From: Asparagopsis taxiformis
Taxonomy: Eukaryota; Rhodophyta; Florideophyceae; Bonnemaisoniales; Bonnemaisoniaceae
NCBI GenBank assembly: GCA_030407315.1
Contig: JALQPE010001703.1
Location: 1 to 64,000 of the forward strand
Direction of reading: 5' to 3'
Length of the DNA stretch: 64,000 nt
Positions 1 through 64,000 of this stretch are shown here, piece by piece. A program made the translations under genes and the position numbers. Below the pieces are notes generated by a model, which searched no databases, had not been told where the DNA came from, and saw nothing but the letters and a program-made list of their open reading frames with translations. The stretch's first letter is position 1. Every line of letters starts with the position of its first letter.

Positions 1-1
1 C

Positions 2-789
2 TGTGGTGCAATTTATGCCACTAACGCGAACGCGGGTTGAAGCGATATCGACGAGTTGAGTCCGCGTGCATCCGCGCTGAGTTAGTTAGTAAGCGAGCGT
101 ACGCGTGGCGATCGATTACGTGTCACGGTGCGCCTGCGCGAACGCGTGCGACTGCGAGCCCGGCGCCACGTGTAGCGAATTCTGCGAATTTCCCTTTATT
201 TCCCTTTTTGGGTTTTTTATGACGAAAGTCTTTTTCCCAAATATTTCCCTTTTTGCGTGCGAGCGAGCGGCCGCCGGCCGGCCGCGCAAGGACAACCTGT
301 CCTTAGTAGTTAGCTATTAATGGTCGTTCCGCTTCGCACCTTACCAATAAACAGCCAGCATCTTCGCAGCTACGAGTTAAGCGTTTAGCGAATCGCGAGG
401 ACCGATTGCGTTGAAACGTTGCGTGCGGGTTGCTCACGATCGCCGACGTTCGCGTGCGCGCTGCGCATAAACCGATCGTCGAACCGCGTCGCACCGCGAT
501 AGCGCGCGTTGCGTCGCACGCCACTAGGCCAGGGATTTACGACCCCTGTGTGGATCGCGTTGTGCTCGAGTTTACTCGGTGATCTCCCCCTGAGATCACG
601 GCTTGCGCCGGCCCGCGAATCCCGTGTTGCGATCGTTCCCTACGCGTTCCGCCGTTGTACCACCCGTTCGCCAGCGCGACCGAGCGACGCGCGAACGCAA
701 GTTCAACCAGCGCGTTACGGTTCACCTCGCCCTGACACGGTTGCAATTCTAGAACTCCCTTAGCGATCGCCACCCCGGCTGGTCCTACA
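2..789 (+). repeat. 5' LTR of gypsy element 1
   Basis: Begins TGTGGTGCAATTTATGCC and ends GGTCCTACA. It matches 11054-11842 over its whole length; the best-conserved part is from about 230 to the end. Differences cluster in the first 200 bases. No clear TATA box is visible, so the promoter is probably TATA-less. Confidence 0.93.
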
Positions 790-791
790 AC

Positions 792-809
792 TGGTCTCTC
801 GACCTAGAA
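792..809 (+). other. tRNA primer-binding site, gypsy element 1
   Basis: TGGTCTCTCGACCTAGAA lies two bases after the LTR end. The same 18 bases follow the 5' LTR of gypsy element 2 (50135-50152, - strand), although the two elements are otherwise diverged. This supports a functional PBS. It would pair with a tRNA 3' end reading TTCTAGGTCGAGAGACCA; I cannot name that tRNA. Confidence 0.75.
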
Positions 810-1365
810 TTGCGCGAACCGACGTGCGAACTCAGCGAAGCACAGAAACTCCGCTTGGGGAAAACACGGGACGCCAAACCTATCGCTTACTCTAATTATT
901 CTTTTATCCGTTCGTCGTGCGCGACAGCGAGGGCGATTGACGCGTGCGCGCGTATCGCTATCCCGGAAGCGGTGCTATAGCCTCTCTGGTTTGTATAACT
1001 ACCCTACCTCTACTACGACGATTCGCCGCGCGGAACGACGCGATCGAAGACGCAGCGCGTGCGCGCGCTAGTTCGCAACCCTAACGCGGGTTCGGCGGTG
1101 CCGAAAATATTGGGTTCGCGAGCGATCGAGACCCGTCTTCACGCGTTCCGAGCGAGGAAGAAGCCCTCCTGCGAGCGAACTCGTCCCCCTCACCCTTACT
1201 ACGCGCGCCCGATACGCAGACAATTTTCGGGAAGCGCTTCCCTTTTTACTTGCCAATTTTTCGACGCGCCGACGCGAGATTTTGACGCGCGCCGAATTCC
1301 CCTTTCTCCTTCCCCATCATCCCTTTTCCCTTTTCCCTAGGCGACGATCGAACGCAACCGCGCCG

Positions 1366-2728
1366 ATGGATCCATCCGCGCCCGAGCGATCGAACGCGCC
1401 GACCGAACCGCCGCCAGTCGCGTCGCAAACGCACGCAGTCGACGCGCTGGTCGCTTCACATATCCCTGACCCTACCGCTTCTCCGTGGCCGCCGTTACCG
1501 ACGCAAGCGCTCGCGAGCATCGACGACGACGCGCAAACGTCCGACGATGGCGCCGCAACGAAGCGCGAGGCCGAGTTCCGCGTTTCCGACGTGCACGCTA
1601 CGCCGTCCGCAACGCTTCCGAGCTTGGTTCGACAAGTAGTGGACGACCCTACGTTCCAATGCATGCTCCAGGCTGAAGTACGAGCTGCAGTGGACCGCGC
1701 TATCAAGGCCAATCACGTGGATTGACGGCTCAGATGAGGGCGCAAGTCCACAACCTAATCGTCACTACGATGGACTCCCGCGAGGAGCACAATATTGAAC
1801 GCGCGAACGTCGCTGCGCGCGAAAACCGAACGCGAAACCGCAGCGCGCGCGCGACCCCTACGAACTACGCGCGCAGCGCGGACCCCGAAGGATGGCTGGA
1901 ACTGGCGCGCCAGGACCTGTCATTCGACGACCACCGCGTTCGGATAGCGACGATGGACCCGCACATCCCGGGCTGGTAGAGATCCAGCCGTTGAACGAGC
2001 TGTTCACGCGCGCGCTTTCGTATCGCACATACCGCTTGCGTAATACGGACCGCGCGTTTAACCGAGCAATTGCGAGCGAATTGGCTAACACCGCGAAAAT
2101 GGTGCGCCATTCGATGCAGGGAGAGAATTTCACGGGCGCTGACGGAATCGCCGTGCTATCGTTCCTGAAGTATTTCAAGAGCGCATGCGACGACACCGGC
2201 GTATCCGAAGGCGCAGCGTTGCCGATTCTCAAGTATTTCCTCGCCGACGAGGCGCGCGACACGTTCCAAACGTACGTGGGACGAACGTTCCGAGGCTCGC
2301 GCGCGGGCGTCGATTCGATTACGTGCTACGCGGAAGCCGTTCAGTGGCTCCTGCTGACCTATGCGCGCGAAGGCGACGTCGCGCAAGCGTATCGTGACGT
2401 GGCGCAACAAACGCAAGACCCGAAGGAAACCGAAACGCAATTCGCTACGAGACTACGACGCCGCGCGCTGCGCTGCGGCGATGCGTTTAGCGAGCGAACG
2501 CTTGTTTCTATTTTCGTCGATGGTCTACGACCCTATGCGCAACACCTCGTACGGGACGCGCTGTCTCGCGACCCGCGTCGATACACCTTTCGAGAGCTAG
2601 TCTCTATGGCGCAGAGCCACGGGGACACGCACCGAGCGATGACGCCGACGACGAGCGCGCGACCGCTATTACGGCGAACTCCTGCGCTCTACGTGGAAGA
2701 GGACGAGACCCGACGCTGCAAGCACTGA
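1366..2728 (+). pseudogene. gag: gag of gypsy element 1, frameshifted
   Basis: The likely start is ATG 1366, after a T/C-rich leader. The first frame (1366-1725) is Pro/Ala-rich and ends in TGA. A second frame continues to about 1979, and a third (about 1892-2728) holds the capsid-like core: helical segments with YRTYRLRN and repeated FLKYF motifs, followed by QTYVGRTF. The same core layout (YRMYRLND, then LHFFLDGDARRFYDSQ) is present in gag of gypsy element 2, which is why I call this Gag although it has no catalytic motif. At least two frame changes and the stop at 2726-2728 prevent translation as one protein. The family role is to form the virus-like particle. Confidence 0.75.
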
Positions 2729-3750
2729 CCGTGGGGCATACCCCCGCCATCAGGCTTCTCATCGCCAAACGTCTCAACCTCCGCCGCGACGCCGCACGCT
2801 CCGCGCGAACGGAAGTTCTCGACCCCGAGCCCCATGCGAAGTCCAACCTCGCTTGGCACCCCTTCGTCGAATTATCGCACGCCACGCTCTCGCGACGCAT
2901 CGCCCGCCGACCGCTCGCGACGCTTTGCGCATAACGACGACCGAGAACGCGAACGCGCGGGACCGTACACGGCGCACCTACCGCGCGCAACTTACCCACC
3001 GCCTATCGTGAGACAGACGGCACCGGCCGACACATCTCGCACAGCGGCGTTCCGCTGTCTGATATGCCGGAAGTTTGGGCATCCCATGGTAAGCTGCCCG
3101 CTGCTCTCATCCGAGCAACAGGCCGCGATTCGCGAGATGCATAGCCACGCGCGCCTAACGCCCGAAGAACTGAACCTGCAGCGTAACGTTCAGGTTTTCG
3201 AAGTTTCCGCGGACGATGACGCACGCGAGCGAAAGCGAACGCACGCGCGAAGACGACGCGCACGACGGCGAGCAGCTCACGCCCCACTCGGTTCGCTTCG
3301 CAGAAGACCCGGGAAACGCCTACGAGGAGTCGTAGCGGGTGGGCCGACTCCTCTCCACTCAACGGACACGCGACGCGCGATGACGCAACCGCCGCGCGAA
3401 AAACCGCCTCCGTTACCACCCGAAACAGTGGTCCTGTTTCAGACCCCTACCGCGAACTACAAACTCGAGATACGCGTCGGATATAATCTACGCACGGCCA
3501 CCGCGGTGACCGCTGTGCTTGATACCGGCGCGGGCCCGAGCCTCATTCGCGAGAACGTATTAGGCGCTGATTGGAAGCGCCTCGCTACGCCGCCGACGCT
3601 GCGCTGCGCGATTATCGACGCGAATGGACGACGCCTCGCGCCGAACGCGTCATTGCGACTTAGCGTTCTTCTAGGTGCCCGCGCGCACCTTCAAACTTTC
3701 CTGGTGATGCCGCGCTTATCCGTCCCCTTGCATTCTGGGAGCAGACTTCA
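2729..3750 (+). pseudogene. Nucleocapsid zinc knuckle and aspartic protease, gypsy element 1
   Basis: Downstream of the gag stop and in the same frame, a CCHC knuckle (CLICRKFGHPMVSC, about 3053-3094) is followed by a basic stretch rich in Arg. A retropepsin active site then follows: VLDTGAGPSLI near 3516. The frame then drifts, and the expected second half of the protease fold is found in another frame around 3759. The knuckle binds genomic RNA and the protease matures Gag-Pol in this family. The canonical DTG of this old copy contrasts with DTC in gypsy element 2. Confidence 0.8.
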
Positions 3751-3984
3751 TCGACCGCGTGGTTCGGATGATCTATACTGGGCCGCAGCGCGCGTTGCGA
3801 ACCCGCTATGGAGACCACGTTCCGATGCTCCCGCACGCCGACGAAACCGCGCCGCGCACCGACCCCCAAGACTACCCGACCAACAGATTTCGCACCAATC
3901 CGCGTTGCGCGCCGCACGTCGATTCCGCCGCACGCGACGCAAGCTATCGAAGTCACCACGGGCGCTGACGGACGCTGCATCACG

Positions 3985-6344
3985 ATACCCGCGACCGACC
4001 TCTACGGACAGAAGTTGTTGCGTCTAGCCAATGGTGAAACGCAGGTTAAAAGGAACGTGCCCTTTAGTGTGCGTGTGCACAACGCCGGCACCCGCCTACA
4101 GGTATTGCCCAAAGGCATGAAGGTGGGCGCCGCAGTGCCCAACCCCGTAGGTTGCCTACAAGTTGCACAAGAGGCGCCGACTCCACAAGACCGACCGCCC
4201 GACGATGCGACGCCATGCAACGCGACGATTCCGCCGGACCTGCGCGAAGCCGACGGAATTGCGAACGCGACGCCGCACTGGGAAGACCTCTTACGCGCGA
4301 CGCTACGCGATGAGCGAGTAGACGACGACCTACACGCGCGAATTATCGAGATGCTGCGAAAGCACGAGCAAATGTGGAATGGCACGCTTGGAGCCATCCA
4401 CGCGACAGAACACCGCATCGAACTGGTTCCGGGGGCGACCCCCGTCAACCAACCACCGCCGTACCGCGCCGGACACGCGTCGCGCGAAATTATCCGTACG
4501 CAAGTGGATAAGATGCTCCGCGCTGGAGTGATCGAACCTGCTACATCGGAATGGGCGAGCCCGGTCGTAGTCGTACCCAAGAAGGACGGGACTTCCCGCT
4601 TCTGCATCGACTACCGCCGCTTAAACGCCGCTACCGTGAAGGACGCGTATCCGATTCCGCGCATGGACGATTGCGTCGACTCGCTCGGTAACGCGACGGT
4701 TTTCACTACGCTGGACTGCAATTCGGGATACTGGCAAATCCCGGTAGCGCACGCCGACCGCGATAAGACTACGTTTACGTCGCATGTTGGTACGTATCGC
4801 TTCCACCGTATGCCCTTTGGACTATCGAACGCGCCCGCGACGTTTCAGCGCGCGCTCGATATCTTGCTCGCGAACGTGAAATGGCAGCATTGCCTTGTCT
4901 ACCTGGATGACGTAATCATCTTCTCCGCCGACGCGAATGCGCACGTGCATCACGTCGACGAGATACTGGGAATCCTCGGACGCGCTGGCGTTTCGCTTAA
5001 ATTCGCAAAGACCGAGTTCTTCAAACGCTCGTGGACTATCTGGGACATACTATTTCGCCGGGGAAGCTATCCGTACCGACGACGAAATGCGACGCGTTGC
5101 GCGATGCGACGTATCCGACGACGAAAACGCAGCTGCGCAGCTTCCTGGGGACGTGCAATGTATACCGCCGATTCGTCGAGAAATTCGCGTTCATAGCCGC
5201 GCCGCTTACGCAGTTGTTGAAGAAGGACCAAGGAGATAACCTACCCGCGCCGACGCCAGAGCAAACGCGCGCGTTCGAATCATTGCGACAAGCGATGCTA
5301 TCTCCGCCTATCCTCCGTCTGCCGCGCGAAGGGCACCCGTATGTGCTCGACACCGACGCGTCGCAAGGACAAATCGGGTGCGCGTTACTACAGTTAGACG
5401 CCGACGACGACGTATTACATCCAGTCGGATACTGGTCGCGCACGCTTAACGACGCGGAGCGTAATTACTCGACGACGGAACGCGAATGCCTCGCAGTGGT
5501 ATGGGCTGTGTTACTATTACGCGCATATCTAGAAGGACGGAAGTTCACGGTTCGCACGGACCATAATTCGCTGCGCTGGATTCTAAATATGACCTCCGCG
5601 GAAGGACGACTCGCGCGCTGGCGATTGCGACTCGCCGAGTTCGAGTTCGACGTCGAATATAAAAAGGGTAAACGCCATGTTATCGCCGACGCGCTCTCGC
5701 GAATGGCCACGCGAAGCGGCGACGAGACGGAAATACCGGACGAGATACCCTGCTTCGACGCCGCGAATATCGTTGAACCGCACGCGGACGCTTATACGCG
5801 AACCGATACCGCGCTACTATGCGACTACGCAGAATACTACCCGAGTTTGGACTGCCTACTGGCAACTCGGTCGTGCATCGAACCGCCCGTGTCCACTGAC
5901 GAGTGGATTCGCGAGCAAGCGACGGACGAATTCTGCCAAAACGCGAAACGCGATGTCGAAACCGCGCCGCAGTCGCGCTTTCACCTGTCCCCCGATGGGA
6001 TACTTATGAGGACCGCGCCGCTCGACGACGCCACGCAGATAGTCGTGCCCGAAGCGATTAAGGGGCGCATTTTGCGAGCTAACCATTACGCGGTAACCGC
6101 AGGACATCCGGGCGCGCGACGCATGTATGACGCAATCCGACGCGCGTACTACTGGCCGATGATGAGCGTGGACGTCTCCACTACAGTGAAACAGTGCGAT
6201 GCGTGCGCACGTAACCGCGATACGCAATATCGCCATACGAACGCCCTGAAGCTATTCCCCGCGACGCGCCGCTCGAAGACGTCGCTGTCGATATCCTTGG
6301 TCCGCTGCCCGAGACTCCGCGCCAACGCCGCTTCGTACTCGTAA
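3985..6344 (+). pseudogene. pol: Reverse transcriptase, RNase H and integrase zinc domain, gypsy element 1
   Basis: The frame from about 3808 to 5040 carries a linker domain, then RT with TEHRIEL, the FCIDYRRLN block and the catalytic YLDDVIIF near 4900. A frameshift close to 5031 moves the reading to the next frame. That frame supplies the end of RT, the RNase H start (LDTDASQGQIGCALLQ, about 5350) and the integrase HHCC zinc finger (HPGARRMYDAI...CDACAR, about 6100-6215). The order and spacing are those of Ty3/gypsy Pol. Another frame change follows near 6270-6340. The element is therefore non-autonomous. Confidence 0.88.
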
Positions 6345-7481
6345 TCGCAGACCGCTATAGCAAACTCTGCCGACTCATCGCGCTCGGACGCGTATCCGCA
6401 CTCTCCGTTGCGAAGGCATTTTGCCGAGACTGGGTTTTCGTCTATGGACCGCCGCGCACGCTACTTTCGGACAATGGGCCGCAATTCCGCTCGAAGCTGT
6501 TTCAGGAGACTTGCGCGCTGATGGGTACGCGGAACATATTCACAACGACGTACCATCCGCAATCGAACGGACAAGTCGAGCGCATGAATCGCACTATCGT
6601 CGCGACGCTGCGCCATTACGTATGAAGAGCGCAGAGATTGGGACGAGCATTTAGACGCGCTAGCATACGCTTACAACCGCGCGATACACCGCTCGACGAA
6701 TACGTCGCCGTTCGAACTCACGCTCACGCGCTATCCCGTATCGCTGGGAACGGAGCAAGTGGACACGATTCGCAGCACGCCATTCCTTCGCATGGAATTT
6801 CTCGCACGATTATCGGACGCGTACGCACGCTCGGCGAACGCGTTGAAGAAAGCGCAAGCGAGATACAAGCGCGACTTTGACCGCGGCGTGCGCACGGTGA
6901 ATAAGGATATCAAGGTTGGCGATCAAGTGTACCTGGACACTCGCGCGGGAGCGACGACACGAACGCAGGGCAACGACGGAGCGCACACGTCAAAGTTAGA
7001 CTATCCCGTGTCGGGCCCTTTCCCGGTTATAGGCTGCCGCGGACACACGTACGAAATCATAATCGACGGTGTCCCCGAACTCGTCAGCTCCGACCGCGTT
7101 CGCATAGCACCGCGCTACGCGACGCATGCGCCAACGACGTGGGACGACGTAGAAGAAGACACTAACACGGAGAACGCGAACGACGCAGAGCGACGGGATG
7201 AGCGCGAAGTTAACGAGGCGCGCAAGGTCGACCCGGAAGCCGGGTATGGAACGCGCGAGTTCATGATTGACAGGTTGACAGCCGAGGGCATCGACGATAC
7301 CGGCACGCCCGTATTCCGGGTGCGCTGGAAGGGCTACTCCCCGCGCGATGATACGTGGGAGCCCGAAGCGTCCCTGCCCGCGCCTATCGTCGCCCGTTTT
7401 CGCCGTGATCAAGGACGGCCCGCCTCTAAAACCGCTGCGCGCGCTACTGCCGACGGCCCTGCGGCGCTGCGTAACCGCTGA
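6345..7481 (+). pseudogene. Integrase core and C-terminal chromodomain, gypsy element 1
   Basis: Fragments of the integrase DDE core are readable across several frames between 6345 and 6760: a DIG-like start, SDNG..QFRSK near 6470, and YHPQSNGQVERMN near 6550. From 6759 a single frame runs to 7481. It contains the integrase C-terminal region and a chromodomain near 7260-7390 with VRWKGYSPRDDTWEPE. Chromodomains in this clade bind methylated histone H3 and direct insertion to heterochromatin; that is known for the family and inferred here. The frame ends at a TGA. Confidence 0.85.
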
Positions 7482-9460
7482 AGTCGCTCAACGAAGCGCT
7501 CAGCCCCGAGGGAGGCACCCGATGGCGCGCCGCGAAAAACGACACCTAGCCGCATTAGCGCGCGTATTGCGAGCCGACAATGACGCCTCTTGCGCAACGC
7601 AATTAATGCACGAAGCGTTGCGGGGGGGTTGCCATCCACGCGCGTTTACGTCGACGAAAAGCTGCGCAAGTTGCCAGCTGATTACCTGTCAGTGGTAAGC
7701 ATCCAAACGCAAACACAGCTACCCGCCTTGCATCACGCCAAACTACTACCGGCAGCAGGGAGGACCGAAGGGATACGAATTATTGCCGCCAAGCGTCGCA
7801 GCGCCACGCAACCGCTTCGTCGCACAACGCGCAAACCGCTCCTCGGACGCCACGCAAACGCTTTCCTCGAACGCCATGTAATCGTTTCGTCGAACGCCTT
7901 GTAACCGTTTCGTCGTTCGGCACGCAACGCCCAGTCCGTCGTACGCCATGCAACACGCGCCGCATCGTCATTCGCCACGCAACATACGCCGCACCGCACC
8001 TTCACCCCCATCGTTCGCCACGCATACCTTTGCGCCGCTGTATACGCCGCAAAACGCCTTCGCCCCGTCGTCCGCAACGCGACGCCTGCACGAACGAGCG
8101 TCTCGCACACCGAAGGCTGAGGACCACCTCGCAGCCACACTGTCGTGCACCCGCCACTGGAGTCACAGGGGCGCACCATGCCGCCAACGCACTTTTCGTG
8201 CGAAAACAAGGGGGTTGGTCATCGATCAGGCGCCAGGTATGCAGGGGTGGCCCAGCGGATTGGAAATGAGGCCGTCCCAAAACTTGCATCGGGCTGGGAC
8301 GGACGCGTTGCGAGGCCGCCGGCTCGACCCCCTCGTCGTGACAAGGCGTCTGCCGCTGGCGCCGTCTGATTGGCCGACCGCGTACGTGCGGACGACGGAT
8401 CGCGCACGCCAGCGAATGACGTCATCGCGTTGGCCACCCTCGCGCGAGCGCAGCGCTGGAATCCGCCGCCGGCCGCCAAAAATCGTGCGGAAATTGAGCG
8501 CGAATGCAGCGAAATAACCGGGCCAAAAAAATCGAGCCAAAAAAATCGCCCAGAAATTGAGTTCGATTTTGGCAAGAAAATCGGGCCATTTGATCAAGCT
8601 AAAAATATCGGCTCAGAAATTCCACCTGGAATTTTTGGCGCGAAATTTTTGATCAATCCGTTCCTGGCCAGCCGTGCGTGTCGTCGCTAGCGCGTTCTGA
8701 TTGGTGCGCTTCCTGCCCGCACGTATCTCGCGATCGCCGACGCGTTCGGCGAATGAGAAGCGCGCAAACCCTAACCGCCACCCACGTGCGTGCTTGCAGG
8801 GAACTGGCGCTGGTATGCACCCGGAATAGTACCATGCCGTTCCTCCCCCACCCCGGAGCGACACGAACGGCGAGCGAAGGCGGACGCGCGACTACGGAAC
8901 GCGAAAAGCAAAACGAATCCCGAGAGCGCAAACGACGAAATGCGCGCCGACGAAACGAATAGCGAACGCACGACGAGAAAGCGAACGACGACGAACGCGC
9001 GAAGCGCGCCCGAACGAATAGCTCCCGCCGACGCGAGTAGAGAATGCACGACGACAGTGCCCCCCAGTACGCTTACGTAACCTCCCGTTTTGGTTCCTGC
9101 CCCTCCCATCCCTACGAGTCAAGAAACGCCCTTGCCGCAAGATATAGGGCACGACCCGAAGAGCCACACTATGCATAAACTGGTTGCGTAGTTTGCGAGA
9201 CTCCCGGACGCCGACGCGATCACCGGGCAAGTACAGCTTCAAGTAGCGACGCGCGGCACCCAACTGCGTCAACAAGAAGACCACGCGCAGGCGAACCAAT
9301 GTAGCCGCGAACGCGTACGCGAACGCGTACGCGCTGGCTATGCCGCGTATCGCACTGACGAGAGGATGAAGCTAAAACTTGGGATTAACTCAGGCAAGTG
9401 GAGATGTTTAATCTATGCGGCGCGACGATCTACCGCGCGGCCGAGCGGCAACTACGAAGT
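7482..9460. other. Non-coding 3' region of gypsy element 1 with degenerate short repeats
   Basis: No credible gene on the + strand. Between about 7795 and 8100, degenerate units containing cgtcg..acgccacgcaac recur roughly every 30 bases. Around 8480-8650 there is an A-rich patch with repeated aaaaaatcg motifs. The area separates pol from the antisense coiled-coil remnant. Confidence 0.55.
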
Positions 9461-9742
9461 ATCCGTGTGCGAGTCATCACCACGGCGTGTACGACGAGTG
9501 GACGTGCTGCCCACCGCCTCGCGCGCGCGAGCGCGGCTTGAAGCCGTACCTGCTTCGTGACGGCGTCGACGCTCGGGATTCACTACGCGGATGACGCGCC
9601 CTTGTTGCACGCCAATGCGCAGGAGAGGGATACTAGCGCGCGACGACGCTGCTCCTGCAGCGCGAGCGCGATTCATCGGACGTGCGCCACCGCGACCCGC
9701 CCCGACTCTTCCTGCTGCCACTGATGCCGTTCCCCGCGCCGC

Positions 9743-10701
9743 CTATTCACGCAAACCGCTCACCGATTGAGTTCCGCCGGTAGACGCAACCCCCTCCGCT
9801 GAAGCTGTGAGCGACTTCTGCACATGCCCGATGATACTGTTCAGCGGTGCGCTGAGTCGATGCGTACGCTCGATTGTGTCTTGAAGCTGACGGAAGGTCT
9901 CTTGCTCGCGCGTTTGATATTTGCGACGCACTACTGCGACGCACTCTTCGCTGCGCTTGCGTTCGCTCGCTAGGGTGGATTCAACGTCGCCAAGCGCGCG
10001 CTCTGCTCTCTCTTGGGCTAAGTCCGCCGCCTCGCAACGCACGTGAAGAGCAGTGATCATGGCGCGATTTCCGTCAACGACCCGCTGATGCGCCGCGGCG
10101 CGTACTTGCAGCGCGCGGATATCGTTTTGCATCTGTTCGATACGCTTCGCGTCTTCGTCCGCCTTGCACACAAGCTTCGCTTCGCGGTTAGCCGCTTCTT
10201 TCACCGTCTTCTCCGCTTCTCGCAAAACCTTTAACGCCTCGCCGCACGTTCTGGCCGCTTAGTCAAGGCGCCCCATAGCTTGGTCGCGAGCTTCCGCAAC
10301 ACCTATCACGCGCGCCAACACTTCGTCGCGAGTCTGCTCAGCAGACGATACACGCACTAGCGCTTCATCAAGAGCTTTTTCGACCGACGCCACTCGCGCC
10401 AGTGCCTCGTCTCGGCTCCTTTTGGCTGTGGAGAGCTGGTACCGCATTGCGCCAACGTCCGTTCCGGCTGCAGCGCCGCCCGTTCCGTCGCTATGCTCCG
10501 CCGTACCCCCCGTATCACTGGTCAGTCGCAGCACCCTCGCCCGCGTCATTAGATACCGCTGCCGGAACGCACGGCAGACGCAGAAGTTGGAGTGGTGGTG
10601 GCGTCTACCGTAGCTACGACGTCAGACGAAGTACTGCCGCCTTTTCCAAGACCGCTCGACGACGCGAGCGCGGACGCGCTTAAGGAAGATGCTTGCGCCA
10701 T
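9743..10701 (-). pseudogene. Antisense coiled-coil gene remnant in gypsy element 1
   Basis: On the strand opposite to gag-pol, an ATG at 10701 (after a pyrimidine-rich stretch) opens a Ser/Ala-rich N-terminus that runs into a stop near 10550. The overlapping frame then continues as a long Glu/Arg/Ala-rich coiled coil with heptad-like spacing (RDEALARV, RDEVLARV, RDQAMGRL). It is interrupted once by TAA at about 10258, after which the same frame resumes and runs to 9743. One frameshift and one in-frame stop break the gene. Position (between pol and the 3' LTR), orientation and Ala/Ser-rich start match the intact antisense gene of gypsy element 2, so I treat it as its decayed counterpart. Function unknown. 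Confidence 0.6.
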
Positions 10702-11043
10702 GGACTTGTAATAAGGACTCTCCGGGCTTGAAAGAGAAAGGAAATGGGACGCCCGGCAGCGTGGGGTGACACGTTCGTCGGCGTCGCAGGTTCGTCGCGA
10801 GGCGCGGCGCCGGCACGAAGCCAGCCAGGAAGAGCGTTATTTTCGTGCGACATTCCAAAATGCAAGTGCGTGCGTCGACGAAGAAGGAATACGGGCGGCG
10901 AGGAAACGAGCGCGCGAGACGGAATGAAAAGAAGAAGAGTAACAAAGAGAGAAGGAATCACAAGAAGAATGGGAGAGAAATGGAAGGTAAGAGATGAATA
11001 TGTACGCGGAGAGGTAACGCGCGAGGACGCGCTGTGGAGTTAG

Positions 11044-11053
11044 TCGGGGGGAG
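11044..11053 (+). other. Polypurine tract, gypsy element 1
   Basis: The sequence tcggggggag lies immediately before the 3' LTR TGTG. A purine run at this site primes plus-strand DNA synthesis in LTR elements. Confidence 0.7.
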
Positions 11054-11842
11054 TGTGATGCAATTTATGCCACAACGCGAACGCGGGTGGAGCGATATCG
11101 ACGCGTTCAGTCCGCGTGCTCCGCCGCTGAGTTAGTTAGTAAGCGAGCGTACGCGTGGCGATACAATTACGTGTCACGGCGCGCCTTGCGCGAACGCGTG
11201 CGATTGCGAGCTTGGCGCCACGTGTAGCGCCTTTGCGAATTTCCCTTTATTTCCCCTTTTTTGGGTTTTTTATGACGAAAGTCTTTTTCCCAAATATTTC
11301 CCTTTTTGCGTGCGAGCGAGCGGCCGCCGGCCGGCCGCGCAAGGACAACCTGTCCTTAGTATTTAGCTATTAATGGTCGTTCCGCTTCGCACCTTACCAA
11401 TAAACAGCCAGCATCTTCGCAGCTACGAGTTAAGCGTTTAGCGAATCGCGAGGACCGATTGCGTTGAAACGTTGCGTGCGGGTTGCTCACGATCGCCGAC
11501 GTTCGCGTGCGCGCTGCGCATAAACCGATCGTCGAACCGCGTCGCACCGCGATAGCGCGCGTTGCGTCGCACGCCACTAGGCCAGGGATTTACGACCCCT
11601 GTGTGGATCGCGTTGTGCTCGAGTTTACTCGGTGATCTCCCCCTGAGATCACGGCTTGCGCCGGCCCGCGAATCCCGTGTTGCGATCGTTCCCTACGCGT
11701 TCCGCCGTTGTACCACCCGTTCGCCAGCGCGACCGAGCGACGCGCGAACGCAAGTTCAACCAGCGCGTTACGGTTCACCTCGCCCTGACACGGTTGCAAT
11801 TCTAGAACTCCCTTAGCGATCGCCACCCCGGCTGGTCCTACA
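11054..11842 (+). repeat. 3' LTR of gypsy element 1
   Basis: Begins TGTGATGCAATTTATGCC and ends GGTCCTACA. It is a direct repeat of 2-789. Confidence 0.93.
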
Positions 11843-12249
11843 GTTCCTATAGGCCACCATCTCGCTTCCAGTCTTGAAAGGAACACCTCGCTTCCAGAAG
11901 TGGATAGCGACCTCTGCCATGTTCATGCGTTGTACCTCTTCCGCCGGCATTTGATAGAGGTGCCCAGGTAGTCGGACAAACACCAGAGGTACCTCTGAAC
12001 GAAGAAAACTGAATTCCGAACGACGTCCTCCTCCTCCTCCTCATCCGCACTTTCTTCGCCACTGTGCTTCGATTCTTCGGAGTCCGAATTCATGACTACC
12101 TCTTCTTCATCCGACCCGTCATCACTGGCAGCAGCATCGGTTGGGCCTTCTGACTGCGGTCCTTTGTACGTTTCCAAGTAATGGAACCATTCGTAGAACT
12201 GCAAAACGGAGCAGAACACGATTGTCGTACCGCCTGGCGCCCCTCCCAA
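11843..12249 (-). pseudogene. Gene fragment truncated by gypsy element 1 (unrecognised, acidic)
   Basis: On the - strand, a frame from about 12249 encodes a hydrophobic/aromatic start (VLQFYEWFHYLETY) and then a long Asp/Glu/Ser-rich stretch. Near 11990 another frame gives plausible protein (MPAEEVQRMNMAEVAIHFW...GSEMVAYRN) that runs straight into the gypsy LTR boundary at 11842. The simplest reading is a minus-strand gene cut by the gypsy insertion and carrying one frameshift. I recognise no domain. Confidence 0.35.
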
Positions 12250-12339
12250 TCTGAGCGTGTCGCTTCCCTATTGGGTACCCACTTAAGGGATGTGCCAATC
12301 ACAAGGCACCAGCCAACTGGGCGTGTTTCCTGTAATTGG

Positions 12340-12792
12340 GACAAGCGCAAGGCTGCAAATACCCCACTCGGGCCTATCGGCCCGGCCAAGACCCCACAAG
12401 GGGCAAACTTTAACTTAGGCTGATCAGCCATACATTACAATGTAAGCCTACTGGCAAAACCTCGCGGGTAGGCGGCGCCAGTAACTGGGGTTCTGATTGG
12501 TCACTAACTGGATATTTATTCCTAACCACTAACCCTAGTTACAGTAGACTTAGTATAAAACGGCCACTGGAATAGCCAGTAGGCACGGTTTCTAGAGTAA
12601 CGTAAACTCAATGGAATTACGACCCATGGAACATGTTTTGCATACTGTGTTTAACCCTCTCCAGGGACAACCTTAGGGTTACGCTAACAGCTCGACGGAT
12701 TACGTCACTCGCTCCATCTAATACGCCCCTAGCGTGAAGCTTTCCTATTCGCCTAACCCTCCGGGTAGCGATCCCTTTCTCTCATACGAGAC
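12340..12792 (+). promoter_or_regulatory. TATA promoter module, copy A (left part)
   Basis: Contains TATAAAA at 12554-12560, preceded by ggatatttattcctaac and followed by agtaacgtaaactca and acagctcgacggattacg. The same ordered blocks occur on the - strand at 37334-36960 (copy B), and further upstream blocks (aagaccccacaaggggcaaa) match the - strand at about 50900. The sequence is homologous and repeated, so it is the promoter or 5' flank of a multicopy element. Copy A is split by the TIR element at 12793 and resumes at 23943. Confidence 0.6.
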
Positions 12793-12828
12793 TACGTCTG
12801 TGTTTTCGGAAGTGGACGCGGACGTCCA
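12793..12828 (+). repeat. Left terminal inverted repeat
   Basis: 36 bases starting TACGTCTGTGTTTTCGG and ending with the palindrome GGACGTCC plus A. It is the inverse of 23907-23942 with two mismatches. Confidence 0.75.
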
Positions 12829-12910
12829 GTCTCTCTAGTACGGGTCCTAGTCGGCCCCGAGATTTACTAGAACAAATGAACGTCCGCGTCCGAAAAAAAA
12901 TTAAAATTTT

Positions 12911-13100
12911 TGGATGCGGACGTCCACTTTCTCTAGTACGTTCGGCGGAATACTAGGACCCGACATCCACTTTCTCTAGTACGTTCGGCGGCATACTAGG
13001 ACCCGACATCCAGTTTCTCTAGTACGTTCGGCGGAGTACTAGGACCCGACATCCAGTTTCTCTAGTACGTTTGGCGGGATCCTAGGACCCGACATTCAGT
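12911..13100. repeat. 43-bp tandem repeat, four copies
   Basis: The word tttctctagtacgttcggcg starts at 12928, 12971, 13014 and 13057 (last copy ttcgg to ttggg-type change). The period is exactly 43. Each unit also carries a partial inverted pair, ctagtac / gtactag-like. Related motifs (ctagtaatactag, gtactagag) recur at the other end of the element near 23795-23900, so this is subterminal repeat DNA. Confidence 0.85.
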
Positions 13101-13199
13101 ATACAATATATCAGCAAAAACCGGGAGGGAAGAAATTACAGCGGATGGTAAATTGAGGGCCCATATCGGACCGTATTTTATTCTCTCATTTACGAAACT

Positions 13200-15170
13200 G
13201 CTGGTATACAATAAGTCTCTCTAGAATAGGAAATACATATCTGATCAGAATAGGAAATAAATACCCGGTTAGAATAGGAAATACGTATCCAGCCAGGATA
13301 CGGAATATGTATCCAGCTAGAATATGGAATACGTATCCAGCCAGAATACAAAATACCTGTCAGCATACCGTCGATCACCCATCTCCCTCACTATCGCGTT
13401 CTCCCTACCATCCGAACGCCATGCACCACCATCCGCACATACTTCAAGAACCCTCACGACCTAGATTACAAAAAATCTGCTCCTTCCCAATTCCATCCCC
13501 GCTTTCCTCGACACCACCCCAGCCCATTAAATCATCAAGACATGAAACACGAACATGGTCAGCAAAATCTTACACGACTTGAAACCCACTCTTACTTCTA
13601 TCGTATGCCCGAAAATATACACATACCAGAAACACCTCACAGCTTCATTCCCCATCTTCCTAGATCCCTTCTTCACTCTCCCTGAGTCCTGCCGTTCCTG
13701 CTTCACCACTCCTGCATCACATACACAACATCAACCCCAACAGTCAGATTCAAAAGCAACGCTTACCACGCCAGATATCTTAGAAAATCCCTTACTTACC
13801 TCTCATCCATCCTACACACAATACAAACCATGATGCAAAAACCTTGCAATGAATAATCAAAGTCAGCAGTCCATATCTTCGCAAAACAAGTCTTGGCGCT
13901 CAATGAAACTTACCTTCTGTCATCACCATTCCAGCATCACCTGCATAAAATCGAAATCAACAACAACAGTCGGACTCAAAACCCACATGTCCCTCTCAGC
14001 ATACTCTCAAAACTTCCGCACTTTCCTTCGCTCGACACAATACGCACCATGACTGGATAAGCTTCCAATGAATAAATATCGCATTAACTGCAATAGTCAG
14101 ATTCGAAACAAACACTTCTCTCGATGCATACCCTCAGAACTCACTTACTCTCGTTTCATTCTACACACAATACAGACCAAAAGTCGAAAATCTCACAACC
14201 AACAAATGAAGTCAACATTCCGCATCTTCGCACCACCGGACTGCACGCTAAATGCAACTTACCTTCCGTCATCACCATTCCTGCATCACCTACAAAAAAT
14301 CGAAATCAACAACAACAGTCGGACTGAAAACCCATGCTTCCCTCGCTGCATACCCTCAGAACTTACTTACCCTCGTTGTATCCTGCACACAATAGAAACC
14401 ATAAGTCAAAAATTGTACAAAAAAATGTAGTCAGCATTCCATATCTTCGCGCAACTTAACTAGGCGCTCAATGTAACTTACCTTCCGTCATCACCATTCC
14501 AGAATCACCTACACAAAATCAACATCAACCACAGCAGTCAGACTCAAAACCCACATTCCACTCACTGCACCCCTCAAATGCTCGCCTACCTCCCTTCCAC
14601 CCTTCAGCAAATATGCACCATGACTCACTAAGCTCCCAATAAATAAATATTGCATAAAAGACGACAGTCAAATTTAAAACAAACACTTCCCTCGCTTCAT
14701 ACCCTCAGGACGCACTTAACCTCTTCATCTCGTTGCATCATACAAACAATACAACCAATAATTCACAAATCGTGCAACGAAAAAATGTAGTCAGCATTCC
14801 ATTTCATCGCGAAACCCGTCTTTCAGCTCAATGAAACTTACCTTACTTCATCACTATTCCTGCACCACCTATACAACATCAAAATGAACCAGAACAGTCA
14901 GACTAAAAACCCATGCATCCCTTATTGCACACCCGCGAGACTAACTTACTTACCTGCCTCCCATGGTTCACAACATGCAAACCACGACTCACGAAGCGTC
15001 TAATGAATCAATATCGCATCAACGACAACAGTACGACTCAAAACACACGCTTCCCTCGCTGCATACTCTCCAAACTGGCATACTCACCGTCGTTCTATCC
15101 TCTACACCAAACAAAGGAAACACGACCAAAGAACCTCAGCCAGTGACGGCGGAGAAGTGGAACTCCACAG
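13200..15170. repeat. Degenerate C/A-rich long repeats
   Basis: Blocks resembling aatgaaacttaccttccgtc followed by caccattcc..catcacctacacaa and acaacaacagtcggactc recur at about 13690, 13905, 14250, 14475, 14830 and 15010. Spacing is irregular (about 220-360 bases). Open frames here (Ser/Thr/His/Pro-rich) follow the repeat and change between units, so I do not call genes. A shorter series of gaataggaaata / agccagaata repeats lies at 13220-13360. Confidence 0.6.
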
Positions 15171-15679
15171 ATTAACCTGCGGCGTCGACTGGACAGCTTT
15201 CAACGTCAGCTTAAGTCCTGCTGTGCATACTCCATATCATCGCCGGTATTGAGATTAATAATGGCCCAAGCCATGGTCTCTGAACTCCCGAATGATGAGA
15301 TCCGGATCGAGAACATCGGAATGGTATAATCATATATATCACAATCCATTTGCTTCCCTTAAATGATCCCTGTAATATCCACTGTAAAGCACAAACTTAT
15401 TCCATGAAGTTCGCAGTTAATATAATTTTATTATTTCAAATGAATTAATTGAAAATCCATCTCCCACGGCGGTCATTCGTCCTTCCAAGCGCACGTTGCC
15501 AGCAAAATGTGTGACCTAGCGGTGATGATTGATCGCTCAGGCACATTCCACCATTGGGCTGCCAGAAGTGAGCACAAAACTGATACCCACAAAACCACGA
15601 GAACATTACAAACGAGGTCTCGAACGCACATTTGGAATACAATATAAATACTATACAACAAACTCTACTCGCTATCTCA
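15171..15679. other. A/T-rich stretch without a gene
   Basis: Nothing supportable beyond short frames. It lies between the C/A-rich repeats and the outer limit of the left palindrome arm. Confidence 0.4.
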
Positions 15680-17751
15680 GACGACGCGGCTCACAAGTGG
15701 CGTAGTCCCAATTTTCCGTAACGCCTTTCCTGATGCTTAAAAGTAAAAAACACGTCAAAACGTATATCAGAAATGAGTGCGAGAGTTTTCTGCACAGGAG
15801 ATGCTGAGCCACCAAATTGGTTTTGCGGAAATTTTAGAATTTCTGGGCTGGCCAGCAATGCAATCGAGCTGGACATCCACCGGACGTCCATTTCAGGTTG
15901 ATCGTGAGAGAGTAGGGCGGGACCATGATGAAACAAGGACCAAGACCTGTCCCTGACGTGTTGAGCCTGAAATCGACCCTTCGTAAGACGCGATTTTGGC
16001 TTACAGTTGGTGCTTACAGAAGCCAGTGATGACCCCGGTCGGGGCGGCAGCCGGTTCCTGGGGCCGTTGTGGCCAAATTAGACACCTTGATTTGAATTGA
16101 AATTTGGGCTATTCTCAAAAACATGCACATGTGAACATGTTTTTGAGATGGGGGTCTGCCGTACGGCACAATCGACCCGCCCAAATCGATGATTTTTCAC
16201 AATTTTTTTCTGCCCGAAATTTTAGAATTTCTGGGCTGGCCAGCAGTGCAATCAAGCTGGACATCCACCGGACGTCCATTTCAGGTTGGTCGTGTGCTGC
16301 CCACATCCATGCATTGCAGCAACTAAGCAGGCGGGCTCACTACTCATACAAAGTGCACGTAGCATGGGCAGCATGATGGATGAGCAGTGTTTGTCGTGAG
16401 AAAGTGGGGTGGGAGCATGTCGAAACAAGGACCAAAACTTCGCCCTGGCGTATTGAGCCTGAGCCTGGAATCGATCCTTCGTGAGATGTGGCTTTGCTTA
16501 CAGTTGGTGCTTACAGAAGCCAGCGATGGCCCCGCTCGGGGCGTCGGATGGCTTCTTCTGGGGCCGTTGTGGCCAGATTAGACACCTTGATTTGAATTGA
16601 AATTTGGGCTATTCTCAAAAACATGCACATGTGAACATGTTTTTGAGATGGGGGTGTGCCGTACGGCACTTTCGACCTCCCAAATCGATATAATTTTGCA
16701 ATTTTTTTTCTGACTGAAATTTTAGAATTTCTGGGCTCGCCAGCAATGCAATTGAGATGGACATTCACCGGACGTCCATTTCAGGTTGGTCGAGTATTGC
16801 ACATGGATACAGTTTTGCAGCTATTTCTCAGCCCAACATTTTAGAATTTCAGGGCTGACCAGCAATGTAACCGAGGCGGACTTCCACTGGACGTCCATTT
16901 CAAGTTAGGCTAGTGCTGCACATTTGCTCGCATCGCAGCAACTAAGCAAGTGTTGAGAGCACCGAGATGCCATGCAGACAAGAGGGAATCGGCTGCAAAC
17001 GGCTTCCCTGGTCGGCAGCTGGATGTCTGGATGTCAATGGCTGCAAGCATGGAAATCTTGCTACCGCACGGCGCATACACACTGCAGCAGCACATCACTG
17101 ACGCATGCGAAAGTTGGGTGCTGCAGTGCGTGGTTGTTTGTGTGTTTGTGTGTGCACGACGAACCTTGTGGTATCCCTAGGCGTGCACTGGTGCAAAACA
17201 TTTGGACTGCCCCATCGGTCGTACTTTGACGCATTTACATGCATCGGAGAACGACCAAGGAGGTAGAGCAGCAATCGCTGTTGGCTGAGCGTCCAAATTG
17301 GAGGGCTTGGGACAATGGTTCTATAGCAGTCATTTATAGGACGCCCACCGTTGATGACTGAGATCCACGGTGGGTTTAGTATTCATGGTGTTGTCCTGCA
17401 TTGGCGGATGTCGAAGACGAGTACTTCCAGTGAGCGTCCAAGCTGAACAGCGTGAGTGGGTAAGTGAGCGGGGAGGGGCCGCTCGGGGCGCTTGGTAGCT
17501 TCTGGGGCCGTTGTGGCCAAATTAGAATCGATTCTTGATCAAGCCTATGTCCGGCGGACGTCCTGAATTGCTTTATTTTTTGGGCTATTCTCAAAAACAT
17601 GCACATGTGAACATGTTTTTGAGATGGGGGTGTGCCGTACGGCACTTTCGACCGCCCAAATCGATGTATTTTTGCATTTTTTTTCTGACTGAAATTTTAG
17701 AATTTCTGGGCTCGCCAGCAATGCAATTGCGCTGGTCATTCACCGGACGTC
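15680..17751 (+). repeat. Left arm of giant inverted repeat
   Basis: Pairs with 20376-22450: positions x and 38127-x are complementary across the arm. The inner part (about 16080-17751) appears essentially identical to its partner, because encoded short frames match residue for residue. The outer part (15680-15960) shows many substitutions and small indels. The arm itself contains five or six copies of a unit with aattttagaatttctgggct, ccagcaatgcaat and a GGACGTCC core. Confidence 0.9.
16114..16147. repeat. Hairpin module in the arms (first of three per arm)
   Basis: CTCAAAAACATG, a 10-base loop containing cacatgtg, then CATGTTTTTGAG. The same 34 bases occur at 16614-16647 and 17590-17623, and inverted in the right arm at 20504-20537, 21480-21513 and 21980-22013. 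In most copies a perfect 14-base palindrome, GTGCCGTACGGCAC, follows about ten bases later. Confidence 0.9.
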
Positions 17752-20375
17752 CATTTCCATTTCAGATCTACTGGTTGCACTAGGCCTGAAAGTGTTTCTG
17801 GATAGGGCCGAATAACGACCTGGGCAGCACGCACTGCGTAAGATGATCTGTGTGATGCAGACTGCAAGGATTTCTATGGTGATTCTGGCTGGGGAATGTG
17901 GTAAGCTTGATTGTTGCGTGGCTTTGTATCTCCTTGCCTGCCATTTTGCTTGGATATTTACACGAGCGATCAAACCGAAGACGCCGACTCGGCACAACTA
18001 CCAACTCTCCTAGCTTCGAGTCAGCGCCATCTAATTGCAACTTGTGACACTCAAGACGAATACGTTGTGCTGATCTCTGCAATGAAAATTGAGTTAGTGC
18101 TGCAGTTCTTTTGGGCGATGCCAATATGCAGGGATACTGTTTACACCTTTTGGGAGTCAAGAAGTTCTCGGATTGCAAATCAAATCAGATCATGGTAGAA
18201 TATCTGACTTTTCTCTCTTCCCTTCACCACATCTGCATCCGGAGCTGAGCCAAGCTGAGCTGGAGGGAACCCGGCCGCTGACCCCTGTCATTCTCATAAA
18301 CATCTTTAATGCAATACTATTCGTGTATGGTAATGTAAGTGCTAATGAAAATGTATACAAGTCTAGAATAAACGTTGCAGTGGTTCTTTGTAGCTATCGA
18401 TACTTGCTAAAAATCTGTAGCTTTTGCTTTTCGCATGGACGAGTTGCAGTCTTTGTGTTTGTTTCATTTCTGCCACAAACGAGAGGCAATCAGGGTCTGT
18501 GTTCACATAGAGAATGATTTAATATATGCGCTCATTGCCGTCGTAGATACTTTTAACAATGGCCAGTACGTTTCTCTCGGCCGCCGCCGGGTACGGTCGG
18601 ACTGAAAGATCGGGGAGATGTGTGGAGAGTAGTGTTTCGATAGAGACGAACGTTGCGATGGATGGAATGGTGATGATTTCATGCTGAAGCGATGGGAGAT
18701 GGATGGATATGGTTGAATGAAATCTAGTATTCCGAAGGAGGCCTTTTCTCGAGGAAGAGGCATTATATTCTCACAAAGCATGTAGATACTGGTTTCCAGT
18801 TTGGTATGCTATTGTAGCTCAATTCACATCATATCTACACGTACGTATGGAGAGAGATCCAAGTGTGCGTGGCACAGGTCCAACGGTGAAACAACGCAGT
18901 ATGAAACTACCACAGATAAGGCGGCGTACAAAATCCTCGACTCAAGGCAGCTCTCAGGCTTTCGTGAGCACCGACTTCGTTCCACCAAGATGTTTCGGAA
19001 ATATGTGCTGGTCTAACTTGATACGACCATAGGACAGTTTTGCTCCCTAAGCAATGAGCGAAAAATCAATGATTGCGCGTGTCGTCGGTACGGTCTTGTA
19101 ATGTTGGCTCAACCAATAACATCTAACGTTGAGTTATCCACCCTCCGCCGTGTCGCGTCGTAAATTTGCACAGAAAATTTGTTTCAAATCTTTGCTCCAA
19201 TTATCAGCTCAAATACGGCATTGATCTCCAGCTTCATCTGGACAGAAACACCGATCGCTCGATGTCTGTCTCAAATAAACCGCAGTCAAACGCCATGCGG
19301 AAAGTTTCATCGCTTCCCGTTGCGACTGAATCTGCAAACGCCACACAAAAATTTGCCCTTTCCGCGTCCGGAACGAACGCCGACTACATGTCGTCAGGTT
19401 CCTGATCGACTGGATCGATGGAGCTTGCTCTGCAGGAGAGCAGGACAGGCGGTTTGTTATGCCTGGACAATTTCCATACCGATCTCCCTTCTTGAGTGCA
19501 AAATTACGAGTCTAGAAATTGACCTGCATCGGCTGCTGTATCACATCTGTGCTAAGGATTGATGATACCCGTACCGCTGAGAAATTGCAGCTCTGGTAAC
19601 GTGGGGATGATGTGCTGAACACGCAGAACGCTGATCCATAATGGGACTGCTTCATAGGCATAGTACGGAATGTATTGAGACAGCCCAAGCGAATTCAGGA
19701 GGGAGCACCAGGGCAGTGCGCGGTGACTCAGCAGATACCAGTGGTGAGTGGTCTAAATGGGGCTACACACGAGTTTGTCAATGAACAGTCTAGTTTAGTT
19801 TGGAAATGTTTCGGATGGATGGTATGTTGTAAATGTCGACAGATTTGAGGAAGCGATAGAAGCAATCAGCACCGTGTAGTTGCATCAAGGCTTTAGTGGC
19901 CATTGTTAGAGAACTTTCTCCAATGCCCTTATTGCAGGATGGGCAGAAAACCCGGCCGGCTTCGAGATTGAAGAATTCATTGCGCAGATTGAATGAATGC
20001 AATTGACGGAGAATGCAGAAGTATACAATGGTATCGTTTTGCAGGGTGACGTAGGGGAAACATGTTGGGCTTGTTGGAAATGCTGAGAGCGATGATGAGA
20101 TCCAGTCGTTTCCGTCGTAGATGGCAGTGCTTGTTTTCTGCACGGCTAGCTTGTCTGCTGGGCGACTGGACGGTATTGGCGTACGATGAAGCGGGACTGG
20201 TGGTGTTTAAATGACATTTTTTGTTTGAAGATGGATGTATGTGTGCGACTAGAATGTAGTAAGAGCATGAAAATGTTTATGTTTGATGGGCGTCGCATGT
20301 TGGGGGACTTTATGTCGTGTGGGGCAATAATGTCTCAGGTATTTGAAGCAGACAGCAATCGCTTGAGCGCATATA
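17752..20375. other. Unique spacer between the palindrome arms
   Basis: About 2.6 kb with mixed composition. The frames present (for example 19790-20143 on the - strand, 117 codons with a CPSC-type pair) show no domain I recognise and no strong start context. I see no transposase, RNA gene or tandem repeat. The centre of the palindrome falls at 19063.5. Confidence 0.5.
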
Positions 20376-22450
20376 GACGTCCGGTGAATGACCAGCGCAA
20401 TTGCATTGCTGGCGAGCCCAGAAATTCTAAAATTTCAGTCAGAAAAAAAATGCAAAAATACATCGATTTGGGCGGTCGAAAGTGCCGTACGGCACACCCC
20501 CATCTCAAAAACATGTTCACATGTGCATGTTTTTGAGAATAGCCCAAAAAATAAAGCAATTCAGGACGTCCGCCGGACATAGGCTTGATCAAGAATCGAT
20601 TCTAATTTGGCCACAACGGCCCCAGAAGCTACCAAGCGCCCCGAGCGGCCCCTCCCCGCTCACTTACCCACTCACGCTGTTCAGCTTGGACGCTCACTGG
20701 AAGTACTCGTCTTCGACATCCGCCAATGCAGGACAACACCATGAATACTAAACCCACCGTGGATCTCAGTCATCAACGGTGGGCGTCCTATAAATGACTG
20801 CTATAGAACCATTGTCCCAAGCCCTCCAATTTGGACGCTCAGCCAACAGCGATTGCTGCTCTACCTCCTTGGTCGTTCTCCGATGCATGTAAATGCGTCA
20901 AAGTACGACCGATGGGGCAGTCCAAATGTTTTGCACCAGTGCACGCCTAGGGATACCACAAGGTTCGTCGTGCACACACAAACACACAAACAACCACGCA
21001 CTGCAGCACCCAACTTTCGCATGCGTCAGTGATGTGCTGCTGCAGTGTGTATGCGCCGTGCGGTAGCAAGATTTCCATGCTTGCAGCCATTGACATCCAG
21101 ACATCCAGCTGCCGACCAGGGAAGCCGTTTGCAGCCGATTCCCTCTTGTCTGCATGGCATCTCGGTGCTCTCAACACTTGCTTAGTTGCTGCGATGCGAG
21201 CAAATGTGCAGCACTAGCCTAACTTGAAATGGACGTCCAGTGGAAGTCCGCCTCGGTTACATTGCTGGTCAGCCCTGAAATTCTAAAATGTTGGGCTGAG
21301 AAATAGCTGCAAAACTGTATCCATGTGCAATACTCGACCAACCTGAAATGGACGTCCGGTGAATGTCCATCTCAATTGCATTGCTGGCGAGCCCAGAAAT
21401 TCTAAAATTTCAGTCAGAAAAAAAATTGCAAAATTATATCGATTTGGGAGGTCGAAAGTGCCGTACGGCACACCCCCATCTCAAAAACATGTTCACATGT
21501 GCATGTTTTTGAGAATAGCCCAAATTTCAATTCAAATCAAGGTGTCTAATCTGGCCACAACGGCCCCAGAAGAAGCCATCCGACGCCCCGAGCGGGGCCA
21601 TCGCTGGCTTCTGTAAGCACCAACTGTAAGCAAAGCCACATCTCACGAAGGATCGATTCCAGGCTCAGGCTCAATACGCCAGGGCGAAGTTTTGGTCCTT
21701 GTTTCGACATGCTCCCACCCCACTTTCTCACGACAAACACTGCTCATCCATCATGCTGCCCATGCTACGTGCACTTTGTATGAGTAGTGAGCCCGCCTGC
21801 TTAGTTGCTGCAATGCATGGATGTGGGCAGCACACGACCAACCTGAAATGGACGTCCGGTGGATGTCCAGCTTGATTGCACTGCTGGCCAGCCCAGAAAT
21901 TCTAAAATTTCGGGCAGAAAAAAATTGTGAAAAATCATCGATTTGGGCGGGTCGATTGTGCCGTACGGCAGACCCCCATCTCAAAAACATGTTCACATGT
22001 GCATGTTTTTGAGAATAGCCCAAATTTCAATTCAAATCAAGGTGTCTAATTTGGCCACAACGGCCCCAGGAACCGGCTGCCGCCCCGACCGGGGTCATCA
22101 CTGGCTTCTGTAAGCACCAACTGTAAGCCAAAATCGCGTCTTACGAAGGGTCGATTTCAGGCTCAACACGTCAGGGACAGTCTTGGTCCTTGTTTCATCA
22201 TGTTCCCGCCCCACTCTCTCACGACCAACCTGAAATGGACGTCCGGTGGATGTCCAGCTCGATTGCATTGCTGGCCAGCCCAGAAATTCTAAAATTTCCG
22301 AAAAATCAATTTGGTGGCCCAGCATCTCCTGTGCCGAAAAATCCCGCGCTCACTTCTGATGTACGTCTAGACGTGTTTCGCACTTGTGCGCATCAGAGAA
22401 GGCCTCACGGAAGGTTGAGACTACGCTATTTGTGTACCGCGTCGTCTGAA
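20376..22450 (-). repeat. Right arm of giant inverted repeat
   Basis: Reverse complement of 15680-17751. Identity seems complete next to the spacer and decreases outward beyond about 22170, as in the left arm. Confidence 0.9.
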
Positions 22451-22549
22451 ATAGCGAGTAGTGTTTGTTGTATAGTTCTGGAGTATGCGTCTAGTGGTTT
22501 GTAAAGCTTGCAGAACGGGATAGGGATGTGGGTGGCCCTATTTTATGAA

Positions 22550-23630
22550 TACATGAGTACCAATATTCAGGGTTGACAAAGCGGAAAGGCATACGTTCAT
22601 ACATGTTTGAGATTGCATAGTGGAGAAAATATTTACATCGAAATTTAGATGGAGCTGATGGAGGTTTTAAGGATGAGGTATGAGAGGAAGAAAATTCTTC
22701 TGTGGTATGAGGATGTGTTCTCTGGAGGGATGCAATCTTGGAATAGTACAGGGGGAGGTGGAAATGTACGGAGTGCGGGTTTAGATTGGATTGTGATTCG
22801 GAGAGGAGTGCCGACGAGCATATGATGGGGATTGGGGAGACACTGCGGGGTGTTGGGGTAGTGAGGGCGGAGGAGGTGTTTAGGTGGGACCGTAGGAGGG
22901 TGCGGTTGAAGGCGCCGAGAGGAGGGGTTTTTTAGGAAAGTGAGGAGAAAGAGGCGGGAAGGGGGTGGCGTCTGTTCTGGCTTTGGTGAGTGGGGATGTG
23001 ATGGAGAAGAAGGGGGTTATTGTATTTGGGGAGGGACGAGAGTGGGAGGATGGGTGCGAAGTGGGGGGTTGATATGTGGTTCAGAGCGGGGAGGTTTCTG
23101 GGGAGACGGCGTCGGAGCGGGAGCGTGGGCCGGTGGTGGTGGTGGTGGTGTATACGGTATCGAAGATGCGGATGGCGTGGGGGCATGTAGCAGGTGAGGG
23201 AGGGAGGAGTGGAGCAGGTCGGGTACGGGATGAGGAGTGAGAGGTTTTCGAAGAGTAAGCTACAGGGGAAGTTTGTGGAGAGGGCGAAGGAGAGGGGTTG
23301 AAGGAAGAGGAGAGAGGGTATTGAAGAACAATACGTTGCAAAGGTGATGGGGGAGAGCATGGTCGAGGGGATAGGGGATGTTTTCCCTATTCTGAGGTAG
23401 TATGAGGACTGGTTATAAGAAATCTGTACGGTAGAGCAGAAAAGTAGGTATGGAATGGAGGTGTGCACCGTGGAAGCGGGGATAGGTAGCTGAAAATGCG
23501 TTCTAGAGTGGTATTGGGGGTGTTTGAGGTACAGTACGGGGGAGGTGAGCACCAAATGGAAGGGGGTGTGAGCGAGAGGATGAAAAAATTAAAGACGAAA
23601 TTGGAGTCGACCGACAAGGAAAAATAGAGT
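22550..23630. repeat. G-rich strand-skewed subterminal field
   Basis: The + strand is dominated by ggga, gggtgg and ggaggt runs, the opposite skew to the C/A-rich field at 13200-15170. A 207-codon Ser/Pro/Thr-rich frame on the - strand (22932-23555) reflects this composition, and I do not call it a gene. Confidence 0.55.
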
Positions 23631-23906
23631 GGTCGCCGTGATGGATGCGGACATCCATGTCGAGCAAGGCGGCAGAAATTTCCGGGGTCGAAATTTTTGA
23701 ATTTCTGAACCGGCGCCCGTCCTAGGTTGACATAGACATGGCGGAAGTCCATCCCGAGGGGGACATCCGTGGTACTAGAAACAATGAATGTCGTCCTAGT
23801 AATACTAGACGTACTAGACCGCATGGACGTCCGGTTCTAGGCGGACATCCAAAAATACTGGAGAACATGGACGTCCGCCTAGTAATACTAGGTGTACTAG
23901 AGGTTG

Positions 23907-23942
23907 TGGACGTCCGCGTCCATTTCCGAGAACACAGACGTA
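23907..23942 (-). repeat. Right terminal inverted repeat
   Basis: Inverse of 12793-12828 with two mismatches, ending CACAGACGTA. Additional ctagtaatactag and GGACGTCC motifs lie just inside, at 23795-23910. Confidence 0.75.
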
Positions 23943-24189
23943 CCCGCTGTGTATACTATAAGGTTCATCTGCTCTACCACTTTTCTCTACCAGGCTCGGA
24001 CCCTGTCGGGTGGTTTGCCGCTCTAGCGGATTTCTACCTGCTACAACGATGCACGTGGCCACCGGGGCGCAACAGGCTCGTCAAACCTTCGATGCTAGCC
24101 TGCATATCTTTGCAGTTAGCCTGTCGTACGAAGAGTTGGAATCGTTCCTCTTACCCACGAACATTGTAAGGCGGAATCTGTCAGAATGA
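23943..24189 (+). pseudogene. Continuation of promoter copy A with a short first exon or ORF
   Basis: Directly after the TIR element, gtatac, gctctaccac, ggctcgg, gggtggtttgccgct and gcggattt follow in the order seen on the - strand at about 37025-36900, so this is the other half of copy A. ATG 24049 opens 46 codons ending at TGA 24187; the peptide starts MHVATGAQQARQTFDASLHI. A GTAAGG donor-like sequence at 24166-24171 sits inside, so this may be a first exon. No domain recognised. Confidence 0.4.
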
Positions 24190-24285
24190 GCTGAACGTTG
24201 CCCGTGATGGCACGTGTTCTCGGCTCTCGTCGGCACTGACCAAATCTTCGAAGGGACGTCGTACACCCGGCAATACTGACTCATT

Positions 24286-25001
24286 TCAAAGAAATCCTTT
24301 GCGAGAAGCCTGGACCTTCACTTTCCTGCTCTTCTGTCGCATGGGGTGACGGTGACGGGGGAAGACGGCCCTTGGCAGTAAGACTGGTCCTCCCAGGTCC
24401 AAGTTGAAGCCTGGTTGTGTGTCTTGTCGACGGAACCAAACCTCTCCCTCCTGTGTTGCGACGAGTGGAGTGTCATCAACCGCTTGGGGACCTTTTTCTT
24501 CCGCGTCAGATGCTTGTGGTGCCGGGCGGAGGACAGCCATAACGTCTTCGTCGAGGGTGTCAAGTACGCTGGCAGCTTGTCCGGATTTCCGCTTGACAAG
24601 TATATTTCCAGCGCCCCCAGCGGTCGGACTCCGGCCAGGTGTACAGTGTCCGGGTTGACGATAAAACTGCAACCGGTCGAAGAACTTCCTCACAAGGTCC
24701 CTAAAGCACTGTGCTGCGCACAGTTCTTGTCTCTCTCTACTTTTGCACCATATCCATCAGGATGAGATAGGGGAGCTTTGTCGTGGTAGAGATCTAGCTT
24801 CTGCTCCATCGGTGCGAATAGACCTTCATCGAGCACGTCACCAATGCTCACTGCTGTCGAAATGATGTACGGCGCCATCAACTCTTGAAGCTGGAAACTT
24901 TGCGGCGAAGGCCACATCGGTCCAAGCATGGTAAAAAACTTGACCACGTAACAAGCTCGATTAGTGCTTTTCCGATGGGCTGGGACGCCACAGATAAGCA
25001 A
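24286..25001 (-). pseudogene. Unrecognised gene fragment, one frameshift
   Basis: Two - strand frames abut at about 24690. The upstream one (25001-24690) contains FTMLGPMWPSPQSFQLQELM, a SIGDVLDEGLFAPMEQKLDLY segment and HPDGYGAKVERDKNCAQHS. The downstream one (24693-24286) continues with KFFDRLQFY and a basic tail. Composition and codon use look protein-coding and the join needs one frame change, so I read a single decayed gene. I cannot assign a family; a transposon protein is plausible from context. Confidence 0.4.
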
Positions 25002-25734
25002 AATAGAGAATATTCAGATGGAAATGCCGTATCGTACAGTAGAAACTAGTCACCATATTTTGCGGAACGCCATCCCCAACGTGTGGATAAGGCCATCGAA
25101 AAAATGTAAAAATCATGGGCTGAGACCAGCACGGCGATTTTGTTTTACAGTAGGCAGGAACCAAGCAGAACTATGGTGTGGCCGTGAGGTGATGGCTGAA
25201 CCATGTACTGAAGGCACGTAGGGATGGAAATGAACCACGTCATATATGAGCAGGACGGCGGGTTGACTAGAACGGGCAAGTCACGCAGGCACGGACTGTT
25301 GGAATGGAACCAGTACTATATGGGTATAGTTAGATATGGGGTGCACGTGACTGCGATATGGTGGTGGAAGGTGCAGAGCGATTCGTAGAAATAACTGTAA
25401 AATATATGGGCACACCGTGACGGTCCGGTGTCTGAAACCAGGCGTAAGCAGCACTCGCTGAATGGACGGTGACCAAAGTATGATTATTGTATTCATTTGA
25501 ATAATTCCAGAGTAGGTGACTTTTTGCTTATGGGACGTGACCAAGCTGACTTGTGGAACTGGTCAAACGATAATCTGGAAAGGGACCATTGACTGGCATG
25601 TACGGCCCAAGGCAAAGCGCGGTTAGTTTTCCAAACTACAGTACTGTGTAAAGCCCGATATATTCTATTTAACACCTGCTCGTGACACTGGTATTATTCC
25701 ACGTGGAGCACTGTAATGGGTACGGTTCACTTCC
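25002..25734. other. Intergenic stretch without a supportable feature
   Basis: Only short frames in all directions. I see no RNA gene or repeat of note. Confidence 0.4.
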
Positions 25735-25905
25735 ACTGGATGTAGTGGTTGTACCGTCGGGTGGGCGTGGTCCATGTCCACTGGGTAGAGTAGTTGTCAC
25801 CGTCGGGTGGGCGTGGGACCATGTCCACTGGGTAGAGTGGTTGTACCGTCGAGTGGGCGTGGACCATGTCCACTGGGTAGAGTGGTTGCACCGGTGGGCG
25901 CTCTG
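25735..25905. repeat. 46-bp minisatellite, about 3.3 copies
   Basis: The word accgtcg(g/a)gtgggcgtgg starts at 25753, 25799 and 25845, with a shortened start at 25890. Each unit includes ccatgtccactgggtagagt. The period is 46, then 45. Confidence 0.85.
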
Positions 25906-26254
25906 GGTAGAAACTGAAAGGTAGAACGGGCGGCACATCGCACTTTTGCGGAGAAACTGCAGGACGGATAGGTCTGACTGAAACGATATCTAGGTAGAAT
26001 GGAAATCGGCATAGGGACAATGAATTAGACTAGGTTGCAGCCAGTAGCGGGAACGCAAGATTTACGATATGGTGTAGTGGATATGGAATAGGTAAATGGG
26101 CAGCTAACGCCAAAAGTTTAACGACATGAAGATCATCTGTACACTGCACTACGGAACTATGAACTATGCCACCATGGCAGATACTAAACGGCAAAACACT
26201 AGCTCTACATAAAGTAACTACAAATACATATAGGCATGAAAAGAGAGATGAGGG

Positions 26255-26560
26255 GAAGCCAGAAATTCTGTTGGCACCTGGAAGGAAAAGAATAGATGAA
26301 TCAATGGTTAGTGCTAGGAATGTAACTTCATCAACGCTAGAAGCATGGTTAGAAGCGAGAGAACATACCGTTGATAGTGGAGCCAGAGCTTGAGTAAGCG
26401 GATTGTAGAGAACCCAGAAACTTCTGCTGGCACATAGATGGAAAGAAGTGGATGACACAGTGGTTAGTGCTGGAAACGGTATGCCAAAAGCTCGATTAGA
26501 AGTGAGAAAACGTAGTAATGACAGTAGCCCTGGAGAAAGACGAAACAGAAAGTAGGAAGG
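26255..26560. repeat. Two degenerate ~155-bp units
   Basis: ccagaaattctgttggcacc near 26259 and ccagaaacttctgctggcac near 26414 begin two related units that share tggttagtgct and a following agaagtgag/agaagcgag. Neither strand gives a convincing gene. Confidence 0.55.
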
Positions 26561-26663
26561 GCAGAAAAGTATGTTAGCAGAAGAACAACGAAGAACTGCA
26601 GAAAAAGACAATGGGAGGAATGGCTAAAAGACTAAATGAGCTGGAAAACCTTATCGTAGGATG

Positions 26664-26716
26664 GAGGCGGCGGGGCACAATCACATCCGTAGGGATGTGG
26701 TTGCACTCCGCCGCCC
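26664..26716. repeat. Imperfect hairpin
   Basis: GGCGGCGGGGCACAATCAC.. pairs with ..GTGGTTGCACTCCGCCGCC around a four-base loop. The arm is about 23 bases with four mismatches. Confidence 0.7.
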
Positions 26717-26940
26717 CATCCTGCGTAGGTGGTGTGCTCCGAGCGACAGGTGCTGGCGATGTTGCCCGGCGTGACGCAAGGCTTAAATACTGCTGCAGAG
26801 TGAGCCCAGAGGTCGCGTATTTCACTTGCGTAGTGAGAAAGCGCGCGCTTTTCGTACTGACAAATCAGAAACAAATCATCGATGATCTATGAACACGTCA
26901 TGGACACGTCATGGACTCGAGATGGACTCGTCATGAACAC

Positions 26941-26980
26941 GTAATGAAATAGAACACTAGGTAGTGTTCTATTTCATTAC
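26941..26980. repeat. Perfect 40-base palindrome
   Basis: Arms GTAATGAAATAGAACACTA and its exact complement, separated by two bases (GG). It is preceded by several tandem-like acgtcatgga(c/t) words at 26892-26940. Confidence 0.9.
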
Positions 26981-27066
26981 AGCTGGCGTGCAGCTGCACG
27001 CTTGTGAGCGGAAACGTGTATTGCAGGCTGAGGAGCCAATGATGAAAAATTAGAAAAAATGACTAG

Positions 27067-27127
27067 TTACTGCAGTAAAAAGTGATCTAGGAAGATGCAT
27101 TTGGTAGATCAGTTTTTACTGCAGTAA
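27067..27127. repeat. Foldback micro-element (TTACTGCAG family), diverged copy
   Basis: TTACTGCAGTAAAAAGTGAT.. and its inverse flank a 14-base loop. Related 62-base copies are at 57772, 58309 and 58847. Too small to encode anything; probably a MITE-like or hairpin element. Confidence 0.85.
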
Positions 27128-28082
27128 AAAAACTTAATTTGCCTTAATTTTATTGTGGTACGTTCCGCCCTGAGGAAGCTGGTTCAGGCTTGAGGCAGTT
27201 CAAGGAATGGATAAGCTCTGGAAGAAGCATGAATGGGGTATAGATGAGGAATTAGAGATGGTTACATAAAATATATAGTGTCTGACAGTTTTTGGGACAA
27301 GGGACATAAGTATGGCCAATGTCAAGGTGGATGTATGTGACGGAAAGGCTACAATATGAGGAAGTTTGTTTACGGGAAGTAATATGGTAGAAAAGCTTAT
27401 GTACTAGACCCTAGAGTATCATGCAGTCCTTGGCGGATATCCATCTTCTCTTGCAAAGATAGAGAAGGAACCACCATCCATAAACGAAGGACCTCCATGC
27501 GTAATTCCTCCATTCGAAGTGCCTTGCTCCACAGAACATAATGAAGGGCTACAATTGTGGAGGAGACCAACCTTACGAACCCCTGAAGTGAGAGGGAGAA
27601 ACCAGGAGCCGGAATCGGTGTTCGGAGCAAACGTAGTGGGGGACGACTTCTGCTTGATAACTGGAAGAACAATAGCGTGTGGTGGAGACAGGTTTTCCTG
27701 GTGAGATTCGTGTATGCAAACGTTTCCGGTGAAGCAATGTTTCCATCAATAGTCAGGTCAAACACGGTGGTAACAGCCCAAAAAGAAGGCGAACAGGTCT
27801 TCTGTAGAATTCTAGAAGACGGGGAAGCTGAGTAGCAAGCTTGTACTACACAGCCAGAAGCTATTTCTTGTGGCTTTGAAAAGTCCCGAGACGCAGCAGA
27901 GGGCGAAGCTGCACAGGCAGGGTGGGCAGAACTGAGACGTGCTCCCTTGCATGGTTTTCACGAAGCATGACTGCATCCGAATTCTGCCCCACAGGAAAAA
28001 TCCTGCTGTGGTAATGAAGAGGGAACTCCTGTCCACGAGTAATATGAATATGGAGAAGAGAAGAATGGTAAAGAAGACCTAT
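27128..28082. other. Gene-poor stretch, possible 3' remnants of the transposase unit
   Basis: Weak - strand frames (for example 27397-27765) end abruptly and share no motif with known domains. They may be decayed downstream parts of the transposase gene. I cannot support more. Confidence 0.3.
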
Positions 28083-29901
28083 TCAAATGTTCGAGAAGAG
28101 GTTCTTGACAGAGGTCATGCAGCGTACTAGCCGGGAGGTTCTCCATGGATTTACAGTGCTCCCGTCCGAATAGAACACGAAGGAGAACCGTTTAGAACGT
28201 TGTCTCTCCACAGATGCTGGAGTAGAATTGGAGAAACTTTTCAAAGCAAGATGGAGGCTTCCTTTCCAATAGTTTCCGAGTGCCGCTAACATAGCATCCA
28301 ACTGTCTGTCAGCACCTCCGGAATGCTCTAGACCTCGTTTCATTTGTTGATGTGTTGCTTCGAATGATAGCTCAGCTACCTGGCGAGCGTGTCCGAGCAG
28401 AGGAACAGTGTGTTCAAATGCCTCAATGAGACGGTGCAAGTTTGGCTTATTGTCAAGAATCTTCCTTGCCCGGAATCCAGCAGTCTTGTTTTCCATCTCA
28501 ATGTGGTCATTATCATTCGTTACTATACCTTCTGTCTGCATCTTCCGTTTCTTCGAGACCGCTGTGCTCCGCTGTCTGGTAGGAACAGTCTTGAGCAGGT
28601 CATCCACCAGAGTAGCATATTCTTTCGATAGCAGCTGCAGACGACGGAGACCGTTGTGCGCAGAATTCCCTGTAGCTCTCTGTACTGCCTCAGAACCGTC
28701 GATATTTTTTCGTGGTAGGAAGTATGTAGCTGCAGATATAGAGGACAGGAGACGAACAAGTTCTAGGGACAGATGGCGTTGCTCTTCAGAAGCCTGGAGT
28801 GACCTTGAACCGCTACCTTCGGATGACCTTGTAGTCTGCGATTGGAATTTCAGAGAAGACCTGAAGCAGTGTTCGGCGACGAGGAGAACTGCAAATCTGT
28901 CCGAGATTCCCATTGTATGAGTTTCACCTGCGTTGAAGTTATATATCTTGTTCTGATTTGCGAGGCCCAATACACGGGGGGCATCCACCATGAACCTGTC
29001 GGCCAGCCTTCTCAAACCATCATTAGGCAAGCTTGAAAAGCATTGTCCAGAGCATCCTTTGCCAGTCCATGGAGGAGATGGTCAATTCCAACAAACGTCG
29101 AACGGTATGGGTCCAGAATAGCAGGCACGACAGGGATTCGTAGACCATCGTTTCCGAGCGGTGTCCCGGTTGGAACCAGCCCTTTGGACCTAGCTTCATG
29201 AAGTAGTCTTTCAATGAGATGCAATGGAGTGTCTGTGATATTTTGCACTGTTCTCAAACCCAGATACTTCAAGATGTTTGCAGAACTTTCCGATGACTGA
29301 ACAGCAGCTGTTCGCTCGGATGTGCGAAAGTGTGTATCAGAGCTCGAATGTAACGGGTGTCGTAGCCAAACTGCGAGTTCTTCCCATATTTCCCCCCTCT
29401 TACAAAGAAACACAAATGGCATGGGCAGTCTGCGTTGTGCCCCATGACATCCAGCACATGAGAACAGGCAGGATAATCCGATACGAAACCAATAAAGTCC
29501 AGGAAAATTAGACATTCATTGCCGTCTGGATCGACATCACGAAACCCCGACGTACATCCTTGAATAATGTCTCTAGAGATATGTCGAAGGATATGGTTTG
29601 TACTAACACCAGGACCTGTGACACCGATAATGCGCACAGCAGAACTGTTCCGGCGACAGTCCAGCGGAAGACCCATTGGGAGCACATAGCATCCTCCAGC
29701 ACTCCCTTTCTTACCAGAGGCTTCATTGAAGTCATCGCAGTATAAAAGAAATGGATAGACGTAGTATGTGGTACCGCAGCTGAGAACCCCACGGAGATGT
29801 GTAGGATGAAAGGGGCTGGAGTTTGTGCCTGGTTTCAATAACTTGACATTATTGATTGCACGAGTTCCGCCGACAACTTTGTAATGCCCTTCAGAGTTGA
29901 C
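28083..29901 (-). pseudogene. CACTA/Plavaka-like transposase, frameshifted and interrupted by the copia element
   Basis: Reading leftward from the copia boundary, the frame starts inside the gene (VNSEGHYKVVGG) and continues through LLKPGTNSS and LLYCDDFNEASG (first acidic site). It goes on through YVLPMGLPLDCRR, RIIGVTGPGV, a long FLDFIGFVSDYPACSHVLDV segment and DCPCHLC near 29425. This succession (LP..R, GPG, D.PA, then CP.C) is the layout of the EnSpm/CACTA-Plavaka transposase core. The frame shifts near 29325 into a second frame (ILKYLGLRTVQN, then FVGIDHLLHGLAKDALD) and near 29020 into a third (LRRLADRFMVDAPRVLGL..), which ends at 28083. Two frameshifts plus the copia insertion make it a pseudogene. 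The family name is by motif order only. Confidence 0.6.
29897..29901. other. Target-site duplication TTGAC (left)
   Basis: Identical to 36587-36591 on the other side of the copia element. Confidence 0.85.
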
Positions 29902-30517
29902 TTTTGAAACGAAATGGTCGCTTGCCGAGCGTTTATTGAATCTGCGAGCTCACTACATTATTTGTATTCTCGCCGAGGTGCGCCGGCGGTGCTAAGGACA
30001 GCCTGTTAATAGCTGCTCCAGACAGTCTGTCACTGACAGTCTGTCCTGGTAAGCACCCGCTGCCAATCTGGTACACGTGGGCTTCTCTATCATATCGTCC
30101 ACACGTGTACACTAATCATAACATTTTCCCTGTGCCATGATGGCAACCCATCCTGGCTTTTCTAATTACTAATTGAAAGTATGACAAACAAATTGAAACT
30201 TCAGATGCTGTTATCTCCGTGAAGAAAGGTCGTAGAAGCTTCGGAGAAGTTGCTACCCGACTAATTCGGGCACGCTGAACATGATGAGATAGGTTTCGGA
30301 GCGCCTAGAGCACTCCTTCTAGGAGAAATCGATGGTTAAAGTTTTCTCACGTAACTGAGCCCCTCAGGGCCTATTACAGTGAGTGCTTCAACCGTTTTTC
30401 AACGAGGAACACGATGAGCCATATTTCAAGGCTCCTAGAGGACTCCTTCATCGAGATTTTCACAGGATATTCTCGAGATTGAGTGCTTCTGTTGCTGCGA
30501 CTCAATTATTCGCAACA
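29902..30517 (-). repeat. 3' LTR of copia element
   Basis: On the - strand it begins TGTTGCGAATAATTGAG and ends GTTTCAAAA. It appears identical to 35971-36586. Confidence 0.93.
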
Positions 30518-33500
30518 CTCCCCCTCTGTGACAAGCTCGATGAAGCACCAGATGTAGGGAGGTTTTGAAGTCCGATGAGGTCTTTGAATTTGTGAAGGAG
30601 AAGACGGGGAAGAGGTTTTGTGAGCAAGTCGGAAGCCATTTCTGATGTGGGGCAGTATTGCATTGTGTAGAGGTTTTTGTCGAGGCTATGGCGTACGAAG
30701 TGGTATTGAATGTCAATGTGCTTTGTTCTAGTTCCGGACACATCATTTCGAGCCATATTGATAGATCCTTGGTTATCGACGTTGATGCAGATCGGCTCGT
30801 ATTCTTCGCTTGCTGTGATTGAGCGGAAAATGTTGCTAAGCCAGATTGATTCTTTTACAGCTGCACACAGAGCCATGTACTCCGCTTCGGAGGAGGAAAG
30901 AGCAACGCAACCTTGTTTGCGTGACTTCCAGCTGACGGCCCCTCCCGCCATTAGGAAAACGTAACCACTGGTGGATTTTCGATTGATCGTGCAGCCACCC
31001 CAGTCGGAGTCACTGTACGCGATCGGGTGGAACGGTTTGTCGGCTTGATAGAGCAAGCCCAGATTCCTTGTTCCATTCACATAGCGGAGTACGCGCTTAA
31101 CTGCTGTCCACAGTCTTGTTGTCGGATGTTCCACATGTTGGGCAAGCCGTCCCACAGCGAAGGATATGTCGGGGCGAGTCCCGACCGAGAGATACATGAG
31201 GCTACCAACAGCGCTTCGATATAGTGTAGAGTCTATAGGTTCCCCTTCGAGGTCTGCAGGACTTATCTGCGATTCCATTGGGGTGACTACGGGACTCGAG
31301 TCAAGCATCCCGAAGCGTTCTAGCACCTTGTGGACATAACGACTCTGGCTGAGGTGCAGAGTTCCTCTTGACGAGCTGCGAACGATCTCGAGTCCAAGAC
31401 AGACCTTGGCTTCTCCGCAGTCTTTCATTGAGAACCTTTTATTGAACTCCCCTTTTAGCCAATCAAGTATTCGGCGATTACTTGATGCCATGAGTAGGTC
31501 GTCAACGTAGAGGGTAATGATCACCATTGCTCCTCCTTCATACTTGACGTAAAGGCATGGATCATACGGAGAAGTCTCGAATTTGAGGATACCGATCACG
31601 AATTCGTCGATCTTTGCGTGCCACTGTCTCGGAGCTTGTTTTAGACCGTAGAGTGCTCTTTGCAGTTTACACACATGGTTCGGGTATTGCGGATGAACGA
31701 ACCCTTCTGGTTGCTCCATGTAGATATCTTGATCGAGATCACCGTATAGGAAGGCTGTCTTGACATCCATTTGATCGCAATGGAGGGATTTGTGAGCAAC
31801 TATAGCGAGGAACGTGCGGAGAGTGCATAGTTTTACAACCGGAGCGTATGTTTCTTCGTAGTCAACACCGTATTGTTGTTCAAAACCACGAGTGACAAGT
31901 CGTGCTTTGTACTTCACACCGTTCGTTCCGTCGTCGTTGACAACATCCTTGATTTTGAAAAGCCATTTGCAGGAGAGAAGATTGCGGGCTTCACTGCGAG
32001 GGACAAGAATCCAGGTCTGGTTGGTGTAGAGAGATTCCATTTCGGAGTCTATTGCTTTGAGCCAGAGCTTGCTATCCTCCCCCTCTGTCGCGGTAGTGAA
32101 GGTGAGGAGTTCCGGAGCAATGCTAACGAGTGCAGTCGGTTTCCACCATTGAGTCGGGGGCTTTCGAGGTCTTGAAGACTTCCGAGGAGCAGATGGAATG
32201 GAGAGGTTGCTCGGGGAAGCCGGTATAGTAGGATGAGCAGGACTGCTTGGAGAAGCAATGGGGCTCGATTCTCCCCCGGAGATGCTGGGAGACTGTGGAG
32301 GCGTGGGCGACTCGTCATCCGATTTTTGCATGCGGGGTTGAGGATGGTCCGGTATGTAGCTCAAGGTGTTGTCGTCATCAATATATGTAGAGTCTTCAAC
32401 AGAGCGAGGTTGAGTGGTTTCATCCGATGCCGATTCGTCGAAGACGACGTCCCTTGAGATTACGACGGTGTTCGTTTGGTCGTCCCACAGCTTGTACGCT
32501 TTCTGGGTTTTGGAGTAACCGATCATCATGGCAGGAGATGAGCGACTGTTTAGAGATGTTAGGCGTATTTGTGGGACCTTGTACCAACACTGACTACCGA
32601 ACACTTTTAGATGAGAGATATCAGGTTTACGACCCATCCATAATTCGAACGGAGTTTTATCTGAGGGTATCCCACGGCTTGTGACACGATTTCGGACGTA
32701 TGCTGCGCAGTCAAGGGCTTCCGCCCAGAAGTCTGCAGGGACAGAATTGTGATGGAGCATGGCACGAATGAGGTCTTTTAGAGTCCGGTTCATCCGTTCC
32801 GATACACCGTTTTGCTGCGGGGTATAGGGAGCGGTAGTCTGGCGAGTGATTCCGTGAGTTATGAGGAACTCGCTAAACTCGTTTGAGAAATATTCACCGC
32901 CACCATCCGAGCGAAGTTGGCGGATTTTTCGTCCTGTGTGTGTCTCTGCAGTATTTCGAAAGTGCTGGAAAGAGCTGAAGCTGTCTGATTTCAGTGCGAT
33001 AGGATAGACGGAAAGCCAACGGGACTTGTCGTCGATAAAGGTAACGAAGTAACGTGCTCCCCCTTTTGAAGATGTTTCCATAGGTCCGGCTACATCAGTG
33101 TGGACAAGGTCAAGTAAACCGGTTGCTCGAGTATCAGATGCATGGGGGATTGGTGCTCGAGCCATTTTACCGGCCAGGCAGCCTTTGCACGGTTGCTGGG
33201 TTGTCGTCCCACCGGCAATTTGGAGACCTTTAACGAGGGAGTGTTTTGCCATATGCGAGATTGCTGCATGGTGTACGTGTCCGAGGCGACGATGCCAGAG
33301 TTCCAGGCTGGCCACACATGCCACCTCAACGTTATGTTCGTGAGGAGTAGTGTGTAGAGTATAGAGTCCATGTCGACGAGTCCCTAAAGCAACTATGGAG
33401 TTGTTCTTTTTGATTTCGACAGTGTCATTTATGAAGGAGAGGGAGAGACCACGACTGGTGAGGGTGGAAACTGAGATAAGGGAGAACACGAATGAGGGTA

Positions 33501-34599
33501 CGTGCAGCACGTTGCGGAGTATGCACGTTGAAGTGACACCTTTTACTATTATAGGTAGGTGGATATCTCCTCGACCGATGGCTGTGGAGGAGGACTTGTC
33601 GCCCATGGTAACGTTGAAAGGGATCTCTGACGTATACGTTTTGAACATGGATCGGTCGAAGGTGATATGTGAGGTGGCCGCAGAGTCAATATGCCAGACT
33701 GTTGCCTTGCGTTCGTGAGAACTGTTGCACGCCTCGATAGCACTGCTGAGTAAACATACGTAGTCGACTTCTTCGGATGGTTCCATTGCTACTGCAGCGG
33801 TTTGCATTGGAACGCTGGTTGCTGGAGATGTGGATCCTCGAGGCTTGTTACTCCGAGAATGATTGGGACGACCATGCTTTTCCCAGCAATAAGGTTCGGT
33901 ATGGTTGGTTCTGTGGCAGTGAGAGCAGTATTTTCGATTGGCACGACGTGGTTGTTTCCCAGATAAGTTGACTGATGCTGATGCTTGTTGAGATGTGTGT
34001 GAAGAGTTTCGTAGCATGCTAGTTCTTCTTTCTTCCTGCAGTAAGCGGCTGCGCACCTTGTCAAAGGTGAACGAAGGGTCGTCATCTCCAATTGCATCGA
34101 GTGCCGTGATCAACGTTCGGAAGGATGATGGGAGGCCGTTGAGTACAGCCATGGCCATTTCCTTTTCGTCAATCTTGACGTCCATTGACTCGAGGTGGGA
34201 AGCCATTTGACGTACACGATTGATGTATACAAGCATTTGCTCCCCTTGCTTCATTGTTGCAGTGTAGAAGTCACGACGAGCAGCGAGCTTGTTCAGAAGA
34301 GTGTGACGTTGATGGACGTTGCAGATCTCTTGCCACATTTCTAGGGCGGTAGTAGTGTGGCGAACGTTCTTCAGCATTTCGTCTGACAGACTGATGCCGA
34401 TTGCCATTCGAGCAGTCTTGTCTTTACGAGTCCATTTAGACAATGCCTCTGGATCCTCTGGAGGAGGGCGGCATAGAATGGGATCGATCATGTCGTCCAC
34501 CTCGCGGTGGCCGAGGATGAGCTCCATCTTTTGCTTCCATGAGTGGAAGTTGGAGTAATCCAGCTTTTCAATGCGAATGCCGGATGAATTGCTCTCCAT
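30502..34599 (-). CDS. gag-pol: Copia Gag-Pol polyprotein
   Basis: One frame of 1365 codons from ATG 34599. Gag (UBN2-like helical region, residues 10-200) is followed by a CCHC knuckle (CSHCHRTNHTEPYC, 225-238) and a protease with HIDSAATSH (Asp305). Integrase has an HHCC finger (WHRRLGH...CKGC, about 435-475) and catalytic Asp502, Asp565 and Glu601 (35 residues between the last two). A Ser/Pro-rich linker (760-815) precedes the RT with QMDVKTAFLYG and YVDD (1031-1034). RNase H has AYSDSDWGGC, SSSEAEYMAL and DNQG. The order PR-IN-RT-RH defines Ty1/copia. No motif is missing. The last codons and the stop lie inside the 3' LTR, and the polypurine tract is translated as part of the C-terminus. 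No frameshift separates gag from pol, so Gag excess must come from another mechanism. Confidence 0.97.
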   Translation of the reverse strand: MESNSSGIRIEKLDYSNFHSWKQKMELILGHREVDDMIDPILCRPPPEDPEALSKWTRKDKTARMAIGISLSDEMLKNVRHTTTALEMWQEICNVHQRHTLLNKLAARRDFYTATMKQGEQMLVYINRVRQMASHLESMDVKIDEKEMAMAVLNGLPSSFRTLITALDAIGDDDPSFTFDKVRSRLLQEERRTSMLRNSSHTSQQASASVNLSGKQPRRANRKYCSHCHRTNHTEPYCWEKHGRPNHSRSNKPRGSTSPATSVPMQTAAVAMEPSEEVDYVCLLSSAIEACNSSHERKATVWHIDSAATSHITFDRSMFKTYTSEIPFNVTMGDKSSSTAIGRGDIHLPIIVKGVTSTCILRNVLHVPSFVFSLISVSTLTSRGLSLSFINDTVEIKKNNSIVALGTRRHGLYTLHTTPHEHNVEVACVASLELWHRRLGHVHHAAISHMAKHSLVKGLQIAGGTTTQQPCKGCLAGKMARAPIPHASDTRATGLLDLVHTDVAGPMETSSKGGARYFVTFIDDKSRWLSVYPIALKSDSFSSFQHFRNTAETHTGRKIRQLRSDGGGEYFSNEFSEFLITHGITRQTTAPYTPQQNGVSERMNRTLKDLIRAMLHHNSVPADFWAEALDCAAYVRNRVTSRGIPSDKTPFELWMGRKPDISHLKVFGSQCWYKVPQIRLTSLNSRSSPAMMIGYSKTQKAYKLWDDQTNTVVISRDVVFDESASDETTQPRSVEDSTYIDDDNTLSYIPDHPQPRMQKSDDESPTPPQSPSISGGESSPIASPSSPAHPTIPASPSNLSIPSAPRKSSRPRKPPTQWWKPTALVSIAPELLTFTTATEGEDSKLWLKAIDSEMESLYTNQTWILVPRSEARNLLSCKWLFKIKDVVNDDGTNGVKYKARLVTRGFEQQYGVDYEETYAPVVKLCTLRTFLAIVAHKSLHCDQMDVKTAFLYGDLDQDIYMEQPEGFVHPQYPNHVCKLQRALYGLKQAPRQWHAKIDEFVIGILKFETSPYDPCLYVKYEGGAMVIITLYVDDLLMASSNRRILDWLKGEFNKRFSMKDCGEAKVCLGLEIVRSSSRGTLHLSQSRYVHKVLERFGMLDSSPVVTPMESQISPADLEGEPIDSTLYRSAVGSLMYLSVGTRPDISFAVGRLAQHVEHPTTRLWTAVKRVLRYVNGTRNLGLLYQADKPFHPIAYSDSDWGGCTINRKSTSGYVFLMAGGAVSWKSRKQGCVALSSSEAEYMALCAAVKESIWLSNIFRSITASEEYEPICINVDNQGSINMARNDVSGTRTKHIDIQYHFVRHSLDKNLYTMQYCPTSEMASDLLTKPLPRLLLHKFKDLIGLQNLPTSGASSSLSQRGSVANN
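30518..30528 (-). other. Polypurine tract, copia element
   Basis: On the - strand cagagggggag lies directly before the 3' LTR TGTTG. It overlaps the coding frame. Confidence 0.85.
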
Positions 34600-34781
34600 G
34601 GCTCTGTATTATGTCTTATCTGTTCGATCCTTCCAAGTGGACAACCGATAGTCGTCTAGGACCAAGCTGGGATCTATAGGATAAAGACTTTTAGCTAAGA
34701 GCTAGATGAGTGGAGAACAAGAAACAAGGTTTATCAAAGAGAAATCAGCTAGATTTCTAGTGTGTCTAGAGAAGGGGAGTA

Positions 34782-35298
34782 CTACTTATCGGAGGACGAG
34801 GAGGCCTTAGAGGCTTTAGCGGCTTTGAGGGTCTTCTCGATGCCACGGTGGCGACTACCGCGGAGGTGGTTGTCGAACTCGCTCTGGGTGCGAACGATGA
34901 CACCGCAGGGCTTGCAGACCTTGAGACCACCTTCCTTGAGGCGTTCGATAGTCTTCTTGTGTCTAGAGCCGCTAAAGTGTGCGACTCTAGACTCGGCGGA
35001 GTTGAGGAAGACGTTGCAGTGGTGACACCTCGAGCGGTTTTCCTTCTTGTGAGCGGCGTACTTCTTCTTGTTATCCCTCCTTTCGGCGATGCTATAGGCT
35101 TTGCGGAAGACCCGGTCTTGAAGAGACTCCCCCTCGCGACGAAGCCTGGGAGGCTGCTCGTCGGTGCGCGGTTCCACGCGGTCTTCGTCACTGCTAGACA
35201 CTGCAGAGAGAAGAGAACAAGAGTGTTAGAAGTTATACCGATCAATACTAAGGTCTAAACCTTGAAATAGACCGAAAGGTGAAAGGTATAAACTTACT
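34782..35298 (-). CDS. Zinc-finger accessory protein, start codon created by splicing
   Basis: A 139-codon frame ending at 34782 encodes two perfect C-x2-C-x12-H-x5-H fingers (CHHC...HFSGSRH and CKPC...HLRGSRH). These are of the U1/JAZ type, which bind RNA or double-stranded RNA. The N-terminus is acidic and Arg-rich and the tail is Lys/Ser-rich. No ATG exists anywhere in or upstream of the frame. Removing the 35201-35297 intron joins the last base A of exon 1 (35298) to TG at 35200-35199, giving ATG TCT AGC with A at -3 and the frame exactly correct. The protein would therefore be made only from spliced RNA. It lies 183 nt before the Gag-Pol ATG. Role not known; a regulator, RNA chaperone or silencing suppressor is possible. 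It could also be a captured host gene. Confidence 0.7.
35201..35297 (-). other. 97-nt spliceosomal intron in the copia leader
   Basis: Sense-strand donor CAA|GTAAGT (35297), branch-point CTAAC at 35229-35225, a pyrimidine tract (tcttgttctcttctctctg) and acceptor GCAG|T ending at 35201. All four signals are consensus-like, and the branch A is about 25 nt from the AG. Confidence 0.75.
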
Positions 35299-35478
35299 TG
35301 TGGAAACCGTTGACAATGAAACCAAACGTTCGATGAGTTTATTCGGTGATAGGTAGAGGCTATAACGCTATACCGATCAGGACAAGGTCACTGTCTTACA
35401 AGAGCAGGACCGAGTTGAGAAAGGTATAGACTAGCCAGTATAAAAGCAAAGGTCGATTCCAGTAATTGGGCCTTCAGT

Positions 35479-35552
35479 GGCCCGGTAGCCGAGTCGGTTG
35501 GACGGTCCACGGAGATGTATAGATCCTTGGTTCAAACCCCAGCAACGACGCT
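35479..35552 (+). ncRNA. tRNA-like segment (Pol III A and B boxes), antisense to the copia leader
   Basis: TAGCCGAGTCGG (35486-35497) fits a box A and GGTTCAAACCC (35529-35539) fits a box B; their spacing equals that of a class I tRNA. The D-stem pairs. The acceptor, anticodon and most of the T-stem do not, so this is not a functional tRNA gene. It could be a tRNA-derived SINE head or a tRNA mimic. The 3' side to about 35710 contains repeated gatgacagg / cagtgtgacac words. Confidence 0.45.
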
Positions 35553-35950
35553 GGCCAAACTTTTTCCTTCGCAGGAGAACCGAAGATGAAAGAATGATGT
35601 CACCGGATGACGATGACCCAGAGACGGATGGCAAGATGACAGAGCGTCAGTGTGACACAGTGTGGATGACAGGATGTCAGTGTCAGTGACAGGATGACAC
35701 AGTGTCGGCGCGGAGCGGCGACAGAGGTGCGCGGCGGCCGCGGAGGAACGCGATGATGGCCGCGGGAGCGTGGAGGAGACGCTCAGCAAGTCCGCGGAAG
35801 CGCGGGAAGGCGCAGAACGGAAGAAAAGCGCGCAAAACAAGAGACGAGAAAACGAGGCGAGAACGAGACGGAACGAGACGAAATAGGTAAGAGAACGCCG
35901 ACGCAAACGACGCACTTACCGAGGCGCGAGAGATATTGAAACGACCTACG

Positions 35951-35970
35951 AGCGCGCTGGGCCCATAACC
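35951..35970 (-). other. Primer-binding site for half-molecule initiator tRNA-Met
   Basis: On the sense strand GGTTATGGGCCCAGCGCGCT follows the 5' LTR with no gap. It is complementary to the anticodon stem-loop of eukaryotic initiator tRNA-Met (CTGGGCCCATAACC), not to a tRNA 3' end. Drosophila copia and yeast Ty5 use such an internal half-tRNA primer. Confidence 0.85.
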
Positions 35971-36586
35971 TTTTGAAACGAAATGGTCGCTTGCCGAGCG
36001 TTTATTGAATCTGCGAGCTCACTACATTATTTGTATTCTCGCCGAGGTGCGCCGGCGGTGCTAAGGACAGCCTGTTAATAGCTGCTCCAGACAGTCTGTC
36101 ACTGACAGTCTGTCCTGGTAAGCACCCGCTGCCAATCTGGTACACGTGGGCTTCTCTATCATATCGTCCACACGTGTACACTAATCATAACATTTTCCCT
36201 GTGCCATGATGGCAACCCATCCTGGCTTTTCTAATTACTAATTGAAAGTATGACAAACAAATTGAAACTTCAGATGCTGTTATCTCCGTGAAGAAAGGTC
36301 GTAGAAGCTTCGGAGAAGTTGCTACCCGACTAATTCGGGCACGCTGAACATGATGAGATAGGTTTCGGAGCGCCTAGAGCACTCCTTCTAGGAGAAATCG
36401 ATGGTTAAAGTTTTCTCACGTAACTGAGCCCCTCAGGGCCTATTACAGTGAGTGCTTCAACCGTTTTTCAACGAGGAACACGATGAGCCATATTTCAAGG
36501 CTCCTAGAGGACTCCTTCATCGAGATTTTCACAGGATATTCTCGAGATTGAGTGCTTCTGTTGCTGCGACTCAATTATTCGCAACA
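35971..36586 (-). repeat. 5' LTR of copia element
   Basis: Appears identical to 29902-30517. It contains the internal repeat-rich word cagacagtctgtcactgacagtctgtcc.. (in part) and the copia promoter. Confidence 0.93.
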
Positions 36587-36591
36587 TTGAC
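36587..36591. other. Target-site duplication TTGAC (right)
   Basis: Matches 29897-29901. Confidence 0.85.
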
Positions 36592-37334
36592 GAGAAAGAG
36601 CAATTTTTGGTGATGGGCCTGGCGGTCCGGGAGAGCTGACGACAAGCCCAATGAAGAACTGTATACCACAATTTTGAGTAGGGTTACACTCAGGACTGGG
36701 TGATAAAACTGTCAGGTGATCACCCGGCCGAGCGTATTCCCGGAACGACTCTTTCTGAAGGATGAAGGCGGACCCATATGAATGCGGGGAGACCGAAAGC
36801 CTACTATGAAATGTGGCACCGGAGTTTATCCATGAAGAAGATGTGATAGCTTTGAACGACTCATGGCTGGAAGATAGTGATTCATGTTGGAAAAGGGAAC
36901 TGAGAGTAGGTAGAAAATCCGCAAAGCGGCAAAACCACCCTACAGGTGTCCCGAGCCTCGGTGGTGTGGTAGAGCAAGCGAATCTTGCGTCAACCGCCAA
37001 TAGCGAGTATACCCCGAAAGGTCTGCCGGTAATACCGGGTGAAGGTTGGGGGGTGCTCACGCACGAAGTGCGTATTGATGGAGCGAAAGACGTAACCCGT
37101 CGAGCTGTACAGCTTAAGCTAATTCGTCCTAGAAGGATAGAAAAGAGCGATGCAAACACTGTTCAGTGGAGTCGTAAATTCCACGTGAGTTTACGTTACC
37201 TCTAAAAGGTTAAGCACTCTGGCTAATCCAGAGGCGTTTTATACTAGTCTAAGTTACTGTAAACAGTTAGGGTAGGTAGACAGTTAGGAATAAATATCCT
37301 TATGTGCACCAATCAGATCCCTGATTATGGCGAC
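36592..37334 (-). promoter_or_regulatory. TATA promoter module, copy B, and 5' part of the transposase unit
   Basis: On the - strand the order is ggatatttattcctaac, TATAAAA (37243-37237), agcca.ag, ggtaacgtaaactca, acagctcgacgggttacg, gtatactcg, gctctaccac and ggtggttttgccgct. This is the same order as in copy A (12480-12792 plus 23943-24050). Downstream the - strand reaches ATG codons near 36880 and then a frame (HPVLSVTLLKIVVYSSSLGL...) that joins across the copia element to the transposase. This makes copy B the promoter of that transposase gene. Long frames on either strand here (36575-37159 -, 36813-37205 +) overlap the promoter and are not called. Confidence 0.55.
37330..37334. other. 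Target-site duplication GCGAC (left)
   Basis: Identical to 50815-50819, flanking gypsy element 2. Confidence 0.9.
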
Positions 37335-37995
37335 TGTGGAACAACGTTAGTTCTAGAAGTAGCTGGTACGAGCCAGTGGACACGCTGTCCTTACGAAACG
37401 AAACGAGCAGTCCACCCGCTGGTGTTTTGACTGTATGTTAGAACGGGAGAAGGTAGAGTGGTTAGCGAGTAGACACGAGCGTCACGACGCAACAATCCAC
37501 GCGAGGATTACGTTAGCACACGAGGTGGCACGTCACCGGAGGCGCTCTCGACCAAGCCCGGAGGCACTACACGCAATCAGCCTTACGTGCGGCGATGGGT
37601 AGGGAGTACGCAGCTCGACGGAGACGAAGCCTCGTTAGGCAAAACGTAAACGTAAACGTAGAAGTCAGTCGTAGACTAGAGCCGTTGCTCGATCGTTGTC
37701 TTGTCCCCTTTCCCTCCCGGCACGATGCCAATACCTATATGGCCACGATGGCATCGCTTTACAGTGTAAACACTGCTCGTAACGTCCCCGAATGGGAAAG
37801 GACCTTGTGGGTCACACGTAGGGACCCGTTGGTCCGTTGGCCGTTGCCAATACGTTCGTTGCACACGTGTGCAGGTTGCGCGCGCGCATGCGCCAGCAAT
37901 GTTCGTTCATTGCTGTCGCCGGTCGTATCCGCCGAAATTCGAATTCCGCGGAAAACGTAAATATTTGCAATTTCGGAATTGCCACGTATACTACA
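37335..37995 (-). repeat. 3' LTR of gypsy element 2
   Basis: On the - strand it begins TGTAGTATACGTGG and ends GTTGTTCCACA. It is a near-identical direct copy of 50154-50814. Confidence 0.95.
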
Positions 37996-38010
37996 CAGCC
38001 CCACCCCCAC
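37996..38010 (-). other. Polypurine tract, gypsy element 2
   Basis: On the - strand gtgggggtggggctg abuts the 3' LTR. Confidence 0.7.
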
Positions 38011-38377
38011 ACGTGGACGTCCCGGCCACGCGAGGCCCGTCAGGACGCGCCTGAGACACGGGGCCGTGGCGCCTTTTCGGGTACAACTGCGGACGTGGCA
38101 GTTGTCCCGAAAAATCTCGTTGAAACGTACATGGCCCGGTTGGCTGATCGAATCGCCACGGCGCCGGAGCGCGCGCGTGCGCTCCGGCTCTTTCGTAATC
38201 ATCGCGGCCCGCCCGTTGGCGTCGTACGTCAATGCCTCGCTTAGGCGTTTTCCTGCAACGGATGCAGTGTCCAATTCCACCACGCGGGTGTGCGTCAATT
38301 CAGCGCGATACGAGCGCAGGCCGCGGCCTTTTCGTGAATCTGCCAGCGGGCATTTCGACAACGGTCGTCCGAAGGAT

Positions 38378-38384
38378 ATTTAAG
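38378..38384 (+). promoter_or_regulatory. TATA box of the antisense gene
   Basis: TATTTAA in ggatatttaagccgcgg, 207 bases before the ATG at 38591. No ATG occurs between the two, and the interval is pyrimidine-rich, as expected of a short 5' UTR. Confidence 0.55.
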
Positions 38385-38590
38385 CCGCGGCTTAACGTGA
38401 TAGCGATCGTCGCTCACCCTTCCTCTCACCATCGTCATCCAGGCCGTTGCCTTTCGTTCTCCCTTATCCTCTTCCCCCGCTGGGTACTACTACCTCCGTT
38501 CCTTTCGTTCTCTTGTTCCGTTTTGCCCGCGTGGCTTTCGTTCTCGTGCTCGTTGCACTATTCGTCTTCGTTGCGTACGAACTGACCACG

Positions 38591-40819
38591 ATGGTCACTA
38601 CACGTAGCACCGACGCTAACACCCCGCGGCCCGCCGGCTCTGCTGGAGGTGGAGCGAGAACCCCTTCGCAGGGCGCTCCCTCCCTCGTCGGGGCCGGTGC
38701 GCCGCCAGCGACGGAAGCGTCCGTCGCGCCCGCCCCATCCGTGAGGGCGGGCGAAGCCGTTGCTTCGCAGGCCGTCGCCTCTTCGTCTCGCCCGATGGCT
38801 CCGTCTCGCCTGGTGGCTTCCGTGACGCCTGCCGAGGCTGCTAGGGCCGTCGCCCCACGTGATGATGACGCAACGGCGTCCGACTCGGGGAATTCGTCAC
38901 CCGTCATTCCGGATGCCGCGGCCCCTTCGATGGGTGTAGCCGCGATGGCAGCGGCCGCTCGTTCGCGTCGTGCTGTGGCGGCGGCCCGCACGGGCGTGCC
39001 TCGTCGTGATGGCTCGCCGCGTTCTCCTCGCCAGGACCCCTCGCCGGAGGGTGGTGACCCCGTTGGGACGGTCGGCACCGCCTCACGTGGCGGTGCGGCG
39101 CTAAACGTAGGCGTCCTGACCCACGCGTGGGCTGCGTTGCCCCGCGTGGGTATCACGGATGACGATCTCGCCACGTTGGCCAGAGATCGTCTGGACGCCC
39201 GCGCGGTCGTCGACTATATGCGTTCCGCCGAAGATACGTGGGGGCGAGCAGCCGGGCGTCGTTTCGCCAACGGGCCGCCGGGATCGGAACGTTACCAGAT
39301 CCCGGCGTCGATACGTTGCGACCGCTCGTGGTTGCGTGACGTCAACGACGCGATCTACGTCGACCGTATGGACGCATACTTATGGAAGGGGACGCCCGAG
39401 GAACCGCCGTTCATCTCGGTGGCGTCCGTATTCGTATGTCCGCGGACACTTTCCGAAAGGCAACGTGCCGAATGGAAGACTGCTCTTTCGTTGAGCGTCA
39501 TCTCCAAAAGCGTCGTGTCGTACGATGACCACTTCGCTCTCCGCCACGTGAACGCGGACGACTATCGTGTGTCGCACGCGTCAGCTCCGTGGGTCGTCCC
39601 GAGCGAGCTCTACTTCCCGCCGTTGCCGGAAGTAGTCGAGGAGTTTCCGTACCCCCGTGGGTCGTCCACGTTATTACCACGCGTGGTACATTATTTCACC
39701 GATGCCGTGAAGGACGCGCCTGCCCCCGTGAAGGAACGTTTCCTTATGGCCGTGGACATCGAACACGCAGCGATGCTCGCGTGCTCGCTATTCGTGGAAC
39801 GTCGTGTGTTCGGGCGCGCGTGCCTACTGCCGGAGTCCACGTTGGACTTCCTGGCCGATTACGAGATGCTTCGTGCAATCCCGGTTGACGGTTCCGACAC
39901 GTTTGTCTCCGTCACCAGCGCGTTGGCTGAGGTTCGCGGCGCCCTTGCGTTGGGGCCGGAGTATCGGGTTATACGTCCCGATTACGCAAGCGGCGATAAC
40001 CAGGAGTTCGTCTCCGTTCGTAGCGATGGGGCTTACGTGCCGCGGGTCGCGTCCCGTTCCGAACGCCGTCGTGGCAATCGTGCCGGTTATTTCGGCGGCC
40101 TCGGGGGCAACGAGCGCCCCCGAGGGACGCGTTCTAGCCGTCGTGGCCAACAAAACGAAGCGCCGCGTGCGCCGGATCCTCGAGAGATCGTGCCACGCGA
40201 GGCTACGGGAGGGGGCAACGTTGCCCAGGTCGGTCGTCCGGATGTGGCCACGCCGGCCGAACGCGCGCCACGCTTCGTGAGCCTGGACGACCGCGTCTCC
40301 GATGAGGATGCCCGCCGGCTTCTCGGTACGTCGATGTCCGCTCCGCCTCGTGCGGACGGCTGGGTTATCCGTTCCCTCATCTCGTCCGTGGCTCGCGCAG
40401 CCGAAGAGTTCAGGGCCCAGACGTTGGACCTGACTGCCCGCTTGGCAACGGAACGCGCGATTTCGGAGCGTCTCGCCGCGGCGACTCGTAGTTACGCGCC
40501 GCCCGTTGGCGTTCGTAATGAACCGTACGGTTACGCGAGTGGCGGCGGCTTCGGCGACCCCGTCGGGTATGGTCACGCAGCGGCGTACCTGCCACGCGAC
40601 CCCGCTCCGGCGCGCCCTTCGGATACGCGCAGTCACGGGACTGCGGATCCTTACGCTAGGGATCCCGCGTCTCGTCGCGAGCGAGCCCCCGTGGTCACGC
40701 AGACCGTCGATCCGTACGCGCCGGGCTTCGTTCAGCCCAGTCGCAGCCGCAGCCACGATAGCCGCGGCGAAGGCCCTGGTCCGTATGACCCTGCGGGCAA
40801 GCGTTCTCGTCGCTACTAG
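38591..40819 (+). CDS. Antisense protein of gypsy element 2 (unrecognised, 742 aa)
   Basis: Intact frame from ATG 38591 (ccacgATGG, good context) to TAG 40819, opposite to gag-pol. Residues 1-170 are Ala/Ser/Pro-rich and probably disordered. A globular middle (about 175-480) contains DDDLATLARDRLD, DAYLWKGTPEEPPF and LPEVVEEFPYPRG segments. An Arg/Gly-rich basic patch (about 495-540) follows, then a predicted coiled coil (about 600-660; SVARAAEEFRAQTLDLTARL). The tail is Tyr/Pro/Gly/Arg-rich and ends KRSRRY. I recognise no family. Intactness, good start context and its own TATA box argue for a real gene. The basic patches suggest nucleic-acid binding; that is inference. Antisense ORFs at this site are known in some plant Ty3 elements, but no relation is shown. 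Confidence 0.75.
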   Translation: MVTTRSTDANTPRPAGSAGGGARTPSQGAPSLVGAGAPPATEASVAPAPSVRAGEAVASQAVASSSRPMAPSRLVASVTPAEAARAVAPRDDDATASDSGNSSPVIPDAAAPSMGVAAMAAAARSRRAVAAARTGVPRRDGSPRSPRQDPSPEGGDPVGTVGTASRGGAALNVGVLTHAWAALPRVGITDDDLATLARDRLDARAVVDYMRSAEDTWGRAAGRRFANGPPGSERYQIPASIRCDRSWLRDVNDAIYVDRMDAYLWKGTPEEPPFISVASVFVCPRTLSERQRAEWKTALSLSVISKSVVSYDDHFALRHVNADDYRVSHASAPWVVPSELYFPPLPEVVEEFPYPRGSSTLLPRVVHYFTDAVKDAPAPVKERFLMAVDIEHAAMLACSLFVERRVFGRACLLPESTLDFLADYEMLRAIPVDGSDTFVSVTSALAEVRGALALGPEYRVIRPDYASGDNQEFVSVRSDGAYVPRVASRSERRRGNRAGYFGGLGGNERPRGTRSSRRGQQNEAPRAPDPREIVPREATGGGNVAQVGRPDVATPAERAPRFVSLDDRVSDEDARRLLGTSMSAPPRADGWVIRSLISSVARAAEEFRAQTLDLTARLATERAISERLAAATRSYAPPVGVRNEPYGYASGGGFGDPVGYGHAAAYLPRDPAPARPSDTRSHGTADPYARDPASRRERAPVVTQTVDPYAPGFVQPSRSRSHDSRGEGPGPYDPAGKRSRRY

Positions 40820-43119
40820 GTCGTTCCTAGGTTAGTTCGTAGGCCACGTCGGCTCTAGCATCGTATTGCCTCGTAAACTTCGTCTTGTTTCTTTGCGTAA
40901 TCGCATGGCTCCGTTGAGCTTCGTAATTTGCGTTTGGCAGGTCGTCTGCAGAAGAGGAGGGGTTTAGCGTTAAGCCCCTCCCCACAATTTTTTTTGTTGT
41001 GGCGTCTACCCCGTCGGGTGTCGTATGGCTTACGTAGCCCGTGGTTCGAGTTCGCGGCGGCGCGTGCCCGTTGGCAGGTTCGTATCACACGCAATTATTC
41101 GGCAAAGCGGCGGCGCGTAGCGGCGGCTTTTCACTGCGAGTGGTACGTTAACCTCGATCGTAGAGCCCGTTGGCTTGCGTATCATTTAGTAACTAACTCG
41201 AAAATCGTTTCCGCCGTCGTTTCTCGTTCGGATAACCCCGTCGGGTGTCCAATTTCGTTGAGCGTTCGAGCTCCTTAGCGCGTAGCACATCGGTGCCAAT
41301 TTTAATTTGCTCCGATGAGCTGGGTGAAAATTTCGTCGAACGTCAGACCGACGCGCGTGTGAGTCGGTTTGACGTTCTACGCCGTGGCGTGTACGCAGTA
41401 ATTCGTCGCAGTACGTTGCGGTTTCGTTGACGACGTGGTGGCCGGCGGGCTTGGCTTTTCGTACAGCCGTTGACGTCATTAGCGCCGTCGCGCTTCGCGT
41501 TGCCGCGGCTTCACGTTGGCCAGTGGCGTTATCATTTTGTAACTATCTCGGAATTCGTTTCCGCCGTCGTTCCTCGTGCGGATAACCCCGTCGGGTGTCG
41601 AATTCCGTTGAGCGTTCGAGCTCTCTGGCACGTAGCACGTCGGTGCCAATTTTAATTCGCTCCGGTGAGCTGGACGAAAAATCCGCTAAGCGTCAGGCCG
41701 ACTCGCGCGTGAGTTGGCTTGACGTTTCACGCCGTTGCGTGTACGCGGTAGTGCGTCGTGGTGCGTCGCGGTTCCGTAGACAACGTTTTTGCCGGCGGGC
41801 TTGGCTTTTCGTATAGCCGTTAACACCGTCATTAGCGCCGTCGCGCTTCACGTTCCCGCGGCTTCACGTTAGCCGGTGGCGCAATCGTTGCGCTAGTCCA
41901 CTTCGTGTGGTGGCGTCGTTCGCCGCAGCGTCCGAGGAGCGTTTCGTTAGCTCATTCGTTATGTGGTGCGACGTGCACCTGGGCATACGTAATGCTCGAC
42001 CTTTACGCCGTTGCGTATTCGTTCATTCGACTTGCGAACCCGACGGGGACGCGATTGACGCAGTCGCTTCGCATGCCCGCGGGCGTTTGAGGCTGTTACG
42101 TGAGCCAACTTTTCGTCGGCTTGTTGCCTTCAGCTGTGCCGCTTACGTTGGCTACCAGCTTGTACGCCGTTGCGTAATTCCGTTTCGTTACGTGCGTTCG
42201 ACTGGCCGGCGGGCTTTTCGCTTTCGCGCGTCGTTCGTTATGCCCGCGTGGCAGGACACCGTTGTGTCGTTCCGTGGTTGCCGTACGTGGCTACAGCGTT
42301 CGGCGTCGTGCCTCACGATGGCGATACGGTTCGCCGTCCGTCGTCGCGGCCTCGTTGGCTCGTCGTTCGCACGCTTTACTCGCGCGCTTCGTGCGCTGAG
42401 ACCCGTTGGTCTAATTCGTCGGCTAACGTATAGCTTCGTTCCGCTTCGTGCGGGGAGTTTCGTAATGAGGCCGTTGCCATCTTCGTTGGGGACGCGTCCG
42501 TCCTACGTCGTTTCTCCGCCTACCGGCGTCACGTTGCCGTTAGCTCGCGAGCTGTTTGGCGTTGACCTCGTTGGTCGATGCGACTCGTTGTCAGCGGTTG
42601 TCCACGGGGGCGTACGATGGCTCACGTGACATGCCAAAATTACGAAATTTTCGGGGCACGCGTGTCCCGAGATTTGGCCGGATTAGCGCACTGTAATCGG
42701 CCCGATTTTTCGTACCGTGCGTCCATGGCCCGCTGGCCCACGTATAATTTTTCGCGCGAAAAATCTGACGTGTTGTCCGTCCGTGGCCCGTGGTGTCGTC
42801 ACCTTTGCCCGTGGGACGGTCAACACTGTCGAGCCAGTCGTGGCTCTTCACATCGTGTGAATCGTCCGCGCGTGGACTCGTCGTCCAATCTTTCGTTGGC
42901 GCTCGTGCCTCCACCAACGTATGGTGTCGAAAACGAAAAGAGCGACGGCTCTAGCACGCATCGCGCCCCCCAACGCAAGGGTGGACGTCCCGGCCACTCG
43001 TTGTGCCTTCGCTTCTCGTTCGTGCGGCTCGTCGCCTTCGTTTGTTGCATCGTGCAACGTCGCGCACGCGTGCGCTTAACCCGACGCTCGTGTGCGTTTT
43101 CGGGGGCCGTCGTGGCCTT
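40820..43119. other. Gene-free spacer between the convergent antisense gene and pol
   Basis: T/G/C-rich with frequent ttcgtt and gcgt words. It contains a tandem duplication: gataaccccgtcgggtgtc at 41231 and 41581 marks two ~350-bp units spanning about 41180-41890. The GC-rich composition produces long empty frames (for example 41907-42629 and 42578-43585 on the + strand) that I do not accept as genes. Confidence 0.6.
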
Positions 43120-46100
43120 TCACGTTGTTGCTCGTCGCACGCGTGCGAAGTATCGAGAGACGCTCTCTTCAGATACGTTCCGGCGGGGCTCCCACGTAGG
43201 GTTACGATACCCGACCCACTTCACGAGGAAGTCTAACGTTCCGTCCTCGTTCACGCGGTGGTTGAGTAGGTCGTCTACTACATACGCCGGACCGTCGCGG
43301 TTCTTGTCGAGGTCTGCCTCGGTGGCATCGTATGGCTCCGGCGGGGGCGCGTTCGCCGGCGTTGGCGCGTACGCAACGCGGTCCGAGTTGACACGTTCAA
43401 CTACGTCTCCTCGTTGGATGACGAACGTTCGTACGTCGTTACGTAGTACGCGGAACGGTCCCAACGCGTGGTTGCCGAGCTTCGTGCCCTTCGTGGTCCC
43501 GTCCGTCGGGTCGATGAATACGTATTCTCCCGCGCGGATGTTTCGATTCGAGACACGGACTCGTTTGTCGAAATTTCGTTTATAACGTGCCTGCGCGGCC
43601 TTCAGCGTTCGATACGCGTTATCCATCGTTGTGGCGAGCTCACGAACGTAAGTGGCTCGCCCTCCCCCGTCGGGTAGTTCGCGGTTCGTTACCGACGTGT
43701 GTAGCGCCAACGGTGGCGGTGGATTCGTGAGAATCAAGTCGAAGGGCGTCGTGCCCGTGCTCGAATGCACATGCGTGTTGTACGCAAACGTTAACGCCGA
43801 TGCGTATCGATCCCAGTCGTTCTGGTTTTCGTTCACGTAATTGCGCAGCATCGCCAGGATCGTCCTGTTGTAGCGCTCCACCTGCCCGTTCGTTTGGGGG
43901 TGGTACGTCGACGTAAAGACGTTCGTTACGCCAATCTCGTTGCAAACGCGCTGGAAGAACTTAGCAGCGAACTGCTTTCCGTTATCGCTTATGAGCGTCC
44001 GTGGGGGTCCATACGAGAAGACCCATTCGTTGACGAACGCGCTCGCCACGTTGGCGGAATCGATATTACGTAGAGGTACGACTCTAGTCAGCTTCGTGAA
44101 GCGGTCCGTTATCACGAGGATAAATCGGTTACCACGCGTGGTCTTCGTAAGCGGACCTAGTATGTCGATACATAGGTCTCGCAGCGGCTCCGTAGCCGGA
44201 AATAAACGTAACGGGTTCGTCCGTTTGCGAAGCTTCACGCGGTTCTTCGCACATCCAACGCAGTTTCGTACCGTTGCGTGGATGTCGGCGGCCATCGCGG
44301 GCCAGTAGTACGTCCTCCGTAGGGTATAGTACATACGCGTTTGCCCGGGATGTCCAGCGAGGACGTGGTGGTGCGTTAACTCCAGCAGCCGCGGCCGTAA
44401 CGAAGCCGGCACAACGATTTGTGTACGTTCCTCATCGTGAGGGTTCCGGCGTCGGAGTAGGCCATCGTGGCCTTCGAAGAATGCAGCGTCCTGCGTCTCG
44501 GACTGTCGTGTCAGTATCGTTTGACAGAACGCGTCCTCGCGTTGAGCTTCGATAAGCTCGTCCCTCGTAATGGGAAGCTGAACGTCAGCTGGTGGCACGC
44601 GTGCCGAATCGTCTTCAGCAGCGCGCTGTTCGTCGAGGAAATCCGGTTCCTCGTCAAGAACGTCATCGAGCGACGCGTCGCGGTTGAACTCGAGGCCATC
44701 GTGGCCAGCCGTCGTGGCTGATGTTCGTTCATCACGAGTCTCGTTCGACGGGTCGTCGTGACCCCTGGCATTCGTTGCCTTTTTACGTACGGACGTCGTT
44801 CGTCCTTGCCCATTTCGTGTGGGTTGTCGCCGACTGCGAGTCGTCACGAGGACCGCGTCCCCGTACGATGGTACGTCATCGTCGACGGGTCGACCGTCGT
44901 CATACGTAGATATCACGCGTGATAAAGCGTCAGGTACCTGGTGCACGCGCCCAGGCCTGTACGTGACTTCGAAATCGAATTCGGCAACGCGTAGCCTCCA
45001 TCGTAGTAGTCGTCCGGACGCGTCCGTTAACGTCATCAGCCAACGTAAGGCTTCGTGATCCGTACGTACGGTAAATCGTTGACCCTCTACGTAGGGTCGG
45101 AGCGACGTTATCGCCCACACGACGGAGTAACACTCGCGCTCGGTCGCCGAGTAACCACGTTCGGTTTCGTTAAGGGTCTTCGACCAGTACCCAATCGGCA
45201 CCCATTCGTTGGGCTTGTCCTCGTTCTGCTGCTGGAGCAACGTAGCTCCCAGCTGATACGCCGACGCGTCGGTATCGATCATGAACGGACGTCCCGCCTT
45301 CGGAAGGTGCAATACTGGTGGCGACACCAGTATTGTCTTCAACGTTTCGAACGCATTCGTTTGCGCGTTTGTTGGGTTCGTCCAATCGGGGGAAGCGTCC
45401 TTCTTCAACATCGTGTTGAGTGGCCGAGCGATCTCGGCATACGCCTTTACGAAACGGCGGTAAACGTTGGCCGCGCCCAAAAACGATCGACATTGCGTCT
45501 TGTCGCGTGGGAACGTAGCCGTACGAAAGGCTTCCTTGTTCCGTGCTGCGACGTGCAGCTTCCCTGGGGTAATCACGTGCCCCAGGTAGTCAACTCGTGG
45601 TTGAAAGAACGAGCACTTCGTGAGCTTTAACGTTACTCCCGCTGCGCGTAGCAGGGAAAGCACCTGGTCAACGTGACCCAGGTGAGACTCGAGGTCTTTC
45701 GAAAAGACGATTACGTCGTCTAAGTAGACCAGGCACGATTGCCAACGTACTCCGGAGAGGATGATGTCCAACGTCCGCTGAAACGTAGCGGGGGCATTTC
45801 GTAGCCCGAATGGCATTCGCACGTAGCGATACGTTCCCATGAAAGACGTAAACGTTGTCTTATCACGGTCCTCGGCGGAGACGGGCACTTGCCAGTAACC
45901 GGCGTTACAATCGAGTGTCGTGAAGATGGCGGCGTCGCCCAACGAATCGAGGCAATCTTCCATACGAGGAAGCGGGTACGAATCAGCGATCGTTTTCGCG
46001 TTCAAACGCCTGTAATCGACACAGAAACGTAAGGATCCGTCCTTCTTCGGCACCAACACGATTGGTGACGCCCATTCGCTGGACGCGGGTTCGATAACCC

Positions 46101-46398
46101 CTTCGTTGAGCATCTTCGTGATCTGCTCCTCGGCTATCGTACGTAAAGCCGGACCCTGACGATAGGGCATTGAACGTATGGGCCGCGTGCCCGGTTCGAG
46201 TTCGATTCGATGCTCCGTAGCATTGATTTCGCCGAGGCGTCCGCTCGTCCACATTGACGAATGTGTAGCTAGCATCTCGTTGATGCGCTTTCGTAAATCC
46301 TCGTCGTCGAGGTGCGACAAATCGATTGTCGACTGCCAATTCGTGGCGGGGTCGTTCCCCTTTTCGTTGACCAACGGGTCTGGCGTTTCGTCGCCCAA
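43120..46398 (-). CDS. pol: Pol of gypsy element 2: RT, RNase H, integrase, chromodomain
   Basis: An unbroken frame of about 1090 codons. RT has TEHRIELEPG, LRFCVDYRRLN and YLDDVIVFSKD. RNase H begins MIDTDASAYQLGATLL with TDHEALRW. Integrase has an HHCC finger (HHHVLAGHPGQTRM...CVGCAKN), the DDE core (DILGPLTK.., LISDNGKQF, HPQTNGQVERYN) and a C-terminal domain. The final 60 residues form a chromodomain (VVDDLLNH..LDFLVKWVGYRNPTWEP). All catalytic residues are present. There is no ATG at the 5' end of the frame, so expression needs a frame change from the protease frame in the 46269-46440 overlap. The step is -1. Confidence 0.93.
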   Translation of the reverse strand: MGDETPDPLVNEKGNDPATNWQSTIDLSHLDDEDLRKRINEMLATHSSMWTSGRLGEINATEHRIELEPGTRPIRSMPYRQGPALRTIAEEQITKMLNEGVIEPASSEWASPIVLVPKKDGSLRFCVDYRRLNAKTIADSYPLPRMEDCLDSLGDAAIFTTLDCNAGYWQVPVSAEDRDKTTFTSFMGTYRYVRMPFGLRNAPATFQRTLDIILSGVRWQSCLVYLDDVIVFSKDLESHLGHVDQVLSLLRAAGVTLKLTKCSFFQPRVDYLGHVITPGKLHVAARNKEAFRTATFPRDKTQCRSFLGAANVYRRFVKAYAEIARPLNTMLKKDASPDWTNPTNAQTNAFETLKTILVSPPVLHLPKAGRPFMIDTDASAYQLGATLLQQQNEDKPNEWVPIGYWSKTLNETERGYSATERECYSVVWAITSLRPYVEGQRFTVRTDHEALRWLMTLTDASGRLLRWRLRVAEFDFEVTYRPGRVHQVPDALSRVISTYDDGRPVDDDVPSYGDAVLVTTRSRRQPTRNGQGRTTSVRKKATNARGHDDPSNETRDERTSATTAGHDGLEFNRDASLDDVLDEEPDFLDEQRAAEDDSARVPPADVQLPITRDELIEAQREDAFCQTILTRQSETQDAAFFEGHDGLLRRRNPHDEERTQIVVPASLRPRLLELTHHHVLAGHPGQTRMYYTLRRTYYWPAMAADIHATVRNCVGCAKNRVKLRKRTNPLRLFPATEPLRDLCIDILGPLTKTTRGNRFILVITDRFTKLTRVVPLRNIDSANVASAFVNEWVFSYGPPRTLISDNGKQFAAKFFQRVCNEIGVTNVFTSTYHPQTNGQVERYNRTILAMLRNYVNENQNDWDRYASALTFAYNTHVHSSTGTTPFDLILTNPPPPLALHTSVTNRELPDGGGRATYVRELATTMDNAYRTLKAAQARYKRNFDKRVRVSNRNIRAGEYVFIDPTDGTTKGTKLGNHALGPFRVLRNDVRTFVIQRGDVVERVNSDRVAYAPTPANAPPPEPYDATEADLDKNRDGPAYVVDDLLNHRVNEDGTLDFLVKWVGYRNPTWEPRRNVSEESVSRYFARVRRATT

Positions 46399-47707
46399 CC
46401 CGTTCGTATTGTCCGCGTCGTCGCGTCGACTAGCGGTAGGTTCAAAACCTTCGCGAGGGCTTCGCCGCCCTCACGCTTGAGTGGGACGATTCCCAACGGG
46501 GAGCGTACCGCGTACGCAATCGTTGCGCCTTTCGGCAATTCGCGGTCCTTCTTCGTGAAGTTCGACACGATAATAGAGAACGTCTCTCTCGGTCCTACGT
46601 CGACCACTCCGTTGGCTATGCGCAGCCCATGCCGGAATTGCACCGACGCTTTCGGTTCGAGGAACACGAGTCCGGTCGCATCCGTCGTCACGTTGACGGT
46701 CCGTTGCGACATCGCCGGTACACGCGTGTACTTCGTCAGGCGAACCGAGAACGTTCGGCTCGGCCTATTCGAGGCCGCGTTACGCTCGCGGCGTTTCGGG
46801 GGCTCCACGTTTGGATTCGTCTCTTCCCCCTCCTCGTACGGAGTCGTCGTATCGCCCTCCGCGATAATGGGTATCGTATCCCCCCGATGGAGGTCGATTG
46901 TCTGCGCTCGACAGCGTATAGCATCGACATGCTTCGACATGAACGACGTACCCATTATAACGGGAACAGCCAGCGTGTTGGCTACGAAGAATTTTACGCG
47001 GAACAGCGAGTTCCCCAACCTGACACGAAGCAGGATGGCGCCTTCGATAGGCAAACGTCGCCCGTTGGCGTCTCCGAGCTTCGGTAGCTCTTCGTCACGT
47101 AGACAGCGGTCGACCCAGTCGTAGGGTAGTAAACTTGTTCGTATCAAGTTGTAGCCGCTGCACGTATCCATCGCGATGGTAATCGCCCTCATCACGTTGA
47201 GGTCTAGTCCGATCGTTCCGGACACGATATAATGCTTCGACGCAAGTAGGCACGTATGCCCGTCGAGGACCAACGGTTCGGTCCTGACCGGCGCGCGGTC
47301 TACGTCTTCGCTAGCGGTTCGTCGCTTCATCGTGTGAGCCCGTATGGCTTCTTTTGCGTCGACACGCTTCGTATAAGCCGCGTGTTTGGCTTTCTCGCGC
47401 TCGGAAGCGTCGTGCTTCCGGGTAGCGCGTCTCGCTCGTCTGCGAGACTTCCTCTTCGTGTGAGGTTCGTTTGTCCCGTCGGACTTCGTTTCTTCCCCCA
47501 CGTCGGGTGTCATGTGACTCGAGTTGGCCTTCGCGGCCGTGAGCTTTACGTAACTCTCGTTCATCGGTGAGCCTGCGGAGGACCAATCATCGACGTCGGT
47601 CGTCCCCCTTGCACGTAAGGGTTCAGGCGATGTGGGTGGCTCGTGACCTACATCGCCTGGTCGTTTTCCGGCGCGGGGCCGTTCGACACGTCGTCGTCGT
47701 GAGCCCA
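46269..47707 (-). CDS. Protease and linker domain of gypsy element 2
   Basis: This frame overlaps the end of gag and the start of pol. After a basic Lys/Arg-rich stretch it carries AITIAMDTCSGYNLI at the retropepsin active-site position, followed by LGDANGRRL and AVPVIMGTSFM, which fit the protease fold. The usual D-T-G triplet reads D-T-C here. A beta-rich domain follows (RVPAMSQRTVNVTTDATGL...), which in gypsy element 1 is fused to RT. No ATG start precedes the protease, so it is reached by a -1 shift from gag. Confidence 0.75.
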
Positions 47708-50049
47708 CGAAGCTCGTTCGTCATCGTGACTCGTTTCCGCCTCGAGTGGCGTTTCGTCAGCGGAGGTCGTCACGTAGACTCCGCTGCGGCCATTACGCTG
47801 GCCATTTCGTTCGTTCGCCCACGGGCGGGGGTCACGTCGGTCATTACGAAAGTCGCCGCGGCGCCTGTCGAAGGGCCTTCCCCCGTCACGATTGGGGTTT
47901 CGGAGTATCGTAGGCGGCGTGCCGTACCTCCGCGGGGTCACGTTCCCTCGCTCATCAGGTCGTTCCTGGTGACGCTTGGCCATTCGTTGGCGGAAGTACT
48001 CAGCCTGACGTGGGTTGCTCTTCACGTGGAAGAGGTAGTACTTGTACGCGAAAAAGATCCGTTGATCTGGCGTCAGACGCGGACACGTAAACGTCGAGTG
48101 GCCATCTTCGCGGCATGACCAACACGACAGCGTCCAGTAATCATTCGGGATTACGGAGTGCGCCAATTGCGTCTGCTCGCTCGTGAGCTTCGGCACGTCC
48201 TCGCATGGACGGTTCAATCGAGCTTCGAGCTCGTCCGGCTTTTCGTTTGCCGTTTTCGTATCGTTGGGCGGCGGCCCGTTCGTGAAGAGGATCGCCTCCA
48301 AATTCTCGGCAACGTGAACCGCAGCGAGCGACACGTCGTCGTCGTCCCTCGCGGGGATGTTCGGGTTACCATCGTGGTAACTGGGCTCGTTAGCCCGTTC
48401 ATTACGTAAGTACGCGGACTCATCGTAGTCCGCGAACTTCCTCGACTCGTGGTCGGAAATAGCCAACGTAGGCTTCACCGGAAACCGCACTTTCGGTTTC
48501 GCGGCTGACGCGACAGCTGCCGTACGTGCACGGAAGGTCGTTCCTTCGGCCGTCGCCAATCGTCTCACAACGGTGAGGTCGTTCCTCTCTCGTTCGGGGA
48601 GTGACCGGAGTCGTTCCGTCACGGCTGCCCGCGTCGAGGGCAGCAAACCACGCACGTAGTGGTGAACGAGGAGTCGATCCGTAAACACGTAGTTACACGC
48701 CCGCGTGGCGGTGTCGAGTCTATCAGCGTACTGATTCTCGTCCTCGTTAGGACTCTGCGTGATCATCGTGACCTTTTCGTAGGCCTCCTGCAGCACGTCG
48801 TCTTGCAGGTATCGTTTGATCAACGCGTTGATTACGTGAGGCCACGAGAACCTCTTCGTCGGATCAGTCGTGATCACACCAGTCGTACACTGGGAATCGT
48901 AGAACCGTCGGGCGTCCCCGTCGAGGAAGAAGTGCAGCGCACGTACTGCCACTCCCTCGCACACTCCGAGTGTGCTGAACCCATCACGTATTTGGGCGAG
49001 GAATCCGAGTAACGTAATCGGATTCCGGCCGGAGAACGGCTTCAACGTAGGGAAAAGTCCCTCCAGCTCACGTTTGAGCTTATGTACGCTTTGACTCTCG
49101 TTCACGTAGAGATGTTCACGTACATCGTTAAGTCGGTACATGCGGTACGACACCACGTTCGCAAATGCGTCGAGCATTGTCGTGTGCTCTGCCAACGCGT
49201 GGCAAACGGGTCCGAGGGCGTTCCCTGGTAAGCGTACCGCGTCGGCACGTTCGTTTTCGTGGACTCGCGTGTCCGTCGTGCCGAACGTACCCAGCCACGG
49301 AATGTACGTCTCACGTGGCGGGGGAGCTCTCGTATCGAATTGCGCAGCACGTGCTGCGTCCGCCGACCGCGCGTGGTCTGGCGTATCGTTAAAACGTAAT
49401 TGCCTTCGTGGCGTCTCGTCGGGGTGGGCGATGGCTCGTTGCACTGTCGCCCCCTTCCGTACGTTGTCGGGGTCGTCGGACCGGGTGTTGATGGGTATCC
49501 TCCCGGAACGGCCGGGGAGGATTGCGAGTTATAGGCGCGCGAGCCTTCGTAATTCGGATCGCTTCCGCTCGGCGGAGCGGAACGTCCGGCGACGATTTCG
49601 TTGAATACTACGACAAACGAGTCGAGTCTTCCCTCCACGGCGGAGAGGCGGTTTCGTAAATCTTCGTTTTCCCGTTCGAGGGTCGCTGAGCGTTCACGTA
49701 ACGCACGAGCTTCGCGCTCCGAGACTCCGAGTCTCTGCCTTACGGCTTCGTCGACGGCCGCGTCGCTCGCCCTTTCGATGTGACCTCGAAGGTCTTCGTA
49801 CACTACACGTAGTGCCGTGGGAGTCACGTTCCCTTCGTTGAGCTGACCGCGCGTTGCGGGGTCCATACTCACGGACTCAAACGGGCTTACCGTACGTGGT
49901 AGCTGGCCGATCGCCTCGATATCCGGCGGGATAGATCGATCAGTCGCGAAGATCGCTTCTGCTGACAAGGCCACGTCGGCTTCGGCGTCCGCTGACGTTG
50001 GCAACGGTTGCCTGGGCGACGCGCTGGAATTCGACACAGCGTAATTCAT
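47648..50049 (-). CDS. gag: Gag of gypsy element 2, two overlapping frames
   Basis: ATG 50049 (MNYAVSNSSASPRQ) opens a frame containing a clear leucine-rich coiled coil (about residues 95-155, EREARALRERSATLERENEDL). The capsid-like part (YRMYRLNDVREH, LHFFLDGDARRFYD) and the CCHC knuckle CWSCREDGHSTFTC (near 48125) are in the overlapping frame that ends at 47648. The two frames overlap for about 350 bases (49102-49450 and upstream), and the step is -1. Either programmed frameshifting or one indel explains it. The coiled coil may mediate Gag multimerisation. Confidence 0.75.
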
Positions 50050-50134
50050 AGACCGTCGTCTGTAGCGTAGCACGTAGCTTCTCGTTAACGTAAAAGAGCT
50101 TAACCTCGTTGGTTGTCGTTATGCTCGTAGCAAC

Positions 50135-50152
50135 TTCTAGGTCGAGAGACCA
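50135..50152 (-). other. tRNA primer-binding site, gypsy element 2
   Basis: TGGTCTCTCGACCTAGAA on the - strand, one base after the 5' LTR. Identical to 792-809. Confidence 0.8.
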
Positions 50153-50153
50153 G

Positions 50154-50814
50154 TGTGGAACAACGTTAGTTCTAGAAGTAGCTGGTACGAGCCAGTGGAC
50201 ACGCTGTCCTTACGAAACGAAACGAGCAGTCCACCCGCTGGTGTTTTGACTGTATGTTAGAACGGTAGAAGGTAGAGTGGTTAGCGAGTAGACACGAGCG
50301 TCACGACGCAACAATCCACGCGAGGATTACGTTAGCACACGAGGTGGCACGTCACCGGAGGCGCTCTCGACCAAGCCCGGAGGCACTACACGCAATCAGC
50401 CTTACGTGCGGCGATGGGTAGGGAGTACGCAGCTCGACGGAGACGAAGCCTCGTTAGGCAAAACGTAAACGTAAACGTAGAAGTCAGTCGTAGACTAGAG
50501 CCGTTGCTCGATCGTTGTCTTGTCCCCTTTCCCTCCCGGCACGATGCCAATACCTATATGGCCACGATGGCATCGCTTTACAGTGTAAACACTGCTCGTA
50601 ACGTCCCCGAATGGGAAAGGACCTTGTGGGTCACACGTAGGGACCCGTTGGTCCGTTGGCCGTTGCCAATACGTTCGTTGCACACGTGTGCAGGTTGCGC
50701 GCGCGCATGCGCCAGCAATGTTCGTTCATTGCTGTCGCCGGTCGTATCCGCCGAAATTCGAATTCCGCGGAAAACGTAAATATTTGCAATTTCGGAATTG
50801 CCACGTATACTACA
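50154..50814 (-). repeat. 5' LTR of gypsy element 2
   Basis: Near-identical to 37335-37995. Confidence 0.95.
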
Positions 50815-50819
50815 GCGAC
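50815..50819. other. Target-site duplication GCGAC (right)
   Basis: Matches 37330-37334. Confidence 0.9.
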
Positions 50820-50883
50820 TGCGGGAGCCCGCGAGATCACCGACTGTTAGTGTTACAGTGTAAAGTTAGCTGAGTCAGCTTAG

Positions 50884-52293
50884 TTAAAATTTGCCCCTTG
50901 TGGGGTCTTTAGTTGTCCCAATGGGTCCCTCTCCCTCACTGGTCTGAGGTACAGCGAGGCTGTTTCCATTGGTTATTCCCGAACCGGGGTCGTCCAATAG
51001 GATGTCGACACGACCCCACCAGGGCAGACCACTCCGTGGTATGACAGAACTGAGAGTAGGATCTAGAGAAGAGGCGTGCTGCCCTGATGTGACATGCAGT
51101 TCCACAATACTACCACCGAAAGCAGAAACGGGAAGGCCGTCTTTTACCGCCTCCGCCCTCATCGTGTAGTTTTGTCCTTTTAATGAGTACTCTCTGAATT
51201 TTCCTAGCTTCGACTTGCACACGTTACCATGTAAACTTAGTATGTCATCCGAGTCGGAAGCATCCAATTGTGTGTTATCACGCCACGCAAGGTCGAATAT
51301 ATGTGGTGCAGTAATGTCTGCTCGTGCATATTCGCTTGGTGGAACGATAAGTACAGGTGCTGATTAACTAGCTTTGTTTTGTTCGACCTTGCTTCTTCGT
51401 AGAATTGCAGAAGAGGCAACACGAGCTGCACTACGCTCTGCGTTTACAGGGAAGTATACGGTTTCCGAACGTAACCATGCGTTGAAGAACAGCCACGGTC
51501 TTACCTTCCGCATAATTGTCGAATAATGGGGTAGACTTCGCTGAACGTGTTTGTTCGTGGAACCTTGTCTAGCGAAATCGAACAACACGCGATCTTCCTG
51601 AAGGTTTGCTGCGGTGCATTTCGTCGACCCTGTCAGTTTGGCGACAGCGTACAACGTTGTCCATTCTGTCATGTAATTGCGAGCTTTGTCTGGATTGGAC
51701 GTGTTCATGATAAAGTGAGAAGAGATTAGGAGCTTCGCTTCTGCCTCCTCCTGTAGAAACAGGTCGTTGTCATCCGAATCGGAGTCGTTTGTTGCGGTGA
51801 CGTTCTCATGATGGTCGGAAGCAGCGGGATGGCACAGTTTAGGAACTGTCGCAGCAGAAGTGACGGGGTCTCTGCCGGAGGATAGTACAATATCATCGTC
51901 GCTAGGAGTAATACAAGCTTTTTGAACTTCTGGAACAATTGTTCCAGAAGTATACTTGAGAGTATATTGTTCTGCTGCCCACTATTGGCGTACGTCAAAG
52001 GGAGGGTGGTATCCACAGAATTGCTCCCAGGTCTGAAGATATCCTGTGAAGACTGGATCTGGATCTGGGGTCTGGGAATTGGTAGCTATGGGAGCATGGG
52101 GAGGGTTCGAAGTGCTACCATACTCTGTTTTCGGGCGAGGATGATGGGTTTCTGGTGTATTGCAGTCCATTTCCTGAACGGCAAAAGGATTTGAGACTGT
52201 TCTGGATGTCGAGCGTCTAGTCCGATTGCGGACAGGGGCTACATAGTTGAAACGGAGCCTCGGGCCATTCCTAGACTTTCTCGGTCTAGCCAT
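50884..52293 (-). pseudogene. Unrecognised gene upstream of the transposase promoter, several frames
   Basis: On the - strand an ATG at 52293 opens MARPRKSRNGPRLRF, a basic N-terminus, followed by a Thr/Pro-rich region to about 51985. Further frames follow: 51708-51364 (NPDKARNYMTEWTTLYAVAKL.., ending KVEQNKAS) and about 51345-50884 (YARADITAPHIFDLAW, DASDSDDILSLHGN, LPWWGRVDILLDDPGSG, ending PTRGKF). All lie on one strand and read like protein, so they are probably exons or frameshifted parts of one gene. I could not find convincing splice sites for every join. It precedes promoter copy B in the same orientation, which suggests a second gene of the same DNA transposon. Confidence 0.4.
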
Positions 52294-52591
52294 ATCTCGA
52301 TAACCTGGAGGTAGCACCTAGGTGCAAACAGCTGTTTGGAAGGGAGGGAAACGCTGTACGCCTCTATATTATGAGGATACAAATCTCTATAGTCTATCAA
52401 TCTGTAGAAGAACGAAATTGGAAGGGGAGATCTCAGAGCTGACCGTTACAGTCGTTGCAGAGAACATGTTCTCTATTTCCATGGAAGCCAGGAAATAGTG
52501 CAAAGTACTGAGTATACATGAAGACTGAAAACTTCAAAGAATGACATAGTTTTTACCAGAATCGTAATTCATCCTATAGTGTTTACTTAGC

Positions 52592-52651
52592 AAGAAACTC
52601 TGTCAAGTAGTGAAGGAGATGCCTCTCCTTCACTACTCGACAGTGTTTCTT
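52592..52651. repeat. Hairpin with 28-base arms
   Basis: aagaaactctgtcaagtagt.. pairs with ..actactcgacagtgtttctt around a four-base loop, with two mismatches. Outer flanks (tatagtgttt / aaacactata) extend the symmetry in part. Confidence 0.85.
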
Positions 52652-52732
52652 GCAGCTTCGCAACTGCAGACAGAGCACTCAGTGCAAACACTATACTCCA
52701 TGGAGTGGCACGGAGAAGTTCCAGACTAGTCT

Positions 52733-53545
52733 AAAATTTGGTAATTTTTTGGGCACAAAAATTACCAAATTTTATGCCCCACTCGTAGTGACCGTATGGC
52801 TCGTACACCGCCCTGCTTTGTGCTCCCGTCCATATTCCATGAAACACTCACCACCATCGGTCAGCACCACGTGGGCAGCACCTTCTATAGTTCCTTTCAA
52901 ATACGTTTCTGGACTGCTGGTGCACAACAGTCTCAATGTACTACGACGAACACCGTCGGAATATTCAGAAACATATATCATTAAAGCATCGAATGCGACG
53001 ACTAGACGAAATGTGGAGCAGGAGCGGTTGTCCAAATCTGGTGCAGACGGTCGCCAGACCAGCCCAAAAAATTACCAAATTTTATGCCCCACTCGTAGTG
53101 ACCGTATGGCTCGTACTCCGTCCTACTTTGTACCAGCGACCTTATGCCATGGGACACTCACCACCACGAGTAAGCACCACGTGGGCAGCACCTTCTATAG
53201 TTCAGTGCAATTATGTTTATCGACTATTGGTGCACAACTGTCTGGATGCATCACGATGACTAGATGTTCAAGATTGTATGAGGAGAGAAGTAGACGGACA
53301 TAGATGCACGTCATGGTAATACCGGTTCGGTTTTGAACAGAGCTGCAATGCGCCGTCAATGTTCGTCAACGACCATCCAGCGAAGCAGCGTAGCATTTGG
53401 AATGTTTAGAAACATCAGTAAAGCATGGAATGTATGAACTTGACGTAGCCTGGGACAGGAGCGGTTGTCCAAATCTGGAACAGGTGGGCGCCGGATGGGT
53501 CTAAAATTTGGTAATTTTTTGGGCACAAAAATTACCAAATTTCAC
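52733..53545 (+). repeat. Left repeat pair flanking the ParB-like gene
   Basis: Two units in + orientation, bounded by AT-rich hairpins (aaatttggtaattttttggg.. / ..aaaaattaccaaattt) at about 52735, 53066 and 53503. Unit 1 (about 52776-53060) and unit 2 (about 53080-53500) share gccccactcgtagtgaccgt, cagcaccacgtgggcagcac and gagcggttgtccaaatctgg. The same unit occurs inverted twice at 57743-58945. Confidence 0.85.
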
Positions 53546-54000
53546 GCCCCTTCTTGTACTCTCTTCACGACTGTTCATTGGGTACTGATTGATTTGAACG
53601 CAACCGGTGAGTCTTTTGGCGCGTGGGCGCGAATTTATTCGCACCCCTTCAGTTAACCTTCCAAACGTTACGTCTACACGATTTCCTGTCACTCTTCTCT
53701 GCTACTCATCTACTACTCCTTGTAGTACTCCAGCACCTCAAAGGCAATTCAGATCGTGCATCTCCCTGCTTCAACCCAACTCCCCCTGCTTTCCAAGCTT
53801 CGCTCTTCGCATCTCTCTCTGCTTCTCCCGCTTTGCATCCATCTGTCTCCCCACAGTGACAGTGTCCCATCCCTCTCTCTCTCTCTTCAATCCTTGCTCT
53901 CCCGTGCCCTCTCTTTCTCTTCACTCCCTGCCCTTTTCGTGCCCACTTCACCTCTATACACCATTCAGAGTTCAAGAGCTTGTTTATCCCACCCACAAAC

Positions 54001-57000
54001 ATGTCTCATCGTCAACGCTCTCGTCTCGCAGCTGCATCTTCCCGCGCTCCAGCTCGGGAGCTGACAGTCCCCGCGATGCCCCGGGCTGGTAGCACGCTTG
54101 CGAACTACGAGTTCCGGCAGATGACACTTCCGATTGCGGACATTCATGTCACGGAAGAAACATCGCGCGAGGTTGATGAGTCGCATGTAGATGTGTTGTT
54201 TCAGAAGATGGTTCTTGAAGGCTTTCAGACCTCTTCCGTGGGCTCCGTGACTGTCGTTGGTCTAGCCCACGAGTCCGACGAAACACGCTTCTACATCGCG
54301 GATGGTCTCCATCGTCGTGGCGCTCTTGTCCGATCCAAAGCGGAAGGAGTTGAACGTCTGGCTTCTATTGTGGACAGCGTTCCTGTTCAGGAAGCGTTCA
54401 GGCCAGATGGACAAGCCATGACAATGGAAGACGTGCTCTACCTGAGTCAGCGGCTGAACGAACTGGTGCACACGGTTTTACCGACCACCATCCGCGACCG
54501 TATTCATGCTATCATCAGCATATACAACTGCAACTTGACGTACGCGAAGGAAGGGGAAAGGAAACTCTCCAGTATGACAGCTTCGCAGCTGTGCAACTGG
54601 TTCTTCCAGCGTCACTTCAGTAGCATACTCAGGAAGAGTACGGTGACGTCTATCGTCAATGTGGCTCTGAACATGAGACGTTCACCACGCACGTACGAGG
54701 CGTACAAGATGGCCTCTGGTAGGAAGGAAAATGAGGTTGGAATCAGCCTTCTAGTGCTGAAGGACACCGCGTTCACAAAGGCTGAGGACCGTGCCAGTGA
54801 GCTGATGGTTAGGTGCATTCACTACCGCTCTGTGAAATTGCTCCAGTCCTTTGGTCGCATCCCAGGTCTCCAGCTCAGGGTGTATCTCAATTACATCAGA
54901 GATTTCTACCTGGTAATCCGTGAAGTCGCACCCAAGGTTGGGATGACTACGGACGAGCTGGCAGACCTGGAGGACCTCGAACCGGATGGAACGGACATGG
55001 TCCCGACCTGGAAATCCGTGTTCAAGCGCATGGTTCAATATGAAGAAGAACCTGTGCCAAAACAGGAGAAGAACCACGAGCGTCGCCGAGAAGATTTCCG
55101 AACCGTCATCCTGCAACGTTTCAACATTGCACCGGATCGTGAGACTCCGCCCCCTCCTCCCGGAGCATCTGGCGATGCAGTGCTTGCCACTGCGGCCAGT
55201 CAAGGCGCAAAAGATGTGGGGAAGGAGAGCGAGAAAGCGGCAGAGAGCGTTCCTGCTCCTGCCCCTGTGGCATCAGCCACTCCTCCGAAGTCACCATCAC
55301 AGGTGACTCGGCAGGCTCGCTCTCCGACCCAATTCGGGGAGAATATCATGGAACCTCTCCCCGTTCCCCTTCCCTCACAACCCCTTCCTGAGGACGAAAT
55401 CAATCCGATGGACATTTCTCCTCCTGACTCCCAAGCCAAGCCGGACTCAACAGCCCGCGCCCCTTCCCCCTCGAAGCCCAACTCTCCTCCCCCTCCCCCT
55501 TCCCCCTCACAACCCGACTCACCCCCCCCCCCCGCTGTTCCCGACTCTGCTATCGCCACGGAACAGTAGAACCCCGAAACCTCGGTTGAAGCTTCTCAAC
55601 CGCAGGGGGGTGGTGGGGGGACAGTAGTTTCACGCTCTGTGCGCATTCCGCCCGATGAAACTACGCCACGCCCCTTTCCTTGCTCGCTTGGATCACACTG
55701 TCGCTTCGCCGGCTATGCCGCTGTGCACAAATGCACAGCGTGCAACATTCAGCCAGTACACAACCTGTGCGACTATCCTCGAGTATATCACCTCATCCCC
55801 ATCAAGTACCTCAACAACGGTGAGCGAGACATGGTGTTCGTCTGCTCCCGTGAGTGCTACGATGGCCGTCAACCGGATGACCCCCCTTCTTGGACCCCTC
55901 CTGCAGGGGTCACGTTACAAGAAGCGTGGGAAGGTGATGCGTACAATCCTTTCGAAAAGGACGCGTCCTCTACCGAGTCTGCTGAAGAAAAGGATAAGCA
56001 GACCGGTGAGGCTCCGCGGAGTACGATGGGAGGGAAGGCGCCCATATCCCGGGAACCAGCCAAGAAAACTGCCTCTGGAACACCGCGGCGGGGAGAAAAG
56101 AGGAGGAGAGAGCCGACCACTCCTCCTCCGACTCGGATGACTCGGTCCAAGACCAGAAGTGCCGCTATCGCAGAGCAACTCATCGCTCTCGGTAGCCCGT
56201 CTTCTCCCCCTGTCTCCCTTCCGCTTCCTGCACAGCCACCCTCATCTGGCGAAAAGGAGCGTGAAGGTGAGATAGAAGACGGCGAAACCCCTACAAAGAC
56301 GAAGGTGACTTCCAAGGGGTTTCGGGTACACAGGTATGAGGACGAGCAGCCACCGCCACCTTCCTTTCTCACGGAGCAGACCACGCTTGCCCAAGCTGCT
56401 ACGTTCGTGCGTTCAATTTCGGGTCTGCTCCATCCTGAACACCGCTCTGGGTTCATCATGACGAGTGGGGAGGTGGAGGAGATCAGGGAGGATATCAACT
56501 CCGCGGCTGGTGGTACATCCGAGGAGAGCATTGTTTATTGGGAGCGGGCAAGGGCTAGTATTGATTTCGATGGATAAATCGTCCTCGAAGACATACTAGG
56601 AGCTTCTGATGTACGGTCTGCAATCCACGAACTGCTCTCTGGGTTTGCCCAAAAGTTCGATGACAATGTGGAAGGGGCGTGGGGCACGATTCTGAACTCC
56701 GGTTCAGCTGCCCAGGATGCCCGGGGTGGCGCGTCTCGCCAGCGGTACATGACCCCCCACTCGGCTGTCATTGAAGACCTCGACGGGGAGGAATCCATGT
56801 CGCTGGCTCATGACAAGGTTTCCGTGGATGTCATCCTCGCAATTATAGCGGAAATGTTGCACTTGGAGGATTCCGTTTCATCTTTGAACGGATTCAAGAA
56901 AGGCTCCAAGCTGCGCTTTGGGAGGACAGGACTTCGGATGCTCCTGACGGGTTCCAACTGTACTCGTCAGATCCCGCATCTCGACTTCACGTACCCAGGA

Positions 57001-57480
57001 CCGCCACGCGAGGAACCGAACCGCTATTGTGGGACCCCTGCACCAGACCCAGACTATTCTTTCATAGCTACTGGTGCAGTTGGGTCCCCAATTCTGGTAC
57101 GACCGCGGAGTCATGCCTTCCTCAACGCCCCTCGTGATGCCTTCCTGGCTATCTGGCCCCATCTCCATCCAAAATTGGTTTGGATTCCACCCTTCTCTGT
57201 TCTCGTGACTCGTGGTGACGTAGAGCACGCTGGTGCGGGATGGCAGGATTACGACTTCGTGAAGGACAAAATTTCTAAGACTGGAGTACAATACGGTCAT
57301 CACATTCGAGTCCATAGCATGGCTGTACGTGATTCTTCCGAGCTAGTCAATGATCTCGTCTACGCACCGGTGCAGAGTGACGACCCCAATCGTCTGCCGA
57401 AACCTTACGAGTTCGCACACGACTTTGAGTCGGACGATGAGGTACCGGATAGTAGTGAAGATTACATCACAGTTGAGTAG
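54001..57480 (+). pseudogene. ParB-like / zinc / 2OG-Fe(II) dioxygenase-like fusion, two in-frame stops
   Basis: From ATG 54001 (caaacATGT, A at -3) a single frame of 1159 codons runs to TAG 57480. It is interrupted only by TAG 55567 (codon 523) and TAA 56575 (codon 859). Neither later segment has an ATG near its start, so these are not separate genes. Residues 35-110 are ParB/sulfiredoxin-like with the signature DGLHRRGA (101-108); a helical region follows to about 340, then a Pro/Ser-rich linker. After the first stop there is a Cys/His module (PFPC, CTAC, VHNLC, CSREC; about 560-625) and a charged linker. The last part has HLD (His993, Asp995), GDVEHAGAGW (His1076) and RVH (Arg1103), the iron and 2-oxoglutarate ligands of the dioxygenase superfamily. 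A 42-nt GT-AG micro-intron could remove the TAA. DNA binding plus base oxidation is inference. Confidence 0.65.
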
Positions 57481-57771
57481 GTAGGATTTCACCTATAGGT
57501 TGCTCTCAACTAAAGTTTCTATTGTTTTCTTAATGTTCCTCCATTGCTTCACCTGTAGCATAGTATACTATACACTAACAGTATACTCTTCCCCATTGCT
57601 TACTGACAACTTGTGACATTCTGTGATCTACGATATTGTTTTCCTCTCAACCCAGACTAACGAGTGCGTATCCATGAGCTAAGAGCGCTCCCGACCTCAG
57701 CAGTACCTCTACTTTGTCTTTTCCAGCTGCTAATCAGGTCCTAAAATTTGGTAATTTTTTGGGCTCAAAAA

Positions 57772-57833
57772 TTACTGCAGTAAAAACTGATCTAGCCAAG
57801 TGCAGTTTGCTAGATCAGTTTTTACTGCAGTAA
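57772..57833. repeat. TTACTGCAG foldback micro-element, copy 2
   Basis: TTACTGCAGTAAAAACTGAT.. with its exact inverse and a short loop. It sits in the loop of the larger AT-rich hairpin. Confidence 0.9.
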
Positions 57834-58308
57834 TTTTTGTGCCCAAAAAATTACCAATTTTAGACCCATCCGGCGCCCACCTGTTCCAGATTTGGACAAC
57901 CGCTCCTGCCCCAGGCTACGTCAAGTTCATACATTCCATGCTTTACTGATGTTTCTAAACATTCCAAATGCTACGCTGCTTCGCTGGATGGTCGTTGACG
58001 AACATTGACGGCGCATTGCAGCTCTGTTCAAAACCGAACCGGTATTACCATGACGTGCATTTATGTCCGTCTACTTCTCTCCTCATACAATCTTGAAAAT
58101 CTAGTCATCGTGATGCATCCAGACAGTTGTGCACCAATAGTCGATAAACATAATTGCACCGAACTATAGAAGGTGCTGCCCACGTGGTGCTTACTCGTGG
58201 TGGTGAGTGTCCCATGGCATAAGGTCGCTGGTACAAAGTAGGACGGAGTACGAGCCATACGGTCACTACGAGTGGGGCATAAAATTTGGTAATTTTTGGG
58301 CTCAAAAA

Positions 58309-58370
58309 TTACTGCAGTAAAAACTGATCTAGCCAAGTGCAGTTTGCTAGATCAGTTTTTACTGCAGTAA
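58309..58370. repeat. TTACTGCAG foldback micro-element, copy 3
   Basis: Identical in layout to the copy at 57772; also inside a hairpin loop. Confidence 0.9.
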
Positions 58371-58846
58371 TTTTTGTGCCCAAAAAATTACCAATTTTAG
58401 ACCCATCCGGCGCCCACCTGTTCCAGATTTGGACAACCGCTCCTGCCCCAGGCTACGTCAAGTTCATACATTCCATGCTTTACTGATGTTTCTAAACATT
58501 CCAAATGCTACGCTGCTTCGCTGGATGGTCGTTGACGAACATTGACGGCGCATTGCAGCTCTGTTCAAAACCGAACCGGTATTACCATGACGTGCATTTA
58601 TGTCCGTCTACTTCTCTCCTCATACAATCTTGAAAATCTAGTCATCGTGATGCATCCAGACAGTTGTGCACCAATAGTCGATAAACATAATTGCACCGAA
58701 CTATAGAAGGTGCTGCCCACGTGGTGCTTACTCGTGGTGGTGAGTGTCCCATGGCATAAGGTCGCTGGTACAAAGTAGGACGGAGTACGAGCCATACGGT
58801 CACTACGAGTGGGGCATAAAATTTGGTAATTTTTTGGGCTCAAAAA

Positions 58847-58908
58847 TTACTGCAGTAAAAACTGATCTAGCAAAGTGCACTTGGCTAGATCAGTTTTTAC
58901 TGCAGTAA
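58847..58908. repeat. TTACTGCAG foldback micro-element, copy 4
   Basis: As the other copies, with a slightly different loop (caaagtgcacttgg). Confidence 0.9.
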
Positions 58909-59315
58909 TTTTTGTGCCCAAAAAATTACCAAATTTTAGACTAGTCTGGCGACCGTCTGTAGCTAATGGGGCTTGAATTTAGGTGCAGTGTCTCTGTATT
59001 ATTAGTGAAGCTGGCTCAAGGTTGTGGAGATTTTGTTTAATGCACTGTTATGATACAGAATGCGCCCAAGCTGCATACCCGTTCAAAACATTGCACCCCT
59101 TCACCAATCTTCAACAACAAAACTCCAAACTCTTTCATCATCCCGCGACCCCTCGTCAGAAATCGGGGTTTCCATAAATTCCAATTTCAAATTTTGCGGG
59201 CGCGCGGAAAAATCTCCTTCCCGTCCTGTCAGGCACATGTGCCGGATTGCATTGCAATCTTCTCTACCAATCTATCGCATTCTCTCTTCTCCCTCGTTCC
59301 CGAGCATCCCCTGAA

Positions 59316-62036
59316 ATGGCGCAGCCACAACCCCGGCACGGGCTTGTCGAAACGTACAGCGAAGATGGGCCGATGCATCTATCTGACAAGTGCGGAAACG
59401 GAACCATTCTATGGGTTGATCCCGCTCGCGTTGTTTGAATTCCTGCTATCGCAGGGGCTAGCACCCCAGCCTCCGATGTCACATCCGTAGTACATCTGGA
59501 TTTCGAACGTCTCTATCTGTACGGTAGCATTGCGGACAATGGTGACGTAACCTTGGTGGGAGGCATGGACGTGTGCGAGGAGGTGTGGTCGCGCCCCCGA
59601 CGGAACACATCGAGATATTTACTTCGCATGAGCTACGAATCTATTACTACCAAACCACATACGCTTGCCTCTATTCTCTTTCATCTCCTGGAGAGGGAAA
59701 GGATTATTCCGTTCTACGAAAGTGTAGCAATAGTCGCTCACATGCGAGACTGTTGGCATGAAGCTGAGAAGAAAGAGGATCATGTGCCCCTTGCAGAACG
59801 TTCGCTCACAGCGTTTCGAAGGGCTGTGAGCAGTATGTACAAGTTTGACCTGCCAGCGAATGCTTCAATCGTTCTGGATAAATGGTTCTCGTATGCCTAC
59901 CATCGTCACACCTTTAATATTGTGCAAGCAGTCCGAAACTTCACCATTTCTGCTGGTGAAGATGGTAGTGTAGATATAGACACACGGGTATGGGATCTAT
60001 TCCTCACGAGCTGTGGGTTGCTGGATTTATCCGTATCCTTCTTTATTCCCGTGTTTGTCCATGAGCGTGATGAGCAATCAGCAGAGGATCCACTCAAAAA
60101 CTCTCAGAGTCCTGGACCACCACTTCCAGTTCAGAAAGAGTTCTACACCGAGCATAACTTCTCCCAGTCCGCGATTGGTCGAGATGTCTTCTCAAGACAA
60201 TCACTAGCATGCCAATTCTTCGTTTCACAGACCCAGGAGCGCGCTTCGCATCAAGATAGCTGGACAACTCCGAGACTTACCACAAATTTCGAGAGGGTTG
60301 TAGTTCTCATGGCATTGATACAAATGGACCGAGACTGGAAGTTGCAGGCAGAATCCCGGCCACGCTCACGTACAAGAACGAGGTCTTCGAATGGACCCAC
60401 GCCGCTTCTCAAGAAGGATAGTCCGTGGACTGCCCAGCGTCTTGGATATGGTATTCATGTGATTCTGAAGTCATGGGATGTATTGGCAAAGTCGCTAGGG
60501 GCTACCAATACCGAGGAGCTCTTGCAACCGTACCTTCTGTACGACCAGAGAGTATTCACGTACCACGTCCTGGACTCGGAAAATAGGGGCTTCGCACCGC
60601 TTCGAGAGCTGAAGACTTTGTTGCACGGCAGAGGAGCTGTTCGAAGAGTGCAGCACTCGGCAAGCATCTCGAGTGCGGCTGTCCATCGTACGCTGCTGCA
60701 AGATGCTCAGATGCGCCTCTGCGCAACGTCCTTCTGGGAGCACATAATGACGATCTGTCGGCACAAAGAATTGTTCGACCAAACCGTTTCTTCACCGCGA
60801 GCAATACCTTTCCTACAGGGCTTCCAGGCGTCGACTGGTTCCCCGGATGCTGGGAGGTTTACGACTATTCGGGCTCTGGGTATGGTTGAAAGGCAACTCA
60901 CGGCATTCAGCCTCACAGAAGAGCCACAATCAACGCCCGACCCTAATGAAGAGCTGTTCGGAGACACTGAGAGAACAGCTTCTCCAGTACGGGATTCTCC
61001 GCCCGGCGGGAACGGAACGAGCCCGAATGCTAAACGCAGACGACTAGATGAAAGCCCTTCTGGTGCAGGAAGCTCGAGCAGGAATAGCGGTAACAGCGGT
61101 ACCGCCGAAGCGGCCAGAGCTGATATAAAATCCATGCGTGCAGAAGATGAAGTGTTGATTCCTCCAGAAATGGACAACATGAAAGGATCTGTCCTGCATA
61201 CTTTCAACTGCAGCTTCAGAGACCTTTTGAAGAACTATGACGCTGTTGACAATCCTCGAAAGCCGCAAATCCGGGAAGGTGCTCAGTTGGTACTCACTGA
61301 CCCGCCGTACAATACTTGGCGTATGTCTGGCAGAGGAAACTCTGGTTACGATGTCCTCCGTCAGGAAGAAATCGAAGACACGGTAGCTGAAATTTCCAAG
61401 GTGACGCGCAAGGGTGGTCATGTTCTCATATTCACATCTGCTGCTCTGTTCTACAATTGGGTATACGAGCTTCGCAAAGTGAAATACTCTACGGGTAGTC
61501 CTATGTTCGCGGTTGATTCGCAGCCTATCGTCTGTACTCGGAGCCCCACCCATTTTACTTCGCCTCCATATAGGATTACAACCAGTTTGTTAAATATGGT
61601 CGAGCTGGTTGTACATGCTACGAAGCTGGGTAAGGGTAAAGAAGGCTGGGGGATGGTGAACTACCGAAATGCAGGATACATCCCTTCTAGGTTCAAGGCT
61701 TGGACAAATGTCATCGACAACATCCCGCGCATCACAGCATCGGAGACAGTGAAATATTTGGACAAGGACAAGAAAAAGGTTACGTTGCGCCCCGAGCAGA
61801 AGACCATAGCTCTCATGCAAGAGCTCATTGGACGTTTCTCAAACCAGGGAGACTTGGTCGTGGACATGTTTGCTGGCACTTTCTCTACTGCAGTTGCATG
61901 CCTTACTATGCACCACGGTCAGTACAGGAGGTTTGTGGGGTGTGAGAAGTTCACGGACTGCTTTGAACTATCCCTTCCTAGAGTCAATCTTGCATTTCTG
62001 CAGCACAGGAAAAGCAAGTTTTTGAAAAACCAGTAA
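59316..62036 (+). pseudogene. Beta-class (DPPY) DNA N-methyltransferase with N-terminal extension, one in-frame TGA
   Basis: The first in-frame ATG is 59316 (G at -3, G at +4). The frame continues to 62036 (906 codons) with one stop, TGA 59436 (codon 41); the sequence before and after it reads as one protein. An alternative is a shorter protein from an ATG after the stop (59565). Residues 80-560 form a helical region I do not recognise, followed by a Ser/Gly-rich linker with KRRR. The catalytic part has motif IV LTDPPYNTW (Asp662-Tyr665), then GGHVLIF, and later RPEQKTIALMQELI and motif I VVDMFAGTFSTA (Asp850-Gly854). Motif IV before motif I defines the beta class of N6-adenine or N4-cytosine methyltransferases. 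The product base cannot be told from sequence. It lies just right of the repeat-bounded ParB-like gene on the same strand. Confidence 0.75.
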
Positions 62037-62991
62037 ATTTCATGGTCTGGACCATTAGAAATTAGTGGAATGGCAAACCATAAAAAATCGCAGAAATTAC
62101 CGGCGCCGTGCCATAGATAAGTAGTCGAAATACCGTAAAGAATAGGGTGGAATGAAACTGCGCCGTGGGAGTGGGTATAAGCACCGTGACATTGTGCAAT
62201 TTTCCACTACTGTACGGAAAAATAACATTGGAAAGGACAAAGACACGTCGCGTTGGTCATGACGGTGACCGGAGGTGGCATATTCCATTATTTTTTGAAT
62301 TTACTTGCTGGAATCACGAAACGAGGGAACCATATGTATGACAGTACCATGTTGGACTCGAACCATGAACATTGATGGTCACGCCGGTCTGAGGTACTGG
62401 TGGTAGTCGTAGCAATGTAGTGATGGTAGAGGGATGGACTGGTACTGACTGTTCCAACGCGCCATACGCTTCGATGACGTCACGTTTTGGACGTCCATGC
62501 AGAATCATATGAAAGAGGCGAGATACAGAGTGTATGACGTGAACTATCTAATCTCGATATGGCCATTGTTCTACCATAGGTAGGGTACGGTCGAAAGAGT
62601 AGATAATTGTACTTGAGTTTAGTTCCTGTAGTATTACTTAGTAAAGAATGGCACCATCTATGTTGATTTATAGCACAGATACTATGGCATAGTTACTGTC
62701 GAAGTCGCAAAATTTTGTAATAAAGTCACTCCCGCATACACAAGATTGACCTGAATAGTGAGTTCCGCCCTGGCTTTAAGCGTTACTAGTATCTTAAACG
62801 CAGTATTAGTGGATTTGTAAACTTGTGCAGCAGTAGGGAACAAGGTAGTGAATTCGTATCATACGATAAAAATGAAAAATTGGACGTTACAGACATGGGT
62901 GAAGTAGTATCTAGTGAAGAACTCGACGAAGACTTGTCCTAAACAAAATTGCAGATAGTGCGTTGTAGTATCTTTATTTCGTGGAGGAACT
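62037..62991. other. Intergenic stretch without a gene
   Basis: Mixed composition, only short frames. A box-B-like word (GGTTCGAGTCC, - strand at about 62352) has no matching tRNA structure. Confidence 0.4.
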
Positions 62992-63210
62992 ATGACGAGG
63001 CGTGGATCATTGCGAATTAGGCGACAGAGCGAAAAAGCGAAAGCTGGTCGTGAGCGTGAGCGGGCAGCTGCCGTAGATGCACTCCCATGTGTCGGAACGG
63101 AAATAGACGTATGGTTCCAAGTTGGCGATGACGCAATATGGTGGAAGGATACGGTTGTGGAAATGAAACTTCCTGAGCAGTATCCTGTCTGCAGTGCACT
63201 ACGGTGTTGA
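62992..63210 (+). pseudogene. Short ORF, possibly a truncated Tudor-like protein
   Basis: ATG 62992, 72 codons. A basic N-terminus (MTRRGSLRIRRQSEKAKAGR) is followed by VGTEIDVWFQVGDDAIWWKD, which resembles the opening strands of Tudor/Agenet-type barrels (G..v.V.f...d..Wy.a.V). The frame ends at TGA 63208, just before the ACTGTCT repeat field, so the rest of the domain appears lost. Weak call based on a short motif. Confidence 0.3.
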
Positions 63211-63217
63211 AAAGGGG

Positions 63218-63420
63218 GCCTCAGACAGTACTGCGAGACAGTGATTTTTACTGTCTGAGACAGTAAAAATCACTATGCGGCAAATGAAAATTAATGCCAC
63301 ACTTGGAGACAGTGATTTGCACTGTCTGGCAGACAGTACGGAACACTGTCTGCAGACAGTAAAAAACACTGTCTCACAGTACTGTCTGAGGCAGTGAATG
63401 GAGACAGTAAAAATTAATGA
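63218..63420. repeat. ACTGTCT / AGACAGT palindromic repeat field
   Basis: The heptamer ACTGTCT or its complement recurs many times. It includes a perfect palindrome at 63240-63274 (AGTGATTTTTACTGTCT, one base, then the exact complement). Confidence 0.85.
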
Positions 63421-63554
63421 TTTATTCAATAGCTGGATATGATGTAATTTACTGTACTGGGCAGTGTTGGCGGATAGTGTTTTGTATTGGCCAAGGCAAC
63501 ATGGCCGGATAGTGAAATACGCTGCCTGGGACAATAGATGGAACCAACACGGTG

Positions 63555-63900
63555 CACTGTCCTGGGCAGTACCTGGAGACAGTGATTTTCACTGTCCTGG
63601 GCAGTACCTGGAGACAGTACTTTGTGCTGCCCTGGGCAGTACCTGTAGACAGTACTTTGTGCTGCCCTGGGCAGTACCTGTAGACAGTATTTCGTGCTGC
63701 CCTGGGCAGCACCTGTAGACAGTACTTTGTGCTGCCCTGGGCAGCACCTGTAGACAGTACTTTGTGCTGCCCTGGGCAGCACCTGGAGATAGTACTTTGT
63801 GCTGTCCTGGGCAGCACCTGGAGACAGTATTTCGTGCTGCCCTGGGCAGCACCTGGAGACAGTATTTCGTGCTGCCCTGGGCAGCACCTGGAGACAGTAA
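63555..63900. repeat. 35-bp tandem repeat, about ten copies
   Basis: Units of the form gcag(t/c)acctg(t/g)agacagt followed by actttgtgctgccctgg, for example starting at 63601 and 63636. The period is 35, so frames shift between units and no protein repeat results. Each unit contains the imperfect palindrome ctgccctgggcag. Confidence 0.9.
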
Positions 63901-64000
63901 AAGTAGTGTCCTGATATAGTAAAATTCGGTGTCTGGGAGTGGTGGATGAGATGGAGCGTCACGCTGTCGTGGGCATCTTTCTGGGGTAGAGGAAGGCAGT

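Follow-up and report, generated by a model that had tools for sequence, protein, structure and literature searches.

A putative splice-made start codon for a zinc-finger protein in the leader of a red-algal copia retrotransposon family

In a copia retrotransposon family of the red alga Asparagopsis taxiformis, a start codon made by splicing very probably allows one transcript to serve for either Gag-Pol or a zinc-finger accessory protein, to judge from a comparison of genomic copies. The family would carry a facultative intron in its leader. The unspliced RNA, free of AUG from the primer-binding site (PBS) to Gag, would be translated as Gag-Pol and also serve as the genome. Removal of the 97-nt intron would join an A to a TG, forming the first AUG after the PBS, with A at -3, and the spliced RNA would then yield a protein of 139 residues whose long N-terminal helix is followed by two JAZ-type fingers. 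We infer from the genomic letters that splicing occurs and is partial. If this is true, the start codon of a regulatory protein in a copia element arises by splicing, which thereby chooses between that protein and the structural genes, within a leader of about 1.4 kb that is AUG-free. Such a switch would touch the open question of how compact retroelements split one transcript among translation, regulation and packaging; it is readable from the sequence, and the comparative evidence is strong, with more than 300 listed copies in three diverged subfamilies.

The element and its split start codon

The window, as we call the whole stretch of 64,000 nucleotides that was analyzed (positions 1 to 64,000 of contig JALQPE010001703.1), contains a copy of the element on the minus strand, with the following features.

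35971..36586, minus strand: 5' LTR, TGTTG...CAAAA, identical to 29902-30517
35956..35970, minus strand: PBS GGTTATGGGCCCAGC, adjoining the 5' LTR and complementary to the middle of tRNA-Met(CAT) (anticodon region)
35363..35429, minus strand: leader block 1, 67 nt, a predicted hairpin with GUAAG in its apical part, resembling the intron body
35298, minus strand: final exon 1 base, supplying the A of the junction ATG; the end of exon 1 reads GGTTTCCACAA
35201..35297, minus strand: putative intron, 97 nt, ending in TTCTAACACTCTTGTTCTCTTCTCTCTGCAG
35297-35292, minus strand: donor GTAAGT
35229-35225, minus strand: branch site CTAAC
35203-35201, minus strand: acceptor CAG
34782..35200, minus strand: exon 2 and zinc-finger ORF, starting TGTCTAGCAGTGACGAAG (TGTCTAGC at 35200), with the TG of the start codon, 138 codons and the stop TAG at 34784-34782
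34600..34781, minus strand: spacer between the zinc-finger ORF and Gag, ATG-free
30502..34599, minus strand: Gag-Pol, a single ORF with its ATG at 34599 and the domains gag_2, gag_pre-integrase, rve and RVT_2
29902..30517, minus strand: 3' LTR, identical to the 5' LTR

The two LTRs are 616 bp each and 100% identical, and GTCAA, read from the flanks, is present on both sides of the element as a 5-bp target site duplication. The combination of LTRs, 5-bp duplication and adjacent PBS is that of a copia element, as is the order of the domains in one ORF, with PF14223, PF13976 and PF00665 before PF07727. The usual (not defining) TG...CA ends are absent from the LTRs, which start with TGTTG and end with CAAAA if the 5-bp duplication sets the border. 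The tRNA-Met stretch complementary to the PBS, GCTGGGCCCATAACC, occurs at 8 places in the same genome at one mismatch, and ARAGORN calls a tRNA-Met at the one of these places that was fetched. Metazoan members of the GalEa clade of copia have the PBS TGGTAGCAGAGC, according to the available portions of two reports (PMC3587641, PMC5445492); compared by PBS alone, the window element, with GGTTATGGGCCCAGC, differs from these members.

The preliminary description of this DNA placed the end of exon 1 at 35298 and an intron with its signals at 35297-35201, and direct reading of the minus strand bears this out. The joined exons read CACA-ATG-TCT-AGC and open a 139-codon ORF that ends at 34782; the zinc-finger ORF itself contains no ATG, and the claim that A|TG is formed in frame with an otherwise ATG-less ORF thus proved correct at the level of single bases. 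Two possible donors of a long intron were also considered, the GTAAGT near 35925 and the GTAAG in block 1; joining either to exon 2 yields no ATG. A GTG stands in frame directly before TCT in each of the subfamilies A, B and C described below, straddling the 3' splice site. In A, the unspliced frame upstream of it is open for just 9 codons before the branch-site TAA closes it; with so short a frame, no longer conserved upstream coding stretch is seen.

Elsewhere in the window, the plus-strand stretches 59439-62036 and 53860-57480 hold a set of long ORFs: one encodes an N6/N4 DNA-methylase domain (PF01555) and sits near three consecutive others that have no Pfam match above cut-off. Together they are possibly a large mobile element.

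Three subfamilies, their splice signals and their ATG-free leaders

The genome searched comprises 141.5 Mb in 3156 contigs. In it, the 12-mer across the donor, CCACAAGTAAGT, is found at 194 places, compared with 6 for the reversed control. Three subfamilies are present, and the window copy belongs to subfamily A. The excess of 194 over 6, together with the recurrence of the arrangement in two further diverged subfamilies, exceeds what chance would give. A protein search gave 495 candidates, of which the best 150 all share 95–100% identity with the window copy (subfamily A), 147 of them being free of internal stops; scoring the best 150 only biases both figures upward. Subfamily B was recognized among 100 listed places, in the 24 that have the exon 2 start without the A donor, all of which were fetched. 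Among the best 150 of nearly 500 candidates in each case, B occupies at least 66 places (94–100% identity) and C, which first surfaced in the search for B and was then extended by a search of its own, at least 74 (95–100%). The listings for this one red-algal genome thus exceed 300 copies (194 A donors, 66 B and 74 C), some of them possibly assembled twice. All three subfamilies come from this one genome, and further, more distant subfamilies may exist.

Several observations concern the assembly as a whole. Copies show matching spacing on neighbouring contigs (C2151/C2152 and C2011/C2012), which may be haplotypes or repeats assembled twice, inflating the copy counts. Head-to-tail arrays of 3-4 or more element units lie on contigs C465, C2674, C1907 and C344, with a nearly constant spacing of about 5950 nt in B and 5918 in C, as if adjacent units share one LTR. 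Contig C469 resembles a plastid genome and holds 11 of the 13 phycobilisome-family matches in the assembly, which mark the host as a red alga. Five of seven tubulin matches lie in open frames of 466–491 codons, so the host genes look intron-poor.

In the databases, the letters of proteins P0001 and P0002 match A and B, respectively. Their initial M was considered as a sign of a joined CDS and rejected, since an in-frame GTG precedes the ORF and a bacterial gene caller would print it as M. A distant homologue of 172 aa, P0005, comes from an 18-kb contig in public data and keeps both fingers at 48–55% identity; its predicted start lies 5' of the finger region, so that this relative may have its leader arranged in another way. 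Viral contigs that were searched contained no relative.

Donor, branch site, pyrimidine tract and AG are all conserved, as expected of a spliceosomal intron. The donor is GTAAGT in A and C and GTACGT in B, and the acceptor is CAG in A and B and TAG in C. Among ten representatives, the intron measures 97 nt in A, 96 in B and 95–99 in C, and in eight of them CTAAC lies 25–28 nt before the acceptor; the tract that follows CTAAC varies in its letters and stays pyrimidine-rich across the subfamilies. A larger set of 93 copies comprised 62 A copies, the 24 without the A donor and 7 added later, after exclusion of 12 duplicates, locus L101, tubulin pieces and a tRNA. In this set the A followed by a donor (GTAAGT or GTACGT) is present in 91 copies, the scan having required that A, and the donor is absent from two (L050, with an insertion, and L051, truncated). 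The acceptor, CAG or TAG, is found in 93 of 93 and the branch site, CTAAC or TTAAC, in 90 of 93, and the base at -3 of the junction ATG is A in all 91 donor-bearing copies. The sample is biased, as 36 of the 62 A copies were selected partly on the donor pattern; the donor is nevertheless present in 26 of 26 A copies chosen by protein search only, and the B donor in 22 of the 24 chosen for lack of the A donor. From donor to branch site the subfamilies are 89–93% identical, whereas adjacent synonymous sites are 69–82% different. One A copy (L066, contig C62) has a 41-nt deletion that leaves an intron of 56 nt, with the branch site gone and the donor, acceptor and ORF intact. The preliminary description had tied its reading to the state of other genomic copies, and in these all three subfamilies retain the split ATG, the two fingers and the signals of the intron, dN being far lower than dS.

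Reverse transcription and integration of a spliced RNA would leave intronless copies, expected as CACAATGTC or CAAAATGTC. The intronless A junction has no match in the assembly at up to 3 mismatches, and none of the three subfamilies yields an intronless junction at up to 2 mismatches, a search that heavily mutated copies would escape. Six matches at up to 2 mismatches were discarded: the letters of five show unspliced CAG copies, and the sixth (L101, C476:31095) is unrelated. Such a lack would mean either that unspliced RNA is selected or that splicing seldom or never takes place. BARE is likewise without spliced DNA copies, as stated in the available part of PMC3735527.

The leader of the window copy, from 35963 to the Gag ATG at 34599, contains no ATG in 1364 nt, where 8.4 are expected, and only one of 2000 dinucleotide shuffles is as low. 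The statement in the preliminary description that unspliced RNA has no ATG before Gag-Pol is nearly right and holds between the PBS and Gag: the PBS itself has one at 35966 (opening a six-codon uORF), the only one between the 5' LTR and Gag, and further ATGs lie inside the LTR. Whether these are present in the RNA depends on the position of the start site. Both the PBS and the Gag start are seen in 66 of the 93 copies, with no full C leader among them, and the interval is ATG-free in 60 (42 of 47 A and 18 of 19 B). Compared with shuffles, seven complete leaders (two A and five B) all have no ATG, with 7.2–11.0 expected; a C piece of 930 nt up to Gag has none, with 6.9 expected; and L099 has one, with 6.3 expected. 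Of the eleven loci fetched for this comparison, L063 and L067 are without the Gag start, and L075 is without the PBS, its 16 ATGs including those of the LTR. In the 5' half of the leader (window 35449-35934, minus strand), BLAST finds no match between A and B, though both flanks are conserved, and this half is ATG-free in B too. Such avoidance of ATG is in keeping with ribosomes that scan unspliced RNA as far as Gag. With the leader free of ATG, the first AUG downstream of the PBS in a spliced RNA would be the one at the junction.

The zinc-finger protein and predicted RNA structures

Representatives of A, B and C are 80–81% identical in protein sequence in each pairing over 138 codons. Between subfamilies pN is 0.101–0.124 and pS 0.69–0.82, corresponding to a dN of 0.11–0.135 and a dS of 1.92 or saturated. 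Differences between A and B fall on the three codon positions as 16/12/78 of 138 codons in the zinc-finger ORF and 9/8/50 of 98 codons in Gag. These counts argue for purifying selection on the zinc-finger protein between subfamilies, apparently equal in strength to that on the adjacent Gag codons. Within A, in 60 of the 62 copies, variants confined to one copy number N18:S11 and those shared by several N5:S18 (Fisher p 0.005), L068 and L082 (truncated or misaligned) having been left out; with these two included, the counts are N77:S27 and N8:S18. The once-seen ratio of 18:11, against 3.5:1 expected without selection, is not a clean neutral yardstick. In an uncleaned count within A, the shared variants of the first 33 Gag codons are N12:S5, without synonymous excess. 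The last 60 nt of exon 1, which lie between block 1 and the conserved donor-to-branch stretch, are 51–64% identical when their many gaps are counted, and their aligned letters differ less than synonymous sites do, so the whole leader region may be slow-evolving. The alternation of conserved and diverged blocks is hard to explain by recent exchange between subfamilies.

The two fingers are C58-x2-C61-x12-H74-x5-H80 and C95-x2-C98-x12-H111-x5-H117, the C-x2-C-x12-H-x5-H spacing previously reported for them. Their designation as U1/JAZ-type stands for its second half: in the window copy zf-C2H2_jaz (PF12171) scores 32.7 bits against a Pfam cut-off of 22.6, with all zinc ligands in place, while zf-U1, at 16.9 against 22 bits, stays below. 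The zf-met family also exceeds its Pfam cut-off. All six aligned members match zf-C2H2_jaz, and all six match zf-U1, at E 0.01 or better, as measured by E value and not by cut-off. The best of five AlphaFold models has a mean pLDDT of 73 and a pTM of 0.42 (the other four have a pLDDT of 46–61) and predicts a long helix at residues 26–54 and two fingers with a block confidence of 73–88. Foldseek gave no significant match, CTCF being the top row; a single finger matched finger 3 of human JAZ with an rmsd of 0.8 over 34 columns (probability 0.97, E 0.45). Pfam describes zf-C2H2_jaz as double-stranded-RNA-binding, and the JAZ structure 2mkn, a Foldseek row, bears a title to the same effect. The family match and the resemblance in predicted fold weakly suggest that the protein binds RNA. 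It is like JAZ/ZNF346-type proteins in having C-x2-C-x12-H-x5-H fingers above the Pfam cut-off, and unlike them in being short and retrotransposon-borne, with two fingers and a long N-terminal helix.

Block 1 of the leader is 91–99% identical between subfamilies, and its predicted fold is better than that of shuffles in each of them (z -4.0, -2.6 and -4.1). Its alignment has a single compensatory pair, which one sequence breaks, and a further pair is broken in B. The resemblance of block 1 to the intron body beats 1000 shuffles in A and C, and ties with the best shuffle in B. Within its predicted hairpin lies the donor-like GTAAG (GTAAGT in the aligned B and C copies), which may be a U1 decoy or an alternative donor giving RNA without the ATG. 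In the predicted intron fold of A and C, the donor side (AGUU and AUACC) pairs with GGUAU and AACU just before the branch site. The fold of the B intron is no better than shuffles (z -0.01), and the alignment of the intron hairpin shows no covariation. We put the intron hairpin forward as a hypothesis resting on sequence conservation.

Alternative readings and known systems

The main rival to splicing as the means of expression is that the ORF is translated from unspliced RNA, starting at the in-frame GTG at the 3' splice site or at a near-cognate codon, and that the "intron" is a structured leader element that is retained. Subfamilies A, B and C share the GTG directly before TCT, their leaders are highly conserved and, by prediction, partly structured, and P0001 and P0002 begin with M there, presumably because a bacterial gene finder would so print a GTG. 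We nevertheless regard such initiation as improbable, since it predicts neither a 5' donor nor CTAAC 25–28 nt before an acceptor, neither a pyrimidine-rich tract whose letters change nor the change of the acceptor from CAG to TAG, nor, in three subfamilies, an A at both the final exon position and -3. It is harder still to believe that the ORF is a captured host gene in the course of being lost, expressed by chance and without a role in the element. Gag-Pol is complete without the zinc-finger ORF, and LTR elements are known to carry additional ORFs whose role is unclear (PMC7264820, from the part of it available), but the codon-position counts given above for the zinc-finger and Gag codons show selection that looks equally strong on both, and shared variants within A are mostly synonymous.

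Given a protein made from spliced RNA, we tentatively propose that it binds double-stranded RNA, most likely the conserved hairpins of leader and intron, and acts as a Rev- or CERV-like factor or as a packaging selector that favours unspliced genomic RNA; the architecture of the element is compatible with an export factor of this sort. The position of the intron would mark genomic RNA; in retroviruses the packaging signal is located behind a splice donor. Recognition of the retained-intron hairpin by an export or packaging factor would explain both the conservation of the intron and the lack of intronless copies, although the latter is equally expected without any splicing. A serious possibility, short of probable, is that splicing happens and the protein is made, and that its function is another one: that of a double-stranded-RNA-binding counter-defence protein, the main rival for function, or of a DNA- or chromatin-binding factor. 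The Pfam description and the title of 2mkn suit a silencing suppressor too, and the top Foldseek rows include DNA-binding fingers such as those of CTCF; what these functions leave unexplained is the conservation of the intron body and of the similar leader block, which rank highest in this respect among the non-coding stretches. More doubtful is the fullest form of the export reading, in which a Rev/RRE-like circuit is built into the intron of a non-retroviral LTR retrotransposon, the spliced-out hairpin being recognized by the splice-dependent zinc-finger protein, with the start codon as the switch and the 1.4-kb leader AUG-free for its sake. If so, the protein would be made only from RNA minus the hairpin and would act only on RNA that retains it.

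The preliminary description knew of no copia element with this arrangement. The open-access literature searched, in which most subscription papers are not included, agrees: in the parts available, it describes no copia element whose leader encodes a zinc-finger protein or whose start codon is made by splicing, while spliced copia RNAs and a spliced accessory protein of an LTR element are known. Splicing of Drosophila copia removes Pol, favouring Gag, and is not known to provide an accessory protein; the internal initiator-tRNA primer site of that element is of the same kind as in the window. Its spliced Gag RNA is cited in the available part of PMC3735527, and the likeness to our family is that of a copia element with a spliced RNA, here a predicted one. 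BARE and copia were the only splicing cases demonstrated in the copia superfamily by 2013, according to the same part of that report, which describes in BARE1 of barley a facultative intron of 104 nt near the gag end whose removal stops translation just after Gag (PMC3735527). The two elements share, as far as these passages go, membership of the copia superfamily, an alternative intron of about 100 nt and a spliced RNA that gives (here, would give) a single protein. In BARE1 the intron lies near the gag end and the product is Gag only, whereas the present intron lies in the leader and would create a start codon and open an extra protein.

Additional ORFs of plant LTR elements most often lie between pol and the 3' LTR, as given in the portion of PMC7264820 that we had, and resemble the present case as extra conserved ORFs beyond gag-pol. 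The main text of that paper has no occurrence of "zinc finger" or of "start codon".

Cer1 of C. elegans is a Ty3/Gypsy-type element. Its CERV protein is made from a spliced mRNA and is needed for export of the unspliced RNA; it has 517 aa and is encoded by five exons, of which exons 1-3 are in the frame of gag, according to the excerpts available of PMC10309623. What both systems have in common, on this account, is an LTR element with an accessory protein translated from spliced mRNA and a genomic RNA that is unspliced, which in the alga is the predicted state. CERV has a cysteine-rich loop, possibly an RNA-binding zinc finger, a likeness to the fingers described here when the two are set side by side by description and not by sequence. 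The export role of CERV is experimental, whereas that of the algal protein is a hypothesis drawn by analogy. The algal family, if its switch is real, suggests that splice-controlled accessory factors arose outside retroviruses and Cer1 too.
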